A DNA stretch of 64,000 nt from Marinobacter nauticus. Lineage in GTDB: Bacteria; Pseudomonadota; Gammaproteobacteria; Pseudomonadales; Oleiphilaceae. The position numbers and the translations under genes were made by a program. Within the stretch, counting starts at the first letter, position 1, and the number at the start of each line of letters is the position of its first letter. The notes under the pieces are model-generated. The model saw only the letters and a program-made list of their open reading frames with translations. It did no database searches and had not been told where the DNA came from. Shown piece after piece: positions 1 through 64,000 of the stretch. The DNA lies in assembly GCF_003634635.1 (NCBI RefSeq), contig NZ_RBJB01000003.1, positions 744,001-808,000 on the forward strand, read 5' to 3'.

Positions 1-46
1 CACTCTGCTACACTGATTTACACACTTAATTATGGTGACCTTATTT

Positions 47-77
47 TTGGGTACACCTTTATTCTGAGTATACTTAG
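47..77 (+). promoter_or_regulatory. Promoter and palindromic operator of the XRE-like gene
   Basis: A -35-like TTGGGT (47-52) and a -10-like TATACT (69-74) are 16 bp apart just before the start at 88. The 14-bp palindrome CTGAGTATACTTAG (64-77) covers the -10 box. A palindrome over the core promoter of a small helix-turn-helix gene suggests autorepression. This is inference from position and symmetry. Confidence 0.45.
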
Positions 78-87
78 AGCTGAGTAC

Positions 88-363
88 ATGTCAAGCCAGC
101 TGGCGAATAAACTAAGAAAAATCCGTGAGGCCGAAACGAGCGGCAGAGCGGAGTTCTGCGACATCATCGGAATAGCGAAGAAGACACTGGAAGGAATTGA
201 GCAGACAGGTCGCGTGCCAAAAGGAGACCTTCTAGAAAAGGTTTGTCAGACTTGGCCGAAATACACGCTTTGGCTTATGACAGGTTCAACCGATCCAGAA
301 TGCGGTCAGGTCGATCCAGACACAGAGATTGCTAGAAGAGAGAACTGCCTGAAAACAGGATAG
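88..363 (+). CDS. Small XRE/CI-like helix-turn-helix DNA-binding protein
   Basis: A 91-residue protein. Residues about 5-60 look like a lambda-repressor/XRE helix-turn-helix: an N-terminal helix with LANKLRKIREAE, then a turn and recognition-helix region around FCDIIGIAKKTLEGIEQTGR. The segment WPKYTLWLMTG is typical of phage and island regulators of this class. There is no enzymatic domain. It is probably a transcriptional regulator of the island and of itself, given the palindrome over its promoter. It converges on the cold-shock/reverse transcriptase pair and is not in that operon. The DNA-binding assignment is fairly safe; its targets are unknown. Confidence 0.6.
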   Translation: MSSQLANKLRKIREAETSGRAEFCDIIGIAKKTLEGIEQTGRVPKGDLLEKVCQTWPKYTLWLMTGSTDPECGQVDPDTEIARRENCLKTG

Positions 364-591
364 GTTTCTGCCTGGCTGCACGTATCGCCCAGGCTTGGTA
401 TGGAAACCGACGAGGGGAACCACAAGAACAAAAGGGCTGGCCGTCGTAGTGTGTGGTGGCGGCTTCAGGCAAATGGATACTTGTTCAATAATCAGTGAAG
501 AACAGTGAAAACTAACATTCCCGAGAATCGGCTCAAACTAGCGCCTAGATCTAGCTACCAGAAAGCCTGATACGAGCCTTCCTTAAAGAGC

Positions 592-813
592 TTAGCTTAT
601 TTTGATAACCTTTCTAGCCCTCGGGCCTTTAGGCATGTTTTCTATTTCAAACTCGACTTTATCCCCTTCGACTAGCACTCTATCTCTTGTTAGAATATCG
701 TCGTAGAAAACAAAAACATCCTTTCCGGACTCTCTACGAATAAAGCCAAATCCCTTAATAGAATCGAAAGTACGCACAACACCAAAAAAACTTTCCTTAA
801 AACTCAAAGCCAA
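592..813 (-). CDS. Cold-shock-domain protein coupled to the retron-type RT
   Basis: A 73-residue OB-fold cold-shock domain. It has the RNP1-like segment KGFGFIRR and an RNP2-like DVFVFYDD, followed by EGDKVEFEIENMPKGPRARKV, as in CspA-family single-strand nucleic-acid binders. It ends at 592. The start is uncertain: TTG at 813, or TTG at 807, which overlaps the RT stop as TTGA and lies 8 nt after a GGGAG ribosome site. Either way it is translationally coupled to the RT at 804-1979, so it is probably a retron accessory protein binding msDNA or its RNA, not a housekeeping Csp. The partner role is inference. Base composition is AT-rich like the RT. Confidence 0.75.
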   Translation of the reverse strand: MALSFKESFFGVVRTFDSIKGFGFIRRESGKDVFVFYDDILTRDRVLVEGDKVEFEIENMPKGPRARKVIKIS

Positions 814-1979
814 TACTCCCTTTTATTAGGCACATTTGGATGGGCACTTTTCAGCATGCTTCTTAAGGCCTTAGACCGCCCCTTGTTCGTCCTAGAAAGC
901 AACCCCAACTTGTAATAAAGCTTATTAATTCTAGAAATATCTCCAGATTTATAGGTGTGGTTCCGCCTCAACTTTGCAATTTTTTGAACGTCAGCTGCAA
1001 TTTTTTGCTCCTCTAGAGCATCAATTGTCGGGAGAATAAGCCCCAAACGACGCCGAAGTTCTTTAGACTGATGGTGCCCTAACCTCGTCATCTTCGCCAC
1101 TTGACCAGAAACGTAATTCCAGAATTTATGATAAGAAGGATCACACGAGCTGGCTTGATATTTCTTTTCACATTCAAAGACAAGTTGACGAATATATCTC
1201 CGCTCGGACTTCCTCAGTTTTGGCTTTGCATGGCCTACCCATAACCCAGTCACGTCATAGGTATAAGCATGAGACCCTTTAATATAAACCTTTATCTTAT
1301 CTGAACGAGGCTTAAGATCGTACTTTTTGAAAAGGGCAATAACTCTTTCAATATACTCTTGAGTCGATTCCGCTGACGGCCGATCATTTGTCGATAACGT
1401 GACATCATCTAACAACCGACTATAAACAACGCCCCTTTGCCTAAAGTACGAAACGACATGATATTCGGAATTGTGAAAGACTAAATTAGCGACGTATGAA
1501 GAAGTACAAGCACCTTGGGGAACTCGCCCCCTCAAACAAACTAGCTTCGTGAGCAGCATCGAAACTTCATCAGGAAATTTAAATAAATACTTAAAAACAT
1601 CAAAAACATAATCAGATTTTATATTTCCGTAGAAGTTTTTAATATCTAAAACAATCAGACATTGAGAGTTAGCATGGATCTTTGCGTTCTCAACATAATC
1701 ACGCTTGGACTGATCATCACTTATTCCTCCTTGGAGATAAAGAGGAAATCTAACAGCTTCAAAGATTCGATCATTTATTCTCTTCTGTATCTTCTTTAAT
1801 TCGTACTTTGGCTCATAGACTGTACGAATCTTCCCAGACTTAGACACAATATTAAAGGATGTATAAGAGGAATTTGCTTTTTCTGCGAAGTCTAATAAAA
1901 GCTTGGGGTGGACGCCTAAAGTTTTAGCTAATGCGTCGAGGGAACCAATAGGTTTGTGAGGATAATAGGGTTTGTCCAC
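804..1979 (-). CDS. Retron-type reverse transcriptase
   Basis: A 391-residue group-II-intron/retron-like reverse transcriptase. Visible blocks: SGKIRTVYEP (RT1), NAKIH matching the retron NAxxH motif, VLDIKNFYGNI with the first metal-binding Asp (motif A), RVPQGACTSSYVANLVF (PQG block), YSRLLDDVTLS with the two catalytic Asp (motif C), and DVTGLWV matching the retron VTG motif. A basic C-terminal tail of about 130 residues follows. The start is GTG at 1979 with AAGGA upstream. Odd point: motif C reads LLDD where retrons usually have YxDD. The gene is AT-rich compared with the chromosome to the right. It likely makes msDNA from the structured RNA upstream as part of an anti-phage system; no activity can be shown from sequence. 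Confidence 0.85.
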   Translation of the reverse strand: MDKPYYPHKPIGSLDALAKTLGVHPKLLLDFAEKANSSYTSFNIVSKSGKIRTVYEPKYELKKIQKRINDRIFEAVRFPLYLQGGISDDQSKRDYVENAKIHANSQCLIVLDIKNFYGNIKSDYVFDVFKYLFKFPDEVSMLLTKLVCLRGRVPQGACTSSYVANLVFHNSEYHVVSYFRQRGVVYSRLLDDVTLSTNDRPSAESTQEYIERVIALFKKYDLKPRSDKIKVYIKGSHAYTYDVTGLWVGHAKPKLRKSERRYIRQLVFECEKKYQASSCDPSYHKFWNYVSGQVAKMTRLGHHQSKELRRRLGLILPTIDALEEQKIAADVQKIAKLRRNHTYKSGDISRINKLYYKLGLLSRTNKGRSKALRSMLKSAHPNVPNKREYWL

Positions 1980-2026
1980 TACACATCCTTGTTTTCAGAT
2001 AGAAGCAAAAAGAGGGGAGTCGGCAG

Positions 2027-2218
2027 TTATCCCATGAACATCCATTTAATAAACGTCACGATCAACAACCACCCAAGCTTAACGGCTGGAAACCCATACC
2101 GCTTTCGCTTTGTACCCGAGTCAACTTGCATTTCATCCTTCCCTTTCTTCTCAGTCAGGTCAGGACCGTTCTCGTTACCACTGATTGATACTTGCACTTC
2201 TAGCTTTAAATAGACCAT
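2027..2218 (-). CDS. 63-residue single-helix membrane protein upstream of the RT
   Basis: A 63-residue ORF with an excellent ribosome site: GGAGG five bases before ATG at 2218. The first ~45 residues are polar and charged (for example LTEKKGKDEMQVDSGTKRKR). The end, about residues 47-63, is hydrophobic and Trp/Phe-rich (KLGWLLIVTFIKWMFMG), so a C-terminal membrane helix is likely. It lies 47 bases before the RT start on the same strand, probably in one transcript. I recognise no family. Small membrane proteins act as toxic effectors in some retrons, and that is a reasonable guess here. The opposite-strand ORF over this region has no comparable start signal. Confidence 0.55.
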   Translation of the reverse strand: MVYLKLEVQVSISGNENGPDLTEKKGKDEMQVDSGTKRKRYGFPAVKLGWLLIVTFIKWMFMG

Positions 2219-2343
2219 AAGGTCCTCCGTATTTTAGTAGGTTTATGCTCACGTAGAGCGCCAGACCAAACTTCAACGGAACAGGAATTAAATGATTGAC
2301 TTCGGGTAGACTCCACTCTCTTACGCCAGACAACCGTCGACGA

Positions 2344-2507
2344 GCCGCCCGTGGGTGCCTGAAGCCGCGCGATGGGGCTCAGAACGGGGCGAACAAGTTC
2401 CCGGGAGGCCGGTCATGATCCTTTCGGATCGCCTAGAGGCTTCGACTTCCTGCCTAAACAAGTATCATCAACTAATAAAGAACAGCAAACGGGCGAATGA
2501 CACCCGC
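2344..2507 (-). ncRNA. Candidate retron msr-msd RNA
   Basis: A GC-rich stretch upstream of the retron genes, with nested complementarity when read on the minus strand. GGGTGTC (2499-2505) at the predicted RNA start can pair with GGCACCC (2353-2359) near the end, as a1/a2 arms do in retron RNAs. Inside, GAAGCC (2438-2443) pairs with GGCTTC (2361-2366). Local hairpins include GATCC-GAAA-GGATC (2417-2430) and GAAC-TT-GTTC (2391-2400). The ~160 nt length is typical for msr-msd. Against this, no clear conserved AGC around a branching G is visible, and a competing local hairpin (2490-2506) exists. Boundaries are approximate. Confidence 0.4.
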
Positions 2508-2513
2508 ACGGCA

Positions 2514-2543
2514 AATCTATTAAAAAAAAGGCAAGAGTGTCAA
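2514..2543 (-). promoter_or_regulatory. Sigma-70-like promoter for the retron-like operon
   Basis: On the minus strand a perfect TTGACA (2538-2543) is followed after 18 bp by TAGATT (2514-2519). The start of transcription would be near 2507, just before the first arm of the candidate structured RNA. A single promoter could serve the RNA, the 63-residue protein, the RT and the cold-shock protein. Confidence 0.5.
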
Positions 2544-2683
2544 CCAAAAGATGTAAAACATTTATAAAATCAACGGGCCATCCTGTATAGAGCATGCGGG
2601 AAAGAACTAGGCAATAGCCTAAAACAACAAGGTAGGCCTACTGGAAATGCATCACAGTCATTATCCCGCAAAAAACGAACAAA

Positions 2684-2908
2684 CTAACCCTGCTCAATCC
2701 GCTGTAAAACTTGAAGGCACTCGTGGGTGACAGGCGATTCTATGAGTTCTAACAGCAGCGGTTGCCGGATTCGGGTTTCGAGTAAGTCCTGGAATGGGTC
2801 CGTGTTGGTCAGGCTTGGCTCCAGCCACATGTCGAAATCTTCCCGGTTGAGCATGAGAGGTATGCTTTTCGGGTGGATGCGGCTGAACTTGGGGTGTGGT
2901 GGCAGGGT
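2684..2908 (-). pseudogene. C-terminal fragment of an SRAP (YedK-like) gene
   Basis: Read on the minus strand, this encodes about the last 75 residues of the SRAP protein found complete at 3101-3775. It starts at LPPHPKF, passes through HPKSIPLMLNREDFDMWL and TNTDPFQDLL, and ends at a TAG at 2684-2686. Homology stops abruptly at 2908, and the N-terminal two thirds with the catalytic Cys2 is missing. The last ~20 residues differ from both full copies, so this is an older, diverged copy and not a fresh duplication. No function is expected. Confidence 0.8.
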
Positions 2909-3100
2909 GTCGCAGACCTCTCCCTGCAGTCACACCACTATGCAGGTGTCGCGCTTGCCTGGCATCCCTGCCGGCGATGAGCCCCGGTCTTCCTGACCAA
3001 TCGGCTCACTGCCAGTGTACCGTTACACGCTGTTACGTTTAGGCGTCTTGTCTTAATCAGGCGTGAGACTTTTCCTACATTGCCCTTTCTGTGAGGCCGG

Positions 3101-3775
3101 TTAATCCGGTTCGATTCGTTCTGCCTGGCCGGTTTGCTCCAGGGTGGCGGGTGATCTTATGGGTTCTATCAGGAGGGGTTGCCGGATTCGGGTTTTGAGT
3201 AAGTCCTGGAATGGGTCTGTGTTGGTCAGGCTTGGGTCCAGCCACATGTCGAAGTCTTCCCGGTTGAGCATGAGCGGGATGCTTTTCGGGTGGATGTGGC
3301 TGAACCTGGGGTGTGGTGGCAGGGTGATGATGGTGAACGACGGTACCACTTCTTCCTGGAAGTCCCACAGCTCATACAGGCCGGCAAAGGCAATGGCGCT
3401 GTCGGCCGGATGGATGTTGTAGCACTGTTTGTGGCCTTTCTCGCCTGTCCATTCATGGAAGCCGCTGGCCGGTATGATGGCGCGCTGACTGTGAAACCGT
3501 TTCTTCCAGAGTGGGCTGGTGCCCAGGCTGCCCGATCGGGCGTTGAAGGTGCTGTACTTTGACGATGGGCGGTAGCCGGTGCCGTCTGGTTTGCGTTCTA
3601 TGAGCAGTGACCAGATGGCGTCCTGTAGGGTGCGGCTCTGGTGGGTTTCGTAGACGATCTGGGCTTTGGCTCCGGGGGCGATGTTAACGCGGGGCTCTAT
3701 CCGGAGCGGGATGCCGAGTTCGTCCAGGAGGCCCTGGACTAAGGGGTCATCGGATACGTTGAATCGGCCGCACAT
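3101..3775 (-). CDS. SRAP-domain protein (YedK/HMCES-like), copy 1
   Basis: A 224-residue SOS-response-associated peptidase family protein. It begins MCGRF, so Cys2, the residue that cross-links abasic sites in single-stranded DNA in YedK/HMCES, is exposed after Met removal. The ASGFHEW block carries the conserved Glu. The His block reads HIHPKSIPLML, a variant of the usual H-x-R-x-P. Family role: shielding abasic sites in ssDNA. It lies 15 bases downstream of the membrane protein gene at 3791-4192, as copy 2 does with its own partner. It differs from copy 2 at only nine residues by my count, so the duplication is recent. Confidence 0.85.
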   Translation of the reverse strand: MCGRFNVSDDPLVQGLLDELGIPLRIEPRVNIAPGAKAQIVYETHQSRTLQDAIWSLLIERKPDGTGYRPSSKYSTFNARSGSLGTSPLWKKRFHSQRAIIPASGFHEWTGEKGHKQCYNIHPADSAIAFAGLYELWDFQEEVVPSFTIITLPPHPRFSHIHPKSIPLMLNREDFDMWLDPSLTNTDPFQDLLKTRIRQPLLIEPIRSPATLEQTGQAERIEPD

Positions 3776-3790
3776 GGTTTGCCTCCTTCA

Positions 3791-4192
3791 TTATTGACTC
3801 AAATAGCTCTGCAACCTTGTACAAGCCATATCCCGATAGGCTCGGCTTTTGGGGTCGTTGTCTTTTTGATACTGCGTTCTCCAAAAATTGCAGTTTTCAC
3901 GGGCCCCGGCAATAGCTGCCTGTTTTTGCTGTGCCTGCCGCTCTTTCCACTTCCGGTCTGCAGCTAGTTGACGCTCCCTTTCTTTACGCGCCTGGATCTC
4001 CTGGGGCGTAGGTGGCGGTGGCGTTGTTATCTGAGGAAACTCGATTTTGGGGCCACTGGACATCCTGCGCTCAAACTCATCACCAAGGGCGTCCATAAAG
4101 ACGAAGAAGACGAGCCACCCGATGATGGTCACGATGACCCAGGAGACAATATTGGCAACCAGAACCGCAGAGAACATTTTGAACCAGGACAT
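3791..4192 (-). CDS. Small membrane-anchored protein with CxFW-DxAC domain, paralogue A
   Basis: A 133-residue protein. Residues about 8-34 form a long hydrophobic segment (FSAVLVANIVSWVIVTIIGW plus LVFFVFM), then a Pro-rich linker (TTPPPPTPQE), then a charged coiled stretch rich in Lys/Arg/Gln/Glu. The short C-terminal domain carries C-x-F-W near residue 101 and R-D-M-A-C near 122. The C-terminal block matches the 225-residue protein at 6007-6684, and each sits directly upstream of an SRAP gene. It is not a family I can name. The paired cysteines may form a disulfide, which would suit a periplasmic C-terminus. It forms an operon with copy 1 of SRAP. Confidence 0.65.
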   Translation of the reverse strand: MSWFKMFSAVLVANIVSWVIVTIIGWLVFFVFMDALGDEFERRMSSGPKIEFPQITTPPPPTPQEIQARKERERQLAADRKWKERQAQQKQAAIAGARENCNFWRTQYQKDNDPKSRAYRDMACTRLQSYLSQ

Positions 4193-4318
4193 TTTTCACT
4201 CCTTTGAATCGGTACTGGAAAGACTACCCAAAGCTATCGTTAGCTAGCAACTGAGGCTCGAATTTCGTTCGCCCAAAACCATGGATCTTTTTTTAGCTCT
4301 TTTTTTAGGTCTATTTTT

Positions 4319-4327
4319 TGGTATAAT
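4319..4327 (+). promoter_or_regulatory. Extended -10 promoter of the toxin-antitoxin operon
   Basis: TGGTATAAT contains a perfect TATAAT with the extended TG-n element. The upstream region is T-rich with no clear -35 box, as expected for extended -10 promoters. It lies about 115 bases before the antitoxin start. Confidence 0.45.
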
Positions 4328-4440
4328 TTTTTTGTGCCGCCGAAATTAAGGGCAACATGATGAAGAAGCCGCTGAAACGATACGAAACACAAAGCGGCAA
4401 TAAAACCAGCACGAAGGATCACGGCACAGGAGAACCTTTA

Positions 4441-4731
4441 ATGAGAAGCCTATTTGCGAGGCTTGCGGCCACCATTTCGGAGCTTAAGGCTAATCCGAAT
4501 GAGGTGCTCAACCAGGCTAATGGCGAACCGATTGTGATCCTGAGTCACAACAAGCCGAGAGCCTATATGGTGCCTGTCGAGACATTCGAACAGATGCAAG
4601 AGCAGCTTGAGGATTACCGGTTACTCCAGGAGGCTCGCAAGCGTATGGATGATGAATCAATACCGGTGAGCATCAATGAGCTACGAGCTGGAATTCAAGA
4701 AAAAAGCGCTCAAGGAGTGGAACAAACTTAA
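4441..4731 (+). CDS. Phd/YefM-family antitoxin
   Basis: A 96-residue protein starting MRSLFARLAATISELKANP. It shows the N-terminal Phd/YefM DNA-binding fold: ATISELKANPNEVLNQANGE, then PIVILSHNKPRAYMVP, and an acidic, flexible C-terminal helix that would wrap the toxin. The start at 4441 has AGGAG upstream; an in-frame ATG at 4357 would add 28 residues unlike the family. Its 3' end overlaps the toxin gene by 56 bases, the usual coupled arrangement. Known role: neutralises the RelE/ParE-type partner and represses the operon. Such pairs often stabilise islands. Confidence 0.88.
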   Translation: MRSLFARLAATISELKANPNEVLNQANGEPIVILSHNKPRAYMVPVETFEQMQEQLEDYRLLQEARKRMDDESIPVSINELRAGIQEKSAQGVEQT

Positions 4732-4942
4732 CCCTACTGTTCAGGCAGAATTTCTGAACATTCTGGAACGCCGCCTGGTGAATCCGAGGGTCCCAAAGCA
4801 TCAACTGAAGGGATCTTCGGATTTCTACAAAATCAAACTGAGATCCCAGGGCTTTCGCCTGGTCTACCATGTAGACGATGGCAAAGTGGTTGTCACTGTG
4901 ATCACAGTTGGCCGTAGAGATACCGTTTACAAGTCCTTCTAG
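4676..4942 (+). CDS. RelE/ParE-superfamily toxin
   Basis: An 88-residue RelE-like toxin beginning MSYELEFKKKALKEWNKL. It has the family core: two N-terminal helices, LKGSSDFYKIKLRSQGFRLVYHV, and the C-terminal VVTVITVGRRDTVYKSF with basic and Tyr residues in the positions used for ribosome-dependent mRNA cleavage by RelE. It overlaps the antitoxin gene and ends exactly where the ssrA-tailed repeat begins (4942), so it sits at the end of an inserted element. RelE (mRNA interferase) is more likely than ParE from the GFRLVY and VGRRD segments. Confidence 0.88.
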   Translation: MSYELEFKKKALKEWNKLNPTVQAEFLNILERRLVNPRVPKHQLKGSSDFYKIKLRSQGFRLVYHVDDGKVVVTVITVGRRDTVYKSF

Positions 4943-5090
4943 GTGTCCACGAAGTGTCAACGCAACTGCGGTTTTGAGTGGTTCTGTGTGGAATGCCGTT
5001 TTTGTAAGTGGCTGTTTTATGGGCTATTGTGGTTTTCTGTGGGCTAATAAACAGGCGCGGCATCGGGTTCAATTCCCGCCGTCTCCACCA
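4942..5090 (+). repeat. Attachment-site-like repeat A ending in the ssrA tail
   Basis: About 140 bp, closely similar to 6749-6883. Both start GGTGTCCAC and share GTGTGGAATGCC-like, TTTTTGTAAGT, GGCTATTGTGG and CTGTGGGC segments, and both end in the shared core GCGGCATCGGGTTCAATTCC. The repeated GTCCAC/TGTGG words resemble integrase arm-type sites. Copy A continues into a full tmRNA 3' end; copy B diverges after the core. The simplest reading is two att sites of ssrA-targeting integrative elements, with the integrase outside this window. Confidence 0.6.
5054..5090 (+). other. ssrA: Copy of the 3' end of tmRNA (ssrA)
   Basis: The segment CGGGTTCAATTCCCG forms a T-arm stem-loop and is followed by CCGTCTCCACCA, a tRNA-like acceptor 3' strand with encoded CCA. 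This matches the 3' end of bacterial tmRNA, where a 5' GGGGACG would pair with CGTCTCC. The 5' part and tag ORF of tmRNA are not here, so this is only the tail regenerated or displaced by integration. A tRNA 3' end is the alternative, but the T-loop and acceptor fit ssrA well. Confidence 0.6.
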
Positions 5091-5101
5091 CCTTGCAAGA
5101 G

Positions 5102-5129
5102 AAAAGCCCCTGATTTCAGGGGCTTTTTT
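5102..5129 (+). terminator. Rho-independent terminator after the ssrA tail
   Basis: AAGCCCCTGA, loop, TCAGGGGCTT followed by a run of six T. It starts 11 bases after the CCA of the ssrA tail. That is where the natural ssrA terminator would be, which supports this being the original chromosomal ssrA end. Confidence 0.85.
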
Positions 5130-5264
5130 CGTTTATCCCCCACTAAAAAGCAAAGGAATGTCCACAAAAAGAAAAAATGTGCTTCGAAAGCTGTGGGATT
5201 CAAACTGCTAGCCAGAGTCTATCTCAGCAATAACTATCCCGGTCGGCCCTTTATATGCGGGTGA

Positions 5265-5939
5265 TTAATCCGTTTCAATTCGTTCTGCCTGACCGGTTTG
5301 CTCCAGGGCCGCAGGTGATCTTATGGGTTCTACCAGAAGTGGTTGCCGGATTCGGGTTTTGAGCAAGTCCTGGAATGGATCTGTGTTGGTCAGGTTTGGG
5401 TCCAGCCACATGTCGAAGTCTTCCCGATTGAGCATGAGCGGTATGCTTTTCGAGTGGATATGACTGAACCTGGGGTGTGGTGGCAGGGTGATGATAGTGA
5501 ACGACGGTACCACTTCTTCCTGGAAGTCCCACAGTTCATACAGGCCGGCAAAGGCTATGGCGCTGTCGGCCGGGTGGATGTTGTAGCCCTGTTTGTGGCC
5601 TTTCTCGCCTGTCCATTCATGGAAGCCGCTGGCCGGTATGATGGCGCGCTGACTGTGAAACCGCTTCTTCCAGAGTGGGCTGGTGCCCAGGCTGCCCGAT
5701 CGGGCGTTGAAGGTGCTGTACTTTGACGATGGGCGGTAGCCGGTGCCGTCTGGTTTCCGTTCTATGAGCAATGACCAGATGGCGTCCTGCAGGATGCGGC
5801 CCTGGTGGGTTTCATAGACGATCTGGGCTTTGACTCCGGGGGCGATGTTAACGCGGGGTTCTATCCGGAGCGGGATGCCGAGTTCGTCCAGGAGGCCCTG
5901 GACTAAGGGGTCGTCGGATACGTTGAATCGGCCGCACAT
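5265..5939 (-). CDS. SRAP-domain protein (YedK/HMCES-like), copy 2
   Basis: 224 residues, about 96% identical to copy 1 (nine differences by my count, for example HSKSIP instead of HPKSIP in the His block). Cys2, the FHEW block and overall length are intact. It lies 67 bases downstream of a membrane protein gene (6007-6684) paralogous to the one before copy 1, so the pair was duplicated as a unit or acquired twice. The whole unit lies between the two ssrA-tailed repeats. It probably protects abasic ssDNA or handles mobile-element DNA; the specific role in the island is unknown. Confidence 0.85.
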   Translation of the reverse strand: MCGRFNVSDDPLVQGLLDELGIPLRIEPRVNIAPGVKAQIVYETHQGRILQDAIWSLLIERKPDGTGYRPSSKYSTFNARSGSLGTSPLWKKRFHSQRAIIPASGFHEWTGEKGHKQGYNIHPADSAIAFAGLYELWDFQEEVVPSFTIITLPPHPRFSHIHSKSIPLMLNREDFDMWLDPNLTNTDPFQDLLKTRIRQPLLVEPIRSPAALEQTGQAERIETD

Positions 5940-6006
5940 GGTGTTTGCGCCTCCTCAATGAATGTACCTACAGGTTTATAGTGAAGGCTACCCCACTACT
6001 GCAAGG

Positions 6007-6684
6007 TTATTTCCGCAGGCATTCCCAGGAGTATTTGTTGCTGACCTTTCGGCGCTCACCTCGCCAGTAGGTCATGTAGCTACCATCACCGCCAGACCTG
6101 AGTTTGGCATCATAGTAGTCGATCTTTTCCTGAAGCCTTTTGCAGTAGGCTTCGTGTTGACGATTGTCATTGTTTGCCTGTTGCGATTGCCTGGTGTTGC
6201 TCTGCTGGCTTGTGGTCTGACGCTGGGGAGCGGTAGCAAGGCTTATAACTCGGTTTACATCGCTTCCACTGAGCCTTTCGTACCTGTTGCAGGCCGCATC
6301 CCGGAAGCCTTTACTGCGGTCTGTACCGTCTTTCCGGTATTCGTTGTTCCAAAACCTGCAGGTGTTCAGTGTCGTCTGGATAGCATGGCGATCCGGTTTG
6401 TTATCTGTTGTTTTTGACGCTGGCTTTGGCTGCACGGGTGCGGGTTCTTGCGGTGACGGCGTGATGTCTATGGACGTCATACGTCTTACCCTGGGATCGT
6501 TCCATTCTTTGATCTGGGTTTGATGGTAGGCAGATACCAACGGCGATATGTCATAGCCCAGGTGGCGCATGAAGGCCTGGCCCTGGTCTGAGATCAGCAT
6601 TGCAAATGCTATGGCAATGAAAGCGAGCGTTATCAGGTTGGCAACGAATACGGCGACGACTATTCCCAGGAACCTCAAAACCAA
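6007..6684 (-). CDS. Membrane-anchored protein with CxFW-DxAC domain, paralogue B
   Basis: A 225-residue protein. Residues about 4-32 are a hydrophobic anchor (FLGIVVAVFVANLITLAF and onward). A linker with TPSPQEPAPVQPKP follows, then a domain near residues 108-135 with TCRFWNNEY and FRDAACNRYERL, matching NCNFWRTQY and YRDMACTRLQ of the 133-residue paralogue. A Gln/Ser/Asn-rich spacer leads to a further C-terminal domain (YCKRLQEKIDYYDAKL through WECLRK) absent from the short paralogue. The four cysteines could form two disulfides. Unknown family; operon with SRAP copy 2. Confidence 0.65.
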   Translation of the reverse strand: MVLRFLGIVVAVFVANLITLAFIAIAFAMLISDQGQAFMRHLGYDISPLVSAYHQTQIKEWNDPRVRRMTSIDITPSPQEPAPVQPKPASKTTDNKPDRHAIQTTLNTCRFWNNEYRKDGTDRSKGFRDAACNRYERLSGSDVNRVISLATAPQRQTTSQQSNTRQSQQANNDNRQHEAYCKRLQEKIDYYDAKLRSGGDGSYMTYWRGERRKVSNKYSWECLRK

Positions 6685-6748
6685 CTCCTTTGATTAGGAC
6701 AGCAGGGACAATTCAGAAAGGTAGCTTACTTAACGCTCATTGGCCATA

Positions 6749-6883
6749 GGTGTCCACAGAGTGTCGACGCAACTGCGGTTTCGAGTGGTTCTATGTGGAA
6801 TGCCATTTTTGTAAGTAGCTGTTTTATCGGCTATTGTGGTTCACTGTGGGCCAATAAACAGGTGCGGCATCGGGTTCAATTCC
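6749..6883 (+). repeat. Attachment-site-like repeat B
   Basis: Second copy of the repeat at 4942-5090, matching until GGGTTCAATTCC and then diverging (AGTAGCACC instead of the tmRNA acceptor end). It lies directly before exoD, where ordinary chromosome begins, so it is a good candidate for the right boundary of the accessory region. Differences from copy A are scattered point changes. Confidence 0.6.
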
Positions 6884-6922
6884 AGTAGCACCTTCGCAGC
6901 ACTCTGGAAAAGGAAGCCAACC

Positions 6923-7519
6923 ATGAACCAGCCAAACGACCCGGAAAGCCTGACAGAGCTGGTCGCCAGAATACGGGACCATACCCGGAATCAGGATCGG
7001 GTATCAGTCGGGGATCTGATGACCGCAGTGGGTGAGCGCTCTTTTGGCCCGCTGGTCCTGCTGGCCGGCTTGGTAACGGTGGCGCCGCTTATTGGCGACA
7101 TTCCCGGCGTACCCACCTTACTGGGCTTGCTGGTTCTGCTCACCTTGGGGCAGTTGCTGTTCCAGCGCCGCTCAGTCTGGATTCCCTCCCGTTTATCGAA
7201 CCGCCATATTTCAAAACAGACACTGTTTAAGGGCCTGCAATGGGCAGACAAACCTGCGGCATTTGTCGATCACTGGACCCGGCGGCGCTTGCCCTGCTTG
7301 GTTTCCGGGGCTGGCCAGTATCTGATGGCACTGATTTGCATGGCGGTGGCCGCTGCCATGCCGATGATGGAACTTATCCCCTTCAGTGCCAATGGCGGTG
7401 GCCTGGCGCTGATGGCGTTCGGGCTGTCCATTGTCGCCCGGGACGGGCTGCTGGCTCTGGTTGCCATCGCCACTAGCGTTGGCACCGGCTGGTTGGTGAT
7501 TACAAACCTGCCCTGGTAG
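6923..7519 (+). CDS. exoD: ExoD-family membrane protein
   Basis: A 198-residue inner-membrane protein of the ExoD family. The cytoplasmic N-terminus (SLTELVARIRDHTRNQDRVSVGDLMTAVGERSFGPL) precedes hydrophobic segments at about 45-75 (LVLLAGLVTVAPLIGDIPGV and on), 135-155 and 170-198. In rhizobia ExoD affects exopolysaccharide production; elsewhere its role is unclear. The start at 6923 has AGGAA upstream, and upstream in-frame codons run into the att-like repeat. First gene after the island; single-gene unit. Confidence 0.82.
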   Translation: MNQPNDPESLTELVARIRDHTRNQDRVSVGDLMTAVGERSFGPLVLLAGLVTVAPLIGDIPGVPTLLGLLVLLTLGQLLFQRRSVWIPSRLSNRHISKQTLFKGLQWADKPAAFVDHWTRRRLPCLVSGAGQYLMALICMAVAAAMPMMELIPFSANGGGLALMAFGLSIVARDGLLALVAIATSVGTGWLVITNLPW

Positions 7520-7699
7520 GCGAACTGTCAAAAGACCTGTCACCATTTGATACAAAGCTGATGACGAATCGCTGAGCATAAAGCTGCTATTATTGCTACA
7601 TAACCTTTTGATCGCTGGCGCCTTGTTTCATTTCTCAGAGCACCAATCGTGACAGCAAGCTCAGCAAGGAGCTTTCATCTTTTTTGCAAGGATCGGTTT

Positions 7700-8587
7700 A
7701 TGTCCAGCAAAGCGAAGCAGTCCCAGAAACTCCTTCTGTTCCGCCTGTTCGGATCGCGGCTGTTTGGCATTGGCACCCTGAAAATCCGGGAAATTCTCCC
7801 GTTTCAGCGGCTAACCAAGCTACCCCATAGCCATCACGCCGTGATCGGAACCGCAACCTTCCGAGGCTCGGCCGTGCCGGTCATCGATATGTCCGCAGCC
7901 GTGGGCTACCCGGCCCTCACCCGCGAAGAGCAGGCGAAAGCGTCCATCATTGTTACTGACATTCAGCGCCAGGAAATCGGCTTTCTGGTGCGCAGTGTTC
8001 AGCAGATCATCGAGACAGACTGGAAGAGCGTGATGCCGCCGCCCAAGGCCCTGGGCGCCAACGCCTTTATTACCGGCCTGCTGGATGTGGATGGCGACAT
8101 TATCCAGTTGCTGGATGTCGAGCTACTCCTCGCCAAGGTCTACCCGGAATCGCTCGACGCCCAGACCGTGGCTCTTACGGATGTACAGAGCGAGACACTC
8201 AAATCCCTGAACATCCTCTTGGTGGATGACTCTCAGGTGGCCCGAAAGCAGCTGTCTGACGTCCTCGACAGCAAAGACATCAGCTATCACGTGACCGCCA
8301 ATGGCGACGAAGCTCTGCAGGTTCTTCTCCGGGAGCATGAGTTAGGGCACCCGATCGACATCCTGGTGAGTGACATTGAGATGCCGGGCCTGGATGGCTA
8401 CGAGCTTACTTTCGATATCCGGGATAATGCCAGCCTCCAGCAACCCTACATCATCCTGCATACTTCACTGAACAGTGAGATGAGCCTGAGCTACGCCAAT
8501 CAGGTCGGGGCCAACGAGGCCCTGACCAAGTTTGACGCAGAGGAACTGTTACAGGCCATGCTGCGCGGAGCTGCCCAGGCCGGCTAG
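7700..8587 (+). CDS. cheV: CheV-type chemotaxis coupling protein (CheW plus receiver)
   Basis: A 295-residue protein. Residues about 8-155 form a CheW domain (LLLFRLFGSRLFGIGTLKIREI, then VIGTATFRGSAVPVIDM). Residues about 173-290 form a receiver with NILLVDDSQVARKQL, phosphoacceptor Asp in ILVSDIEMPGLDGYEL, and the conserved Thr/Lys positions (HTSL, LTKFD). This is the CheV layout: it couples chemoreceptors to CheA and adapts by phosphorylation. Start chosen at ATG 7700; an upstream GTG (7649) would add 17 residues. It overlaps the convergent acetolactate-synthase-family gene by four bases. Confidence 0.88.
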   Translation: MSSKAKQSQKLLLFRLFGSRLFGIGTLKIREILPFQRLTKLPHSHHAVIGTATFRGSAVPVIDMSAAVGYPALTREEQAKASIIVTDIQRQEIGFLVRSVQQIIETDWKSVMPPPKALGANAFITGLLDVDGDIIQLLDVELLLAKVYPESLDAQTVALTDVQSETLKSLNILLVDDSQVARKQLSDVLDSKDISYHVTANGDEALQVLLREHELGHPIDILVSDIEMPGLDGYELTFDIRDNASLQQPYIILHTSLNSEMSLSYANQVGANEALTKFDAEELLQAMLRGAAQAG

Positions 8588-10254
8588 AGCCGGCAGGTGA
8601 GCTCCGCCAGCTCTTCATCAAAAACTCGCCGGTTCTCGCTGTAGTCCACCGGCACATCCACCAGGTGAACCCCCCCGGCCTCCAGTGCACGCTCGAGGGT
8701 CGGGCGCAATTCTTCGGTACGGGTAACCCTGTGGCCAACGGCACCGTAGGAGTCCGCGTATTTCACGAAATCCGGGTTGCGGTAATCCAACCCGAAATCT
8801 TCATAGCCATCCTGCCCCTGCTTCCATTTGATCATGCCGTACGCGCTGTCGTTGATGATCAGCACGACCAGGTTCAGCCCAAGGCGAACAGCCGTCTCCA
8901 GCTCCTGGCTGTTCATCATGAAGCCGCCATCACCGCAGATCGACATAACCTTCAGCTCCGGATAAAGCATAGCCGCCATCATGCCGCTGGGCAGGCCCGC
9001 ACCCATGGAGGCCAGAGAATTGTCCAGTAGCACGGTGTTGTTGTCGTAAGCCGGGTAGTTGCGGGCAAACCAGAGTTTGTACATGCCGTTATCCAGCGCG
9101 ATGATGCCGTCATCCGGCATCACCGATCGGACATCGTGGACAATGCGCTGGGGAATCACCGGGAAGCGGTCATCAGTGGCCCGCTCCTGAAGATGTTTGT
9201 CGACCGCCTGCTTCACTTCCATCAGGCCGGTGAAATCGTGGTTGGCACATTGTCCGCAGTGCTCGGCCATGTACTCCACACTGTTCGCAATGTCACCCAC
9301 CACCTCATGCTGCGGAAAATACACCGGGTCGACATCGGCCCCGCTGAAATTCACATGGATGACTTTTTTACCGCCCGGAGTCATAAAGAACGGCGGCTTC
9401 TCCACTACATCGTGGCCGACGTTGATCACCAGATCCGCCCGGTCGATTGCGCAGTGAACGAAATCGCCGGCGGACAGGGCTGCATTGCCCATGTAACGGG
9501 GATGACGCTCATCAATCACACCCTTACCCATCTGAGTGGTGAAAAACGGAATGCCCGTCACATCCACCAGGTGCAGCAAGGCTTTGGACACCCGTTTACG
9601 GTTGGCGCCGGCGCCAATCATGATCAGTGGATGATGGGCCCTGCGCAGCATGTCGCAGGCCATGTCCAGGCTCTTCTCACTGGCCGTTGGCCGACGGGCA
9701 TCACTGGGATTAAAGATATGAATGCCCGCTTCGGCGGACTCCTCGGCAATGTCCTCGGGCAACTCCAGGTGCACAGCTCCGGGGCGCTCTTCCGAGGCAA
9801 GGCGAACCGCTTCACGAACCTTGGCGGGAATGGTGTTGGCGTTGCTGATCTGGCGAGTGTATTTGGTAAGCGGCCGCATCAGATCTACCACATCCAGAAT
9901 CTGGAACAGCCCCTGCTTGGAGGACTTGATGGGCTTCTGGCCGGAAATCATCATCATGGGCATGCCGCCCAGCTGGGCGTAGGCGGCAGCCGTCACCAGG
10001 TTGGTGGCGCCCGGCCCAAGCGTGGACAGGCAAACTCCCACCTGGCCAGTCAGTCGCCCATAGGTCGCCGCCATAAAGCCGGCAGCCTGTTCATGCCGGT
10101 TCAGCACCAGGCGGATACTGGAATTGCGTAACGCTTCCAGGAAGGCGAGATTCTCTTCGCCGGGCACGGCGAAAATGTATTTTACGCCTTCATTCTCAAG
10201 TGCCCGGATAAACACTTCGGCGCCGTTAAGCGCCTGACGATGATCATTGGCCAT
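8584..10254 (-). CDS. ThDP-dependent enzyme, acetolactate synthase large-subunit family
   Basis: A 556-residue ThDP enzyme. The N-terminal PYR domain has IFAVPGEENLAFLEAL and the catalytic Glu in LVLNRHEQAAGFMAATYGRLTGQ. The central domain has GMPMMMISGQKP and HPLIMIGAGANRKR. The C-terminal PP domain has the Mg/ThDP motif GDGGFMMNSQELETA through NDSAYGMIKWKQ. Length fits AlsS/IlvB-type enzymes that condense pyruvate to acetolactate. There is no regulatory small-subunit gene next to it, so a biosynthetic IlvB holoenzyme is less likely than a stand-alone or related ThDP lyase. It is downstream of mqo on the same strand, with a hairpin over its ribosome site. Confidence 0.85.
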   Translation of the reverse strand: MANDHRQALNGAEVFIRALENEGVKYIFAVPGEENLAFLEALRNSSIRLVLNRHEQAAGFMAATYGRLTGQVGVCLSTLGPGATNLVTAAAYAQLGGMPMMMISGQKPIKSSKQGLFQILDVVDLMRPLTKYTRQISNANTIPAKVREAVRLASEERPGAVHLELPEDIAEESAEAGIHIFNPSDARRPTASEKSLDMACDMLRRAHHPLIMIGAGANRKRVSKALLHLVDVTGIPFFTTQMGKGVIDERHPRYMGNAALSAGDFVHCAIDRADLVINVGHDVVEKPPFFMTPGGKKVIHVNFSGADVDPVYFPQHEVVGDIANSVEYMAEHCGQCANHDFTGLMEVKQAVDKHLQERATDDRFPVIPQRIVHDVRSVMPDDGIIALDNGMYKLWFARNYPAYDNNTVLLDNSLASMGAGLPSGMMAAMLYPELKVMSICGDGGFMMNSQELETAVRLGLNLVVLIINDSAYGMIKWKQGQDGYEDFGLDYRNPDFVKYADSYGAVGHRVTRTEELRPTLERALEAGGVHLVDVPVDYSENRRVFDEELAELTCRL

Positions 10255-10260
10255 AACTGT

Positions 10261-10292
10261 CCTCTTGATCTGAGAATTCTCAAATCAAGAGG
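10261..10292 (-). promoter_or_regulatory. Hairpin sequestering the ribosome site of the ThDP enzyme
   Basis: On the minus strand CCTCTTGAT, a GAGAATTCTC-containing centre, and ATCAAGAGG form a near-perfect hairpin between mqo and the ThDP enzyme gene. The 3' arm contains AAGAGGA, the ribosome site of the gene starting at 10254. No T-tract follows, so it does not look like a terminator. It could limit translation of the downstream gene. Confidence 0.5.
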
Positions 10293-10298
10293 ATAGCA

Positions 10299-11780
10299 TT
10301 ACCTGAGCTTGAGCGTTGACAGGGTCCGTTCACGAACGCTGTTGAGCAGCTCCTCATTATCCACCAGAGACTGGCCATAGGATGGCACCAGCTCCTTCAT
10401 GCGGGACTGCCACTGCTCGCTCTTGATCTTCTCCGGGAAGCAGCGCTCAAGCACATTGATCATGGCATTAGCCGCAGTAGAAGCCCCGGGAGAGGCACCC
10501 AGCAAGGCGGCGAGGGTGCCGTCTTTGGCTGCGACAATCTCGGTGCCGAACTCAAGCTTGCCACCACCCTCTTCGGTCTGCTTGATAATCTGCACCCGCT
10601 GGCCAGCCATCTGCAACTTCCAGTCATCTTCACGGGCATCCGGGAAGAAGTTGCGCAGGGAATTCACACGGTCGGCATGGGATTGGAACACTTCGCCGAT
10701 CAGATAACGGGTGAGGTCCATGTTGCTCTTGCTGACTGACAGCATCGGGCGCAGGTTGGTAGCGCGCACCGAACCAATCAGATCGAAGATGGAGCCCTGC
10801 TTCAGGAAGCGGGTGGTGAAGCCAGCAAACGGTCCGAACAGCAGGGCAGGTTCGCCATTGATGATGCGGGTATCCAGGTGAGGGACAGACATCGGCGGCG
10901 CGCCAATCGGTGCCTTACCGTACACTTTGGAATGGTGCTCCTTGACGATGTCCGGCTTCTGGCACACCAGCCACTGACCACTGACCGGGAAGCCACCGTA
11001 ACCGCGGGCCTCATCAATGCCAGACTTCTGCAGCAACGGCAGCGCGCCACCACCAGCACCGAGGAACACGAAACCGGCTTCCAGCTTGGTCAGTTCGCCG
11101 GTTTTCTGGTTTTTCACCCGCAGTTTCCAGCGGCCATTGTCGCGCTGATCAATGTAGTGCACCGGGCTGCTGAGCATCAGTTCAAAGTTGGGCTGGGTTT
11201 CCAGCCATTTCACCATGCTTCGGGTCAATGAACCGAAATCCACGTCGGAACCATGTTTGATCCGGGTCGCGGCCACACGCTGCATAGGATCACGGTGGCG
11301 AACTACCAGCGGCATCCACTCTTCGAGATCGTCCGGGCTTTCCGTGTATTCCATTTCCTGGAACAGGTGGTGCCCGCTCAGACGCTCGTAACGGCGCTTT
11401 AGAAACGCCACGTCTTTCTCGCCCCAGACGAAACTCTGGTGTGGCGTACGATTAATGAAAGAAGTCGGCTCCGGCAGGATGCCCTGCTCCACCAGGTAAG
11501 ACCAGAACTGCAACGACACCTCGAACTGGGCATTGATTTTCAACGCCCGCTCAATCTCGACATCGCCATCATCGGTTTCGGGGGTGTAGTTCAGCTCGCA
11601 GTAACCGGCATGCCCGGTACCTGCATTGTTCCATCCGTCGGTGCTCTCATGGGCAACGTGGTCAAGACGTTCCACCATGACGATGTCCAGGGACGGATCC
11701 AGCTGCCTGAGCATCATGCCGAGGGTCGCGCTCATGACGCCCCCACCGACCAGCACTACATCTGCCTGTCTAACGGCCAT
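10299..11780 (-). CDS. mqo: Malate:quinone oxidoreductase
   Basis: A 493-residue FAD-dependent, membrane-associated enzyme that oxidises malate to oxaloacetate and reduces the quinone pool. The N-terminal dinucleotide-binding motif reads VVLVGGGVMSATLGMML. Family blocks include DGWNNAGTGHAGYCELNYTP, QSFVWGE, VFLGAGGGALPLLQKSGI, GGFPVSGQWLVC, LLFGPFAGFTTRFLK and SPGASTAANAM. Length matches the family (~490). It supplies the TCA cycle together with fumC in this window. Start with AGGGTG six bases upstream. Confidence 0.95.
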   Translation of the reverse strand: MAVRQADVVLVGGGVMSATLGMMLRQLDPSLDIVMVERLDHVAHESTDGWNNAGTGHAGYCELNYTPETDDGDVEIERALKINAQFEVSLQFWSYLVEQGILPEPTSFINRTPHQSFVWGEKDVAFLKRRYERLSGHHLFQEMEYTESPDDLEEWMPLVVRHRDPMQRVAATRIKHGSDVDFGSLTRSMVKWLETQPNFELMLSSPVHYIDQRDNGRWKLRVKNQKTGELTKLEAGFVFLGAGGGALPLLQKSGIDEARGYGGFPVSGQWLVCQKPDIVKEHHSKVYGKAPIGAPPMSVPHLDTRIINGEPALLFGPFAGFTTRFLKQGSIFDLIGSVRATNLRPMLSVSKSNMDLTRYLIGEVFQSHADRVNSLRNFFPDAREDDWKLQMAGQRVQIIKQTEEGGGKLEFGTEIVAAKDGTLAALLGASPGASTAANAMINVLERCFPEKIKSEQWQSRMKELVPSYGQSLVDNEELLNSVRERTLSTLKLR

Positions 11781-12243
11781 TGGTTTTCACCCTAGCTTAG
11801 TGTTGAAGCCTGCTGCCACTCCACGATCAGCAAAGTGGCCTGTCGGAAGCCGGCCTGGCGCGAGGTAGACGGCGCTGCCGTGAGCTTCCGGTCTGAAATT
11901 GCGCGCAATTATCCCGATTTTCGCCGAAAGAATAAATTGCGATTATCAATTGATGCGTGTCGGTTGCGGGCACGGCTGGCACCAGTGGTGCAATTACCGG
12001 TGTGTTGGCACATTGCCCGTCATCTTATCGTTTTGCCGGGATTGTCTCGTGTTTTGTTAACAATATCAGCGCCACTTTAGTCTGATACCCCGGCACCCAA
12101 CCATTGGATCATCCGTAGTTACCTGCAACGGCGCGCATCTCAGTGCTGACCAATCGCCCCCTAATACGGTATCTTGTGCGCCAAACACTTTCCTCCGGGC
12201 CATGGGCCGGAGTTTCCGACGTTAATCTTTTTGAGGTTTCTCT
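11781..12243. other. 463-bp divergent intergenic region
   Basis: This separates mqo (minus) from the cation exchanger gene (plus). I see no coding sequence. A hairpin with arms CTCCGG and CCGGAG (12193-12212) lies about 30 bases before the exchanger start, and the exchanger ribosome site is TTGAGG. No strong promoter match stands out; AT-rich patches lie near 11930-11955 and 12040-12065. Confidence 0.5.
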
Positions 12244-13221
12244 ATGTTGATGGCCATCGGTGCCGTTATTGCCGGCCTGATCCTGCTGGTCTGGAGCGCG
12301 GACAAATTTGTGGAAGGAGCCGCCGCCACCGCGAAACACCTGGGCATGCCTACGCTACTGATCGGCATGGTCATTATCGGCTTCGGCACCTCTGCTCCGG
12401 AACTTGCGGTCTCTGCCATGGCTGCGTCTGACGGCAACCCCGGCCTGGCTCTCGGAAACGGGTACGGCTCCAATATCACCAACATCGCCCTGATTGTTGG
12501 CCTGACCGCCATCATCGCGCCGATCGCTGTGCACTCACAGGTGATCCGCAAAGAACTGCCACTACTGGTCGTACTCACTCTGATTGCCGGTGCGCAACTG
12601 ATCGACGGAGAGCTGAGCCGACTGGATGGCTGGGTGCTTCTGGGCGTCTTTGCCGCGGTCATGGGTTGGTCCATCTATCAGGGGATACGTGGCAAAGCTG
12701 ACCCGCTTGGAGGGGATGCTGAGTCCGAAATCGTTGCCCACCCCATGCCCCTGAAAACCGCAATTATCTGGCTGGTAATCGGGCTGATTCTGCTGATTGT
12801 CAGTTCAAGGCTTCTGGTGTGGGGTGCGGTCGCTATTGCCCAGAGCCTGGGTGTGAGTGATCTGATCATAGGCCTGACCATTGTCGCTATCGGCACATCA
12901 CTGCCGGAGCTGGCCTCAGCTATTGCCGCCGTGAAGAAGAACGAGCACGACCTGATTCTGGGCAACATCCTGGGCTCAGGCATCTTCAACACCCTGGCCG
13001 TGGTGGGGCTCGCCGCGGCGATTCAACCGTTGTCGGTAGACCCTGAGGTGCTGTACCGGGACTGGACGTTAATGCTGGGCCTGACTCTGGCGCTTCTGGT
13101 CATGGGCTTCGGCCTGACCGGTTGGCGCAAACTCGTATCGAGGGTTGACGGTGCCCTGCTGCTGGCCGTTTACATCGGTTACACCGGCTATCTGTTCTCT
13201 ACCGTGGTCTCCGCCGCCTGA
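12244..13221 (+). CDS. Calcium/sodium antiporter, CaCA family (YrbG-like)
   Basis: A 325-residue inner-membrane exchanger with two homologous halves. Each has the alpha-repeat signature: GFGTSAPELAVSAMAA near residue 40 and AIGTSLPELASAIAAV near residue 220, each followed by GN-containing helices (LGNGYGSNITNIAL and LGNILGSGIFNTLAVV). About ten hydrophobic helices and a short charged middle loop (GKADPLGGDAE) agree with YrbG. Predicted role: Ca2+/Na+ or Ca2+/H+ exchange across the inner membrane. Single gene, convergent with the PlsC gene. Confidence 0.92.
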   Translation: MLMAIGAVIAGLILLVWSADKFVEGAAATAKHLGMPTLLIGMVIIGFGTSAPELAVSAMAASDGNPGLALGNGYGSNITNIALIVGLTAIIAPIAVHSQVIRKELPLLVVLTLIAGAQLIDGELSRLDGWVLLGVFAAVMGWSIYQGIRGKADPLGGDAESEIVAHPMPLKTAIIWLVIGLILLIVSSRLLVWGAVAIAQSLGVSDLIIGLTIVAIGTSLPELASAIAAVKKNEHDLILGNILGSGIFNTLAVVGLAAAIQPLSVDPEVLYRDWTLMLGLTLALLVMGFGLTGWRKLVSRVDGALLLAVYIGYTGYLFSTVVSAA

Positions 13222-13240
13222 GCATCGCCGGCGGGGCAGC

Positions 13241-14005
13241 TTATTCTGCCTCGCCGTTGCCCAGTAATTCCTCCAGATTCTCCCGCACGCCCGCCATAAT
13301 CTCCGCAATGTCGTCCTTGCTTTTTCCTGCCGTGTCGATGGGGGTGCCCACGCGCACATCCACCGGCTGCCCAAGGTTAATCTGCCAGGTGCGCGCGGGC
13401 AGCACCCGATGAATCCCCCGAATAGCCACCGGTACAATCACAGCCTGAGTATCCAGGGCCAGGTGAAAGCAGCCTTTCTTGAAGGGTAACAGCTGACCGT
13501 CCGGAGAGCGGGTGCCTTCCGGGGCTGCCCACAACACAATGCCACTTTCCATCATCTGACGGGCTTTCTCCAGATCCTTCACCGCCCGGTTTCGACGGGA
13601 ACGGTCAATAGATGGAAACTCGGCCGCCCTCATGGCCTGCCCCAGCAGAGGAATGCTGAACAGCTCTTTTTTGGCGAGCATGCGGATTGAACCTGGCAGC
13701 GACACGAAACTGACCGGTATGTCGTAGTGGCTGGCATGGGTGCTCATGATGATGTAGCGCCGGCCATCGTTGAAGTCCGGCACTTCTCCGCGAACAACCA
13801 GGCTCGCCCGAACCAGCCGCAACAACGCCGCCGACCATTCCCGGCAATATTTGTCGACAATCGGCCGGTTCAGGCGTCCGAACAGGGCCCGCAACAGGAT
13901 CAAGAGCGAGTACAGCGCTGTCAGCCCCACGGAGCCAATCACGACGCCGGCACGTCGGAGCAGGGTGGCCGACTCGGTAAGCGGGCTCAGATTCAGTCGC
14001 TTCAT
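13241..14005 (-). CDS. 1-acyl-glycerol-3-phosphate acyltransferase (PlsC-like)
   Basis: A 254-residue membrane acyltransferase. The catalytic H-x4-D motif is in STHASHYDIPV, the glycerol-phosphate-binding block in FPSIDRSRRNRA, and EGTRSPDGQLLPFKKG is the third conserved block. An N-terminal hydrophobic segment (VVIGSVGLTALYSLLILL) anchors it. Role: acylation of lysophosphatidic acid or a related lysolipid. The start at 14005 has TGAGG upstream; the longer in-frame extension encodes low-complexity sequence unlike the family. Confidence 0.9.
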   Translation of the reverse strand: MKRLNLSPLTESATLLRRAGVVIGSVGLTALYSLLILLRALFGRLNRPIVDKYCREWSAALLRLVRASLVVRGEVPDFNDGRRYIIMSTHASHYDIPVSFVSLPGSIRMLAKKELFSIPLLGQAMRAAEFPSIDRSRRNRAVKDLEKARQMMESGIVLWAAPEGTRSPDGQLLPFKKGCFHLALDTQAVIVPVAIRGIHRVLPARTWQINLGQPVDVRVGTPIDTAGKSKDDIAEIMAGVRENLEELLGNGEAE

Positions 14006-14209
14006 TTTGAATACCTCAGGAACATTCCGGCCGGCGCCTGCAGGGGCCGGACAATAGCGGCGGATTATACCGGCTCCCGGACCCACTGAATAACACCTGA
14101 ATATTTGATCAATTATTAACCAGGATCTATACGTAATAAGGTTATACATACGCAAACCGAACCGCGTATTCGCCCGTCCGCAAACAAGACCAAAGACTGG
14201 AGACGGAAC

Positions 14210-15436
14210 ATGAAAACCGAAACAACCCTGGAGCGGGGCCCTAACGACCCGGGCCTTGCCAACCCTTCCCGGCGCAGCATTCTGATCGGCAGCGCCGGCG
14301 CCATGGCGGCAGTCAGCTTGCTGGGATTCAGCCGGCTCAGCGCCGCGGAAGAACCAAAATCGCTACCGGATTATGCCGCCTGGAAAGAACGCAGCGCGCT
14401 GATTATCCACAGCACCAACACCATGGAAACCCAGCGCGGCGCCATCGGCAACGGCGTCATCACCGCCAGCGACCGACTGTTTGTGCGCAACAACCTGCCG
14501 GCTCCGCCCGCAAGCGTTACCGACAACCCGGATGCCTGGGAAGTCCGTGTCGAAGGCGTGAAGAATCCGAGAACCCTGACCGTGGGTGAGCTGAAATCCA
14601 TGGGCGTGACCACCGTTGCCTCGGTACTTCAGTGCTCCGGCAACGGTCGGGCGTTCTTCCCTCACGGAGCCAGCGGTACCCAGTGGTCCGTAGGCGCTGC
14701 CGGATGCGTCATGTGGACGGGAGTACCCCTGCGTGATGTGGTCGACGCGCTCGGCGGAGCTGTGGACGGTGTACGTTACATCACCGGAACCGGCGGTGAG
14801 AGTCTGCCCGATGGAGTCGACCCAAAATCCATCATGGTTGAGCGCTCAATTCCCACCCGCGCCCTGGACAGCGCCCTGCTCGCCTGGGCGATGAACGACG
14901 AGCCTCTGCCACACACCCACGGGGGACCACTGCGGCTGGTGGTGCCCGGTTACTACGGTGTGAATAACGTTAAATACGTGAAACAGATTGCCCTTACCGA
15001 AAATCAGACTGACGCCAAGATCCAGGCCTCGGGTTATCGGGTGCGGGATGTGGGCATGAAGGGCTCACCAGACCAGCCCTCCATGTGGGAGATGAACGTT
15101 AAATCCTGGGTCACTTCACCACTGGAGTCCGGCCGGAAGGGACGCAACATGATCTACGGTGTGGCCTTCGGCGGTACGGTCGCGCTGGATAAGGTGGAAG
15201 TATCGACCGACGGCGGCAAAAACTGGAAACCGGCGCGGTTCCTGGGGCCGGATCTGGGGCCTTTTGCCTGGCGTCCTTTTGTGATGGCTGTCGATTTCGG
15301 CCCTGGCGAGCACCGAATTGTCAGCAAGGCCACCGATGTGGAGGGTAACAGCCAGCCCGAAGGGCGGATAGATAACGAGCGTGGCTACGGCCACAACGGA
15401 TGGAGTGACCATGGCGTAACGGTCACCGTGGGTTGA
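14210..15436 (+). CDS. Sulfite dehydrogenase molybdopterin subunit (SoxC/SorA-like)
   Basis: A 408-residue periplasmic molybdenum enzyme. A twin-arginine-type signal (SRRSILIGSAGAMAAVSLLG) ends near AAEE. The Mo-pterin domain carries the ligand Cys in VLQCSGNGRAFFPHG. The conserved HTHGGPLRLVVPGYYG and YGVNNVKYVKQI follow, then a C-terminal Ig-like dimerisation domain (AFGGTVALDKVEVSTDGG, HRIVSKATDVEGN). It is followed 57 bases later by a c-type cytochrome, the usual partner. Role: oxidises sulfite to sulfate, electrons going to cytochrome c. SoxC versus SorA cannot be separated without the other sox genes, none of which is nearby. Confidence 0.9.
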   Translation: MKTETTLERGPNDPGLANPSRRSILIGSAGAMAAVSLLGFSRLSAAEEPKSLPDYAAWKERSALIIHSTNTMETQRGAIGNGVITASDRLFVRNNLPAPPASVTDNPDAWEVRVEGVKNPRTLTVGELKSMGVTTVASVLQCSGNGRAFFPHGASGTQWSVGAAGCVMWTGVPLRDVVDALGGAVDGVRYITGTGGESLPDGVDPKSIMVERSIPTRALDSALLAWAMNDEPLPHTHGGPLRLVVPGYYGVNNVKYVKQIALTENQTDAKIQASGYRVRDVGMKGSPDQPSMWEMNVKSWVTSPLESGRKGRNMIYGVAFGGTVALDKVEVSTDGGKNWKPARFLGPDLGPFAWRPFVMAVDFGPGEHRIVSKATDVEGNSQPEGRIDNERGYGHNGWSDHGVTVTVG

Positions 15437-15493
15437 TCCTCAGTGGGCGGAGCCGGAGACAGCGCTGCCCGCTGATTCCAGATGTAGAAGACC

Positions 15494-15811
15494 ATGAAGA
15501 GACAGCCTCAGACACTGATGGCCGCCAGCCTGACCCTGGCCTTACAAACCGCCCATGCCGACAACGAATCGGGAAGGGCGATTTTCACGGAAGTGGCGCA
15601 ACCGTCCTGCACCATTTGCCACACGCTGGCCGATGCCGGCGCCTCCGGGTCTATCGGCCCCAACCTGGATGAGCTGCGCCCGAACCGGGATCAGGTAATC
15701 CGGGCCGTGACCAGTGGCGTTGGCGTTATGCCCGCCTTTGAGGAATCCCTCACCGAAAGCCAGATTCAGGCGGTAGCAGACTATGTGGTGTCCGTCACCA
15801 GCGCCAAGTAG
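15494..15811 (+). CDS. Small c-type cytochrome, sulfite dehydrogenase partner
   Basis: A 105-residue precursor. A signal peptide (KRQPQTLMAASLTLALQTAHA) precedes one haem-binding site CTICH near residue 41 and a distal Met in the VGVMPAF segment. It closes with the class-I cytochrome helix LTESQIQAVADYVVSV. It follows the molybdopterin subunit in the same direction, as SorB/SoxD-like cytochromes do, so it is the likely electron acceptor. It converges on msrB with only 7 bases between. Confidence 0.9.
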   Translation: MKRQPQTLMAASLTLALQTAHADNESGRAIFTEVAQPSCTICHTLADAGASGSIGPNLDELRPNRDQVIRAVTSGVGVMPAFEESLTESQIQAVADYVVSVTSAK

Positions 15812-15818
15812 CAGGACC

Positions 15819-16244
15819 CTATTCCGTTTCGCGGAAGTCCATGGCAATGGAGTTCAGACAATAACGCTGCCCGGTAGGTGGCGGCCCATCAGGGAACACG
15901 TGGCCCAGGTGACTGTCGCAACGGGGGCAACGAATTTCGATACGGGTCATTCCAAGACTGGAGTCCTCCAGGTATCGGATATGCTCCGGGTCGAAGGGCT
16001 GGAAAAAACTTGGCCAACCAGTGCCGGAATCAAACTTGGAATCGGAGCTGAACAGCGGCAGATCACACAACCGGCAATGATAGGTGCCGGACTTTTTGTT
16101 ATCCAGCAACGTGCCACAGAAGGGACGCTCGGTGCCGTGATCGAGCAGCACCCGGCGTTCTTCCTCAGAAAGATGCTCAGCCCGGGCTTCCACTTCGGCC
16201 CGGGTTAACGGTGTCAGGTCATAGCCTGCTGCAGATACAGACAT
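15819..16244 (-). CDS. msrB: Methionine-R-sulfoxide reductase B
   Basis: A 141-residue SelR-domain enzyme that reduces methionine-R-sulfoxide in proteins. Both zinc CxxC pairs are present: CRLCDLPL and [12 protein letters not shown]. The catalytic Cys is in [13 protein letters not shown], and [10 protein letters not shown] and GTGWPSF are the usual blocks. It lies 10 bases after msrA in the same operon. Confidence 0.95.
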
Positions 16245-16254
16245 GGGTGCCTCC

Positions 16255-16905
16255 TCAAGCCTGGTCCGGGTCGTCTTTGCTGAATTCGGGCTTCAGCTGT
16301 TCGGGCCAGGTGTTGGCCAGTTTTTCCATCTTCGGTGCCGCTACCGCCATGATGTATGGTTGCCAGGGATTACGGGCGGCAAAGTTCTGGTGGTGCTCCT
16401 CGGCCGGATAAAAGGCTTCCAGGGGCTCCAGGGTGGTCACGATGCGATCCTGATACACGCCGGCGGCATCCAGCTGGCGGATATACGCCTCGGCTACATC
16501 GTGCTGCTCTGGGGTCTCATAGAATATCGCGGAGCGATACTGGCTGCCGACATCGTTACCCTGTCGGTTGAGCTGGGTGGGATCATGGGCCACCGAGAAG
16601 AACAGCTTCAGCAGTTGGCCGAAGCTGACTCGTGCCGGATCATAATGCACCTCGATGACTTCGGCGTGCCCGGTTTTCCCGGTACAGACCGCCTCGTAAT
16701 TCGCGGTACTGGCTTCACCGCCGGCATAACCAGAGGTCACACTTTGAACACCGTCAACCGCCAGAAAGACCGCTTCCACACACCAGAAACAGCCCCCCGC
16801 CAACACCAGCCGGGACTCACCGGCCGCTTCAGGCAGATCCTGTTCAGGGTCCGGGAAACGACTCCTGGGAACACTCAGGCCGGGCAGATTACATGCATCG
16901 GTCAT
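16255..16905 (-). CDS. msrA: Methionine-S-sulfoxide reductase A
   Basis: A 216-residue enzyme reducing methionine-S-sulfoxide. The catalytic motif [11 protein letters not shown] is near residue 38, followed by [22 protein letters not shown] and the [14 protein letters not shown] substrate-site block. It is the first gene of an msrA-msrB operon, next to the sulfite dehydrogenase pair but on the other strand. The ~35-residue N-terminal extension has no clear signal sequence, so it is probably cytoplasmic. Confidence 0.95.
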
Positions 16906-17065
16906 GGGCCACTCCGTACACTATACATCGTCGAATGATCACTGATTGTGGCGTCTCAATACTGAAAAGCCAAATCAGCACCTGTAATTTGCACTACCCA
17001 GGGCAACAACCATAATTAAGACAGGAACCACTGATAAGGTTCCGCTCGGCATCAGGGATAACAGC

Positions 17066-18037
17066 ATGACCGCAAGGGTTCGCGTATCGGAAGATCAGGA
17101 CGAGCTGCTCCACTACCGCCTGAGCCTGAGGCTCGGGCCCGTCCATGCCCGTCAACGCCTCGGCATTGAGCGGGAAACCGAAGCCCGGGTGTTCGGGCGG
17201 GACAAGCGCTCGTTCCATCTGGAAAACCTGACCAACGCTCCGAAACTGATTCGTTTCTGCCTGAAGGCCGTGGGCCTGCTACGCCGGGCTCAGGCCAACA
17301 GTTTGAAACTCACCACCGAGCACAACACCTTCGTGTTGCCCGATCTCCCTTCGGCCTTCGAGGGCTTCCGCATCCTTCACCTGACCGACCTGCATGTCGA
17401 TATGGACGAAGCCAACCTGCAGGCAGTTATACGGCAAATCGCCCCGCTGGATTACGATCTGTGCGTTCTGACCGGCGATTACCGCCAACGCACCTGGGGC
17501 CCTGTAGACGATGCTCTGGACGGTATGGCCAGACTGCGCCAGGCCATTCACGGCGACGCCTATGCCGTGCTGGGCAACCACGACAGTGTACGAATGGTGC
17601 CGGCTCTTGAAGACATGGGCTATCGGCTACTGATGAATGAAATGGTACCGCTGGAGCGCGGCGACAGCCGCCTGTACCTGGCCGGTGTGGACGATGCCCA
17701 CTACTACAAGGTTCACAACCTGCACCGGGCCGGCGACGATATACCCGCAGGGGGAATCAGCCTGTTACTCAGTCATACACCGGAAATCTGGCGGGAAGCC
17801 ACCCATGCCGGTTACGACCTGTTCCTCTGCGGCCACACCCACGGTGGGCAACTCTGTTTGCCTGGCGGCATCCCGCTGACGCTCGACTCCGATTGCCCGA
17901 GGCGCCTTGGCCGCGGGCTCTGGCAGGTAAACGGCATGCAAGGCTACACCTCACCGGGAGCCGGCACTTCGGTTCTGAATGTGCGTCTGAACTGCCCCCC
18001 GGAAGTGACCATTCACACCCTCACTCGCGGGCCCTGA
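17066..18037 (+). CDS. Calcineurin-like metallophosphoesterase (YkuE-like)
   Basis: A 323-residue protein with the full dinuclear metallophosphoesterase motif set: LTDLHVD, LTGDY, LGNHDSV, LLSHTPE and CGHTHGGQLCLP. The N-terminal ~85 residues carry no motif I recognise. C-terminal QGYTSPGAGTSVLNVRLNCPPE matches the YkuE/UDP-diacylglucosamine-hydrolase-like group. Substrate not predictable. It nearly abuts the convergent CarS-like gene (3 bases). Confidence 0.88.
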   Translation: MTARVRVSEDQDELLHYRLSLRLGPVHARQRLGIERETEARVFGRDKRSFHLENLTNAPKLIRFCLKAVGLLRRAQANSLKLTTEHNTFVLPDLPSAFEGFRILHLTDLHVDMDEANLQAVIRQIAPLDYDLCVLTGDYRQRTWGPVDDALDGMARLRQAIHGDAYAVLGNHDSVRMVPALEDMGYRLLMNEMVPLERGDSRLYLAGVDDAHYYKVHNLHRAGDDIPAGGISLLLSHTPEIWREATHAGYDLFLCGHTHGGQLCLPGGIPLTLDSDCPRRLGRGLWQVNGMQGYTSPGAGTSVLNVRLNCPPEVTIHTLTRGP

Positions 18038-18039
18038 GT

Positions 18040-18522
18040 TCAGTGTGGCTGTTTACGTATACCGAGGCGGTAAAACAGCGGAGAGAACAACATATTGGAC
18101 AATGCGAACAGAAGGGCAACGGCGACCGCCTCCCACAGTGGCAGCGGCAGCCAGTACCAGGCCATCACCATAGGTAACAGCGCCTCGGGCAGCTGATCCA
18201 ACCAGACCGCCCGGGCGCTGGAAGCCAATCCCATACGGCGCTTGGTGAAACTGCTGAGCATATCGCCCCACAGCGACAGGAAAGCAAACAGCGCTCCGAA
18301 CAACCAGCCCAGGCCCACCCACAGGGCGAACAGCGCGCAGGTCAGAACGCCGGATACCAGCCCACGCCAGGTTTTGCTGGGCCCCAGCAGCGGTCGGCCA
18401 TCGCGCCACAGCCGGCCACGATCGAGGGGCCAACTGCCATGCTGGTGAAACAACCGCGCCACAACCACTGGAGACCCGTTGGCCAGCACCAGCATGACAA
18501 ACAACTCAAGCGACAACAGCAC
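18040..18522 (-). CDS. CarS-like CDP-lipid synthase family membrane protein
   Basis: A 160-residue, four- to five-helix membrane protein of the CDP-archaeol synthase (CarS, DUF46) family. It has the conserved ANGSPVVVARLF, then PLDRGRLWRDGRPLLGPSKT and WRG, then LWGDMLSSFTKRRMG. In archaea the family activates lipids with CTP; bacterial members are uncharacterised and may act on an unusual isoprenoid or glycerolipid. Start is GTG at 18522 with AGGGGA upstream. Located downstream of fumC on the same strand. Confidence 0.8.
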   Translation of the reverse strand: MLLSLELFVMLVLANGSPVVVARLFHQHGSWPLDRGRLWRDGRPLLGPSKTWRGLVSGVLTCALFALWVGLGWLFGALFAFLSLWGDMLSSFTKRRMGLASSARAVWLDQLPEALLPMVMAWYWLPLPLWEAVAVALLFALSNMLFSPLFYRLGIRKQPH

Positions 18523-18552
18523 TCTGCTTTCCCCTGTTAACAGCCGGCCAGA

Positions 18553-19929
18553 TCAGGTCAGTCCGCCTCGGGTCAGCTTGAGCGGGTCCATCAGTTCCTC
18601 AAGCCGTTTGCGGCTCAATCCGCTCCGCTCCTCGGCAACGTCGATAACCGGGCGCCCGCTACGGTATGCCTCTTTGGCAATATCCGCGGCCAGGGCGTAG
18701 CCGATTTCAGGGTTCAATGCCGTCACCAGAACCGGGTTTCGACCCACCCCCGCATTCAGGTTTTCGGTATTAACGGTGAACCCTTGCAGGGCCTTGTCTG
18801 CCAGCAGGTTCGAGGCATTGGTCAGCAATCCGCACATATCCAGCAGATTTGCGCCCACCAGTGGCAGCATCACATTCAACTGGAAGTTGCCGGACTGGCC
18901 CGCCATGGCGACAGCCGCATCCAGCCCGGTCACCTGGGCACTCACCATCGCCACCGATTCCGGTATCACCGGGTTCACCTTGCCAGGCATGATGCTGCTG
19001 CCCGGCTGCAAGGCCGGCAGGCTGATTTCAGCCAGACCATGGATCGGACCACTGTTCATCCAGCGCAGGTCATTGGCGATCTTGGTGAAGACCACGGCCA
19101 CACCGCGGAACTGGGCAGACAGTGCCACAGGCGCATCAACCGCACTCTGCCCCAGAAACTTGTGCTCCAGCGACCGGAACGGATAGCCCGTATTCTGCTT
19201 CAGAAACTTCACAAACTGGCCAGCAAACTCCGACGCAGCATTCACCCCGGTACCTACCGCGGTACCGCCCTGGGGTAGTGCCGCCAGGTCCTCCATGGCC
19301 CGCTCAAGGCGAAGCTCGGTCGCCGCGACCTGCTCCCGCCAGGTTCTGAGCTCCTGGCCAAGTGTCACCGGCATGGCATCCATCAGATGAGTGCGCCCGG
19401 TCTTCACCTGCCCGGACAGTTCAGCCTCCCGGCCGTAGATCACTCCCCGGAGATGCGACAGCGCCGGCAGCAGCCGGCTTTTCACTGCCAGCACAGCGCT
19501 GACATGGATCGCAGTCGGGATCACGTCGTTGGAACTCTGGCTCATGTTGACGTGATCATTGGGATTAACCTCCACGCCCTTCTCTCGCGCCAGAGCCGCG
19601 ATCACCTCGTTCACGTTCATGTTGGTGCTGGTACCGGAGCCGGTCTGGTAACGGTCCACCGGAAACTGATCTGCATGTTCCCCTTTCAGCAACCGGTCGC
19701 AGGCGTCACAAATGGCATCACGCAGTTCCGGCTCCAGCAAGCCCAGTGACGCGTTGGCCTGGGCCGCCGCACGTTTGACCTGAACCACAGAGGCAATGAA
19801 TTCGGGCGGCATCGGCTGCCCACTGACCGGAAAATTGTCCACCGCACGCTGGGTCTGCGCGCCCCAGAGCGCACTGTCCGGTACCCGGACCTCACCCAGG
19901 CTGTCTTTTTCAGTTCTGAACTCGGTCAT
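18553..19929 (-). CDS. fumC: Fumarate hydratase class II
   Basis: A 458-residue cytoplasmic, oxygen-stable fumarase (fumarate plus water to malate). Blocks: GAQTQRAVDNFPVSG, GSGTSTNMNVNEV, NPNDHVNMSQSSNDVIPTA, GRTHLMDAMPVTLGQE, and the superfamily signature GSSIMPGKVNP near residue 316. The start chosen is ATG 19929, five bases after AGGAGG; a GTG one codon earlier is too close to that site. Role: TCA cycle with mqo. Confidence 0.95.
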   Translation of the reverse strand: MTEFRTEKDSLGEVRVPDSALWGAQTQRAVDNFPVSGQPMPPEFIASVVQVKRAAAQANASLGLLEPELRDAICDACDRLLKGEHADQFPVDRYQTGSGTSTNMNVNEVIAALAREKGVEVNPNDHVNMSQSSNDVIPTAIHVSAVLAVKSRLLPALSHLRGVIYGREAELSGQVKTGRTHLMDAMPVTLGQELRTWREQVAATELRLERAMEDLAALPQGGTAVGTGVNAASEFAGQFVKFLKQNTGYPFRSLEHKFLGQSAVDAPVALSAQFRGVAVVFTKIANDLRWMNSGPIHGLAEISLPALQPGSSIMPGKVNPVIPESVAMVSAQVTGLDAAVAMAGQSGNFQLNVMLPLVGANLLDMCGLLTNASNLLADKALQGFTVNTENLNAGVGRNPVLVTALNPEIGYALAADIAKEAYRSGRPVIDVAEERSGLSRKRLEELMDPLKLTRGGLT

Positions 19930-19971
19930 CACATCCTCCTTGTCACGCTCGATAGCTTCCCACAGCGGCCC

Positions 19972-20259
19972 TCAGGTGCCGTTACCATGGGATTTCAGGC
20001 GGACATGGTCGCAGATGCCGGTCACCTGCTCAAAATTCAGAATCAGTGTGTGCACGGTATTGGTGTAGGTGTCGTGCAGGTGAAACTTGAAGCGGCTCTG
20101 CTTCTCGCCCCGCAGAAAGGCATCGTACTCGCGCACCAGCTCTCGTACATCACCGCCGGAGTCCTGGCTCCAGGTAGCATTGAACGGACCCAGCACGGCG
20201 CCACCGGCAAGGCAGATGGTGACTTCGTGGTTAGTGAGATGGCCGTCTTGAGTGGTCAT
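19972..20259 (-). CDS. Small hypothetical protein upstream of fumC
   Basis: A 95-residue protein starting MTTQDGHLTNHEVTICLAGG, with AGGAGGG seven bases before the ATG at 20259. Predicted mixed alpha/beta, no signal or membrane segment. The segments AVLGPFNATWSQDSGGDVRE and FKFHLHDTYTNTVHTLILNF look like a compact single domain. I do not recognise the family. It precedes fumC by 42 bases on the same strand and may be co-transcribed. Confidence 0.65.
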   Translation of the reverse strand: MTTQDGHLTNHEVTICLAGGAVLGPFNATWSQDSGGDVRELVREYDAFLRGEKQSRFKFHLHDTYTNTVHTLILNFEQVTGICDHVRLKSHGNGT

Positions 20260-20374
20260 GACATTTCCCTCCTGAAAGCACTCAGCGATAAGTGTAGTCG
20301 CTCTCAGGCACCGGGCTCTGGCAATTGCCAAAGTCATCACAGAAACAAACATTTCCGGCAACCCATCCTGCATT

Positions 20375-20391
20375 TGTAGGATTTTCCTACA
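20375..20391. promoter_or_regulatory. 17-bp palindrome TGTAGG-N5-CCTACA
   Basis: A perfect inverted repeat, TGTAGGATTTTCCTACA, extended by TT/AA on each side. It lies in the divergent region before the response-regulator gene at 20456 and the small gene starting at 20259. The same layout (TGTAAG-N5-CTTACA) occurs at 28284-28300 before the CotH operon. Size and symmetry suit a NarL/LuxR-type dimer or the GacA-like class. Confidence 0.5.
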
Positions 20392-20455
20392 AAACGACGA
20401 ATGCCACCCTGATAACCTGTCCAGCCGATTCGATATCAAGGAACGACCGGTAAAC

Positions 20456-21955
20456 ATGGGGCACTTCCACTCACCTGCGGTTTTACTGCGCTACCATAGC
20501 GAAGAGGCAAAGCAGACGTTCGAGGCCTTGTTCGCGCAGGACTTCTCGATACACGCCTTTAGCTCGGATGAGGCAGTGCTTGAGCACATAGCGGCCGCTG
20601 AAGCACCGCCCGCAGCGCTGGTGATAGCCGGATGCGAAACCTCAACCGCCATTAACTCCACTCTGCTGGTCCAGGCCAGAACACAATATCCCACCGTGCT
20701 CCGGGTGTTGATAACCGAGCGCGTTATCCTGAGCGAACTGGTGGCGCTGCTGGACACCCAGGTAATCGATCGTTGCTTCGAGCAGCCCCTGGACCCAGAC
20801 CTCATACGCTCACACCTTTTGACAGCGGCCCTGACAAGCCCAGAGCTGTCCGGCCAGACCGAGCACCAGCCATCGCTGCCGAACACCGAGGGGCAGCGCC
20901 CCGTTGTGCTCATTGTCGATGACGAACCTGCCGCCACGAAATATCTGATCCGTCAACTCGAACACCTGCAGGATGAGTTCTCCCTGCTTTCCGCAGACAC
21001 TGCGGAAGCGGCACTGGAACATCTGCGAACGCCAGGCGCGCCCATTGCAGTGGTGATGACGGACCAACGGATGCCGGGCATGCAGGGCAAAGAGCTGCTG
21101 GATGAGTTGCGTCAGTCTCATCCGGCCGTTGTCCGGATTCTGACTTCCGCCTGGGGCGAGGTGGACGTTGCCCTCAATGCCGTGAATGAAGGCCGGATCT
21201 TTCGCTACCAGAAAAAACCCTGGCAAGCACAAACCTTGCTGCCACTGTTCCGGGAAGCCATCGCTCGCCACCGTGAGCTGGCGTCGGCCCTGGACAACAC
21301 CCGCTGCGAAACCCGGAAACGCTTTGCCGAGCTTCGCCTGCAACGCCACGGCAGGCTCGTCGATCATCTGAGGCCGATCCTGAGCGCCCAGGTTCCCGAT
21401 ACCACACTGAACGCTTTTCTGGATACCGTGGCCAGCATTGACCACCTGCCTGCGGCGAAAGCACACCTCAGGGCCAGCCAGGACATGCATCTGGAACAGG
21501 AGCTTGTCCGGCGGTTCTGCGACCATGTGCGGCAGGAACTCAGTCGGCTGGAAAACATCGTCCCGGCAGGCCCCGGGCAGAGCCGGATGACGTCACTATT
21601 CAGCGGGACCACGCCCCAGGAACGGGCCACATCGTCTCCACCCTGCTCGCCGGCAGAATTACTGGGGCAAGCCCTCAACACCCTGCTTGTCAGCTCCGGT
21701 CTTGACTGGAGCCACCTGGTGCTAACCGAGAGTCGCGATCAGCTTCACGTAGCCCCGGAACAACCGCTACGCATCTATAGCCATCTACTGGCTCCGCTCA
21801 CGCGGCTCTCCGATCCGCTTCTTGAACAACAGGCAGCACTTCTGATGCTGTTCGTCACCACCAGCCTGCTGGGCGGGGACGTCAGTGCTGAGGCAGATGG
21901 CCAGTGCCTGCATCTGGCCATTACCCTGCCGGTACTCCCGGGATCGGGTAACTGA
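20456..21955 (+). CDS. Two-receiver response regulator with unassigned C-terminal domain
   Basis: A 499-residue protein. Residues about 5-125 form a degenerate receiver (VLLRYHSEEAKQTFEALF, no phosphoacceptor Asp visible). Residues about 147-275 form an intact receiver with VVLIVDDEPAATKYL, acceptor Asp in VVMTDQRMPGMQG, TSAW and a KKPW end. The C-terminal ~220 residues are mostly helical, without HD-GYP, GGDEF or helix-turn-helix motifs that I can see. It is first of a three-gene unit: 2 bases before the LuxR-type regulator, which overlaps the kinase by 4. Likely integrates signal from that kinase. Confidence 0.8.
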   Translation: MGHFHSPAVLLRYHSEEAKQTFEALFAQDFSIHAFSSDEAVLEHIAAAEAPPAALVIAGCETSTAINSTLLVQARTQYPTVLRVLITERVILSELVALLDTQVIDRCFEQPLDPDLIRSHLLTAALTSPELSGQTEHQPSLPNTEGQRPVVLIVDDEPAATKYLIRQLEHLQDEFSLLSADTAEAALEHLRTPGAPIAVVMTDQRMPGMQGKELLDELRQSHPAVVRILTSAWGEVDVALNAVNEGRIFRYQKKPWQAQTLLPLFREAIARHRELASALDNTRCETRKRFAELRLQRHGRLVDHLRPILSAQVPDTTLNAFLDTVASIDHLPAAKAHLRASQDMHLEQELVRRFCDHVRQELSRLENIVPAGPGQSRMTSLFSGTTPQERATSSPPCSPAELLGQALNTLLVSSGLDWSHLVLTESRDQLHVAPEQPLRIYSHLLAPLTRLSDPLLEQQAALLMLFVTTSLLGGDVSAEADGQCLHLAITLPVLPGSGN

Positions 21956-21957
21956 CC

Positions 21958-22602
21958 GTGAACCCTCAGCGCAGACTCCGGCTGTTCGCGACCGTCAGCC
22001 ACCGTCTTTTCCGCGACGGTTTGCTATTCCAGATTCTTCATAACGAAGACATTGAGTTAGTAGGCGAATCCGAGACCGGCGTTGAGACGCTGCAACGCCT
22101 GGCTGCTGTCAGACCCGGCGTGCTATTGATTGAAGAGAATCTGAAAGACAATGATGGACTCACCATTGCTGAAAATGCCCTCAGCCTGCACCCGGCGCTC
22201 TCGGTGCTGCTGATCTCCGACACTCCGGTCAACAGCTCGCGCATGGCGATTTACCTGGAATCAGGAATCAAGGCGGTGGTCTCGAAACAGCAGTCGATCC
22301 AGGAACTGATCAAGACCCTGTTCTACATTCGCAGCGGCCAGGTATACCTTGGCAACTGGCAATCAACACGCGACCGGGCTGATGACGCTCTTACCGCTTA
22401 CCAGGCATTGTCCGGTCGCGAACGGGAGGTGGCGAGACTGATGTCACAGCGGGTCGCGGTTCGAGATATCGCTGAGGAGCTGGGGGTGTCCTGTAAAACG
22501 GTGCATTCCTACAAGGACCGGATCTTCGTCAAGCTGGGCTTCGAACGCTTGCCGGAGCTGATTCTGTTTATGCAAAGACATCACCAAAGGGCGTTACCAT
22601 GA
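21958..22602 (+). CDS. LuxR/NarL-type regulator with a degenerate receiver
   Basis: A 214-residue protein in NarL layout. The receiver part (1-120) lacks the N-terminal acidic pair (RLRLFATVSHRLFRDGLL) and has Glu where the phosphoacceptor Asp should be (VLLIEENLKDNDG). The C-terminal helix-turn-helix is intact: LSGREREVARLMSQ, then VRDIAEELGVSCKTVHSYKD. It is probably phosphorylation-independent or a pseudo-receiver regulated by protein contact. Start is GTG at 21958. Candidate binder of the 17-bp palindromes at 20375 and 28284 (inference). Confidence 0.85.
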   Translation: MNPQRRLRLFATVSHRLFRDGLLFQILHNEDIELVGESETGVETLQRLAAVRPGVLLIEENLKDNDGLTIAENALSLHPALSVLLISDTPVNSSRMAIYLESGIKAVVSKQQSIQELIKTLFYIRSGQVYLGNWQSTRDRADDALTAYQALSGREREVARLMSQRVAVRDIAEELGVSCKTVHSYKDRIFVKLGFERLPELILFMQRHHQRALP

Positions 22603-23990
22603 ACCTGCTCTCCGGTATTGAGCAGATCAAACAGCTGCCTGTTGATCGGCAACGGCGGTTCGAACGTTTTTCGCGCACCCAGTACCGGTACCGCGTGCTG
22701 CCGCTGTTCGCCGATGTCTACCTGATCATCGCGTTTATCGGCACCCTGCTATTCCTGGCCGGGCAGCTCACGCACTCAGTGGAGCCCCCGGTGTTTGCCG
22801 GTTACCTGCTCTACACCGGGGTGCTGACAGCGCTTATTCTGGCTCATCGCTTCACCCGGTTGCGGCGAGCGGCACCGCTGGTTGTCTATCTCGTATTCAT
22901 CAACATGGCGACATTCAGCTACCTCGGCTATATCGGTGCCGGCGCCGCCATCGCGCCTGTGGTGGGGCTGTTCTTTTTTATCAGCTCGGTCGGCATCATC
23001 ACCCTGTCGCTGAAGCACACCAGCATCATTTTGGCGGCCAACCTGATCCTTCTGGTGCTGGCCACCGCCGTCACGGTCCCGACCGATAAGGTTGTCACCG
23101 TGCTTATCGGCGTAATCACCAACTGGCTGATTCTGATGTGCCTGGTGGTTTCGCCGTTATCGGCGTGGTTTTTCTCCCAGTTCCTGCGCAACCTGCTGGC
23201 CCTGCAGTTTCTGCTCAGAGATCGAAACCGGCAACTTTCCCGCGCCTTGCAGACACTGGAGGCCACCGAGGACAAACTGGCCCAGGAGCAGAAACACCAG
23301 GCCCTGAGCCACATGGCCAAGGGTCTGCTGCACGAGATTACCAATCCGCTCAATTGCGCCATACAGGCGGTAGACTTTTCCGCGGCGATCAACCGGAATC
23401 CGGATGTGGCCGAGGCGCTGGACGATGCGGCAAGCCATCAACACCGGATTGCAGAAATCGTCTCGGATCTGATCGAATTCTCCCGCCCGGCGCCGGATCA
23501 TGGCCCGGAGGCTGTAAATCTCGACAAGCTGGTGCAAACCGCGCTGCGATTTTGCCGGCACCAGCTTCAGGGCACCGCAGTCACCACCCAGATCCCCGCT
23601 GGCCTCTCGGTCGCCTGTTTTCCGTCACCGCTGATTCAGGTGTTCGTCAACCTCCTGATGAATGCATCGTCAGCCATCCGTGCTGCTAGCCCTGCACGAC
23701 CGCAAATCCGGATTACCGCTGCCGCCACCGAAGCCGTGACCAGCATTACCGTCCGGGATAATGGCAAAGGCATCGACTCCAGTGACCTGCAGCGACTGAC
23801 TGACCCGTTTTTCTCCACCAGCGAGACGCCGGATAACCTGGGGCTGGGATTGAGTATCTGCCACACCATCATGCGGCATCATCGTGGCGCCATGAAAATT
23901 GCCAGCGAACCCGGGCAATGGACCGAGGTGATACTGGAACTACCCCGGCATATCGATGGGCCCGACAAAAGCACTCGCCCTCCCAACTAA
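22599..23990 (+). CDS. Membrane-bound sensor histidine kinase
   Basis: A 463-residue kinase. Residues about 38-200 hold six hydrophobic helices with short loops (7TM-like sensor without a large periplasmic domain). A coiled linker (RDRNRQLSRALQTLEATEDK) leads to the HisKA helix with H-box LLHEITNPLNCAIQAV. The ATPase domain has N-box VFVNLLMNASSA, G1 VRDNGKGID and GLGLSICHTIM. It overlaps the regulator gene by four bases (ATGA). It converges on, and overlaps by four bases, the porin gene at the end of the CotH operon. Confidence 0.9.
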   Translation: MNLLSGIEQIKQLPVDRQRRFERFSRTQYRYRVLPLFADVYLIIAFIGTLLFLAGQLTHSVEPPVFAGYLLYTGVLTALILAHRFTRLRRAAPLVVYLVFINMATFSYLGYIGAGAAIAPVVGLFFFISSVGIITLSLKHTSIILAANLILLVLATAVTVPTDKVVTVLIGVITNWLILMCLVVSPLSAWFFSQFLRNLLALQFLLRDRNRQLSRALQTLEATEDKLAQEQKHQALSHMAKGLLHEITNPLNCAIQAVDFSAAINRNPDVAEALDDAASHQHRIAEIVSDLIEFSRPAPDHGPEAVNLDKLVQTALRFCRHQLQGTAVTTQIPAGLSVACFPSPLIQVFVNLLMNASSAIRAASPARPQIRITAAATEAVTSITVRDNGKGIDSSDLQRLTDPFFSTSETPDNLGLGLSICHTIMRHHRGAMKIASEPGQWTEVILELPRHIDGPDKSTRPPN

Positions 23991-25111
23991 AACCGGTAAA
24001 CCAGCCGCAGGGTCGCAGCATTGCCCCCGGGATCCGGCGACAGACGATTACCGCTGATCTCCGGCATCAGGTAATTCAAGCGAAGCTGAATGTCTTTACC
24101 CAGATAGTAATTCAGGCCCACGGTGGTGACGCTGGCTTCCGCCCCGATGCTTCGATCCCTCAGATCAACGGCACTGTAACGCGCCACCAGTTCCAAGGCG
24201 CCGCCGTTACTCTTTGGTTTGATGCGTTTGAACTCGCCCCGCTCGTAGGGGCGCTGGTCGTCGGTCAACAGCAGGCCGGCCTGGACATAGCCCCCGGTAA
24301 ACCGCCACCATTCTCCGCCTTTACGACGCACCTCCTGAGCCATGACTTCTGCTGTCACGGTCAACCGATGAAACTGCCAACCGGCCTCCACGCCCGCAAG
24401 CCTGCTTTCACGGGCCTCAAAGCGGGGACTGCGAACCACGTTGTCAGCGCTGAACACCTCGGCCTCATCCTTGATCTGGAATTCCTCCTCACGATGCTGG
24501 CGCCAGGATGCTGCTGCACCGAGATGGAGTACCTGATCCTCCGAGCGGACGGGAGCACGGGAGACTCTGGCAGTTACAGCGCTGCCGTCTTCCGGTTTAC
24601 GCTCATCGCTGAATATACCCAGCGCCCAGGTTGAGGATTTCCGGTACTGCCCCACCATAACCCCCAGTGAACGGCCCGGCGCAAAAGCTGAGGTAGCCAT
24701 TGAGCGCTCACCCGCACTGAGACTTGAGTAGCTGGTCAGCCGTTCCATACCGAACGGCTCCTTGAACTGGCCCAGCCGGACGGCAAGGCGATCAGGGCCG
24801 TTGTACTGAACATAGGCATCGCCCAACTCTGCGTCTTTGTTGTCGCCTTCAATCTCGTAGCTGCCGTCAATCTCGGCCTCCCAGGCGTCGCCCCACGCCA
24901 GTTCAACCTGGAGCTTGGCGTTGCGCAACACGCCACGCGTCGTGGATTCTTCTCCGTCCTCATCATGGAACGCTCCGTAGTGGTCGACACCGGCCGCGAT
25001 GTAACCACTCACCTCCGCCCGAGCCCCCCCGTCGCCATCACTCGCCAAGGCGCCTGAACCAATCATCGGCAGCAGCGCAAAGGCCAGCAGTTTGCCCACT
25101 TGCTCATTCAT
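23987..25111 (-). CDS. OprO/OprP-like phosphate-selective-type porin
   Basis: A 374-residue outer-membrane beta-barrel. The signal peptide (KLLAFALLPMIGSGALA) is followed by amphipathic strands such as VSGYIAAGVDHYGAF and DAYVQYNGPDRLAVRLGQFKEPFGMERLTS, the last being a hallmark of the OprO/OprP group. It ends in a C-terminal aromatic (ATLRLVYRF). Last gene of CotH-VTC-DUF4956-porin; overlaps DUF4956 by eight bases. Paired with a VTC-domain protein, a role in phosphate or polyphosphate uptake is plausible. Confidence 0.85.
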   Translation of the reverse strand: MNEQVGKLLAFALLPMIGSGALASDGDGGARAEVSGYIAAGVDHYGAFHDEDGEESTTRGVLRNAKLQVELAWGDAWEAEIDGSYEIEGDNKDAELGDAYVQYNGPDRLAVRLGQFKEPFGMERLTSYSSLSAGERSMATSAFAPGRSLGVMVGQYRKSSTWALGIFSDERKPEDGSAVTARVSRAPVRSEDQVLHLGAAASWRQHREEEFQIKDEAEVFSADNVVRSPRFEARESRLAGVEAGWQFHRLTVTAEVMAQEVRRKGGEWWRFTGGYVQAGLLLTDDQRPYERGEFKRIKPKSNGGALELVARYSAVDLRDRSIGAEASVTTVGLNYYLGKDIQLRLNYLMPEISGNRLSPDPGGNAATLRLVYRF

Positions 25112-25685
25112 GCCCCGCCTCCAGGTGATAGTGCATTCGAAGCATCGCGGTGTCTCTCAGGTAGCTGACAGACACCACATCAACCCGGAACACATCCAGT
25201 CCGGTGCGTTCCCTGAGATCGGCAATCAAGGCTGCCTGTTGTTGCCGGTGGACGTTCTCGATCTTTTCGTATTCCACCTCCTTCTCACCGTGTCGCGGTA
25301 ACAGGATGCGGGTCTCGAGCACAACCGCCAGGGCGATGACCAGGCCATTCAGCATGATCAACTCCAGGTGGTGCATGGTCCCGACTGCCGCCAGCAAGGC
25401 CATGGCGATCACCAGGAACAGGTAGGTCATCTCCTTGATACCCAGGGCTTCGGTGCGATAACGCAGCATCGAGAACACGGCAAACAGGCCAAAGGCAAAG
25501 CCCATCGTGACCGTGACCGAATGCAGCAGCGCCGTCACCAGAAACACGCCAACGCCGAAGAGAATGAAAGAGGCGGCATTCTCCCGGTGACGGGAATAGC
25601 GGTAATAACAGCGAATCAATACCAATACCGAGGCCGCATTAATCAACAGCCGGATAACAAAATGGAGGTCAACTGCAGATTCCAT
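25104..25685 (-). CDS. DUF4956 membrane protein
   Basis: A 193-residue protein with four hydrophobic helices (roughly residues 12-27, 38-58, 62-75, 88-125) and a soluble C-terminal domain (VEYEKIENVHRQQQ onward). The conserved AFGLFAVFSMLRYRTE and IKEMTYLFLVIAMAL segments match DUF4956. This family commonly sits beside VTC-domain and CotH-like genes, as here. Molecular function unknown. Overlaps its neighbours on both sides, so tightly co-translated. Confidence 0.85.
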   Translation of the reverse strand: MESAVDLHFVIRLLINAASVLVLIRCYYRYSRHRENAASFILFGVGVFLVTALLHSVTVTMGFAFGLFAVFSMLRYRTEALGIKEMTYLFLVIAMALLAAVGTMHHLELIMLNGLVIALAVVLETRILLPRHGEKEVEYEKIENVHRQQQAALIADLRERTGLDVFRVDVVSVSYLRDTAMLRMHYHLEAGHE

Positions 25686-26427
25686 GAACGCTCCTTAACA
25701 ACGGTTTGAATCGATTGGTTTTCAGGTTGTCTCCGTCCAGAAAAACCCGACCAACGCAGTACTTGCTGAAAGTCACCGGCCTGTATCCGAGCGCGGCCAG
25801 ACGCGCCATCAAAGGCGAGCCAGAGGCTTTCCGGTCATATTTGATTTCGAAAATGGCAAGACACGGGAGCGCAACGGAATGCTTTCGATCAGGCGTCTGG
25901 AAGGAGAGCCCGGTATCCACCGTCACCCGCTCATGGCCGTCCCGCCGGAGCAAAGTCATCCGTTCATACTGGACAAAAAGTGCCGGCCGCATCCCTGCAG
26001 CCGGAAGGCCGAATTGCCCGGAAAGGAAATCATTGATGACGTGCGGGTCCCGACCGTCTCCGGTTAACGACAAGCGGGTTTTGATGGTGCGTTGCCGGTT
26101 GCTCTTCTTCTTGACTTCAAGAAAGCTCTCTCCGCTTTGCCGGTAGTGACGAATCCGCAGCTTGAAACGATTGAGCTTGCCGTTGTGATGATCCAGATAC
26201 AGCTGGCTGTCCGGCGTATCCAGATACAGGGTGTCGTAGGTAAAACGCCGAGCCGTCCCAATCTCAAGCATCGAATACTCGCGCTCCAGGCCCTGAAGAC
26301 ACTGGTCTAGCTCATGAGCCGGAATCATGAATTTGGTGTCCACACGGTTCATCAGGAGCGCTCTTGCCTGCGCCTCAAGGGAATGCCCGGCAAATCTGGC
26401 CTCCGGGCTACCAACGGCCATGTTCAT
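25669..26427 (-). CDS. VTC-domain protein (polyphosphate polymerase-like)
   Basis: A 252-residue protein of the VTC/CYTH tunnel fold. Basic and acidic tunnel residues occur in NRVDTKFMIP, TLYLDTPDSQLYLDHHNGKLNRFKLRIRHY (two overlapping blocks), FLEVKKKSNRQRTIKTRL and the late FEIKYDRK plus FSKYCVGR. The yeast Vtc4 domain makes polyphosphate from ATP; bacterial forms are little studied. No membrane segment. Overlaps CotH by four bases and DUF4956 by 17. Confidence 0.88.
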   Translation of the reverse strand: MNMAVGSPEARFAGHSLEAQARALLMNRVDTKFMIPAHELDQCLQGLEREYSMLEIGTARRFTYDTLYLDTPDSQLYLDHHNGKLNRFKLRIRHYRQSGESFLEVKKKSNRQRTIKTRLSLTGDGRDPHVINDFLSGQFGLPAAGMRPALFVQYERMTLLRRDGHERVTVDTGLSFQTPDRKHSVALPCLAIFEIKYDRKASGSPLMARLAALGYRPVTFSKYCVGRVFLDGDNLKTNRFKPLLRSVHGICS

Positions 26428-28202
26428 GGCACGTCGGCCACGTACTCCAAGGTGGCATCCAGGGTGATTGCCACGTCCCCGGCCTGCTCCCCGGTGCCAA
26501 CACTGGTCAGGGTAATCTGCCCTTGAGCTCCCAGAGCAATCGTCCGGACATCTCCGGGCAGGCTCTCATCCACCTCAAACAGCAGCGCATTGGTGGCAAA
26601 GCCATGGAAGCGATGGCTACCCGGTACGTAGTCCGACGATTCAATAAACAGCTGAAGCACATAGGGTTTGAAGCTGTCACCGGCATCCACGCCGATCATC
26701 AGGAGGCTAACGACCGCCGGTTTGGTTTCCCGGTCCACGGAATACACCAGGCTGTCCACTTCAAAGGCGGCGTAGGTCAGGCTGGCACTGACGTTGCGCC
26801 CGTCCGGCAAGGTGAAATTGAATGCACCTCGGTCATTTCCGCTCTGGGATGTGATGTTGCCCGTCAAAGCCGTCGTGGCGGGCGCGCTGCAATCCGGCTC
26901 CTTATCCGCCAGTAGCGAGACTTCGCCATTCGGCGTCTCCGCCGCCATCGCCTGCTCCAGAACAACCCTGCGGGCGGGCTGGTAATCATCGTCGCCCGGC
27001 TCACCGTTGCCGATGATAAAGCGTTCCAGGCTGGCCGCCGCTTCCTCGGTGGTTCCGGTCAATTGCCGGATGCGCGCCAGGCGGTCGATCAAGGCATTCT
27101 CATCCCACTGGGTTTCCAACAGGTTCTCCAACTCCGCATAATAGGCTGCCCGGTATTCGGGTATCTGGAACAGACGATCTGCGAGCCGGAAGTTGCGATA
27201 GAAAACACCGGTTAGCGGCTTGAGCGGATGGTCCCCGCGAAAAGCCGTGTCCGCCCCCCAGGGAATGAAATGGAACAGTCCGTCCTCCGGATTACGGTAA
27301 ATGTGGAAGTTGTTGGCATTGCCGGTGGCGGAATCCCAGGCGCCGAGCAAGGTCTCCACCGCCCAGAACCGGATGAACCGGTCCACATCGACCAACTGCG
27401 GCAACACGTTCAGCATCTGCTCATCTGGCAACGCCAGAGCTTCTGCAACGGCTTGCAGATCGCTGCGGTCGTTTTCCTTTTCGTTGGTCTTCTTCTCGAA
27501 TCGCTGGCTCAGCCAGGTACCAAAATCGGCAGTCTGCGCCTCATACTGATTGCCCTCATCGTTGCCGAACGCACGGGTCAGGAAAGGCTTTTTAAGAGGC
27601 TCTACATTGGTAAACACGCCGAGTGTTTCGCCGTTCACGGTTACCCTGGCGTAGTTGCATCTTGGCGCCGCAATGCCGGCTTCACGGAACTGGTCATACG
27701 CCATGCATTGCCTGGCATTGGAAGGATCCTGGCGATTGTTGTTCAGGGTCATCCGCGAGGAATTCTGGTAGGTCCGGCCTTTCTGCAGGTCGTTGAAATC
27801 CAGCTTGAGAGAGGGAATGCTTGGGCTGAGAGAACCCATATAACCCTTTTTGCGAACAATGACGTTGTCCATCCGATCGCCATCAATCGACACACGCGCG
27901 GTAAATTCCGTGTATTCAAACGGCGGTATACACTCGCGATCCGTGCTCGCCAGGGTACGCCCCTCGGCACGCAGCTTTTCGAAATCATCAGCGGACATAC
28001 GAATGTCCACGGCCATTATCCGATCCGGGGCGTAAAGGTCGCCATCGCCACCAATGTTGACCGGCTCAACCGGAGCATCGAAGTCTGAGGGATCAGAAGA
28101 ATCCGAGCCTCCGCCCCCGCAGCCCTGCAGCACCACCAACGCCATGCCTGCCATTAGCCAGCGGCAGCGCCCCCACGATGTTCTGAATCCTGTTGTTGTC
28201 AT
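26424..28202 (-). CDS. CotH-kinase-family lipoprotein
   Basis: A 592-residue exported protein. A lipoprotein signal (MALVVLQGCGGGGSDSS) places Cys28 at the mature N-terminus. A CotH domain follows: VDIRMSADDFEKLRAEG, VRKKGYMGSLSPSIPSLKLDFND, SSRMTLNNNRQDPS, then NFHIYRNPEDGLFHFIPWGADTAF with the metal-binding acid. The C-terminal ~150 residues form a beta-rich domain. CotH proteins are atypical secreted kinases. First gene of the operon; a 17-bp palindrome lies 82 bases upstream. Confidence 0.88.
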   Translation of the reverse strand: MTTTGFRTSWGRCRWLMAGMALVVLQGCGGGGSDSSDPSDFDAPVEPVNIGGDGDLYAPDRIMAVDIRMSADDFEKLRAEGRTLASTDRECIPPFEYTEFTARVSIDGDRMDNVIVRKKGYMGSLSPSIPSLKLDFNDLQKGRTYQNSSRMTLNNNRQDPSNARQCMAYDQFREAGIAAPRCNYARVTVNGETLGVFTNVEPLKKPFLTRAFGNDEGNQYEAQTADFGTWLSQRFEKKTNEKENDRSDLQAVAEALALPDEQMLNVLPQLVDVDRFIRFWAVETLLGAWDSATGNANNFHIYRNPEDGLFHFIPWGADTAFRGDHPLKPLTGVFYRNFRLADRLFQIPEYRAAYYAELENLLETQWDENALIDRLARIRQLTGTTEEAAASLERFIIGNGEPGDDDYQPARRVVLEQAMAAETPNGEVSLLADKEPDCSAPATTALTGNITSQSGNDRGAFNFTLPDGRNVSASLTYAAFEVDSLVYSVDRETKPAVVSLLMIGVDAGDSFKPYVLQLFIESSDYVPGSHRFHGFATNALLFEVDESLPGDVRTIALGAQGQITLTSVGTGEQAGDVAITLDATLEYVADVP

Positions 28203-28283
28203 GAAGCACTCCCTGAAGATTGTCTATCGTGGCCGGGGGAAAACCGGCTTCAGGAAGTATTGCGGCTGGAATGCACGGGAGTC

Positions 28284-28300
28284 TGTAAGACGGTCTTACA
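28284..28300. promoter_or_regulatory. 17-bp palindrome TGTAAG-N5-CTTACA
   Basis: A perfect inverted repeat TGTAAGACGGTCTTACA, extended by C/G, between the hybrid kinase stop and the CotH start. No T-run follows, so a terminator is unlikely. It resembles the GacA box (TGTAAG-N6-CTTACA) with one base less, and the site at 20375-20391 has the same N5 spacing. Confidence 0.5.
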
Positions 28301-28303
28301 GCG

Positions 28304-30058
28304 TCAGAACGACGACGAGGCAATCAGGCTGGTCAGCAATGCCCGCAGTCGGTTGGGCTTGACCGGTTTATTCAATACAGGAAGATACTGGGCTCGTAAC
28401 AAGGCCCGCGTCTCGTCACTGCGATCAGCCGTAATGATGGCCCCGGGCAGGTCCATCGCCAGATGTCGCCGCACCGAGTGAATGGCATCAAAACCGGTCT
28501 GGCCATCATCGAGATGGTAATCCGCAAGCACGGCTCTCGGAGTCAAGCCGGATTCATCCAGTCGGGCCAGGGCATGGTCCCGGCCACCGGCCGTAATCAC
28601 GACACACCCCCATCGACTGAGAAGCATCGCCATGCTCTCAAGAACGGCTGGCTCGTTATCAATGACCAGAACCGGAGCTCCCTCAAAACCGCGGTCTGTC
28701 GACACGGCCGGGGCAGGCTTCGCAAAGGCCTGCAACGTTGGCACGGGAACGCGTGGCAGCGTTACGGTGAAGCGAGAGCCAAGCCCGGGTCTTGACGCCA
28801 CGTCAATCCGATAGCCCAGAACCCGAACCATTCGCTCGACAATGGCCAGCCCAAGGCCAACCCCTTGCCTGCCACCGCTCCCCTGCGGCAGGATCTGATG
28901 AAACTCGGTAAAGATTTCATCGAGCTTGGCGGCATCAATTCCGACGCCGGTATCCCAGACTTCGAGCCGAACGTCATCATCGCGCACACGCACCGCCAGC
29001 ATCACACCACCGGACCGCGTGTAACGGAAGGCATTGCTGAGCAGGTTTCGAAGAATACGGGTGAGCATACGTTGATCCGTGCGCACCATGGCCGGTGAAG
29101 AGCGGACCCGAAAACCAAGCCCTGCGTTGGCCGCCACGGCCTCAAACTCGCTGCCGAGACTGCGCGCCAGCTCATCGACGTCGGTATACACCAGATCGGG
29201 CTTCATCGCCTGCTGGTCCAGTTTGGAGATGTCCAGCAAATCGGCCAGAAGATCCTCTGCGCCTTCCAGAGCACGGTGGGCCTGGTGCACCATCCGGCGT
29301 TCGGCATCGGGCAGGGTGCTGTCCTGCAACGCCGAGATCATGAGCCGGGCGGCATTCAATGGCTGAAGTAAATCGTGACTCGCGGCGGCCAGATACTTGT
29401 CTTTGCTCCGGTTTGCATCTTTGGCGGCATCGACAGCGATCACCAACTCCTGCTCAACTTTCTCGCGCTCTTCAATCTGATAGCGGAGGTCCACGTTGGC
29501 GTTCTGCAACGCTTCAGTGCGTTCCTCCACCCGGCGTTCCAGTTCTGCGTTGAGCTGTTCGAGCTTTTCCCGGGCCTGAACGCGGTCAGTGATATCAGCA
29601 ACAAAGGCTTCCACCACTTCAGGCCCGAGGTCTGGCCGCCGCAGCATGGTCACGGCGACATGGACGGCCGACTGATCGGCCCGACGAAAACGGGCCTCCC
29701 GCGCGCTAAGGCTGCCGTAATCCAGCAATTCCTGGCGAATGACATCAAACTCTGCGGCGCTGAAAAAAAGCTGTTCGCGAAGCCGGATCATCCGGTGCTG
29801 AAGCTGTTCAGGGCTGTCGTATCCGCAAATCCGCGCCATCGCCGGGTTGCAGGCCAGAAAACCACCCCGCAGATTGGCCTGGAAAATGCCATGCAGCGCG
29901 TTTTCGAACAGCCATTTGTAACGGTTGCGTTCCCGCTCCAGCTCCTCAATACGTTCCTGCAAGGCCGGATAATAATTCTTACGCACCGACTGACTGCCAA
30001 GTCCCAGCAGATCGCCAACGCCAAAACCACTGTCAGGCGATTCAGAGGGCTTCTTCAT
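28304..30058 (-). CDS. PAS-containing hybrid histidine kinase (ErcS'/NahK-like)
   Basis: A 584-residue soluble hybrid kinase. A coiled N-terminus and PAS domain (about 40-165, LFENALHGIFQANLRGGFLACNPAMARICGY in pieces) precede a coiled coil (LEQLNAELERRVEERTEALQ). HisKA has H-box YLAAASHDLLQPLNAARL; ATPase blocks are NLLSNAFRYT, DTGVGI and GVGLGLAI. The C-terminal receiver has VLVIDNEPAVLES with acceptor Asp in VLADYHLDDGQTG. It matches the ErcS/ErcS' group tied to ethanol oxidation. Start at 30058 with AGGTGG upstream; overlaps ercA by 17 bases. Confidence 0.88.
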   Translation of the reverse strand: MKKPSESPDSGFGVGDLLGLGSQSVRKNYYPALQERIEELERERNRYKWLFENALHGIFQANLRGGFLACNPAMARICGYDSPEQLQHRMIRLREQLFFSAAEFDVIRQELLDYGSLSAREARFRRADQSAVHVAVTMLRRPDLGPEVVEAFVADITDRVQAREKLEQLNAELERRVEERTEALQNANVDLRYQIEEREKVEQELVIAVDAAKDANRSKDKYLAAASHDLLQPLNAARLMISALQDSTLPDAERRMVHQAHRALEGAEDLLADLLDISKLDQQAMKPDLVYTDVDELARSLGSEFEAVAANAGLGFRVRSSPAMVRTDQRMLTRILRNLLSNAFRYTRSGGVMLAVRVRDDDVRLEVWDTGVGIDAAKLDEIFTEFHQILPQGSGGRQGVGLGLAIVERMVRVLGYRIDVASRPGLGSRFTVTLPRVPVPTLQAFAKPAPAVSTDRGFEGAPVLVIDNEPAVLESMAMLLSRWGCVVITAGGRDHALARLDESGLTPRAVLADYHLDDGQTGFDAIHSVRRHLAMDLPGAIITADRSDETRALLRAQYLPVLNKPVKPNRLRALLTSLIASSSF

Positions 30059-31205
30059 AAACCACCTGAACATCCCGAAGCGACGACTTCCTTGGGTTGG
30101 TCAGTATGCAGGGGTCCTTTAATGCATAGCCTGAAAGATAGGGGATATCCGATGTCGTCACACCCAGCTCTTTCAACCGGGCTTCGAGGCCGACGGTTTT
30201 CTTGAGCGCAACAATACGGGCCATCAGGTGTTTTTTGACCTGGGCATTACTCATTCCCCGGGTATCAATATCCATGGCCTCCGCCACACGCCGGAAGCGG
30301 TCTTCGGCAAACGGGAAGTTGTAGGCCACCACGTGCTCCAGCAATAGCGCGTTGCACAATCCGTGGGGCAGGTCCAGGAAGCCCCCGAGGCTATGCGACA
30401 TGGCGTGTACTGCCCCAAGAATGGCATTTGAAAAGGCCAGGCCCGCCAGCATGGAGGCCAGCATGATCTGCTCGCGCAATACCGGATCCGCCGGGTTGGC
30501 AACCAATGGCTCCAGATTCCGGTTGATCAGTCGGATGGCTTCGAGAGCGTGCGTGTCGGTGAGCGGTCCGCTGCCGGTAGACACAAATGCTTCAATGGCG
30601 TGAACCAGCGCATCCACCCCGGTGCAGGCGGTCAGATAAGCACCCATGGTTTCCGTGACTTCCGGATCAATCAGAGAGACATCCGGCACGACCGCCTTGC
30701 TGATAATGGAAAACTTGAAGCGCCGATTGGGGTCCGAAATGATCGCAAACTGGGATACGTCGGCAGAGGTTCCCGCCGTCGTCGGAATCAGTATCAAGGG
30801 CGGAGGGGGATTGGTGATGGTATCCACCCCTTCGAACTCCAGAATGCTCCGACCGTGCGTGGCGACAATACCGATGCCCTTGGCACAGTCCATCGGGCTG
30901 CCACCACCAATGGCGACGATAACGTCACAGTCATTCGACCGGTACTGCTCGGCGCCCGCCATCACCTCATCCACCTTGGGATTGGGGGAAACTGCGGTGT
31001 AAGTGGTACAGGCCAGGCCGGCTTCTTTCAGGAGCGTTTCAATCTCACCAACCCACCCGGCAGCCTGGACACCGGGATCCGAGACAAGAAACACGTGGCG
31101 CGCCCCGAAATTACTGGCAAAATTGGCCACCGATCGGCGTGAACCCGCGCCGAACACAATCTCCGGAGAGACAAACTTTCGCAAAGCAGAAATGTCGTAA
31201 CTCAT
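30042..31205 (-). CDS. ercA: Iron-containing alcohol dehydrogenase (ErcA-like)
   Basis: A 387-residue group III Fe-ADH. NAD-binding GGGSPMDCAKGIGI and the iron-ligand blocks DALVHAIEAFVS and AMSHSLGGFLDLPHGLCNALLL are present, with the late His in the SNAILGAVHAMSHS region. Homologues in pseudomonads (ErcA) sit beside ErcS-type kinases and influence expression of the PQQ ethanol system, so a regulatory rather than bulk catabolic role is likely. It precedes and overlaps the hybrid kinase. Confidence 0.88.
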   Translation of the reverse strand: MSYDISALRKFVSPEIVFGAGSRRSVANFASNFGARHVFLVSDPGVQAAGWVGEIETLLKEAGLACTTYTAVSPNPKVDEVMAGAEQYRSNDCDVIVAIGGGSPMDCAKGIGIVATHGRSILEFEGVDTITNPPPPLILIPTTAGTSADVSQFAIISDPNRRFKFSIISKAVVPDVSLIDPEVTETMGAYLTACTGVDALVHAIEAFVSTGSGPLTDTHALEAIRLINRNLEPLVANPADPVLREQIMLASMLAGLAFSNAILGAVHAMSHSLGGFLDLPHGLCNALLLEHVVAYNFPFAEDRFRRVAEAMDIDTRGMSNAQVKKHLMARIVALKKTVGLEARLKELGVTTSDIPYLSGYALKDPCILTNPRKSSLRDVQVVYEEAL

Positions 31206-31297
31206 GGGGCCTGACGCGTACGGTTGTTGTTATAGGAGTAACTGACATATTAACGCAACTTGGCGAGCGCTTCATCGACCTTTTGGCTAAGGCCGGC

Positions 31298-33121
31298 TCA
31301 CTCTGCCAGTCTGCGATAGAAGCGCCATAGTGTGTCCAGCATCGTGACCTGATTCTCCGGGGACCGGAAACCGTGCCCCTCCTCATCAAACCAGACCATT
31401 TCGGCGCACTGGCCTGCAGCTCTGAGAGCCGCCACCATTTCCCGGGTTTGCTCCGGCACCACCACCCGGTCCTTTCCGCCCTGAAAAAACAGCGCCGGAC
31501 ACGCAATCCGGCCTGCCTGGAAGGCCGGTGTCCGGGAACGCCAGTTAACACCTCGAGAACCCGGTGGGCCCAACAACCAGTCAAGATAGCCCGACTCAAA
31601 CCGATGGGTGGCTGCCTTCAGCTTCAACGGTTCGGTCACGCCAAACAGACTGCCGAGACCACGAAATGACTGTCCCGGCTGCATGGCTGCCATCAGTGCG
31701 GTATAGCCACCGGAACTGCGCCCCTGGATAAACACCCGCTCAGGGTCTATCCCGCGGCTGGCGCCAAGCGAATGCCTCACCCTTACAACATCGGCAACAT
31801 CGGCTCGTCCCCAGTTGCCAGCCAGCGCCTGACGATATGCCCGACCAAAACCGGTGCTGCCGGTGTAATTCACGTCCGCTACCGCAAACCCGTGCTGACA
31901 CCAGAACTGTATCTGGGCATTGAAGGTAGCGTAGGCAGCCGAGGTCGGTCCGCCATGGGCCAGGATGATGAGCGGTGAGGCCTTGGCTGGCTTTGCCGGT
32001 TGGTACAGAAAGCTTTGCAGCTCGAACGAAAACAGGTCATCTGGAGGCAGGCACACCGTCTCCGGCCAGACCCAGTCGCGTTCTGCGATCGGTGAAGTGG
32101 CCGCACTCAATACCTCCTCCCTTCCGGTGTCCGGATCAATCCTGAGAATGTGATCCGCGCTATCCGGTCGTCGGGCCAGACAAACGAGGCTATTACTCCA
32201 CGCAGAGAGCCACCGGAAATCCGAGTAAGACGATGCCACCCGGCGACGCCGGCCGTCTCGATCAATCCAGAGTTCGGCCCACCCCCTGACATAACGGACC
32301 TGTCCCCACCCCCCGCCAGACAGGGGGCAACTATGCCGCTCCCCGAGCTGCCAGGGCGCGTTGGCGTGATCGGCCATGACCTCAGTTCCTGCGGTCCAAC
32401 GCAGCGAGTGGTGATTTCGATCCACCCGAAACGGCTGCCACCAGCCAAGGTGATCCGACTGAACCCAGAGCTGGCTATCATCGAACTGGGGCTGCTGGAC
32501 CGACCCGCCTCCCGGCGGTTCCGCAACCAGCGCATCCCGCACATCGCCGTTGGCACCAAGCCGCACCAGACACAACATGGACCTATCCCAAGGCATGTCC
32601 GGGAGCTGCCAACTGACCCAGGCCAAGGCCTTGCCGTCCGGACTGAGCGCCGCCGCGCTGTAGAAGTCAAAACGGTCGTCGAGCACCGTAATCTGTCCAG
32701 ACGAGTCAATCGCCACCAGGGCCTGTTGATCGCCGCATTCTCGTACGGCCAACCAGCGCTGCCGGTGGGGGTCTGCCACCAGCCCTCCCCACCGTGCCCC
32801 TGAGGGAGCGGCCAGGCTGAGCCGAACGCCCGTTCCAAGATCCAGCTGCCAGAGACTCTGATCCTCTGCCACCCAGCATATGAATCGCCCCATCACCGCA
32901 AAGGCACCGCCACCGTATCCGTTCAGGCGACTGCCGACACCGTTACCGGTCTCGATTCTTCGTGTTCGCTCGCCGTCAAAGCGCCACAGGTTTACACGCC
33001 CGGAGCCGGGTTCAGAAGCCAGCCAGAACAGTAGCCCGCCGTCGGCTTTCAGTTCCGAAAACTGCTGAGTTTCAAGACACGCCGTGCGGGCCGACAGGAT
33101 TTCATCCCCGGCAAATGACAC
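31298..33121 (-). CDS. pqqH: S9 prolyl-oligopeptidase-family protein (PqqH-like)
   Basis: A 607-residue protein. The N-terminal ~350 residues are a beta-propeller (repeating [16 protein letters not shown] and LxxVRLG segments). The C-terminal alpha/beta hydrolase holds the triad: Ser in [12 protein letters not shown], Asp in GGKDRVVVP, His in DEEGHGF. It overlaps pqqE by 20 bases, which is the position of PqqH in Pseudomonas aeruginosa. Possible role: processing of the PqqA-derived peptide, though this is not settled. Predicted cytoplasmic. Confidence 0.85.
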
Positions 33122-34241
33122 GGGAATTCCGGGCGTTTCGGTAGATCAGATCCTCCAGACCAGCCGTCGCGTGATCGGCCGCCGTTCGGGCGGCCAGGAT
33201 CCGGTCGTGATGTGGTGACTTTCCGCAAACCGGATCGGCATTGTCGGCGTTCCCGGTCAACAGGTAAGCCTGACAGCGGCACCCCCCGAAATCCTTGCCT
33301 TTTTCGTCACAGGAACGGCAGGGTTCCGGCATCCAGAGGTCACCACGGTAATGATTGAACCCGGGACTGCGATACCAGATATCCTCCAGCGACTGCTCAG
33401 TCACATTGGGAAACTCGATCGGCAGAAGCCGGGCGCTGTGACAAGGCAGCGCCGTTCCGTCAGGGGCAACGGTCAGGAACAGGCTGCCCCAGCCATTCAT
33501 ACAGGCTTTTGGACGTTCTTCGTAGTAATCTGGGGTTACGAAGATCACCTTCATCGGATGATCCCGCCCAAGCAGATCAGTGCGGTAGCGATTCACGGTG
33601 GCCTCAGCCGTTACCAATTGATCTCTCGAGGGCATCAGCCCTTCCCGGTTGGCAAACGCCCACCCGTAGTATTGGCAAGTGGCCAGCTCAACATAATCGG
33701 CTCCCAGCTTCTCACACAACGCAAGAATGTCAGGCATCTGATGAATGTTGTGACGATGGATCACAAAGTTGAGCACCATCGGATAGCCCGCCGCCTTGAC
33801 CGCCCTCGCCATGGCCAGCTTCTGATCAAAGGCCTTTCTGGAGCCAGCCAGCGCATTGTTGAGCTCAGGATCCGATGCCTGAAAGCTGACCTGAATATGA
33901 TCCAGCCCTGCCTCGGCAAAATCCTGAACCTTCGCCTCCGTCAGTCCCAGGCCCGATGTGATCAGGTTGGTGTAGTAACCCATGCCCCGGGCGCCGGCGA
34001 TCAACTCCGGCAGGTCTTGCCGCACCAGGGGCTCGCCACCGGAAAAGCCCAGCTGGGCAGCTCCCATTGCCCGGCCTTGCTTCAGCACTTCCAGCCACTG
34101 GCGCGTCGAAAGCTCATGCGCCTGATCGGCATAATCCAGCGGATTGGAACAATAGGGACATTGGAGCGGGCAGCGGTAGGTCAACTCAGCAAGCAGCCAG
34201 AGCGGGTGACCAACCGTTTCGTGTTCACCACTCATAGCCAT
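33102..34241 (-). CDS. pqqE: PQQ biosynthesis radical SAM enzyme PqqE
   Basis: A 379-residue radical SAM/SPASM protein. The SAM cluster motif is [13 protein letters not shown] near residue 27. [20 protein letters not shown] follows. The C-terminal auxiliary-cluster cysteines are in [26 protein letters not shown] and [19 protein letters not shown]. It joins Glu15 and Tyr19 of PqqA with PqqD as chaperone. Overlaps pqqD; ATG at 34241 or at 34235, the latter overlapping the pqqD stop as ATGA. Confidence 0.97.
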
Positions 34242-34495
34242 TCAATCCAGTGTTGGCGGGTTGCCTCGGCGAGAAAGTCCTCGACGTCGGCTGACAGGGG
34301 ACCAGCCTCCGGAAACGCCCGCTCCAGAAGTTCGACAATCTCGGTACTGGTGCGAGAACCGTTCACTTCCGCCAGTATGGCACCGGCGCTGCCATTAAGC
34401 TTGACCATGCCCTCCGGATACAACAGAACGTGACTTTGCTGTGCCGGCTCCCACTGAAACCGGAAACCTCGACGCAAGCGGGGAACCTGAGCCAT
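34232..34495 (-). CDS. pqqD: PqqA-binding chaperone PqqD
   Basis: An 87-residue winged-helix-like peptide chaperone (RiPP recognition element). It has [25 protein letters not shown] and then [26 protein letters not shown] in the expected order. It binds PqqA and presents it to PqqE. Start at 34495 with AAGGAGGT upstream; ten bases after pqqC. Confidence 0.95.
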
Positions 34496-34505
34496 GGCTA
34501 CCTCC

Positions 34506-35261
34506 TTACAGACCACGATGCCACACCGGCTGATCTGTCACTGTATGATAGGGCGGTGTCTCGTGAACATACGCCATGGTCATGGCATCCAGCATGGTCC
34601 AGAGAATATCGAGTTTGAATTGCAGGATCTCGAACGCTCGCTGCTGATCCGCGGCCGAGACAAAATGATCCAGCGTAATACTCAGACCATGCTCCACATC
34701 CCGGCGCGCTTCAGAGAGGCGTTTGCGGAAATACCGGTAACCCTCCGCCTCAATCCAGGGATAATGATCTGGCCAGCTGTCCAGGCGAGACTGATGAATC
34801 TCCGGCGCGAACAGCTCGGTCAGCGAGGAACAGGCAGCCTCCTGCCATGTGGCCCGACGGGCAAAGTTGAGGTAGGCATCGACCGCAAAACGGACACCCG
34901 GTAACACGTGCCGCTGATCAATCACCTCCTCTCGCGTCAGGCCCACAGCTTCGGCCAGAAGCAACCAGGCTTCAATGCCTCCGGCATCGTCATCATGACC
35001 GTCGTGATCCAGAATACGCTGCAACCACAGACGACGGACGCTGGCATCCGGGCAATTCGCCATGATTGCCGCATCCTTCTGGGGGATGTTGATCTGATAG
35101 TAATAACGATTTGCCACCCACCCCCGGATCTGGGCAGGCGTGCACCCACCGCTGTACATGGCCCGGTGGAATGGATGATGGATGTGGTAGTAGCCGCCCT
35201 TGGCACGCAGCGCGGCCTCGAAATCGTCCCGATGCAGGGCAGGCGTAACTTGTGCGTTCAT
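34506..35261 (-). CDS. pqqC: Pyrroloquinoline-quinone synthase PqqC
   Basis: A 251-residue oxidase for the last step, ring closure and eight-electron oxidation to PQQ. Family blocks: [59 protein letters not shown] and [20 protein letters not shown]. All-helical haem-oxygenase-like fold. The start at 35261 has GAGGT upstream; eight bases after pqqB. Confidence 0.97.
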
Positions 35262-35269
35262 GGCGGACC

Positions 35270-36187
35270 TCACAGGTGTATGTGCATGCCATCCCACGCC
35301 ACCTCGATACCATGCGCCGCAAGCTCAGCGCGCTCTGGCGAGGCCTCATCAAGGATGGGATTGGTATTGTTGATGTGAATGAGGATCTTGCGCGCGCCCG
35401 GCAATGTGTCCAGCAGCTCAATCATGCCACCCGGCCCGGCCTGCGCGAGATGCCCCATCTGTTGACCAGTTTTGGTGCCGACTTCCTGGCGGATCATTTC
35501 ATCATCATGCCAAACGGTACCATCCACCAACAGCACGTCAGCTCGGGCCATCCAGGCTTTGATCCGGTCATCCGGCTGCCCCAGGCCGGGCGCGTATAGA
35601 ACGCTCTGACCACTGACGGAGTCTTCAATGAATAGGCCAATATTGTCGCCAGGGTGCGGCTGGTCTCGCCTTGGAGAATACGGCGGAGCGTTACTCAGGA
35701 GCGGAATAGCCGTTAGCGCCAGAGTTGGCGCGCACGGTATCGTGAACGCCGTATCTTCGTTCGGCTCAATGGCTTGCCAATTGAGGCCGCCATTCCAGTG
35801 CAGGAGCATCTCGAACAGCGGGAAGCCGGTGGACAGATCACTGTGCACCTGCGATGTACACCAAACGTCCAGCGGCAGCCCTTCCCGCAGTGACAGCAAT
35901 CCGGTGGTGTGATCAACCTGACTGTCCATCAGGACGATGGCAGAGATTCCGGTGTCGCGTAGCGAACGCCCCGGCTGCATGGCTGGAAAGTCAGCAAGCT
36001 GGGCCCGGATATCCGGTGAGGCATTGAAAAGAATCCAACGCTCTCCATCGTCGCTGATGGCAATGGATGACTGGGTCCGGGCACGGGCATTCAGGGTACC
36101 GGCCCGAAAACCGGCACAGTTCCGGCAGTTACAGTTCCACTGGGGAAAACCACCCCCGGCCCCTGAACCCAGAATTCGAATCTGCAT
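35270..36187 (-). CDS. pqqB: PqqB, metallo-beta-lactamase-fold hydroxylase
   Basis: A 305-residue protein starting [21 protein letters not shown], with the family's Cys pairs (CNCRNC). The beta-lactamase-fold metal region reads [19 protein letters not shown], with D/H/T changes typical of Pqq[14 protein letters not shown] and [11 protein letters not shown] follow. It hydroxylates the tyrosine of the cross-linked PqqA-derived substrate. The start at 36187 has GGGAGG upstream. Confidence 0.96.
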
Positions 36188-36210
36188 GGCAACCTCCCGA
36201 GCAGAACGCA

Positions 36211-36236
36211 AATAGCCAGCCCGGGGGCTGGCTATT
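36211..36236 (-). terminator. Strong hairpin between pqqA and pqqB
   Basis: AATAGCCAGCC and GGCTGGCTATT form an 11-bp stem just downstream of the pqqA stop. No long T-run follows, so it is likely a partial terminator or RNA-stabilising hairpin that keeps the small pqqA message more abundant than pqqBCDE. Confidence 0.65.
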
Positions 36237-36242
36237 CGTGGC

Positions 36243-36314
36243 TCAGCGGTTAGCGAAGTACATAGTCACTTCAAAACCGATGCGAAGGTCTTCATAAGCT
36301 GGCTTGGTCCACAT
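36243..36314 (-). CDS. pqqA: PQQ precursor peptide PqqA
   Basis: A 23-residue peptide too short for usual ORF calling. It begins [13 protein letters not shown] and carries Glu15 and Tyr19 in the E-V-T-M-Y motif that PqqE cross-links to build PQQ. It ends FANR and a TGA at 36243-36245. The ribosome site AGAGGTGAGC precedes the ATG at 36314. First gene of pqqABCDE-pqqH. Confidence 0.96.
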
Positions 36315-36426
36315 GATGCTCACCTCTTGTCATGATTGTTAGTGCTTGGCATTTATGGGCACCGCAGGCAAGCGCCCACGATCACTTTCATGCTAATCAC
36401 AGTGCCTGCCACGCCATATGGTACTT

Positions 36427-36442
36427 TGGGACCGTTTTTGCC
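36427..36442 (+). promoter_or_regulatory. Sigma-54-type promoter before the NosR-like gene
   Basis: TGGGACCGTTTTTGCC has GG (36428-36429) and GC (36440-36441) separated by exactly 10 bp, the -24/-12 spacing of RpoN promoters (consensus TGGCAC-N5-TTGC). Transcription would start near 36453. No enhancer site was identified. Confidence 0.5.
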
Positions 36443-36497
36443 CGCCTGAAAGTAGCAGACCTTTGGCCCGGAGGTTGAATTGAGCCCCACCAGCCGT

Positions 36498-36550
36498 GCC
36501 CTACCATGAGAGAAACAATAACAATCACAGGAGACTTCTCATGGTAGGGC
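36498..36550 (+). promoter_or_regulatory. 14-bp inverted repeat enclosing the start codon of the NosR-like gene
   Basis: GCCCTACCATGAGA (36498-36511) is the exact complement of TCTCATGGTAGGGC (36537-36550). The second arm contains the ATG at 36541; the 25-base loop contains the AGGAG ribosome site. In RNA this would hide the start codon, so translational control is likely. The first arm also opens a 13-codon reading frame (ATG 36506) that stops at 36547, overlapping the real start. Confidence 0.6.
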
Positions 36551-38649
36551 GCCTGATGCTCTTGCTCTCACTGGTGTTCACAGCCTCTGCCTACGCGGCT
36601 GAGCCGCCACCGGAGCCCAGGGCCGTCATTCAGTCTCTGTTTCCATCAGCAACCGTCATTGAGGGCAAGTTGCCGGACTTTCCCGTCTACCCCGTGTACC
36701 AGCTCCAGGAACTGCTGGGGTACGCCTATGTCTCAACCGATTTTGTTACCTTGCAGGGATTCGCGGGCAAGCCGATCAACATGATGATCGGCCTGGACAC
36801 CAAAGGCCGATTCACGGGCGTCGAGGTGCTTCACCATCACGAGCCTGTCTTTCTGCATGGCCTGGGCGAAGCACCTCTGAACGAATTTGTGGCGCAGTAT
36901 GAAGGGCGGTCCCTGAAAGACCAGATCATCGTTCAGGCATCCAGTCGTTCCAGTCGCGACACAGGTGGCCAACAGGTCTACTTTGATGGTGTGAGCAAGG
37001 CCACGGTTTCTGTGCTGATCATCAATGACACGATACTCTCCTCCGCCTTACAAGTTGCCAGAAGCAAGCTGGAAGGGTTCGCCCAGGCGGCCCCCACAAG
37101 GGCCCGACAAGATTATTATGAGCCTCTGACCTGGCAACAACTGCTGGACCGCGGCTACGTCCAGAAGCGGACACTCTCAGCGCAGGAGGTGGAGGCGAAG
37201 CTGGGCCGCCCGCTGACGGACTACCCAACCGACCTGTCGCCTCCATCCGGCGAGGCATTTACAGAGATCTATTTTGCCTATGTGAATTCACCCATGGTGG
37301 GGCGAAACCTGCTTGGCGACGAAGGCTACAAAGCGTTTCAGGAACGCCTGAATGATCGAGGCAAAGTCATTATGGTGATGTCACAAGGCGTATATCCTCA
37401 TGTCAGCGAAGCCTTTGTGCCCGGCAGTACGCCCAGCCGAATCGGTCTCAATCAGAATGAGCTGGCCATCGAGATGAGGGATCTGAACTGGCTCGAACCG
37501 AATCAACAGATCATGGCTCCGGGCGCACCCGATATGGCCTCCATGAACCTGTTCCGGGTCGGCGGCAATGCGGGCTTCAACCCGGGTTCCGAGGCATCGT
37601 TCCATCTGGACATCACTGCGCCACGAAATCACCTGATCACCGACCACGCACGCTTCACGCTGCCCGTGACTTTTTCCCCGGACCTGTTTGAACCGGTCGA
37701 GGTGGCACCAGACTTTAATGAAGGCCAGCAACCGGTTTGGATTGGGCTCTGGAAAGAACGATGGTGGCAGATCAGCCTGCTGGTTGCTGGCCTGACCATA
37801 CTGACGGTGTTCTTTGCGCGCCAGAAAACCCTGACACGGTATCCCCGGCTGGTGCACGGCTTCCGCTGGGGCTTTCTGCTCTTCACGCTCTTCTTTATTG
37901 GCTTTTTTGCCCAGGGGCAGCTATCGGTCGTAAACATCTATACCTTGTTGCTGGCTCTCTGGGATGGCTTCTCCCTGAACGTATTTCTGCTGGACCCGGT
38001 GATATTCATTCTATGGACCTACACCTTTGTCACCCTGTTTATCTGGGGGCGCGGGCTTTTTTGCGGCTGGCTCTGCCCGTTTGGCGCACTTCAGGAACTG
38101 GTCGCGTGGATAGGTCAGCGGCTCGGATTGCGGCAGATAAAAATACCTGAGAGATGGCACCGCCGGCTCATCCTGTTGAAATACCCGATACTGGCCGGGC
38201 TTGTGACCACCGCGTTCTTTTCACTGACCCTGGCCGAGCAACTGGCTGAAGTGGAGCCGTTCAAAACCAGCATTACTCTGTATTTCGTCAGGCACTGGCC
38301 ATTTGTAATGTACGCCCTCGCCTTACTGGCGATCGGCCTGTTCGTTCACAAGTTCTACTGCCGTTATCTGTGCCCGCTGGGAGCAGGACTGGCGGTGCTG
38401 GGGCGACTGCGAGTGTTCAGTTGGCTGGAGAGGGTCAAACGCTGTGGCCAGCCTTGCCAGCATTGCAAAAACGAATGCGGTATCAACGCAATCCGCAAGG
38501 ATGGCCGGGTGGACTATGACGAGTGCATCCAGTGCCTGGAGTGCGTTGTGATTCTGCGGGACCAGAATCAGTGCGTAGACGCCATTGTTCAGGCCAAACA
38601 GCGGCAGAAACAGGCTCGGATTCTGGCCACAGATGCAGCAGGGGCGTAA
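36541..38649 (+). CDS. NosR/NirI-like membrane flavo-iron-sulfur protein
   Basis: A 702-residue inner-membrane protein. A signal peptide (MLLLSLVFTASAYA) precedes a periplasmic FMN-binding domain (about 65-175) with the covalent-flavin region DGVSKATVSVLI. A second periplasmic section follows, then about five to six helices from residue 405 on. Polyferredoxin-type motifs CGWLCPFGALQ and CRYLCPLGAGLAV, and the cytoplasmic cluster region CGQPCQHCKNECG plus CIQCLEC, complete the NosR layout. It is not near nos genes but divergent from pqqA, so it probably serves electron flow or maturation for the PQQ system. Start at 36541 by AGGAG and signal peptide. Confidence 0.82.
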   Translation: MVGRLMLLLSLVFTASAYAAEPPPEPRAVIQSLFPSATVIEGKLPDFPVYPVYQLQELLGYAYVSTDFVTLQGFAGKPINMMIGLDTKGRFTGVEVLHHHEPVFLHGLGEAPLNEFVAQYEGRSLKDQIIVQASSRSSRDTGGQQVYFDGVSKATVSVLIINDTILSSALQVARSKLEGFAQAAPTRARQDYYEPLTWQQLLDRGYVQKRTLSAQEVEAKLGRPLTDYPTDLSPPSGEAFTEIYFAYVNSPMVGRNLLGDEGYKAFQERLNDRGKVIMVMSQGVYPHVSEAFVPGSTPSRIGLNQNELAIEMRDLNWLEPNQQIMAPGAPDMASMNLFRVGGNAGFNPGSEASFHLDITAPRNHLITDHARFTLPVTFSPDLFEPVEVAPDFNEGQQPVWIGLWKERWWQISLLVAGLTILTVFFARQKTLTRYPRLVHGFRWGFLLFTLFFIGFFAQGQLSVVNIYTLLLALWDGFSLNVFLLDPVIFILWTYTFVTLFIWGRGLFCGWLCPFGALQELVAWIGQRLGLRQIKIPERWHRRLILLKYPILAGLVTTAFFSLTLAEQLAEVEPFKTSITLYFVRHWPFVMYALALLAIGLFVHKFYCRYLCPLGAGLAVLGRLRVFSWLERVKRCGQPCQHCKNECGINAIRKDGRVDYDECIQCLECVVILRDQNQCVDAIVQAKQRQKQARILATDAAGA

Positions 38650-38661
38650 ACGCCCCTGCAC

Positions 38662-39240
38662 TCAGCGCCCCAGCGAATAGAATTCCGGGTTGGCCCGCAT
38701 GCTGGTGACATTGGCCATGCGGTTGGACAGACCGAAGAAGGCCGTGATGCCTGTAATATCCCAGGCGTCCTCATCGGTAAACCCGTGCGCGCGCAATGTG
38801 GCAAAGTCGTCCTCATTCACGGCATAGGCCGACTGCGACACTTTCACGGCAAAATCCAGCATCGCCTTTTGGCGCTCGGAAATATCCGCTTTGCGATAAT
38901 TCACCGCCACCTGATCGGCAATCAGTGGGTTTTTCTCCCGGATCCGCAAGATTGCGCCATGAGCTACCACGCAGTACTGGCACTGATTCAGGTTGCTGGT
39001 CGCCACTACAATCATCTCGCGTTCAGCCTTGGTCAGGTTGCTCTCCTTCTCCATCAGAGCATCGTGGTAATCGAAGAACGCTCTGAACTCGTCGGGGCGA
39101 TGTGCCAGCGCCAAGAAGACGTTAGGAATGAACCCCGACTTCTCTTGTACTTTCAGAATCCGGTCGCGGATGTCGCTGGGCAACGAGCCCAGCTCTGGCA
39201 CCGGAAACCGGCTGATCGGTTGTTCTTTTGGGTCCGACAT
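38662..39240 (-). CDS. Peroxidase-related enzyme, AhpD/carboxymuconolactone-decarboxylase family
   Basis: A 192-residue AhpD-like protein. The redox motif is NLNQCQYCVVAHGA, a CxxC with the following His, in the usual helix. FIPNVFLALAHRPDEFRAFFDYHDALM precedes it. Such proteins act as thiol-dependent hydroperoxidases or are of unknown role. It converges on the NosR-like gene with 12 bases between and is downstream of the quinone-oxidoreductase-like gene. Confidence 0.85.
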   Translation of the reverse strand: MSDPKEQPISRFPVPELGSLPSDIRDRILKVQEKSGFIPNVFLALAHRPDEFRAFFDYHDALMEKESNLTKAEREMIVVATSNLNQCQYCVVAHGAILRIREKNPLIADQVAVNYRKADISERQKAMLDFAVKVSQSAYAVNEDDFATLRAHGFTDEDAWDITGITAFFGLSNRMANVTSMRANPEFYSLGR

Positions 39241-39280
39241 TCTGCATCCTCTGTTGTTTTCAGTCTGTTCAAAACGCCGG

Positions 39281-40264
39281 TTAACCGGCGACCGGAATCA
39301 CCACGCGACCCCGCAACTTGCCTTCGAGCAACTGCCCGGCGGCACCGATAGCGTCGTCAAAGGACACCTCGGTAATCATGCTGTCCAGAAGCTCCGGGGA
39401 CAGGTCCTCGGCCAGACGCTTCCAGGCGTACAGACGATCAGCTTTCGGAGCCATAACACTATCAACACCGCAAAGGGTCACGCCTCGAAGAATGAACGGA
39501 GCGACTGTAGCCGGGAAGTCCATCCCTGCCGCCAGACCGCAGGCAGCAACAACACCTCGATACTTCATGGCCGCACAGACATTCGCCAACACTTGTCCGC
39601 CGGCCACATCAATAGCCCCCGCCCAGGTTTCACGGGCCAACGGCTTGCCGGGCGCCGTCAATTCAGCCCGATCCAGAATCTGCTTCGCCCCCAGGGACTT
39701 AAGATACCCTTCCTCTTCGGGCCGGCCGGTTACCGCAGTCACCGAGTATCCGAGTTTAGCCAGGATCGCTACCGCCACACTCCCAACACCTCCGGTTGCT
39801 CCGGTTACCAGGATGTCACCTGAATCCGGCTTGACGCCCTGCTTCTCCAGGGCGATCACGCATAACATGGCGGTGTAGCCCGCGGTGCCAATGGCCATGG
39901 CCTGGCGCGGAGTAAACGGGGCTTGCAGCGGAATCAACCAGTCTCCAGAGAGGCGTGCCTTCTCAGCCAGCCCGCCCCAGTGTTTTTCCCCCACACCCCA
40001 ACCGTTCAGCACGACCTGGTCGCCGGGCTTGAAATCCGGATTGTCGGATTCCGTCACAACCCCGGCGAGGTCAATGCCAGGCACCATGGGATAGGTTTTG
40101 GCAATCGGCGCCTTGCCGGTAATCGCCAGCGCATCCTTATAGTTCAGGGTGCTGTAAGCCACTTCAACCGTGACGTCGCCTTCCGGCAACTGGGTCTCGT
40201 CAACAGACTTCAGGGCCACCTGCTGATCACCCCGACTGCCTTCAATCACAATTGCTTTGAACAT
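39281..40264 (-). CDS. AcuI/YhdH-type acryloyl-CoA reductase family MDR protein
   Basis: A 327-residue zinc-free medium-chain dehydrogenase/reductase. Segments: [47 protein letters not shown], and the NADPH fold [21 protein letters not shown]. AcuI-type enzymes reduce acryloyl-CoA to propionyl-CoA; closely related YhdH proteins have broader quinone or enoyl activity, so the exact substrate is open. It lies downstream of a TetR gene on the same strand (47 bases) and is its likely target. Confidence 0.87.
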
Positions 40265-40311
40265 GTTGCCTCCCGTTCTCCGTTTAATCAGTGAACTTGC
40301 GTATCGAGCTC

Positions 40312-40953
40312 TCAGGCTCTTTGTACAAGCGCCATGAACCCTTGGGCAAACCGGTCCAGCGGCTGAGCTGACTGCTCCAGTTTAGCCCTGAGCACAGCGC
40401 CCTCCCAGCCAATCCAGAAAAACTGCGCTAACGACTCGCAGCACGCGCTTTGCGGGATATCACCCGCTTGTCGGGCCTGCTGAAGAACTCGGGCAACCCG
40501 GGCTTCCCAATCCCGAAAAGTATCGCTCAAAAGCTCGCGGAAACTTTCCGGGAGGGCCGCCATTTCCTGCCCCAGATTGCCGATCAGGCACCCTCGCCGG
40601 TAGTCGTATTTCTTCATGCCCGCTTTGGCGTCCTGAACAAATGCCTCCAGCCTCGACAGCGGTGGCCGGGAATCGTCAGCGAAGGATCGCTCCAGTTTAC
40701 GGGCAAAGAAGTCACCGTAGGCTTCGATCAGCGCCCGGCCGAACGCTTCTTTGTTGTCGAAGTAGTGATAAAACGACCCCTTGGGTACGCCGGCCAGCCT
40801 CAAGATTTCGTCGATACCGGTATAGGAATAGCCCTTCTCGGTCAGCACTGCCAGCCCGAATTCAATCAACGCCTGCCGGGTATCCTGATAGCTGACGTTC
40901 TGGCTCTTGGGTGGCCTGCCGCGCCTGCGTTGGGGTGTCTTGGATTCTGCCAT
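40312..40953 (-). CDS. TetR/AcrR-family repressor
   Basis: A 213-residue regulator. A basic N-terminus ([15 protein letters not shown]) is followed by the helix-turn-helix: [38 protein letters not shown] in the canonical TetR arrangement. The C-terminal part resembles the AcuR/TetR_C group ([15 protein letters not shown]). It likely represses itself and the reductase gene; two 15-bp palindromes lie directly upstream. An AcuR-like acrylate sensor is a fair guess given the AcuI-type neighbour. Confidence 0.9.
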
Positions 40954-40964
40954 TACGCTTACTT

Positions 40965-41013
40965 TAGACCGCTCGTCTACAAAAACCTGAGATCACTTTA
41001 GACCAGTCGTCTA
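40965..41013. promoter_or_regulatory. Two TetR operator palindromes
   Basis: TAGACCGCTCGTCTA (40965-40979) and TAGACCAGTCGTCTA (40999-41013) share TAGAC-N5-GTCTA and are 34 bp apart centre to centre. The first lies 12 bases upstream of the TetR start. Duplicated dyads of this size upstream of a TetR gene are typical autoregulatory operators. Confidence 0.7.
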
Positions 41014-41030
41014 CAAAAAACAAATGTCAT

Positions 41031-41054
41031 AAAAAAAGGCCCTGGGAAGGGCCT
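41031..41054 (-). terminator. Terminator downstream of the aldehyde dehydrogenase gene
   Basis: Read on the minus strand, AGGCCCT, loop CCC, AGGGCCT is followed by seven T. It ends minus-strand transcription from the aldehyde dehydrogenase before the TetR promoter region. Confidence 0.8.
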
Positions 41055-41182
41055 AAGGAGAGTGGTAAAACATCCCGGGCTCCAGCAGGAGCCACCCGGC
41101 AGACGCCGGGCTCAACAAAAGCACCGTCCTTGTGCGGTCACACGAAAAAGGGGCCGATGCAGACAGCCCCGACGCATCCGGA

Positions 41183-42703
41183 TCAGAAGAATCCCAGCGG
41201 GTTGGTGTCGTAGCTCACCAGCAGGTTTTTGGTTTGCTGGTAATGATCAAGCGCCATCTTGTGGGTCTCACGACCAACACCCGAGCGCTTGTAACCGCCA
41301 AATGCCGCGTGGGCGGGGTAGGCGTGGTAGCAGTTCATCCACACCCGGCCAGCCTGAATGGCACGCCCCATGCGGTAAGCCCGATTGGTGTCACGGGTCC
41401 AGACGCCCGCTCCCAGACCAAATTCGGTGTCATTTGCGATAGCCAGTGCTTCTTCTTCGGTCTTGAAGGTGGTCACCCCAACAACCGGTCCAAAGATCTC
41501 CTCCTGGAACACTCGCATCTTGTTGTCACCCTTGAACAGGGTCGGCTGGATGTAAAAACCGTTGTTGAATTCATCGTCGAGATGTTCACGGTCACCGCCG
41601 GTCAGGACAACCGCCCCTTCCTGCTTGCCGATTTCCATATACGACATAATCTTGTCGAACTGTTCTTTCGAGGCCTGGGCACCTACCTGCACTTCGGTGT
41701 CCAACGGATTACCGCGCTTGATCGCCTTGGTGCGCTCGACGACCTTTTGCATGAATTCCTCAAACATGTCTTCCTGAACCAGAGCCCGGGAGGGGCAGGT
41801 GCACACTTCGCCCTGGTTGAAGAACGCCAACACCAGACCTTCAACACACTTGTCGATGAACTCAGGCTCAGCCTTCATGACATCGGAGAAGTAGATGTTC
41901 GGCGATTTTCCACCCAACTCGACGGTGGAAGGAATGATGTTTTCAGCCGCACACTTCAGAATGTGGGAGCCAACCGGGGTAGAGCCGGTAAACGCGATCT
42001 TGGCGATACGTTTGCTGGTGGCGAGCGCCTGACCGGCCTCAATACCGTAACCGTTAACGATGTTGAGTACACCCGGCGGCAACAGGTCGCCGATGATTTC
42101 CATCAGAACCAGAATACTGGCAGGAGTCTGCTCGGCAGGTTTGAGCACCGTGCAGTTACCCGCTGCCAGACAGGGGCCCAGCTTCCAGGCCGCCATCAGA
42201 AGCGGGAAGTTCCAGGGAATGATCTGACCAACCACACCGAGGGGCTCATGGAAATGGTACGCCACAGTGTTGTGGTCAATTTCGCCCATATGGCCTTCCT
42301 GAGCACGAATACAGCCCGCGAAGTAGCGGAAATGATCAGCCGCCAACGGAATGTCTGCGTTCAGGGTCTCGCGCACCGCTTTACCGTTATCCCAGGTTTC
42401 AGCAACGGCCAGCTTTTCGAGGTTGGCTTCAATTCGGTCCGCGATTTTGAGCAGAATATTGGAACGTTCGGTTGGGGAGGTTTTGCCCCAGGCTGGAGCT
42501 GCTTTATGGGCGGCATCCAGGGCAAGCTCAATGTCCTCTGCCGTCGAGCGCGGGATCTCACAGAACGCCTCGCCGGTAACGGGAGTGATGTTCTCGAAAT
42601 ACTGGCCTTTAACCGGTGCTACCCATTCACCGCCAATGTAGTTCTCGTAGCGGGATTTGAAAGAAACAACGGAACCGTCCTTTCCTGGTTGTGCGTAGAT
42701 CAT
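41183..42703 (-). CDS. exaC: NAD-dependent aldehyde dehydrogenase (ExaC/PedI-like)
   Basis: A 506-residue aldehyde dehydrogenase. Residues seen: [21 protein letters not shown] (cofactor site), [14 protein letters not shown] with the general-base Glu, [13 protein letters not shown] with the catalytic Cys, and [10 protein letters not shown]. It oxidises acetaldehyde and similar products of the quinoprotein dehydrogenases to acids. The start at 42703 has GAGGT upstream. The upstream region carries the CTACTACCAAGG motif shared with quinoprotein genes. Confidence 0.92.
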
Positions 42704-42813
42704 GACATTGACCTCATTGTTGTGTTTGTCGCTTGCCAACGCGGCCTTCGCGTTTACCTATTCAATGTAGTCGTGAAACCAGGATTGGTGAATGATCCCA
42801 AGGGGGCGAAAAA

Positions 42814-42831
42814 CTCATCCCTTGGTAGTAG
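42814..42831 (-). promoter_or_regulatory. Shared CTACTACCAAGG motif, site 1
   Basis: CTACTACCAAGGGATGAG lies about 110 bases before the aldehyde dehydrogenase start. Near-identical words occur at 47777-47795 and 49417-49435, each at 110-150 bases before a minus-strand gene of the same pathway, and in the same orientation. Confidence 0.6.
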
Positions 42832-42907
42832 ATTGCAGGACGTGCACGCAGGCGCTCAGACGCGGCCCTTCGGCAGGGCCCGCGTCTACGTCAATCAGCG
42901 ATGAGGG

Positions 42908-44533
42908 TTAGAGATCCCGGAGATCTTTACGCAGGATTTTTCCCACATTGGATTTGGGCAATTCCTCCAGAACTGTCACTTCCTTTGGAACTTTGTAACT
43001 GGCAAGGCTTTGGCGGCAATGACTGATCAGCGCCTCCTCATCAACATCGGCACCGGCAACGGGCGCCACAAACAGCCGGATCCGCTCCCCGGTTTTCTCG
43101 TCCGGTATACCGATACAGGCCGCTTCCGCGACTTCGGGCAACTCTGCTGCCACCGCTTCAATTTCGTTCGGGTACACATTGAATCCGGAAACCAGAATCA
43201 TGTCTTTCTTGCGGTCAACAATCTCGAACTGGCCGTCCGGATGCATCACTGCCACATCACCGGTCTTGAAGTAGCCATCTCGGGTGAAGGCGGCTTCAGT
43301 CTCCTGGGTCCGGTTCCAATACCCTCTCATCACCTGGGGACCGCTGGCACACAATTCGCCCGGGGTCCCTATCGGCACCTCCTGTTCATTGTCATCAACG
43401 ACTTTGACATCGGTCGAAGGTACCGGATATCCCACAGTCCCACTGAAACGGTCCTGCCCCATCAGGTTCAACGTCAGAATGGGAGCCGTCTCAGACAAAC
43501 CAAAACCTTCAACGATGTGAGCGCCGGTATGAGCTTTCCATGCTTCAGAGGTACTCGGGAAGATCTTCGAGCCGCCCCCAAACGCCACCTTGTAGCGAGA
43601 CAGGTCCACCTGTTTGAACAAAGGATGCTTGGTCATGCCGGCATACAGGGTGTTGACACCACCAATAACACTGAATCCGGCGTCCTTGATCGCGGCCAGG
43701 TAGGCGTCCATGTCCCGGGGATTAGGTATCAGTATCGCCTTTGAACCGATGGCCGCGTAGGCAACAAAGATCATCAGACCGAAAATGTGGTACATGGGCA
43801 GCGCCAGCACCACCACTTCCGCTCCCGGTTCATTGGCCGCGGGTATAAAGCTGCGGAACTGCAGGGTATTGGCAATCAGATTACGGTGACTGAGCGTCGC
43901 ACCCTTGGAGGGGCCGGTGGTGCCCCCGGTATACTGAAGAAACAGCACATCGTCACCCGCCAGGGGTACGGCTTGCGGTCGCTTGCCAGCGTGTTCCGCC
44001 AGCAGATTCGCCAATGGGGTGTAATCCCCAAGATCTTCGGGAATGTCCGAGCCCGGGATCGAGAGAGCGGTGCCGTCCCCGGGATTAACGGTGATGACCC
44101 GCGTGATCGACGTCTGGTGTCGGATGGCAGCCAGTGACGGTGCCGACCCGGAATAGACAAGAATGGTCTCAGCGCCCGAATCGTTAAGCTGGTGCTCAAG
44201 TTCCCTCGGAGTATAGAGCGGATTGACGTTTACCTGCACGGCACCGGTTTTCAGTACTGCCAGCAGGGCAATCGGATAGGCAAAGATGTTTGGCAGCATT
44301 ACAGCAATCCGATCCCCCTTCGCCACGCCATACCGGCTTTGCAGCGCGTGGGCCAAGGCATCAGACTCATCGTCCAGCTCCCGAAAGGTCAGGGATGCGC
44401 CAAAACACTCAATGGCTACGTGATCGGGGAACTTGGCTATCGCATCCCTGAACAGGCCGAGAACCGAATCATAGGCATCCACGTCAACGGTATGGGGAAC
44501 ATCGCTGGGGTAAGAATCAAGCCAGGGTTTCAT
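42908..44533 (-). CDS. Acyl-CoA synthetase (FadD-like, AMP-forming)
   Basis: A 541-residue AMP-forming ligase. P-loop-like LQYTGGTTGPSKGATLSH, the GFGLSETAPILTLN motif, YFKTGDVAVMHPDGQFEIVDRKKDMI and the catalytic Lys in LPKSNVGKILRKDLRDL are all present. It probably activates medium- or long-chain acids made from alcohols. Divergent from an AraC-type regulator gene with tandem operators between them, so likely induced by its own substrate chain. Confidence 0.92.
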   Translation of the reverse strand: MKPWLDSYPSDVPHTVDVDAYDSVLGLFRDAIAKFPDHVAIECFGASLTFRELDDESDALAHALQSRYGVAKGDRIAVMLPNIFAYPIALLAVLKTGAVQVNVNPLYTPRELEHQLNDSGAETILVYSGSAPSLAAIRHQTSITRVITVNPGDGTALSIPGSDIPEDLGDYTPLANLLAEHAGKRPQAVPLAGDDVLFLQYTGGTTGPSKGATLSHRNLIANTLQFRSFIPAANEPGAEVVVLALPMYHIFGLMIFVAYAAIGSKAILIPNPRDMDAYLAAIKDAGFSVIGGVNTLYAGMTKHPLFKQVDLSRYKVAFGGGSKIFPSTSEAWKAHTGAHIVEGFGLSETAPILTLNLMGQDRFSGTVGYPVPSTDVKVVDDNEQEVPIGTPGELCASGPQVMRGYWNRTQETEAAFTRDGYFKTGDVAVMHPDGQFEIVDRKKDMILVSGFNVYPNEIEAVAAELPEVAEAACIGIPDEKTGERIRLFVAPVAGADVDEEALISHCRQSLASYKVPKEVTVLEELPKSNVGKILRKDLRDL

Positions 44534-44620
44534 GTTTATTCCTGTTGGGTTTTATAAGTTGTTATGCCATGGGTCCGGGAAGACCCTTCCAAATCCTCGC
44601 GCACCGACTTGATACAAACC

Positions 44621-44656
44621 TGATAATACGCGCCAAAAATTTGATAATTTGCGCCA
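44621..44656. promoter_or_regulatory. Tandem operator repeats between fadD-like and araC-like genes
   Basis: TGATAATACGCGCCA (44621-44635) and TGATAATTTGCGCCA (44642-44656) are direct repeats with a 21-bp period, two helical turns. That is the classical spacing for an AraC-family dimer. They lie in the 171-bp divergent region. Confidence 0.6.
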
Positions 44657-44704
44657 TATCAGGAAGACTCCCTCTCACCGCCCACGGAACAACAAGATGC
44701 CGCC

Positions 44705-45808
44705 ATGCCCCTGACTGACCTTTCCCGCGCCTCGTCATTGGCCCGGCTCGACGAGTTCTGTCGTAAACATACCCTCGACTACCGGGACATGCTCGCCAGC
44801 GCCGGTCTGACCGAGGACACTGTGCAGCAACCAGACAGCCTCATCGCCTACACGCGCTTTACACAGCTCCTTGAAAACTGCGCCAGGGCCTCCGGACATC
44901 CCCTGTTTGGTCTTGAATACGGCATTTTTCAGGGCACCGCAGTCTTTGGCAGGCTTCTATACCTGTTCAAGAACGCCAATACCGTAGGGGACTCGCTCAG
45001 CGAGCTCACCCGGTACTACCACTTGCATTCCAGTGCTGCCGAGGTGACCACTTCGGTTCAGGAAGGAATGGCCTTCCTCTGTTACGAACCGGCGCTACAG
45101 GAGAGCACACCGAGCCGACAGATCGTGGAATTGGCCATCGGCGTCGGGTTATCACTGATGAGGATGCTCATGGGGCCTGCCTGGAAGCCGGCCGGAGTGC
45201 ATTTCAGACACGGAGCAGGAAGCTCCACCAAAACCTATGCCCGCCTGCTCGGCGTGACACCGCAATTTAACAGTATCAGCAACGGCTGGGTGTTCGATGC
45301 GTCTTTGCTCAGCCTGCCCCTGAGTGACTCTGACCCGGGGTTGCATGCGCTTATGCGGGAACATCTGGAGAAAATGGACGCGCTCTCGGTGCGGGAACTG
45401 CCAGACTATGTCCAGCGCCTGATTCGAACCTGCCTGCCCGCCGGCAACGCAAGCATCGAGCTTGTCGCAGACTACCTGATGCTAAGCCCCCGGTCCCTGC
45501 AACGGTACCTGGCCCAGGAAAAGACCTCGTTCCAGACATTGCTTAACGCCACACGCAAGAACCTGGCAGAACGATATCTGCAGGAATCGACCGTGAGTCT
45601 GACCCAACTGGCAGGCATTCTCGGTTACTCAGACCTGGCCTCATTCTCCCGGGCATTTCAACGCTGGTATGGAACCAGCCCACGCCAGTGGCGCAAAGAG
45701 CACGGCTTGGGATTACACCCCAGGCGCCTTGCGCCGCACAGAAAAGCGCCGGTCTGGTTAAGCCCTTCAGGCCTCCCGGCAAAGAGTGGCGAATCGGCCA
45801 TAGAATAG
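44705..45808 (+). CDS. AraC-family transcriptional regulator
   Basis: A 367-residue regulator. The N-terminal ~210 residues form the arabinose-binding-like/OruR-type sensor domain (GHPLFGLEYGIFQGTAVFGRLLYLF and so on). The C-terminal AraC double helix-turn-helix starts with IELVADYLMLSPRSLQRYLAQE and ends with LTQLAGILGYSDLASFSRAFQRWYGTSPRQWR (given here in overlapping family blocks). Probably controls the divergent acyl-CoA synthetase. Confidence 0.9.
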   Translation: MPLTDLSRASSLARLDEFCRKHTLDYRDMLASAGLTEDTVQQPDSLIAYTRFTQLLENCARASGHPLFGLEYGIFQGTAVFGRLLYLFKNANTVGDSLSELTRYYHLHSSAAEVTTSVQEGMAFLCYEPALQESTPSRQIVELAIGVGLSLMRMLMGPAWKPAGVHFRHGAGSSTKTYARLLGVTPQFNSISNGWVFDASLLSLPLSDSDPGLHALMREHLEKMDALSVRELPDYVQRLIRTCLPAGNASIELVADYLMLSPRSLQRYLAQEKTSFQTLLNATRKNLAERYLQESTVSLTQLAGILGYSDLASFSRAFQRWYGTSPRQWRKEHGLGLHPRRLAPHRKAPVWLSPSGLPAKSGESAIE

Positions 45809-45829
45809 GCCTGTCTCCGGCAGGGGAAT

Positions 45830-45859
45830 AAAAAAGGTCGCCCGGGGGCGACCTTTTTT
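45830..45859. terminator. Bidirectional terminator
   Basis: AAAAAAGGTCGCCC and GGGCGACCTTTTTT form a symmetrical hairpin with A and T tracts on both sides. It ends the AraC gene (plus) and the quinoprotein gene (minus), which converge here. Confidence 0.9.
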
Positions 45860-45869
45860 ATCGTTCAGA

Positions 45870-47645
45870 TCACTTACTGGCGATCCGGTCTTTGGGTAAC
45901 TTGAACGTCCACACCATGCCCCCCTGGTTGAAGTTTTTCACCACCTTGGCAACTTCTCCTCCCCAGAGCGGAACCGCACCACCCCAGCCAGAGGCCACGG
46001 ACACATACTGCTCACCGTCCATGGTCCAGGTGATCGGAGTGCCAACCACACCAGAGCCTGTGTTGAAGCGGTAGAGCTCTTCGCCAGTCTTGGCATCAAA
46101 CGCCTTCAGATGCCCTTCCGGCGTGCCGGTGAAGACCAGACCGCCCGCCGTCGTCATCACACCACCCCACAGGGGTGCCGTATTCTCGTAGCGCCAAACC
46201 TCTTCACCGGTCTTTGGATCCATAGCCCGCAGAACGCCGATGTAGTCATCGTTGACCGGCTTGATAGTGAATCCAGCGCCCAGGAACGCCGCACCCTTTT
46301 TATAGGAAACCGGCTCGTTCCAGATATCCATGGCCCATTCATTAGACGGTACATAAAACAGTTCCGTCTGTTGGCTGTAGGCCATCGGCATCCAGTTCTT
46401 GCCACCAAGGAACGCGGGCTGGGCCAGCACCGTCTCCCCTTTGCTACCGTCCATATCGGCAGGATTACCCGGGCGACCACCCTCGGTGTAGATCGGACGA
46501 CCGGTGTCGGGGTCCAGCCCCTCGGCCCAGGTAATCTTGTCTACAAAGGGAAAGCCACGGATGAAATCGCCGTTCTCACGGTTCAGAACATAGAAGAAAC
46601 CGTTTCGGTCTGCCGTTGCGGCGGCCTTGACGATTTTGCCGTTTTCCTCGTAGTCAAAGGAGATCAGCTCGTTCACCCCGTCGTAATCCCAACCATCGTT
46701 CGGCGTGGTCTGGAAATGCCATTTGATGCTGCCATCATCCGGATCGATCGCCAGACGGGAAGACGAGAACAGGTTGTCACCCGGGCGCAGGTGAGAGTTC
46801 CACGGGGCGGGGTTACCTGTGCCGAAAAAGAGGGAATCGGTATCGGGGTCATAGGTCCCGCCCAGCCAGGTGGCGGCACCACCGTTCTTCCACATTTCAC
46901 CGGGCCAGGTCACTCCGGCCTTGCCGCCAGAAATACCATTCTCAATTTTTTTGCCATCCTTGTAGACATAGCCCATGTGGCCTTCTACGGTCGGGCGGGT
47001 CCATACCAGATCACCCGTGTTGGCGTCGTAGGCTTCAACCTTGCCGACAATACCGAACTCACCGCCGGATACCCCGGTAATGACCTTTCCTTTGACGATC
47101 ATCGGAGCTGCCGTGATGGCATAACCAGCCTGATAGTCCGCCACTTTCTTGATCCAGACGGGCTTGCCGGTCTCTTTATTGAGCGCCACCAGTTTGGCGT
47201 CCAGAGTTCCAAAGATCACTTTGTCACCATAGATAGCAGCGCCGCGGTTTACCACGTCACAACAGGGCATGATGCCATCCGGCAGGCGCGCATCGTACTG
47301 CCACAGTTCCTCGCCGGTCCGGGCATCAATGGCGTACATTCTTGAATAGGAGGCGGTAACGTACATCACCCCATCTTTTACCAGCGGCTGGGATTCCTGC
47401 CCCCGCATTTTTTCACTGCCAAACGAAAAAGCCCACGCCGGCTGCAGGTATTGAACGTTGCTGGTGTTCAGGTCCGCCACCGGGCTGTAGCGCTGGCCCT
47501 GCGTACCCATGCCATAGCTCACTACATCCTCGGGGCTCTTGTGATCGTTGATAATCTCGTCGTCGGTTACCGCATGGGCGCCATACGAAACTGCCATCGC
47601 CAGGGCGCTGGCCGCAATGCGAATCCCGAACTTGTTGGTTCTCAT
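45870..47645 (-). CDS. pedH: PQQ alcohol dehydrogenase, lanthanide type (PedH-like)
   Basis: A 591-residue periplasmic quinoprotein. The signal peptide ([17 protein letters not shown]) precedes an eight-bladed propeller with repeated [13 protein letters not shown] tryptophan-docking motifs. The vicinal disulfide is in [11 protein letters not shown]. Catalytic Asp320 is followed by Asp322 (W-D-Y-D-G), the extra acid that marks lanthanide-binding enzymes such as XoxF and PedH. Electrons go to cytochrome c550. Start at 47645 with GGAGAG upstream. Metal type is inferred from that one residue pattern. Confidence 0.9.
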
Positions 47646-47776
47646 GGTTGCGCTCTCCAAGTCTCTTGTTTTCGGTTCTCTTGTCGTCGTTTCAGCGAAC
47701 CGGGAACTTTTCCCGCCTCTGGTACGATTCTTCGCGCTGACACCAAAACCAACAATTGCCCCGGGGAACAGGTTTT

Positions 47777-47795
47777 CTCATCACTTGGTAGTAAT
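47777..47795 (-). promoter_or_regulatory. Shared CTACTACCAAGG motif, site 2
   Basis: ATTACTACCAAGTGATGAG lies about 130-150 bases before the PedH-like start. Like site 1 it ends in GATGAG; the first base of the core differs (T for C preceded by A). Confidence 0.55.
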
Positions 47796-47800
47796 ACCCC

Positions 47801-47832
47801 AAAAAGAAAGCTCGCCGATGGCGAGCCTTTCT
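47801..47832 (-). terminator. Terminator of the cytochrome/binding-protein operon
   Basis: On the minus strand AGGCTCGCC, loop ATC, GGCGAGCTTT leads into TCTTTTT. It lies directly after the stop of the binding-protein gene (47835). Confidence 0.75.
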
Positions 47833-47834
47833 CA

Positions 47835-48791
47835 CTAATGACGGCCCTCGGCGCGGGCCAAAGATGCCTCATCGAGAAAATCCCGATAGTATCCGGGCAC
47901 ACTGTATCGGAGCTGCTGGCCGGACATCAGCTCGTTCATCTCACCGGATCGCACTAACCTGTCTACAATGGCTTCGAGCGCATAGCCAAGCTGCCGATGG
48001 GTGTGTTTGATCGCCATACCAACATCCCAGACCTGCTTGCCAATACCGGGAAAACCGTTACTCGCAGCTTTGAATTGCGCGTTTTCGGGCTTGGAAAGCT
48101 CATGGTCGATTTCCGCTCGCATCCCCATCACCGCACTCACCTCGCCAGAGCGCATCGCACCGAAAGCCTCCGCGACGTTTCCGTAATAGCGAACCTTCTC
48201 TCGCATACGGCCAGCAAACGCCGAGGTCAGGTAAAAATCAGGAAGGGTATCGATCTCCACGCCGATAGGGTGATACTGAAACACAGCGACCGTCTCAACG
48301 CTGTCGAGCCTCGCCGGATCAAAGGCGATCTGCCAGGTTTCCTGCTGGTAAGGACCAAACAGTACAACCTGTTCGTTGATGTACTCGCCGGTGGAATCCT
48401 GCATGTACGCGTAGGTCTTGTCATAAGGCACCCGAAGCATCACGTCGGCGAGCCGGCGCTTTGCCAGGTAATGGCCCTTCCACACATTGTTGCGCAGATC
48501 GTCACCCAGATTCTCATCCGGCACAATCCAGTGCACTTTGAACTCCACGCCCATTTCACGGGCGATCCGACGCCCGAGTTCAACATCGATCCCTTTCGGT
48601 TCGCCATCCACCTGATAGGAATACGGCGGGAAATTCTGATACACCCCAACCTTCAGGTAGCCGGATTCAAGGATGACGTCGTAGTTGCGCTCCGCGGGAC
48701 GGTTGAGCAGCTTGTCACCATCATCGATTTCCTGAGCCAGGATGGCCTGGGTGAAGAGCAGTAAAGCAAGAATGGGCGCCAGTATTTTCAT
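47835..48791 (-). CDS. Quinoprotein-associated periplasmic binding protein (MxaJ/PedG-like)
   Basis: A 318-residue protein with signal peptide (KILAPILALLLFTQAILA) and a type-II periplasmic-binding fold: YLKVGVYQNFPPYSYQVDGEPKGIDVELGRRIAREMGV in family order, and VMLRVPYDKTYAYMQDST. It belongs to the solute-binding-like proteins that accompany quinoprotein dehydrogenases (MxaJ/XoxJ). No transporter genes are adjacent, so a role in enzyme maturation or cytochrome coupling is more likely than uptake. Start at 48791 with GGAGAA upstream; downstream of cytochrome c550. Confidence 0.87.
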   Translation of the reverse strand: MKILAPILALLLFTQAILAQEIDDGDKLLNRPAERNYDVILESGYLKVGVYQNFPPYSYQVDGEPKGIDVELGRRIAREMGVEFKVHWIVPDENLGDDLRNNVWKGHYLAKRRLADVMLRVPYDKTYAYMQDSTGEYINEQVVLFGPYQQETWQIAFDPARLDSVETVAVFQYHPIGVEIDTLPDFYLTSAFAGRMREKVRYYGNVAEAFGAMRSGEVSAVMGMRAEIDHELSKPENAQFKAASNGFPGIGKQVWDVGMAIKHTHRQLGYALEAIVDRLVRSGEMNELMSGQQLRYSVPGYYRDFLDEASLARAEGRH

Positions 48792-48866
48792 TGTATTCTC
48801 CCAACGACGACGGGCCGGCACTGGGCCGACCCGGTTTTAACCTTGAGCGAATCGAAGCAACTTCCG

Positions 48867-49295
48867 TTACTCCGGCTTGGGCAGAGACTCCACATAACTC
48901 CGAATGGCCCACATTGCGTTCTGGTCCAGGGTTTTCTTCCATGACGGCATGCCCCGGTCGGTGCCATTGCGCACGCGGTTGATAAAATACTCGTCATCCC
49001 ATTCCGTCAGTTCCCGCAGATCAGGCGTAAGGCCTCCGGACATCGCTCGAATTCCATGGCAGCCCGCGCAATTGCCGGCGTAAGCGCTCTCGCCAATCTT
49101 GACCGCCTGGGCGTTCATATCGCCGTACTCGTTACCTTCCCGGAACGGGTTTTCCATCCGGATTTCATCGCCGAGTGTCGGCAGGTTGCCCGTATCCACT
49201 TCCTGTGGTGTGACGTTGCCGTGCGCAAAGACCAGGCCCGCCAGGCCAAGCAGGGACGCAGTCACCAGTGCTTTGAGTGAAAAGGACATTGCCAT
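48867..49295 (-). CDS. exaB: Cytochrome c550 of quinoprotein alcohol oxidation (ExaB/PedF-like)
   Basis: A 142-residue precursor. Signal peptide (SLKALVTASLLGLAGLVFA), one haem site NCAGCHGIRA near residue 80, and axial Met in DRGMPSWKKTL. It accepts electrons from the quinoproteins and passes them to the terminal oxidase. It is divergent from the calcium-type dehydrogenase across a 366-bp control region. Start at 49295, seven bases after AGAGGT. Confidence 0.92.
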   Translation of the reverse strand: MAMSFSLKALVTASLLGLAGLVFAHGNVTPQEVDTGNLPTLGDEIRMENPFREGNEYGDMNAQAVKIGESAYAGNCAGCHGIRAMSGGLTPDLRELTEWDDEYFINRVRNGTDRGMPSWKKTLDQNAMWAIRSYVESLPKPE

Positions 49296-49416
49296 TGTTG
49301 CTACCTCTGTTATTGGATTCCCAGTGGTTGGCTATTGGATTTATCAGTCGCCAACGTGCTGACTTCCAGTCTAGGAATCCACCGGGGCATTCCGAATGCC
49401 ACTTTGGGGGTTTTGG

Positions 49417-49435
49417 CGTAGTTCCTTGGTAGTAG
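49417..49435 (-). promoter_or_regulatory. Shared CTACTACCAAGG motif, site 3
   Basis: CTACTACCAAGGAACTACG lies about 120-140 bases before the cytochrome c550 start, in the same orientation as sites 1 and 2. It is in the divergent region with the calcium-type dehydrogenase, so it could act on both genes. Confidence 0.6.
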
Positions 49436-49521
49436 ACGCAGAGAGCGAAGGCCAAAGCATGAGGGCCCGAATTCCTCCGGTGAAACTCGATGTATTTCAG
49501 ATAAAAAGCGCCCGTTCGGGA

Positions 49522-49553
49522 ACATTTCCCGGTTTTCCCTGACATTTTCCCGG
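49522..49553 (+). promoter_or_regulatory. Tandem ACATTT(T)CCCGG repeats before the calcium-type dehydrogenase
   Basis: ACATTTCCCGG (49522-49532) and ACATTTTCCCGG (49542-49553) start 20 bp apart, two helical turns, about 110 bases before the gene start. A related word ATATTTCCGGG lies before the binding-protein gene at 54290. The rest of the 366-bp gap (49296-49661) holds only the CTACTACCAAGG site; no gene is visible. Confidence 0.4.
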
Positions 49554-49661
49554 CAATGAGAGGCGGTTTTCCGTCGCCAGATTCCCCGGTCACTGCCAAT
49601 ACTCGAGACGTCGATGCCATGGGCAAGACGATGGCGACAACAAAAACCAAGGGGAAAGAAT

Positions 49662-51518
49662 ATGAGCATCAGAACACGCAAGCACCCGCTGTTGCGGGGT
49701 ATCAGTCTGGCACTGGCGCTGGGGACCACGGCCGGTCTGGCCGGCCAACTCCAGGCCAAAGAGGTTACCTGGGATGACATTGCCAATGACGCCCGCAGCC
49801 CCGAAAACGTGCTGGGATACGGCATCGGCCCCAAAGCCCAGCGTTACAGCCCGATGACAACCATCAACCGCGATAACGTGGAGCGCCTGGTTCCCGCCTG
49901 GTCCTTCTCCTTCGGTGATGAAAAGCAGCGCGGTCAGGAATCCCAGGCCTTGGTCCATGACGGCGTGATCTACGTCACCGGCTCATACTCCCGTTTGTTC
50001 GCGCTGGATGCCAGGACCGGGGAGCGGTTGTGGGAATACAGTCACCGCCTGCCCGAGGGTATTCGTCCCTGTTGCGACGTGGTCAACCGGGGCGCCGCGA
50101 TCTTTGGTGACAAGGTGTTCTTCGGTACCCTCGATGCCGGCATCGTCGCGTTGAATAAAGACACCGGAAAAGTGGTCTGGCGCGAGAAGTTCGCCGATCA
50201 CGAGGCGGGCTACACCATGACCGGAGCCCCGGTGCTGGTGAAAGACCAGAAAACCGGAAAAGTCCTGCTGATTCATGGTTCCTCCGGTGACGAATTCGGC
50301 GTCGTCGGCAAACTGTTTGCCCGCGACCCGGATACCGGCGAAGAAATCTGGATGCGCCCGTTCGTTGAGGGCCACTTCGGTCGGCTCAACGGCGAAAAAA
50401 GTACGCCAACGGGAGACCCTCGGGCACCCAGCTGGCCTGATGATCCGAATACTGAAACCGGAAAAGTTGAGGCCTGGAGCCATGGCGGCGGCGCACCCTG
50501 GCAAAGCGCCAGCTTCGATTCAGAAACCAACACCATTATCATCGGCGCCGGCAACCCGGCCCCCTGGAATACCTGGAAACGTACTTCGCCCGGAGGTGAC
50601 CCCGCTGACTACGACAACCTCTACACCTCCGGCCAGGTTGGCGTCGATCCAACCACCGGAGAGGTCAAATGGTTCTATCAGCACACGCCAAACGACGCCT
50701 GGGATTTCTCCGGCAACAACGAACTCGTGCTGTTCGAATATGACGAAGACGGAGACACGGTAAAAGCTACGGCCCACGCCGACCGCAATGGATTTTTCTA
50801 CGTGGTCAACCGTGAAAACGGTAAATTGAAGAATGCGTTTCCTTTTGTCGACAATATCACCTGGGCCACGCACATCGACCTGAAATCCGGCCGCCCGGTC
50901 GAGGTAGAAGGCCAGCGCCCGCCGGCGGTTGCTGAAGGAGAAACCCGAGGCAAGTCTATTGAAGTCTCGCCCCCTTTCCTGGGCGGTAAAAACTGGAACC
51001 CGATGGCCTACAGCCAGGACACCGGCCTGTTCTATGTTCCAGCCAACCATTGGAAAGAGGATTACTGGACAGAGGAAGTTACCTACAAAAAAGGTGCGGC
51101 TTACCTGGGGCAGGGCTTCCGGATCAAGCGGATGTACGACGACCACGTAGGCGTACTTCGAGCCATGAATCCGATCACCGGTGATATTGAGTGGGAGCAC
51201 AAGGAAAGAATGCCATTGTGGGCGGGCGTTCTGACCACCAAGGGAGGCCTCGTCTTTACCGGAACCGGTGACGGATATCTCAAGGCCTTCGATGCCGAGA
51301 CCGGCGAAGAACTCTGGAAGTTCCAGACCGGCTCGGGAATCATCTCGTCGCCGATCACCTGGGAAATGGACGGAGAGCAGTACATCGGTGTGGCCTCTGG
51401 CTATGGCGGGGCCGTTCCATTGTGGGGTGGCGACATGGCGGAGCTGACCAAGCCCATTTCCCAGGGCGGGTCCTTCTGGGTCTTCAAGATGCCCTCCTGG
51501 GCACAGGCCTCCCGCTAA
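49662..51518 (+). CDS. exaA: PQQ alcohol dehydrogenase, calcium type (ExaA/PedE-like)
   Basis: A 618-residue periplasmic quinoprotein. Signal peptide with [20 protein letters not shown]; propeller with repeated DAxTGExLW docking motifs; vicinal Cys in [11 protein letters not shown]. Catalytic Asp348 is followed by Ser350 (W-D-F-S-G), the pattern of calcium-dependent ethanol dehydrogenases such as ExaA and PedE. Oxidises ethanol and other short alcohols to aldehydes, electrons to cytochrome c550. Start at 49662 after GGGGAAAGAA. Confidence 0.94.
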
Positions 51519-51584
51519 TTTTCCTCCGGTTCGGGCCTGGCACCTTGCCAGGCCCCTTTTTACGATTGATTCAGGAGTGAATCC

Positions 51585-52238
51585 ATGAGAGCCACCGCAA
51601 CAGCCGCTCTTCTTTTCGCGTTCACCCCCGTTTTCGGCGGTGACTATATGGCCGATATTGAGCCGGTTCCGGTCATCAACGGCTGCAAACTTGAACGTGA
51701 AACCAGTTGCCCCGGAGCGGACCTTCAGGGCGCGGATCTGTCCAATATGGATCTACGCTCTGCCAACTTTCGTGGTGCCAACCTGTCGGGCGCCAACCTG
51801 AGCCACACCAGTCTGCGAGGCGCCAACCTCGACGGGGCGAACCTCGACAACGTCACCGGATATCGTCTTCAGGTCTACCGGGCCAGCATGAGGGGGGCAT
51901 CGCTAAAGGATGCCGAATTGCAGGGAATACAAGGCGAATACCTGTTCGCCCAGGGTGCAGACTTCAGCGGCGCCAATCTGACCGGCGCCAACTTCGACTT
52001 CTCCCGTTTTTCCGGGGCTACCCTGGTAAACGCCACCATGCCATTCAGCAGTTTCGAGATTTCCTGGATGCCCAAGGCGAATCTGGAGGGGGCCAACCTC
52101 AGGGGGGCAAACCTTCAGGAAGCCAAGTTGGGGCTGGCTAACCTGGCGGACGCGGACCTGACCGGAAGCCGGATCCACTACGCCACCTTCGAGGGCACCC
52201 ACATGGAGGGCTGTACCGCCTGCCCGTTTGATTGGTGA
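51585..52238 (+). CDS. Exported pentapeptide-repeat protein
   Basis: A 217-residue protein. A short signal peptide (TAALLFAFTPVFG) precedes Cys-containing INGCKLERETSCPGADL and about 25 A(D/N)LxG-type pentapeptides (for example GADLQGADLSNMDLRSANF), forming a right-handed quadrilateral beta-helix. C-terminal CTACPFDW may close a disulfide. The same gene type sits beside the calcium quinoprotein in Pseudomonas ped clusters. Function unknown; likely periplasmic and co-transcribed with the dehydrogenase (66-base gap). Confidence 0.85.
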   Translation: MRATATAALLFAFTPVFGGDYMADIEPVPVINGCKLERETSCPGADLQGADLSNMDLRSANFRGANLSGANLSHTSLRGANLDGANLDNVTGYRLQVYRASMRGASLKDAELQGIQGEYLFAQGADFSGANLTGANFDFSRFSGATLVNATMPFSSFEISWMPKANLEGANLRGANLQEAKLGLANLADADLTGSRIHYATFEGTHMEGCTACPFDW

Positions 52239-52250
52239 TCCGGGGCGGGC

Positions 52251-52907
52251 TCAGACCCGCCTCCCTTCCTCCAACTGGCCATAGCGAATCAGACCGGCAT
52301 CCACCGCCAGGTGAATCAGCTCTACGGAGGAAGAAACCTGCAGCTTGTTTTTCAGTCCGGCCAGGTGGTTGGACACGGTCTTGCTGCTGACACACAAGCG
52401 TTCGGCGATTCCGCCCAGACTCTCTCCTCTGGCGTACATCAGCAACACTTCCATCTCCCGCTGGGTCATATCCCGCAGGCGGTGATCGACCGGCCGCTCC
52501 TGATTCATGGCCAGACGTGTGGCAATCGGGTGCTCAATATAGGGCTGGCCTGACGCTACCCGCTTTACGGCCTCCGCAAGCTCCTCGGGTGCGCAGCTCT
52601 TGGAGACAAAACCGAGTCCTCCCACATCCAGAGCCTGACGCACCATGGGCAGCTCATCGTGCATGGTGAAGAACAGAATCGCCGCTCCCCGCCAGCGCTG
52701 ACGCAGTCGTCGCCCAACCTCCAGCCCGGAGATATCGGGCAACCCCATATCCAGCAGCACCACATCGGGCCGCAGCTCGCCATAGCGGGCCACCGCATCC
52801 TGACCGTTATCGACCTCGGTGATGGCTACCGCCGGCAACATGGATCGCAGCAGGTTGGCGATGCCCTGTCGGACTACCTGGTGGTCATCCACAATCATCA
52901 GTTTCAT
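52251..52907 (-). CDS. NarL/LuxR response regulator (ExaE/PedR1/AgmR-like)
   Basis: A 218-residue regulator with an intact receiver (MIVDDHQVVRQGIANLL, acceptor Asp in VVLLDMGLPDISGLEV, Lys in FVSKSCAPEE) and an intact C-terminal helix-turn-helix (MTQREMEVLLMYARGESLGG, LCVSSKTVSNHLAGLKNKL). It overlaps its kinase gene by four bases. By position it matches the activator of quinoprotein dehydrogenase genes in Pseudomonas. Best candidate to bind the CTACTACCAAGG sites (inference). Confidence 0.9.
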   Translation of the reverse strand: MKLMIVDDHQVVRQGIANLLRSMLPAVAITEVDNGQDAVARYGELRPDVVLLDMGLPDISGLEVGRRLRQRWRGAAILFFTMHDELPMVRQALDVGGLGFVSKSCAPEELAEAVKRVASGQPYIEHPIATRLAMNQERPVDHRLRDMTQREMEVLLMYARGESLGGIAERLCVSSKTVSNHLAGLKNKLQVSSSVELIHLAVDAGLIRYGQLEEGRRV

Positions 52908-54127
52908 GCAACACCTCCAGTACCCGGAGTCAGTGGCACGGCCAGCCGGATTCGCGTTCCCTCGCCCAACCGGCTCAGAAACCTTACCTCGCCACCCAGG
53001 CAGCGGGCTCGCTCACACATCGAACGCACGCCCAGGCCGGCATTGCCTGGCAATTGATCATTGCCCACACCATCATCACGCACCTCTACGCTCAACTCGT
53101 TATCGTTGCGGGCAACCGCCAGCGTGGCGCAGGAAGCGTTGGCATGACGGGAAACATTGTTCAGGGCTTCCTGAAGGAACCGATACAGATGGGTTTGCTG
53201 CTCCCCGGTAAAATCGGGCAGGCGCTCGTCCATCGCCAGGCGGCATTCGAGGCCGCTGAGCTGTTGCCATTGCTCGGTCAGATGGCGAATGGCACTGCCC
53301 AGCCCCAGTTGCTCCATCACCAGCGGATGCAGCTCCTGCAACAAATGCCGAAAGTGCTTCTGGATGGTCTCGCAGTGTTCCGCCAGATCTCTGGCCTGCT
53401 GCTTCTGGCGATCGCTGAGATCCGGGTCGTAGACCAGGCTGCGTGCCTGGGCCCGAATGCCCGTCAGGTATTGGCCAAGATCGTCGTGCAACACCCGGGC
53501 GATGTGCTCGCGTTCCCGATCCTGCAACTGCAGGAGTTCGTTAAGCAGGCGGCTCACCGTTTGCTGTTCTGACTCGAGCGCCACGGCCATGGAATTGAAC
53601 CGGCAAACCAGCGCATCCAGTTCCTGTTCACCCTGACGCGGTAGGCGGGATGTCATTTGACCTGCCGAAACTGCACCCATGGCCTCAGACAGACTGGTCA
53701 GTGTGCGCATGCCGCGCCGAACAATGAAGAACAAGGCAAGAAAACACAGGCCCATACCAATGGCATAGGCGCCCGAAATCAGCAGGAAGCCTTCCCAGAT
53801 CTCCTCAACTTCGTCTTTGGGATTCACCTGCCAGCCGTTAACCACAGGCGGAGACGATTCCCCGGCGATCAGTGCAGAGAACCATGCTGGCACCTCTCCA
53901 CCCCTGCTTCCGCCTGTGTCATCTACAGGCGTCAGGTGACGAAGAGTGCCGACAACGGATTCTGGAAGAGTAGTGGGACTCACAAGACTCCCGGCGAGCC
54001 CGGCAGCGCCTTCGAGCTCCCGCTGAACGTCATGGCGGGCTTGCTGGGTGTAGAACAGCGCTCCAAGTAAATAAACAAGAAGGAAAACCGCCAGCATCAA
54101 CAGGGAAATCTTCCGATATACGGTCAT
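52904..54127 (-). CDS. NarX/DegS-type membrane histidine kinase
   Basis: A 407-residue kinase. Helix 1 (KISLLMLAVFLLVYLLGALF), a ~85-residue periplasmic domain, helix 2 (GAYAIGMGLCFLALFFIVRR), then a HAMP-like linker. HisKA_3 has REREHIARVLHDDLGQYLTG and the ATPase domain has VRDDGVGND and GLGVRSMCERA. It partners the following regulator. Start set at ATG 54127; the in-frame extension to 54178 has no hydrophobic or ribosome-site support. Confidence 0.88.
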   Translation of the reverse strand: MTVYRKISLLMLAVFLLVYLLGALFYTQQARHDVQRELEGAAGLAGSLVSPTTLPESVVGTLRHLTPVDDTGGSRGGEVPAWFSALIAGESSPPVVNGWQVNPKDEVEEIWEGFLLISGAYAIGMGLCFLALFFIVRRGMRTLTSLSEAMGAVSAGQMTSRLPRQGEQELDALVCRFNSMAVALESEQQTVSRLLNELLQLQDREREHIARVLHDDLGQYLTGIRAQARSLVYDPDLSDRQKQQARDLAEHCETIQKHFRHLLQELHPLVMEQLGLGSAIRHLTEQWQQLSGLECRLAMDERLPDFTGEQQTHLYRFLQEALNNVSRHANASCATLAVARNDNELSVEVRDDGVGNDQLPGNAGLGVRSMCERARCLGGEVRFLSRLGEGTRIRLAVPLTPGTGGVA

Positions 54128-54289
54128 TGTTTTTATCCGTTGCGAGAAAACACCTTCTCTACCCCATGCTAAAGCCAACAGTTTCCACCGGAATAGTTCT
54201 TTAGTACCGCCACTTTCCTACTTTCTGAATATTTCCGGGCTTCTCCCCCTTTCATAAGCTGGAAGTACAACAACAAACCGGAGAATCCC

Positions 54290-55462
54290 ATGTCTTTTCT
54301 CGCCCGGACCGTGACTCCATTACTGATCGCCCTGGCAGCAGCAACCCCGCTGAAAGCGGAATCGTTGGACGTGCGGATTGGCTATCTGCAGTGGCTGCCA
54401 GACCAGGGGCCCGTGCTTTCCAATGTAATCCCGGAACCCGAGGACGCCGGCCTGCGGGGCGCCGAGCTAGCCATCAACGACAACAGCACTACAGGCAAAT
54501 TCCTGGGCCAGACCTACTCCTTGCAGAGTGATGTGGCGGATTCGGAAGAGGCGGCCATTGCGGCCTTTGATGCCATGCGCGAGAACGGGCTGGATCTGTT
54601 TGTCGTAAACGCGCCTGCCTCGACCCTGAAGACCCTCACTGAGAAAGCCGGCGACAACACCCTGATTTTCAATGCCGGCGCCGAAGACGATGCCCTGCGC
54701 ACCGGCCAGTGCCATGTAAACCTGATACACACCATACCCAGCTATTCCATGCTCACCGATGCGCTCGGCCAGTGGCTGAACCAGCGGCGGTGGGATGAGG
54801 TTTTTCTGATTACCGGCCCCACCGAGGCGGATAGGAACTGGGCCAATGCCTTCCGCCGTTCTGCCAGGCGCTTCGGGCTCGAGATTGTCGAGGACAAACC
54901 CTGGACCTTTGACGCTGATCTCCGCCGCACGGCCTCCAAAGAGCTGCCCCTGTTCACTCAGGCCAGAGATTACGACACGGTGGTGGTGGCCGATGTGCGG
55001 GGCGATTTTGGCGAGTACGTGCCATTCAATACCTGGCTGCCACGCCCGGTGGTGGGCACCCAGGGCATGTCGCCAGTTACCTGGCACCGGGTAGTGGAGA
55101 GCTGGGGCGCAGCGCAACTGCAGAACCGGTTCCACGAACTGGCCAATCGCGACATGAACAGCGAAGACTACGCCGCCTGGGCCGCCATTCGCGCCATTGG
55201 CACTGCCGTGACCGACCTGAACTCAGCCAATGCCACCGAGATCCGGAATTTTCTGTTCAGCGACAAGTTTCAGTTGGCGGCTTTCAAGGGCCGAAAAGTG
55301 ACCTTTCGGGACTGGAATGGCCAGATGCGTCAACCCATTCCGATGGTTCACCCCAGAGGGCTGGTGGCCACCGCCCCGTTCGAAGGCTTTCTTCACCCGA
55401 ATACCGAACTGGATACCCTCGGCTTCGACCAGCCCGAGAGCGAATGTCGGAACAACGGCTGA
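54290..55462 (+). CDS. ABC-type binding protein of the PQQ alcohol system
   Basis: A 390-residue exported type-I periplasmic-binding-fold protein. Signal peptide ends near PLKAES; blocks VRIGYLQWLPDQGPVLSNV, GLRGAELAINDNSTTGKFLG, DLFVVNAPASTLKTL and VFLITGPTEADRNWANAFRR. It belongs to the binding-protein group found only with PQQ alcohol dehydrogenases. It begins a plus-strand operon with propeller, ATPase and permease genes. The permease is of exporter type, so import of a ligand through this set is uncertain. Confidence 0.87.
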   Translation: MSFLARTVTPLLIALAAATPLKAESLDVRIGYLQWLPDQGPVLSNVIPEPEDAGLRGAELAINDNSTTGKFLGQTYSLQSDVADSEEAAIAAFDAMRENGLDLFVVNAPASTLKTLTEKAGDNTLIFNAGAEDDALRTGQCHVNLIHTIPSYSMLTDALGQWLNQRRWDEVFLITGPTEADRNWANAFRRSARRFGLEIVEDKPWTFDADLRRTASKELPLFTQARDYDTVVVADVRGDFGEYVPFNTWLPRPVVGTQGMSPVTWHRVVESWGAAQLQNRFHELANRDMNSEDYAAWAAIRAIGTAVTDLNSANATEIRNFLFSDKFQLAAFKGRKVTFRDWNGQMRQPIPMVHPRGLVATAPFEGFLHPNTELDTLGFDQPESECRNNG

Positions 55463-55503
55463 ACCAAAGATTAGCCACTCATAAAACAATAAGGAGTACC
55501 AAC

Positions 55504-56478
55504 ATGAAATCCCTGTTAAAGCACACAGCCCTGGCGGCGATGATCGGCCTGTCGACACCGGCTCTGGCCAGCGTGGCCTATGTCTCCAACGAGAAAGACA
55601 ATACTCTATCGGTGATTGATACCGAAACCCGGGAAGTGATCGAAACCATTGATGTTGGCCAGCGGCCCCGGGGCATCCTGCTCTCCAAGGACTACACCAA
55701 GCTGTACATCTGCGCCAGTGACGACGACACGGTGCAGGTACTGGACCTGGCCACCCGAAAAATCGTGGACACCCTGCCCTCGGGCGAAGATCCCGAGCAG
55801 TTTGCGCTGCACCCGAACAACAGGCACCTGTACATCGCCAACGAAGACGACGCCATCGTGACGGTGGTGGATGTGGACACCAAGGATGTTCTGGCCCAGA
55901 TCGATGTGGGTATCGAACCGGAAGGCATGGCGGTGAGCCCGGACGGCAAGTGGGCGGTGAACACCTCCGAAACCACCAGCATGCTGCACTGGATCAATAC
56001 CGAGACTTTCGAGATCGAGAAGAACATCGTCGTGGGCCAGCGCCCGCGCCACGTGGAGTTCTCCAAAGACAGCAAGATTGCCTGGGCGTCTGCCGAAATC
56101 GGCGGCACCGTGCACATCATCGACGTGGATAACCTGGAGCAGATCCATGAGATGTCCTTCAAGGTGCCCGGCGTAAATCAGGATCGGGTCCAGCCGGTGG
56201 GCATTGAACTGACCTCCGATGGCAAATACGCTTTTGTGGCACTGGGGCCCTCCAACCACGTGGCCGTCGTAGACGCCCAGACCTATGAGGTTCTGGACTA
56301 TCTGCTGGTCGGCGCCCGGGTGTGGCAGTTGGATCTCGACAAGGACGAAAAACATCTCTACACCACCAACGGCGTGTCCGGCGATGTCTCCGTGATCGAT
56401 GTGCAAGACCTGAAGGTGATTAAATCCATCAAGGTAGGCCGCTACCCCTGGGGTGTGGTCATCGACCCAACGTCATGA
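55504..56478 (+). CDS. PQQ-catabolism-associated YVTN beta-propeller protein
   Basis: A 324-residue periplasmic propeller. The signal peptide (HTALAAMIGLSTPALA) precedes seven YVTN-like blades (VAYVSNEKDNTLSVIDTETR, KLYICASDDDTVQVLDLATR, HLYIANEDDAIVTVVDVDTK and on, each given as a separate blade). The start at 55504 has AAGGAG upstream. It is the beta-propeller conserved in PQQ alcohol gene sets. It overlaps the ATPase gene by four bases. Ligand unknown. Confidence 0.87.
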   Translation: MKSLLKHTALAAMIGLSTPALASVAYVSNEKDNTLSVIDTETREVIETIDVGQRPRGILLSKDYTKLYICASDDDTVQVLDLATRKIVDTLPSGEDPEQFALHPNNRHLYIANEDDAIVTVVDVDTKDVLAQIDVGIEPEGMAVSPDGKWAVNTSETTSMLHWINTETFEIEKNIVVGQRPRHVEFSKDSKIAWASAEIGGTVHIIDVDNLEQIHEMSFKVPGVNQDRVQPVGIELTSDGKYAFVALGPSNHVAVVDAQTYEVLDYLLVGARVWQLDLDKDEKHLYTTNGVSGDVSVIDVQDLKVIKSIKVGRYPWGVVIDPTS

Positions 56479-57197
56479 CCATTGAAGCGAGCAACCTCAG
56501 CTTTCGTTACGGCGACAGGCCGGTGCTCCGGGAGGTCAGCTTTGCGCTGACCTCTGGCCGTTTTCATGCCCTGCTCGGGCCAAACGGCGCGGGGAAATCC
56601 ACCCTGTTTGGCTTGCTCACTCGTCTGCTGGCCTTGCAGCAGGGAGAACTCCGGTTGGCCGGGCAGTCCCTGAAACACCAGCCGGCCGAGGCCATGCGCC
56701 AGATCGGCGTGGTGTTCCAGCAGAACGCGCTGGATCTGGACCTGACCGTTCGCCAGAACCTGCAATACCACGCCGCTCTTCACGGACTGTCCCGCAAAGA
56801 AGGCAGAGCCAGGGGTGATCGGGAACTGGAACGCTTCAACCTGCTGGAGCGCGCCAACGATGCCGTCCGCCAGCTTAACGGTGGCCATCGCCGGCGGGTG
56901 GAAATCGCCCGGGCTCTCCTGCATGAGCCCTCGCTGCTGTTGCTCGACGAACCCACGGTGGGCCTGGACGTTGCAAGCCGCAAGGCGCTCAACGAACACG
57001 TTCGGACCCTGTGCGAAGAGGACGGCCTGACCGTGCTCTGGGCCACTCACCTGATCGAAGAAGTCCGTGAAGAGGACCGGGTGCTGATCCTGCACCAGGG
57101 CCAGTTGCTGGCCGACGGCAATGGCCAGGCCATCTGCGACGCCGAAGGCACCCGCGATCTGGCCGAAACCTTCCACGCCCTGACCGGAGCCGGCTGA
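56475..57197 (+). CDS. ABC transporter ATP-binding protein, PQQ alcohol system
   Basis: A 240-residue ATPase. Walker A GPNGAGKSTLFG, Q-loop VVFQQNALDLDL, Walker B LLLLDEPTVGLDVASR and H-loop WATHLIEE are intact. The signature loop reads LNGGHRRRVEIARAL instead of LSGGQ, an uncommon but probably functional change. It pairs with the ABC-2-type permease that begins 2 bases after its stop codon. Confidence 0.92.
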   Translation: MTIEASNLSFRYGDRPVLREVSFALTSGRFHALLGPNGAGKSTLFGLLTRLLALQQGELRLAGQSLKHQPAEAMRQIGVVFQQNALDLDLTVRQNLQYHAALHGLSRKEGRARGDRELERFNLLERANDAVRQLNGGHRRRVEIARALLHEPSLLLLDEPTVGLDVASRKALNEHVRTLCEEDGLTVLWATHLIEEVREEDRVLILHQGQLLADGNGQAICDAEGTRDLAETFHALTGAG

Positions 57198-57198
57198 T

Positions 57199-58002
57199 AT
57201 GAAAGCAGCTCACTACTGGCATTGTTTTGTAGGTATCCAGACACGGGAATGGCTCCGGTTCTGGCAGCAGCGCACTCGCTTTGCCAGCGCTCTGGTCCGG
57301 CCACTGCTCTGGCTGGTGGTCTTCGCCGCCGGTTTCCGGGCTGTGCTGGGCATTTCCATCATTCCGCCCTACGACACCTACATCACCTATGAAACCTACA
57401 TCGCGCCCGGTCTGTGCGGCATGATCATCCTGTTCAACAGCATGCAGGGCGCCCTGTCCATGGTGTATGACCGGGAGCTGGGCAGCATGCGGGTGCTCCT
57501 CATGAGCCCTCTGCCTCGCCCCTTCCTGCTGGTGACCAAACTGTTGGCCATGGGCGTGGTCTCCATCGGCCAGGTGTATGTATTCCTGCTGTTGGCCCTG
57601 CTGGTCGATGTCGAGCCGCCATTGTGGGGTTACCTGGCTGTGCTGCCGGCGTTGATTCTGACCAGCCTCATGCTGGGCGCTCTGGGCCTGCTGATCGCCA
57701 CCTGGATAAAGCAACTGGAGAACTTTGCCGGGGTAATGAATTTCGTCATCTTCCCGATGTTCTTCATGTCCTCGGCGCTCTACCCGCTCTGGCGCATGAA
57801 CGAGGCCAGCCCCTGGCTTTACTGGATTTGCCAGTTCAATCCCTTCACCCATGCGGTGGAAGCCATCCGGTTTTCCCTGTACCTGGAGTGGAACCCGATG
57901 GCTTTCGGTATTACCGCGGGCGTGACGGCGATGCTGGCGTTACTGGCCACGGCCGGCTTCCGGCCGCAACGCACCCGGGTTCTGGGCAGCAAGCCCGCGT
58001 AG
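57199..58002 (+). CDS. ABC-2-type permease, PQQ alcohol system
   Basis: A 267-residue inner-membrane protein with six hydrophobic helices (about 30-48, 70-85, 105-135, 142-165, 175-195, 235-255). It has the ABC-2 signature region (YPLWRMNEASPWLYWICQFN and NPFTHAVEAIRFSLYL). Exporter-type permease. Its last 63 bases overlap, tail to tail, the zinc permease gene on the other strand. Confidence 0.9.
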   Translation: MKAAHYWHCFVGIQTREWLRFWQQRTRFASALVRPLLWLVVFAAGFRAVLGISIIPPYDTYITYETYIAPGLCGMIILFNSMQGALSMVYDRELGSMRVLLMSPLPRPFLLVTKLLAMGVVSIGQVYVFLLLALLVDVEPPLWGYLAVLPALILTSLMLGALGLLIATWIKQLENFAGVMNFVIFPMFFMSSALYPLWRMNEASPWLYWICQFNPFTHAVEAIRFSLYLEWNPMAFGITAGVTAMLALLATAGFRPQRTRVLGSKPA

Positions 58003-58728
58003 GACGAGCAACCAGAGCAGTGACATGGCGAGGCTCGCCACCACGATGGCCGGGCCGACCGGTACATCGAACATTACGGAAACCACCACCGCACACAGGT
58101 GCCCGGCAATGCCACAGCAAGCGGCCAGGAAAGGCCCTTTACCGACAAGGGAGCCGAGGATCAGCGGTGTCATAATCAAGGTCGCAAACACCACGTAGAT
58201 GCCAGCCAGGGAGACCGAATAGGTCACCGCCACCGCGAACACCGGCATGAAAACCGCACCCGTCATCCAGCCAGGGCGCCAAAGGCTTAGCAACCAGACC
58301 AGCGCGGAGAGCATGCCAACGGCACGCACCGCAGGCCAACTGGCCCATAGCAGGTCACCCGACGCGGCTCTCTGGAGCGCCTGGGCGCCGTGGGGATCGC
58401 CACTGACCAGCAGCACCGCGAGACTCGCCCCGACCACGTAGAGGATACCGATCCACGCCTCCTTCGCATGTGCCAGACGACGGAAGATCAGGTGAACCAC
58501 CACGGCCGCCAGTAGCGCAAACATCAGGCTGCTGACCGGTGCGCCAGCCAGGGTGTGGTTAGGCGGAAAATACACGCCGGCCAGGGTGCCCAATGCCGCC
58601 CACTGGGCAATGGCCAGATCCGCAAAGATCACGCCTCGGGCAATCACCTGGTAACCCAACGGGACCAGCAGCAGGCAGAGCATGGCACTGCCTGCTGCTG
58701 GCAGGAGCAGCCATTCATACTCCGTCAT
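57940..58728 (-). CDS. Zinc/metal ABC permease (ZnuB/AztB-like)
   Basis: A 262-residue ABC-3-family permease with about eight hydrophobic helices. Conserved: IARGVIFADLAIAQWAALGT, KEAWIGILYVVGASLAVLL, SGDLLWASW, and LAGIYVVFATLIMTPLI. Start set at 58728, overlapping the binding-protein gene by 14 bases. No ATPase gene follows: the next DNA is the end of the PQQ permease. Its ATPase must be elsewhere. The Arg/Gly-rich last ~15 residues lie in the overlap. Confidence 0.88.
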   Translation of the reverse strand: MTEYEWLLLPAAGSAMLCLLLVPLGYQVIARGVIFADLAIAQWAALGTLAGVYFPPNHTLAGAPVSSLMFALLAAVVVHLIFRRLAHAKEAWIGILYVVGASLAVLLVSGDPHGAQALQRAASGDLLWASWPAVRAVGMLSALVWLLSLWRPGWMTGAVFMPVFAVAVTYSVSLAGIYVVFATLIMTPLILGSLVGKGPFLAACCGIAGHLCAVVVSVMFDVPVGPAIVVASLAMSLLWLLVLRGLAAQNPGALRPEAGRGQ

Positions 58729-59635
58729 GGGAGGCTCCGGCTGCAGCCGACTCAACCTGGCGGATAATCTCGCTGATCAGCCCACCCAGGGTGTCCGCCG
58801 GCGCCTCGCCCGTGACAGTGCCGGGCACCACAACCACCGGCAGTCCGGTTTGCTCCGCCAGCCATTCTCCCGGCTGCGGATCCTGGTAGCTGGCAATCAG
58901 AATGGCGTTGGCATCCTCCAGTTCTGGATTAGCCAGCAACTGGCTCAAATGGCTGGCGCTGGGGGGCAACCCCGGTTTTGGTTCCAGATCCGCTGCCGTT
59001 TCCACACCCAGCCATCGCAACAGATAGCCGAAGTTGGAGTGCTGAACCACCACAGATTGTCCTCTGAGTGCCTCTGCCCTGGCCCGCCACTCGGCACGCA
59101 GGCCATTCCAGTCGCCCCGCCAGCGAATGTAGCGGCCCTGTATGGCGACAGCCCTCTCCGGTTCAATCTCTCCCAGGCGCTTTGCCAGGGCACGGACAAT
59201 CTCTGGCAACTGATCCGGCGACAGGTGCACATGAGGATTACCTTCGGGGTGCACATCGCCCATGCTCCGATCCACGTGATCGTGGGGGGCGTGCAGCTGG
59301 GCATGGTCGGCGGCAAAGAACAGGCCCGGGCGCCCGGCCTGAATGTCCGGGTTCGAGGCCCGTTGAAGCAGCATGGGCAACCAGCCGGCTTCCAGCGAGG
59401 CACCGGTGCAGACAGCAATATCCGCACGCCGCACCGCCGCAATCAGGCTTGGCCGAGCCTCGATGTAGTGAGGATCCTGAAGGTGACTGGTGGCGGTGGT
59501 GAGCTCAGCATCCGGCACCAGCGCCCGAACCAGGGCCGCCCATTCCGGTTCACAGGCGAACACCCGAAGCTGGGCCTGGGCCGGCACGGCTGTCACGATC
59601 AACAACAGTGCCGCAACGGCGTTACGAAGTGTCAT
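58715..59635 (-). CDS. Zinc ABC binding protein (ZnuA/AztC-like)
   Basis: A 306-residue exported cluster A-I metal-binding protein. Signal peptide (AVAALLLIVTAVPAQA); candidate Zn ligands are His in LQDPHYIEARPSL, a His-rich loop (HAQLHAPHDHVD plus GNPHVHLSP), His in VVVQHSNFGYLLRW, and an acid in ILIASYQDPQPGEW. Start at 59635, directly abutting the upstream outer-membrane protein gene. Role: captures periplasmic zinc for the permease. Confidence 0.9.
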   Translation of the reverse strand: MTLRNAVAALLLIVTAVPAQAQLRVFACEPEWAALVRALVPDAELTTATSHLQDPHYIEARPSLIAAVRRADIAVCTGASLEAGWLPMLLQRASNPDIQAGRPGLFFAADHAQLHAPHDHVDRSMGDVHPEGNPHVHLSPDQLPEIVRALAKRLGEIEPERAVAIQGRYIRWRGDWNGLRAEWRARAEALRGQSVVVQHSNFGYLLRWLGVETAADLEPKPGLPPSASHLSQLLANPELEDANAILIASYQDPQPGEWLAEQTGLPVVVVPGTVTGEAPADTLGGLISEIIRQVESAAAGASHDGV

Positions 59636-59636
59636 A

Positions 59637-60752
59637 TCAGTACCCATGGGCGCCGTGGGCACCGAGGGACATGACGTACTGCACCATCACGGTATTGTCG
59701 GCGTTGCTGAACCCGGCCGCTTCCTGATGGGTGTACTGCAGCCGTACCGTGGAGAAGTGAGAACGGGACCAGGACAGCATCACGTCGGTCTCTTCCAGGG
59801 TCTGGTTGTGGAAGTGATCGCCGTGGGCTTCCTGAAGATCCACCTCACCGTAACGAACGCCCGCCGACCACTGGGGCGCAAACTGGTAAACTCCGGAAAC
59901 GTACCAGCCTTCATTGGTATCGTCAGACGCCGCAAACTGGTTCAGCTCATCCGCATAGAGGTATTCGCCGCTGAGCGTCAGCTGTTGTTCACGGTTGTTT
60001 CCGTCGGGGGACCACTTCCAGACCAGATCGGCGATATAGAGGTTTTCGCCGGTGTAGGCCGCACCGTGGCTGTGGTCGTGCCCTTCCTCATGATCGTGAT
60101 CGTGGCTGCCGTCCCCGGTTTCCGCCGATTTCGCATGGCGGTTCCGCAGCCAGGAGAGCCCCAGCTGCCAGCTTTGTGACAGACTGATATCACCACCAAG
60201 CCGGGTATTGACGGTGTAAACACCAATGTCTTCCTCACCCTCAGTCAACTGGTCACCAGCAAAGGCTTCCGCACCGACCTGCCAGAAAAAAGGCGTTGGC
60301 AACAACACGTTCAGGCGTGCCCCGGTGTCGTAATAGTGGCTGCCAAGCATCGCGCGATAGGCGGCCGGGCGCTCGACAAAGTCGTCCTCATGCATATGGC
60401 GCCCATTCAGATAGCCCACCTGCGACAGGAACCGCCCTGCCCGCACATTCAGTGCGTACGGCAAACCGTTCGTTTGCAGATACGCCTCTTCAATCAGTAC
60501 CTCACTATCACCGTCGTGCTCTTCGAATACAGCGGTGAGTCGGCCGGAGAACAGGTCATCAATCGGGGAAGACAGGGACAGTTCTGTGTGGCCGAGGCCG
60601 AAGCCCTGCTCGCGATGGGACAGAGCGGTCTCGTTCTGTTTGTAGTATCCGTCCAGCGTCACACTGACGTCAGGATTGAGTTCGTTGGCGGTTGCGCCGC
60701 CTGCGGCCGCGGCCAAAGGAAGAATGGCAAAAGATGCAAAGCGTTTAAGCAT
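59637..60752 (-). CDS. His-rich outer-membrane beta-barrel, zinc cluster
   Basis: A 371-residue exported protein. Signal peptide (RFASFAILPLAAAAGGATA), alternating beta-strands throughout, and a histidine/acid loop near residues 212-226 (HDHDHEEGHDHSHGAAY) suited to metal capture. No TonB box or plug domain is evident, so it resembles a porin-like barrel rather than ZnuD. It lies between the propeller lipoprotein and binding-protein genes. Likely a zinc-responsive outer-membrane channel; the exact family is not recognised. Confidence 0.72.
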   Translation of the reverse strand: MLKRFASFAILPLAAAAGGATANELNPDVSVTLDGYYKQNETALSHREQGFGLGHTELSLSSPIDDLFSGRLTAVFEEHDGDSEVLIEEAYLQTNGLPYALNVRAGRFLSQVGYLNGRHMHEDDFVERPAAYRAMLGSHYYDTGARLNVLLPTPFFWQVGAEAFAGDQLTEGEEDIGVYTVNTRLGGDISLSQSWQLGLSWLRNRHAKSAETGDGSHDHDHEEGHDHSHGAAYTGENLYIADLVWKWSPDGNNREQQLTLSGEYLYADELNQFAASDDTNEGWYVSGVYQFAPQWSAGVRYGEVDLQEAHGDHFHNQTLEETDVMLSWSRSHFSTVRLQYTHQEAAGFSNADNTVMVQYVMSLGAHGAHGY

Positions 60753-60837
60753 AGTGACTCCGGAGATAAAGCGACACGGCGCGCCAACGGGTGTCGACGC
60801 GCCCTGCCGAAATCAGAACAGGTTGGTAAGACTGTGG

Positions 60838-62157
60838 TTATTCGTGATCGTGGTCGTGATCTTCATGATCGTCATCGTGATCGTGGTCATGCCCCTCTTC
60901 AGCAAGGCCCAGCCAAACAAGGCCGGAAGCACTGAATCCAAGATCGATGGTCCGGACCACATCACCATCGGTGGCATCCACCTCATGCACAGACTGGTTG
61001 TGCAGTACGAACAGGCGCTCCTGAGCCGCAGACACGGCGACAGCGAGGGTGTCATCTTCACCCGGCGCGTCCATCAGCTCAGCCGTGGTAATCAGTTCCC
61101 AGTCATCGGCAGGATCAAACAGCCGCAGGCCGCCGTCATCGCCGAGCACATAGAAGACCTCACCGTGCGTCGTGAAGCCCTGTGCCAGGCGGCCCACGTC
61201 CTCACCAATTTCCAGTTCGTGGTAAAACTCGGTGGTTGATTCAGGATGGATCACGAAAAAACGGTCACCGGCAATGCCAACAAGTTCCTCAACATCATGA
61301 TTGGCAACGAGGGTACCGATGCGAGAGCCATCCGCCAGACCGTCGGGGTTGCCCAGTTTGGTAGCCGGGTAACCAGCTTCGTGCAGATCGATTACCAGAA
61401 CACCATCACTGCAGCCGAAGCCAAGGCTGTGGGCGTTGGCGGCGGCACCGTGGAGGTCGGGGCACTTTTCGTCGTAGACGATTTCCTGCTCAAAAGTGTT
61501 GCCCTCCAGGTGGTAGCGTTCTACCGCTGAAGGCAATCCGGAGGTCGCGCCATCCATATTGGTTACGAAAAGATGGCCATCAATGACCTTGCCAACACCA
61601 TGCATACCGATACCGAGACCCTGGCTGGCAACAACCTTATTGCCTCCGAGACTTTCATCCGATATCACGTCAATTCTGGAATCCGCGTTGGCATCGCCAT
61701 CAAAAAAGACCACACCGTAGGCACCATTCACCGAATAATGCGTGGGCTTACGTGCCTCCAGTGTGAAATTAAGCATTTCCGGCGTTTCTGCGTAATCATG
61801 CATGTGATCGCCGTGGTCCTCGGTATAAAGCCCACCGTCAACAAACGACACCAGATCGTCGCCCCGCTGAATGGCGACGGCATACCGGTTGCCGGGGGAT
61901 GCATAGAGTCGCGGGGCCTCGCCATCCATCGCCATGGATGCGAGCACTTCACTGTTGTCTAGGTCCAGAACCTTAAGCTGCGAAGCGTCGGTATCGAACA
62001 GGGCCAGACGACCCGCCGTGTCGATATCGGTATGCTCGTGGGGCTCGTCGCCACCGCTGCTACCGCCACAGGCTGCAAGCAGAGTTGCCGCGGCTATCAT
62101 CAGCGAAGCGGCCAACGGACGAATTCGAAAAGGGAAGGGTTGGGATTGATCAGACAT
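60838..62157 (-). CDS. AztD-like zinc-chaperone beta-propeller lipoprotein
   Basis: A 439-residue protein. The hydrophobic signal ends in a lipobox (ATLLAACGGSSGG). A His motif follows (EPHEHTDIDT), then propeller repeats (GRLALFDTDASQLKVLDLDN and so on), internal EDHGDHMHDYAE and a C-terminal tail of alternating His and Asp (HDHDHDDDHEDHDHDHE). AztD hands zinc to the AztC binding protein in alphaproteobacteria. Start at 62157 with AAGGAG upstream; a Zur-like palindrome lies just before it. Confidence 0.8.
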   Translation of the reverse strand: MSDQSQPFPFRIRPLAASLMIAAATLLAACGGSSGGDEPHEHTDIDTAGRLALFDTDASQLKVLDLDNSEVLASMAMDGEAPRLYASPGNRYAVAIQRGDDLVSFVDGGLYTEDHGDHMHDYAETPEMLNFTLEARKPTHYSVNGAYGVVFFDGDANADSRIDVISDESLGGNKVVASQGLGIGMHGVGKVIDGHLFVTNMDGATSGLPSAVERYHLEGNTFEQEIVYDEKCPDLHGAAANAHSLGFGCSDGVLVIDLHEAGYPATKLGNPDGLADGSRIGTLVANHDVEELVGIAGDRFFVIHPESTTEFYHELEIGEDVGRLAQGFTTHGEVFYVLGDDGGLRLFDPADDWELITTAELMDAPGEDDTLAVAVSAAQERLFVLHNQSVHEVDATDGDVVRTIDLGFSASGLVWLGLAEEGHDHDHDDDHEDHDHDHE

Positions 62158-62171
62158 CAAGAACTCCTTTT

Positions 62172-62185
62172 AATGTTATAACGTT
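62172..62185. promoter_or_regulatory. Zur-like palindrome before the AztD-like gene
   Basis: AATGTTATAACGTT is near-perfectly symmetrical around TTATAA and shares ATGTTATAAC with the stronger site at 62901-62917. It lies 15 bases before the AztD-like start, in the 41-bp gap after the DUF1826 gene. Confidence 0.5.
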
Positions 62186-62198
62186 GCTTTTATTCGCT

Positions 62199-62834
62199 TC
62201 AGGAAAGCCAGTCCAGTCCCAGAACCAGCCTTGGCGTATCACCCGGCGCAGGTGAGCGGTGAACAAGGCCGCGACCTTCGTTGCCAATCCAGGCTTCTCC
62301 CTTGAGAATCGCAACCGAGCCGGTTGGCATGACTTGGATGCGGCTCTCCGCTACTGGCTGCTCCGGCAACGGGCCCGGGGTTGCAGGGCGCAGAACATCG
62401 GATTCCGCTAGCCACTCGGTTCCCCGTCCCGAATAGGTCACCAGCAATCGAGCCGGAACCCGGTCGGTGTGAAACCGGGGACACATGGTGTCAGCCAGCA
62501 CATGAACCCGAATTCCCACGGCAGCAGGCTCGAACAGGCATCGATACATGGCGATCAGTTCCCTGACATCCGCCAGCCACGCCCGGGCGCCAGACAGCTC
62601 CAGTGCCCAGCCGGGAAGAATCTCATCAACAGGTTCGTCTTTCTCCTGCGCCACAAAGCGCTCGAAGCTGGACATCTCTGAGGCGAAATGGCGGGCAAAC
62701 TCAAGGCATTCCGTGCGCGGTTCCCGGCGCCAGACCGCGAGATTGACCTCATCCCGGAATATCTCTGTCAGACATTCAGGCTTGCTCCCGTGAACAGCCA
62801 CAGGACCGGACACTGCATTGGACTCTACTGTCAT
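62199..62834 (-). CDS. DUF1826 protein, zinc-starvation cluster
   Basis: A 211-residue cytoplasmic protein. Conserved segments: VNLAVWRREPRTECLEFAR, RVHVLADTMCPRFHTDRVPARLLVTYSGRGTEWL in parts (Cys and His near the middle look metal-binding), GSVAILKGEAWIGNEGRGLVHRSP and a final RLVLGLDWL. This matches DUF1826, a family found in Zur regulons. The start at 62834 has GGAGG upstream. Divergent from the GTPase gene across the Zur box. Function unknown. Confidence 0.82.
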   Translation of the reverse strand: MTVESNAVSGPVAVHGSKPECLTEIFRDEVNLAVWRREPRTECLEFARHFASEMSSFERFVAQEKDEPVDEILPGWALELSGARAWLADVRELIAMYRCLFEPAAVGIRVHVLADTMCPRFHTDRVPARLLVTYSGRGTEWLAESDVLRPATPGPLPEQPVAESRIQVMPTGSVAILKGEAWIGNEGRGLVHRSPAPGDTPRLVLGLDWLS

Positions 62835-62900
62835 GGACAACCTCCGTGCCTGCAGGCTATCGGAACGAACTTAAAAACAGGTAACGTTTCAGGGTCGAAA

Positions 62901-62917
62901 ATGTTATGTTATAACAT
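62901..62917. promoter_or_regulatory. Zur box in the divergent zinc promoter region
   Basis: ATGTTATGTTATAACAT is a 7-3-7 perfect palindrome matching the gammaproteobacterial Zur pattern TGTTATA-N-TATAACA closely. It lies between the divergent DUF1826 and COG0523 GTPase genes, 58 bases before the latter and 67 before the former. Confidence 0.8.
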
Positions 62918-62974
62918 ATCTAAAGTAAAGCGCCGTGGACGCGGCGCGTAGCGGAAAAACGCAGGAGTTTACGA

Positions 62975-64000
62975 ATGAAGCAATCTGACTCGCGGTTACC
63001 GGTTACGGTGCTGTCCGGCTTTCTGGGCGCCGGCAAAACCACCGTTCTCAATCACATTCTCAACAACCGCGCGGGCAAACGCGTGGCGGTGATCGTGAAC
63101 GACATGAGCGAGGTCAACATCGATGCCGCTCAGGTCCAGCAGGAGGTCACGCTCAACCGTTCGGAAGAGAAACTGGTGGAGATGAGCAATGGATGCATCT
63201 GCTGCACGCTCCGGGAGGATCTGCTGGTCGAGGTCCGGAAACTGGCATCCGAAGGGCGCTTTGACTGCCTGGTGATCGAGTCCACCGGTATTTCAGAACC
63301 CCTGCCGGTGGCGGAGACGTTTACCTTTGCCGACGAAGACGGCGTTAGCCTGTCTGATATCGCACGCCTGGACACCATGGTGACGGTGGTGGATGCGGTG
63401 AACTTCCTGAAGGACTATGACGAGGCCCAGTCACTCCAGGAAACCGGCGAGAGCCTTGGCGAGGAAGACGAGCGCAGCGTTGCGGATTTGCTGGTTGACC
63501 AGATCGAGTTCAGTGACATCCTGCTGATCAGCAAGACCGACCTGGCCAGCCCGGAAGATCTGGAACGACTCAAAGGAGTACTTCGCAGCCTAAACACAGA
63601 AGCGGAAATTATTCCGATCTCCCAGGGCGCAGTGCCGCTCGACAAGGTGCTGGAGACCGGCCGTTTCAGTTTCGAGCGTGCTCAGCAGGCACCCGGATGG
63701 CTCAAGGAAATGCGCGGCGAGCACATTCCTGAAACCGAAGAGTATGGCATTTCGAGCTTCGTGTATCGCGCACGCCGACCTTTCCATCCCGCCAAGTTCT
63801 ACGACTTCCTGCACGAGGGGACTTCGAAAGGCAAACTGATCCGCTCCAAGGGTTATTTCTGGCTCGCAACCCGCCCCGAATTTGCAGGCAGCTGGAGTCA
63901 GGCCGGCGGTATTGCCCGCTATGGTTTTGCCGGCATGTTCTGGAAAGCCGTGCCGGAAAGTAACTGGCCAGAAGACCCGGAATACCGAACGGCCATTATG
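62975..64000 (+). CDS. COG0523 GTPase (ZigA/CobW-type metallochaperone), truncated by window end
   Basis: At least 342 residues; the frame is open at the window edge. Walker [18 protein letters not shown], the metal-binding [12 protein letters not shown], Walker [13 protein letters not shown], and the guanine motif ISKTDL are present, then the CobW C-terminal domain ([39 protein letters not shown]). The Zur box and neighbours point to a zinc metallochaperone such as ZigA rather than a cobalamin protein. Start at 62975 with AGGAG upstream. Confidence 0.93.

Follow-up and report, generated by a model that had tools for sequence, protein, structure and literature searches.

How retrons of the Se72 class arrest the cell was called unknown in a 2023 paper (PMC10732053). 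The locus described here lies on the minus strand of a 64-kb stretch of Marinobacter nauticus DNA, hereafter the window. By its profile matches it belongs to type V (the Se72 class) of the retrons, anti-phage elements already known from bacteria. What is new here, on comparison of related loci, is a small open reading frame (ORF) nested within the covarying fold of the retron RNA; an RNA usually taken as non-coding thereby appears to code for a protein that is unannotated in the relatives examined. This nested protein suggests where the stopping power of the class may lie and how it may be held in check. No description of an ORF nested in type V retron RNA was found in a literature search whose coverage stopped short of the primary type V papers. 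Anti-phage activity is reported for Se72 in two papers (PMC10732053, PMC12409349), and a 2'-5'-linked priming guanosine was not observed for Se72 according to a 2019 review (PMC6868368).

Loci and methods

The type V set comprised 25 loci. The 19-locus analyses excluded six near-duplicates (L029, L038, L040, L041, L015 and L136), and the 18-locus leader analysis excluded L002 as well. Rows were dropped for L003 and L028 (own genome), L017, L020-L022 and L027 (duplicates), L025 (reverse transcriptase cut at the contig end, without upstream sequence), L026 (partial reverse transcriptase, 33%) and L016 (phage pro147, 31%). Among plasmid records, 135 had any match to the reverse transcriptase (RT) and 34 had at least 80% of it; 10 were taken, 7 of which were type V. 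Counterparts of the small ORF were sought at the corresponding position of each locus as open frames that begin with ATG and span 55-80 codons. The closing repeats a1 and a2 were scored by duplex energy and as ungapped 12-mers; MAFFT gapped the joined a1/a2 pieces.

Organisation and class of the locus

The protein-coding part of the locus is composed of the following features:
2224..2228, minus strand: ribosome site GGAGG of the small ORF (sequence)
2027..2218, minus strand: small ORF, 63 amino acids, probable single membrane helix at residues 46-62 (sequence and structure model)
804..1979, minus strand: retron RT of type V, GTG start, 391 amino acids (profile and motifs)
592..813, minus strand: cold-shock-domain protein, Se72 family (profiles)

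All parts named in the original prediction were in place on the minus strand. The RT matched the PADLOC profile RT_V at 544.9 bits (2.8e-164); the next-best classes were RT_IV (237.5 bits) and RT_VI. Both retron regions, X (NAxxH) and Y (VTG), are present. NAxxH is a mark of retrons. VTG is likewise described as one in the 2019 review (PMC6868368). The motifs previously read from this RT were kept across 11 aligned type V RTs, in which N98, H102, PQG 154-156, DD 191-192 and VTG 243-245 were invariant and A99 nearly so.

The gene after the RT does encode a cold-shock domain (Pfam CSD, 2.9e-18; PADLOC CSD_V, 7.5e-27). It runs from 592 to 813 or 807 with alternative TTG starts, both overlapping the RT stop, and also matches NCBIfam NF038236 (retron_eff_Se72; 94.3 bits, above the cut-off of 82). 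With RT_V matched alongside CSD_V and retron_eff_Se72, a cold-shock partner is therefore to be expected, and the earlier assignment to a defence-class retron with such a partner is borne out. From its domain, the protein is a putative binder of RNA or msDNA; cold-shock proteins are chaperones in general. The NCBI family name reads 'retron Se72 family effector protein'.

The original prediction asked whether both small genes accompany homologues of the RT, and this check did not refute it: the small ORF recurred in 25/25 type V loci and the cold-shock gene in 22/25, the other three loci being cut. The four-part layout, earlier called unfamiliar, thus consists of real parts but is ordinary for the type V RT class.

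Small ORF

The 63-residue ORF and its ribosome site were confirmed as predicted. Its unannotated counterparts in the 25 loci have 59-74 codons, with start and stop in register and the frame open throughout, although this openness is partly selected because an open frame was a condition of the search. The Markov chance of an open frame was 0.004-0.0385 per locus in 12 divergent loci (product ~5e-23 before search freedom). Four close pairs pooled showed a synonymous excess (p 2.9e-4); taken singly, two of the four lacked a coding signal (p 0.15 and 0.51). Third codon positions were more conserved than those of the RT in 7/7 pairs, e.g. 0.76 vs 0.49 for L014/L018. The protein sequence is highly variable, with 14-25% identity to that of the window across nine relatives. 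Conservation of QVDS as a protein motif was considered and rejected, since the QVDS codons form arm b2 of a helix in the RNA.

A hydrophobic end of ~20 residues exceeded shuffled composition in 11/19 loci; it was not significant in the other 8, L009 and L166 being worst. A weak structure model (mean pLDDT 56.2) places a helix at residues 46-62, and the product is probably a membrane protein with one helix, as had been proposed. No relative of the small protein was found in the viral contigs scanned with it, and a DNA-level search of plasmids gave no match.

Across type V loci, 16-60 nt separate the stop of the small ORF from the start of the RT. By eye, several RT starts, e.g. in L010 and L011, had no evident ribosome site. 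Hiding of the small ORF's own ribosome site was inconsistent: only in 12/19 loci was the site more closed than the regional average.

RNA fold enclosing the ORF

Four arms define the fold:
2309..2320, minus strand: a1, 5' arm of the closing inverted repeat, pairs with a2
2294..2309, minus strand: b1, pairs with b2 inside the small ORF
2112..2129, minus strand: b2, codons around QVDS, pairs with b1
2010..2021, minus strand: a2, 3' arm of the closing inverted repeat, pairs with a1, 5 nt past the small-ORF stop codon

For the stretch 1977-2520 the fold energy was -188.2 kcal/mol (z -3.26), and none of 100 shuffles folded as well. The original prediction of a structured stretch holds in this respect; its separation from the small ORF does not, since the paired RNA encloses the ORF. 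The a1/a2 helix closes around the ORF, and b1 in the leader pairs with the ORF's middle codons. The structured RNA is upstream of the RT and bounded by a1/a2, but contains an ORF, unlike in the usual definition.

Mean a1/a2 duplex energies were -22.8 kcal/mol within the same locus, -15.5 with other loci and -13.5 with shuffled arms. Own pairing was the best in its row for only 7/19 loci in the first pairing test and for 16/19 with ungapped 12-mers. For b1/b2, 88.8% of cells were paired vs 25.0-45.7% when slid, and covariation was 0.718 vs 0.305 in shuffles (reached by 0/500); own pairing was best in 11/19 loci. Neither the pairs with two-sided change (9, reached by 47/500 shuffles) nor the number of pair types (416/500) was above shuffles.

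Recoding of the small ORF gave a mean z of -3.15, with 14/19 loci below -2 and 18/19 below -1, compared with -0.33 for 57 RT pieces (1 below -2) and -0.13 for 18 cold-shock genes (2 below -2). By this measure, the codon choice of the small ORF is tuned to the RNA fold.

A hairpin at the ORF's 3' end was suggested as msd by its position and by subfamily folds resting on 2 to 5 sequences each. Comparison across loci gave it no support, own pairing being best in only 3/19, so this assignment is conjecture.

Leader RNA and promoter-like site

Upstream of the ORF, the following elements were recognised:
2514..2543, minus strand: promoter-like site, TTGACA - 18 nt - TAGATT, 10/12 hexamer matches, not above chance
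2490..2509, minus strand: leader hairpin GTGCGGGTGTCATTCGCCCG, covarying in the 18-locus leader alignment
2474..2484, minus strand: boxA-like motif TGTTCTTTATT, with GCTCTTT or TGTTCTTT in 13/18 loci
2409..2446, minus strand: conserved leader domain GCC-loop-GGCGATCC-loop-GGATCATGACCGG, covarying pairs
2325..2333, minus strand: motif TTGTCTGGC, copy 1 of the GTCTGGC direct repeat, deviating in L166
2260..2268, minus strand: motif TGGTCTGGC, copy 2 of the GTCTGGC direct repeat (motif comparison across loci)

The TTGACA promoter claimed earlier is there as a site, starting at 2543 with its second hexamer ending at 2514, but such sites are no more numerous than in shuffles (3 in 4.5 kb vs 4.5 +/- 2.2), so that the promoter is only plausible. 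The boxA-like motif may resemble the antitermination leaders of rRNA operons. Within the conserved leader domain, TGACCG or TGACCC occurred in 17/18 loci, L166 being the exception; the domain is missing from L002/L029. The GTCTGGC copies are 59-76 nt apart, start to start, in the 19 loci, and the interval between them is another candidate for the copied stretch. Rfam gave 0 matches within the window. In a leader-motif scan of viral contigs, the RT accompanied the motif only in L136 among the 120 stretches listed.

Comparison with known systems

Retron-Sen1 (Se72; type V), from small enterobacterial plasmids, has its RT and cold-shock families in common with the window. L011 and L041, which carry the NCBI Se72 effector name, share a1/a2, b1/b2 and the small ORF with it; the window copy, unlike Retron-Sen1, is chromosomal, and its RT is ~39% identical to that of L011. 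The 2019 review (PMC6868368) mentions a repeat-flanked ORF of Se72 as a possible alternative msr; its Se72 section (section 8) contains no description of a membrane protein or of covariation.

The RT classes nearest to that of the window are type IV, with Retron-Eco6 (Ec48), and type VI. The Ec48 accessory is described in one study as a predicted two-helix membrane protein, which showed no toxicity there (PMC8989520). Six type IV-like loci, the RT_IV profile being confirmed for L005 and L033 only, carry a hydrophobic protein of 229-243 amino acids after the RT. After the RT of the window, the cold-shock protein stands in place of such an Ec48-type two-helix protein of ~230 residues. Six type VI-like loci have an upstream ORF of 77-85 amino acids that is flanked by inverted repeats and folds better than its recoded versions, and thus seem to nest another small ORF in RNA likewise. 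In contrast to the window, their small protein has another sequence, an HTH protein replaces the cold-shock protein and the RT comes last.

In DRT2, a defence RT, the RNA contains effector-coding information, as two papers describe (PMC12039810, PMC11100668); there the gene is assembled by the RT's repeated copying, whereas the ORF of the window is complete in the RNA. Against the Drt2 family, the RT scores 23.5 bits (cut-off 390), and the RT here is a retron RT. In type I toxin-antitoxin systems, a small hydrophobic protein is under RNA control exerted by an antisense RNA. The locus would resemble them in its probable small membrane-helix protein and putative RNA control, but control would here be in cis, by the fold and the RT; Rfam, with its 0 matches, gave no antisense RNA.

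Explanations for the nested ORF

We give an even chance to the reading that one stretch of transcript is both the retron RNA and the gene of a small membrane protein, and that this protein is the effector, gated by the RNA and the RT. Se72 and Ec48 are both reported in two papers to be activated by RecBCD inhibition (PMC10732053, PMC12409349), and the Ec48 accessory is a predicted membrane protein; by this analogy we infer that the small protein acts on the membrane. An RNA that is folded and held by the RT would exclude one under translation, so the RT with RNA or msDNA would keep the small protein low or bound. A phage that disables RecBCD would disturb this complex, the small protein would be made or freed, and the infected cell would stop. 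The cold-shock protein would be a chaperone rather than the toxin of its database name, and would open or stabilise the structured RNA or the DNA copied from it. Should the effector indeed be the small protein, retrons of this class will have been cloned or annotated with it, intact or broken, without anyone noticing. A single RNA serving as RT template and messenger would couple sensing to effector release in a new way.

It is fairly unlikely that the cold-shock protein is the effector and the small ORF a leader peptide, on which ribosomes control RNA folding and coupled RT translation. The family name, the short distance to the RT, the RT starts without an evident ribosome site and the great variability of the small protein are in its favour, but the name is annotation, cold-shock proteins are generally chaperones, and a pure leader would need neither the hydrophobic end nor the synonymous excess. 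We also consider it unlikely that the small protein is an effector held at the protein level by RT-msDNA, with the overlap of gene and RNA serving compactness only. Its polar first part could contact a cytosolic complex, and toxins of other retrons are neutralised by RT and RT-DNA according to one study (PMC8989520); the tight codon-level embedding and its apparent counterpart around an unrelated ORF in type VI-like loci argue against this. That the ORF is not a gene and the RNA alone matters is highly improbable: the conserved third positions and the two silent close pairs would suit it, but the frame open and in register in every type V locus, the low Markov product and the pooled synonymous excess do not.

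A further reading for types V and VI, which we regard as distinctly unlikely, is that the RT template RNA is a toxin messenger and reverse transcription the antitoxin. The RT would copy the 3' part of the RNA and RNase H would remove the copied RNA, thereby destroying the toxin message; a phage disturbing the RT or its product would leave the message to be translated. In ordinary retrons, the msd lies beside a2. In type V, the 3' part that would be copied adjoins a2 and carries the codons of the membrane helix.

Locus composition and retron class

A retron-like operon comprising a membrane protein, a reverse transcriptase (RT) and a cold-shock protein had been predicted, and all of its named parts were present in the minus-strand block at 592–2543.

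592–813, minus strand: cold-shock gene
804–1979, minus strand: RT gene
2027–2218, minus strand: small open reading frame (ORF) of 63 residues
2309–2320 and 2010–2021: arms a1 and a2 of the closing inverted repeat
2294–2309 and 2112–2129: arms b1 and b2 of a second helix, b2 inside the ORF

The RT scored 544.9 bits against the PADLOC model RT_V, compared with 237.5 for RT_IV and 227.3 for RT_VI; the protein downstream matched CSD_V of PADLOC and scored 94.3 against the NCBIfam Se72 effector family (cut-off 82). Because RT_V was the best model by far and the partner was of the CSD_V/Se72 family, the system is assigned by sequence to the type V retrons, an established class. None of the 14 PDB sequences matching the RT (E up to 0.001) is, by sequence, a type V retron RT; the best match of the RT was Ec86 (1.3e-19), and that of the cold-shock protein was the RNA chaperone 3i2z (2.9e-11). 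The RT catalytic motif (1404–1415) reads LLDD instead of YxDD and was invariant in the 11 aligned type V RTs; YVDD occurred in the type VI-like locus L042 and LVDD in the type IV locus L005.

Abundance and conservation of the small genes

The class was sparse in the genomes searched. The window RT matched 1 of 369 genomes in the class sample (E ≤ 1e-60), namely its own; the RT alignment at 1e-85 matched 4 of 398 genomes in the phylum sample, two being the window's own and one of the same genus, and in three families it matched 1/46, 3/152 and 1/195 genomes. The analysis covered 25 type V loci (the window, 2 genome contigs, 6 further genomes, 9 viral contigs and 7 plasmids), with RT identities to the window of 65–39% in ten aligned relatives and 35% in the relative L166. 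The pairing of both small genes with the RT was borne out: the small ORF was found in 25/25 loci and the cold-shock gene after the RT in 22/25, the remaining three being cut (L038 and L019 at the record or contig end, L040 beside blaCMY-2/ISEcp1).

The small ORF starts with ATG, spans 59–74 codons and stops 16–60 nt upstream of the RT start in every locus; the search criteria (55–80 codons, end at −70 to −10) mean that its openness was partly selected. In the two other forward frames, the 19 distinct loci together contained 120 and 126 stops; for 12 divergent loci, a Markov model put the probability of an open frame at 0.004–0.0385. Six plasmid records (PLSDB, gene table incomplete) carried no annotated feature over the ORF, and in 30 E. 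coli records the features under the matches, 21 of which covered at least 80%, were the RT and cold-shock gene or none. The encoded protein is poorly kept (14–25% identity to that of the window in nine relatives, 34% in L004); what is conserved is that it begins polar and ends hydrophobic. The hydrophobic end exceeded shuffled composition in 11/19 loci and did not in 8/19. The AlphaFold model of the window protein (mean pLDDT 56.2) had a sole helix, which was C-terminal (residues 46–62).

Position of the small ORF within the retron RNA

Arm a1 lies downstream of TTGTCTGGC, and the complementary a2 lies at or just after the ORF stop, upstream of the RT. Mean duplex energies were −22.8 kcal/mol for same-locus arms, −15.5 for other-locus arms and −13.5 for shuffled arms. 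In this loose duplex test the own pairing was best in just 7/19 loci; as ungapped 12-mers it beat all others in 16/19, and uninterrupted helices scoring ≥9 were formed by 14/19 own and 78/342 foreign pairs. The second long-range helix, b1/b2, was proposed by RNAalifold on a sequence-only alignment; b2 is the stretch coding QVDS in many of the small proteins, and on visual inspection of the window TACCCGAAGTCAA could be paired with TTGACTCGGGTA around one bulged A. Paired cells amounted to 88.8%, compared with 25.0–45.7% when the partner was slid by 1–3 columns; covariation was 0.718, against 0.305 ± 0.035 in shuffles (0/500) and 0.079–0.220 in slid versions, and 50 cells against 15.2 carried two-sided change. 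The number of pairs with two-sided change (9/10; reached by 47/500 shuffles) and the number of pair types (416/500) did not exceed shuffles. The helix was found on its own test alignment and is thereby favoured, as it is by relatedness in the shuffle control; the gap between b1/b2 and the slid versions was nevertheless large. In a cruder own-versus-foreign test, the own pairing was best in 11/19 loci. Together, these pairings place the small ORF inside the retron RNA of type V loci.

Codon usage bears on both roles of this stretch. Third codon positions were more conserved in the small ORF than in the RT in 7/7 pairs. Compared with random synonymous recoding, the real ORF folded better than the mean in 19/19 loci (mean z −3.15; 18 loci below −1, 14 of them below −2), and its 3′ part alone gave a mean z of −1.46 (12/19 below −1). 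The controls stayed near zero, with means of −0.33 for 57 RT pieces (1 below −2) and −0.13 for 18 cold-shock genes (4 below −1, 2 below −2), so the codons serve the fold. An excess of synonymous change in four close pairs (p 0.0008, 0.009, 0.15 and 0.51; pooled 2.9e-4) suggests that they also serve a protein, in a test that is conservative because the fold restrains synonymous sites.

Upstream lies a covarying hairpin, followed by GCTCTTT or TGTTCTTT in 13/18 loci (hairpin and motif at 2474–2509 in the window), and the conserved leader domain ended in TGACCG or TGACCC in 17/18. The hairpin and motif resemble the boxB–boxA leader of rRNA operons, which suggests that a long structured transcript is antiterminated. 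The conserved leader is missing from L002 and its copy L029, a transposase-like ORF end standing there instead (L002 about 4200–4620), and both retain the small ORF, RT and cold-shock gene; the leader is therefore dispensable, or was lost there.

Comparison with types IV and VI

Six type IV-like loci, RT_IV being confirmed for L005 and L033, had a hydrophobic protein of 229–243 residues downstream of the RT, and inspection alone revealed no type V-like ORF upstream of it. Six further loci (L030, L031, L032, L035, L042 and L043) had a helix-turn-helix (HTH) gene before the RT and an ORF of 77–85 residues first; of the three RTs scanned, that of L042 fitted RT_VI best, and RT_V slightly exceeded RT_VI in L030 and L032. 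Their small ORFs folded better than recoded versions (mean z −3.55, n = 6). Pooled codon usage inflates the scores of L030 and L032, whose HTH genes also came near −4; the other four ORFs gave −2.0, −0.7, −3.0 and −2.3, and three other HTH genes 0.5 to 2.7. A 12-base arm pair scoring >11 surrounded the ORF in 6/6 loci and was the own best in 4/6 (mean 12.2 versus 9.8). Types V and VI may thus share the feature of an ORF embedded in the retron RNA; a sample of six loci is too small for a firm conclusion.

Proposed mechanism

For Se72, a type V retron, a 2019 review (PMC6868368) raises the possibility that a repeat-flanked ORF acts as an alternative msr, likens a second ORF to cold-shock proteins and calls the DNA product unusual. 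RecBCD inhibition is reported to activate Se72, as it does the type IV retron Ec48, with arrest by mechanisms described as unknown (PMC10732053, PMC12409349). The Ec48 accessory protein is predicted to have two membrane helices and was not toxic in one study, which also reports that host RNase H1 shapes the RT-DNA of most retrons tested (PMC8989520). A conserved nested membrane ORF was not described in the literature searched; primary papers lay outside that search, so novelty is unproven. What would be new is the nested gene, an arrangement variant within a known retron class.

Since a2 is at the stop codon and b2 is mid-ORF, a ribosome on the small ORF must open the fold, and conversely an RT-held fold must impede the ribosome. 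A single RNA would have two mutually exclusive uses, translation of the small ORF or folding under the hold of the RT; the small protein would be the effector and the cold-shock protein a chaperone. From the Ec48 analogy, the membrane helix and universal presence we infer the effector role, and we likewise infer gating by RNA and RT and the msDNA position. The original prediction of a membrane effector is better founded than its author could know.

Genomic surroundings

The retron adjoins a repressor-like gene (phrog_147; 88–363) at the margin of a filamentous-phage-like prophage; the part of this prophage left of the window (L169, 3369–12364) carries an integrase, a Zot domain and excisionase-like and coat-like genes, and the retron may belong to its cargo. 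Two near-identical genes for SOS-response-associated peptidase (SRAP) stand just upstream of the retron together with a truncated third copy of the gene end, an arrangement that may reflect an insertion or duplication, and a toxin–antitoxin pair lies close by.

2684–2933, 3101–3775 and 5265–5939: SRAP copies, full and truncated (by eye from translations)
4357–4942, plus strand: Phd/YefM antitoxin (5.8e-16) and ParE toxin (2.2e-11) domain pair

In L012, L013, L014 and L018, the ORF after the cold-shock gene resembles, by eye, P2-type baseplate protein V, and these retrons may be cargo of P2-like prophages. On plasmid L040 (2951–4951) the RT adjoining blaCMY-2/ISEcp1 is cut short, and on plasmid L044 (1971–4921) the retron RT lies near blaNDM-1.
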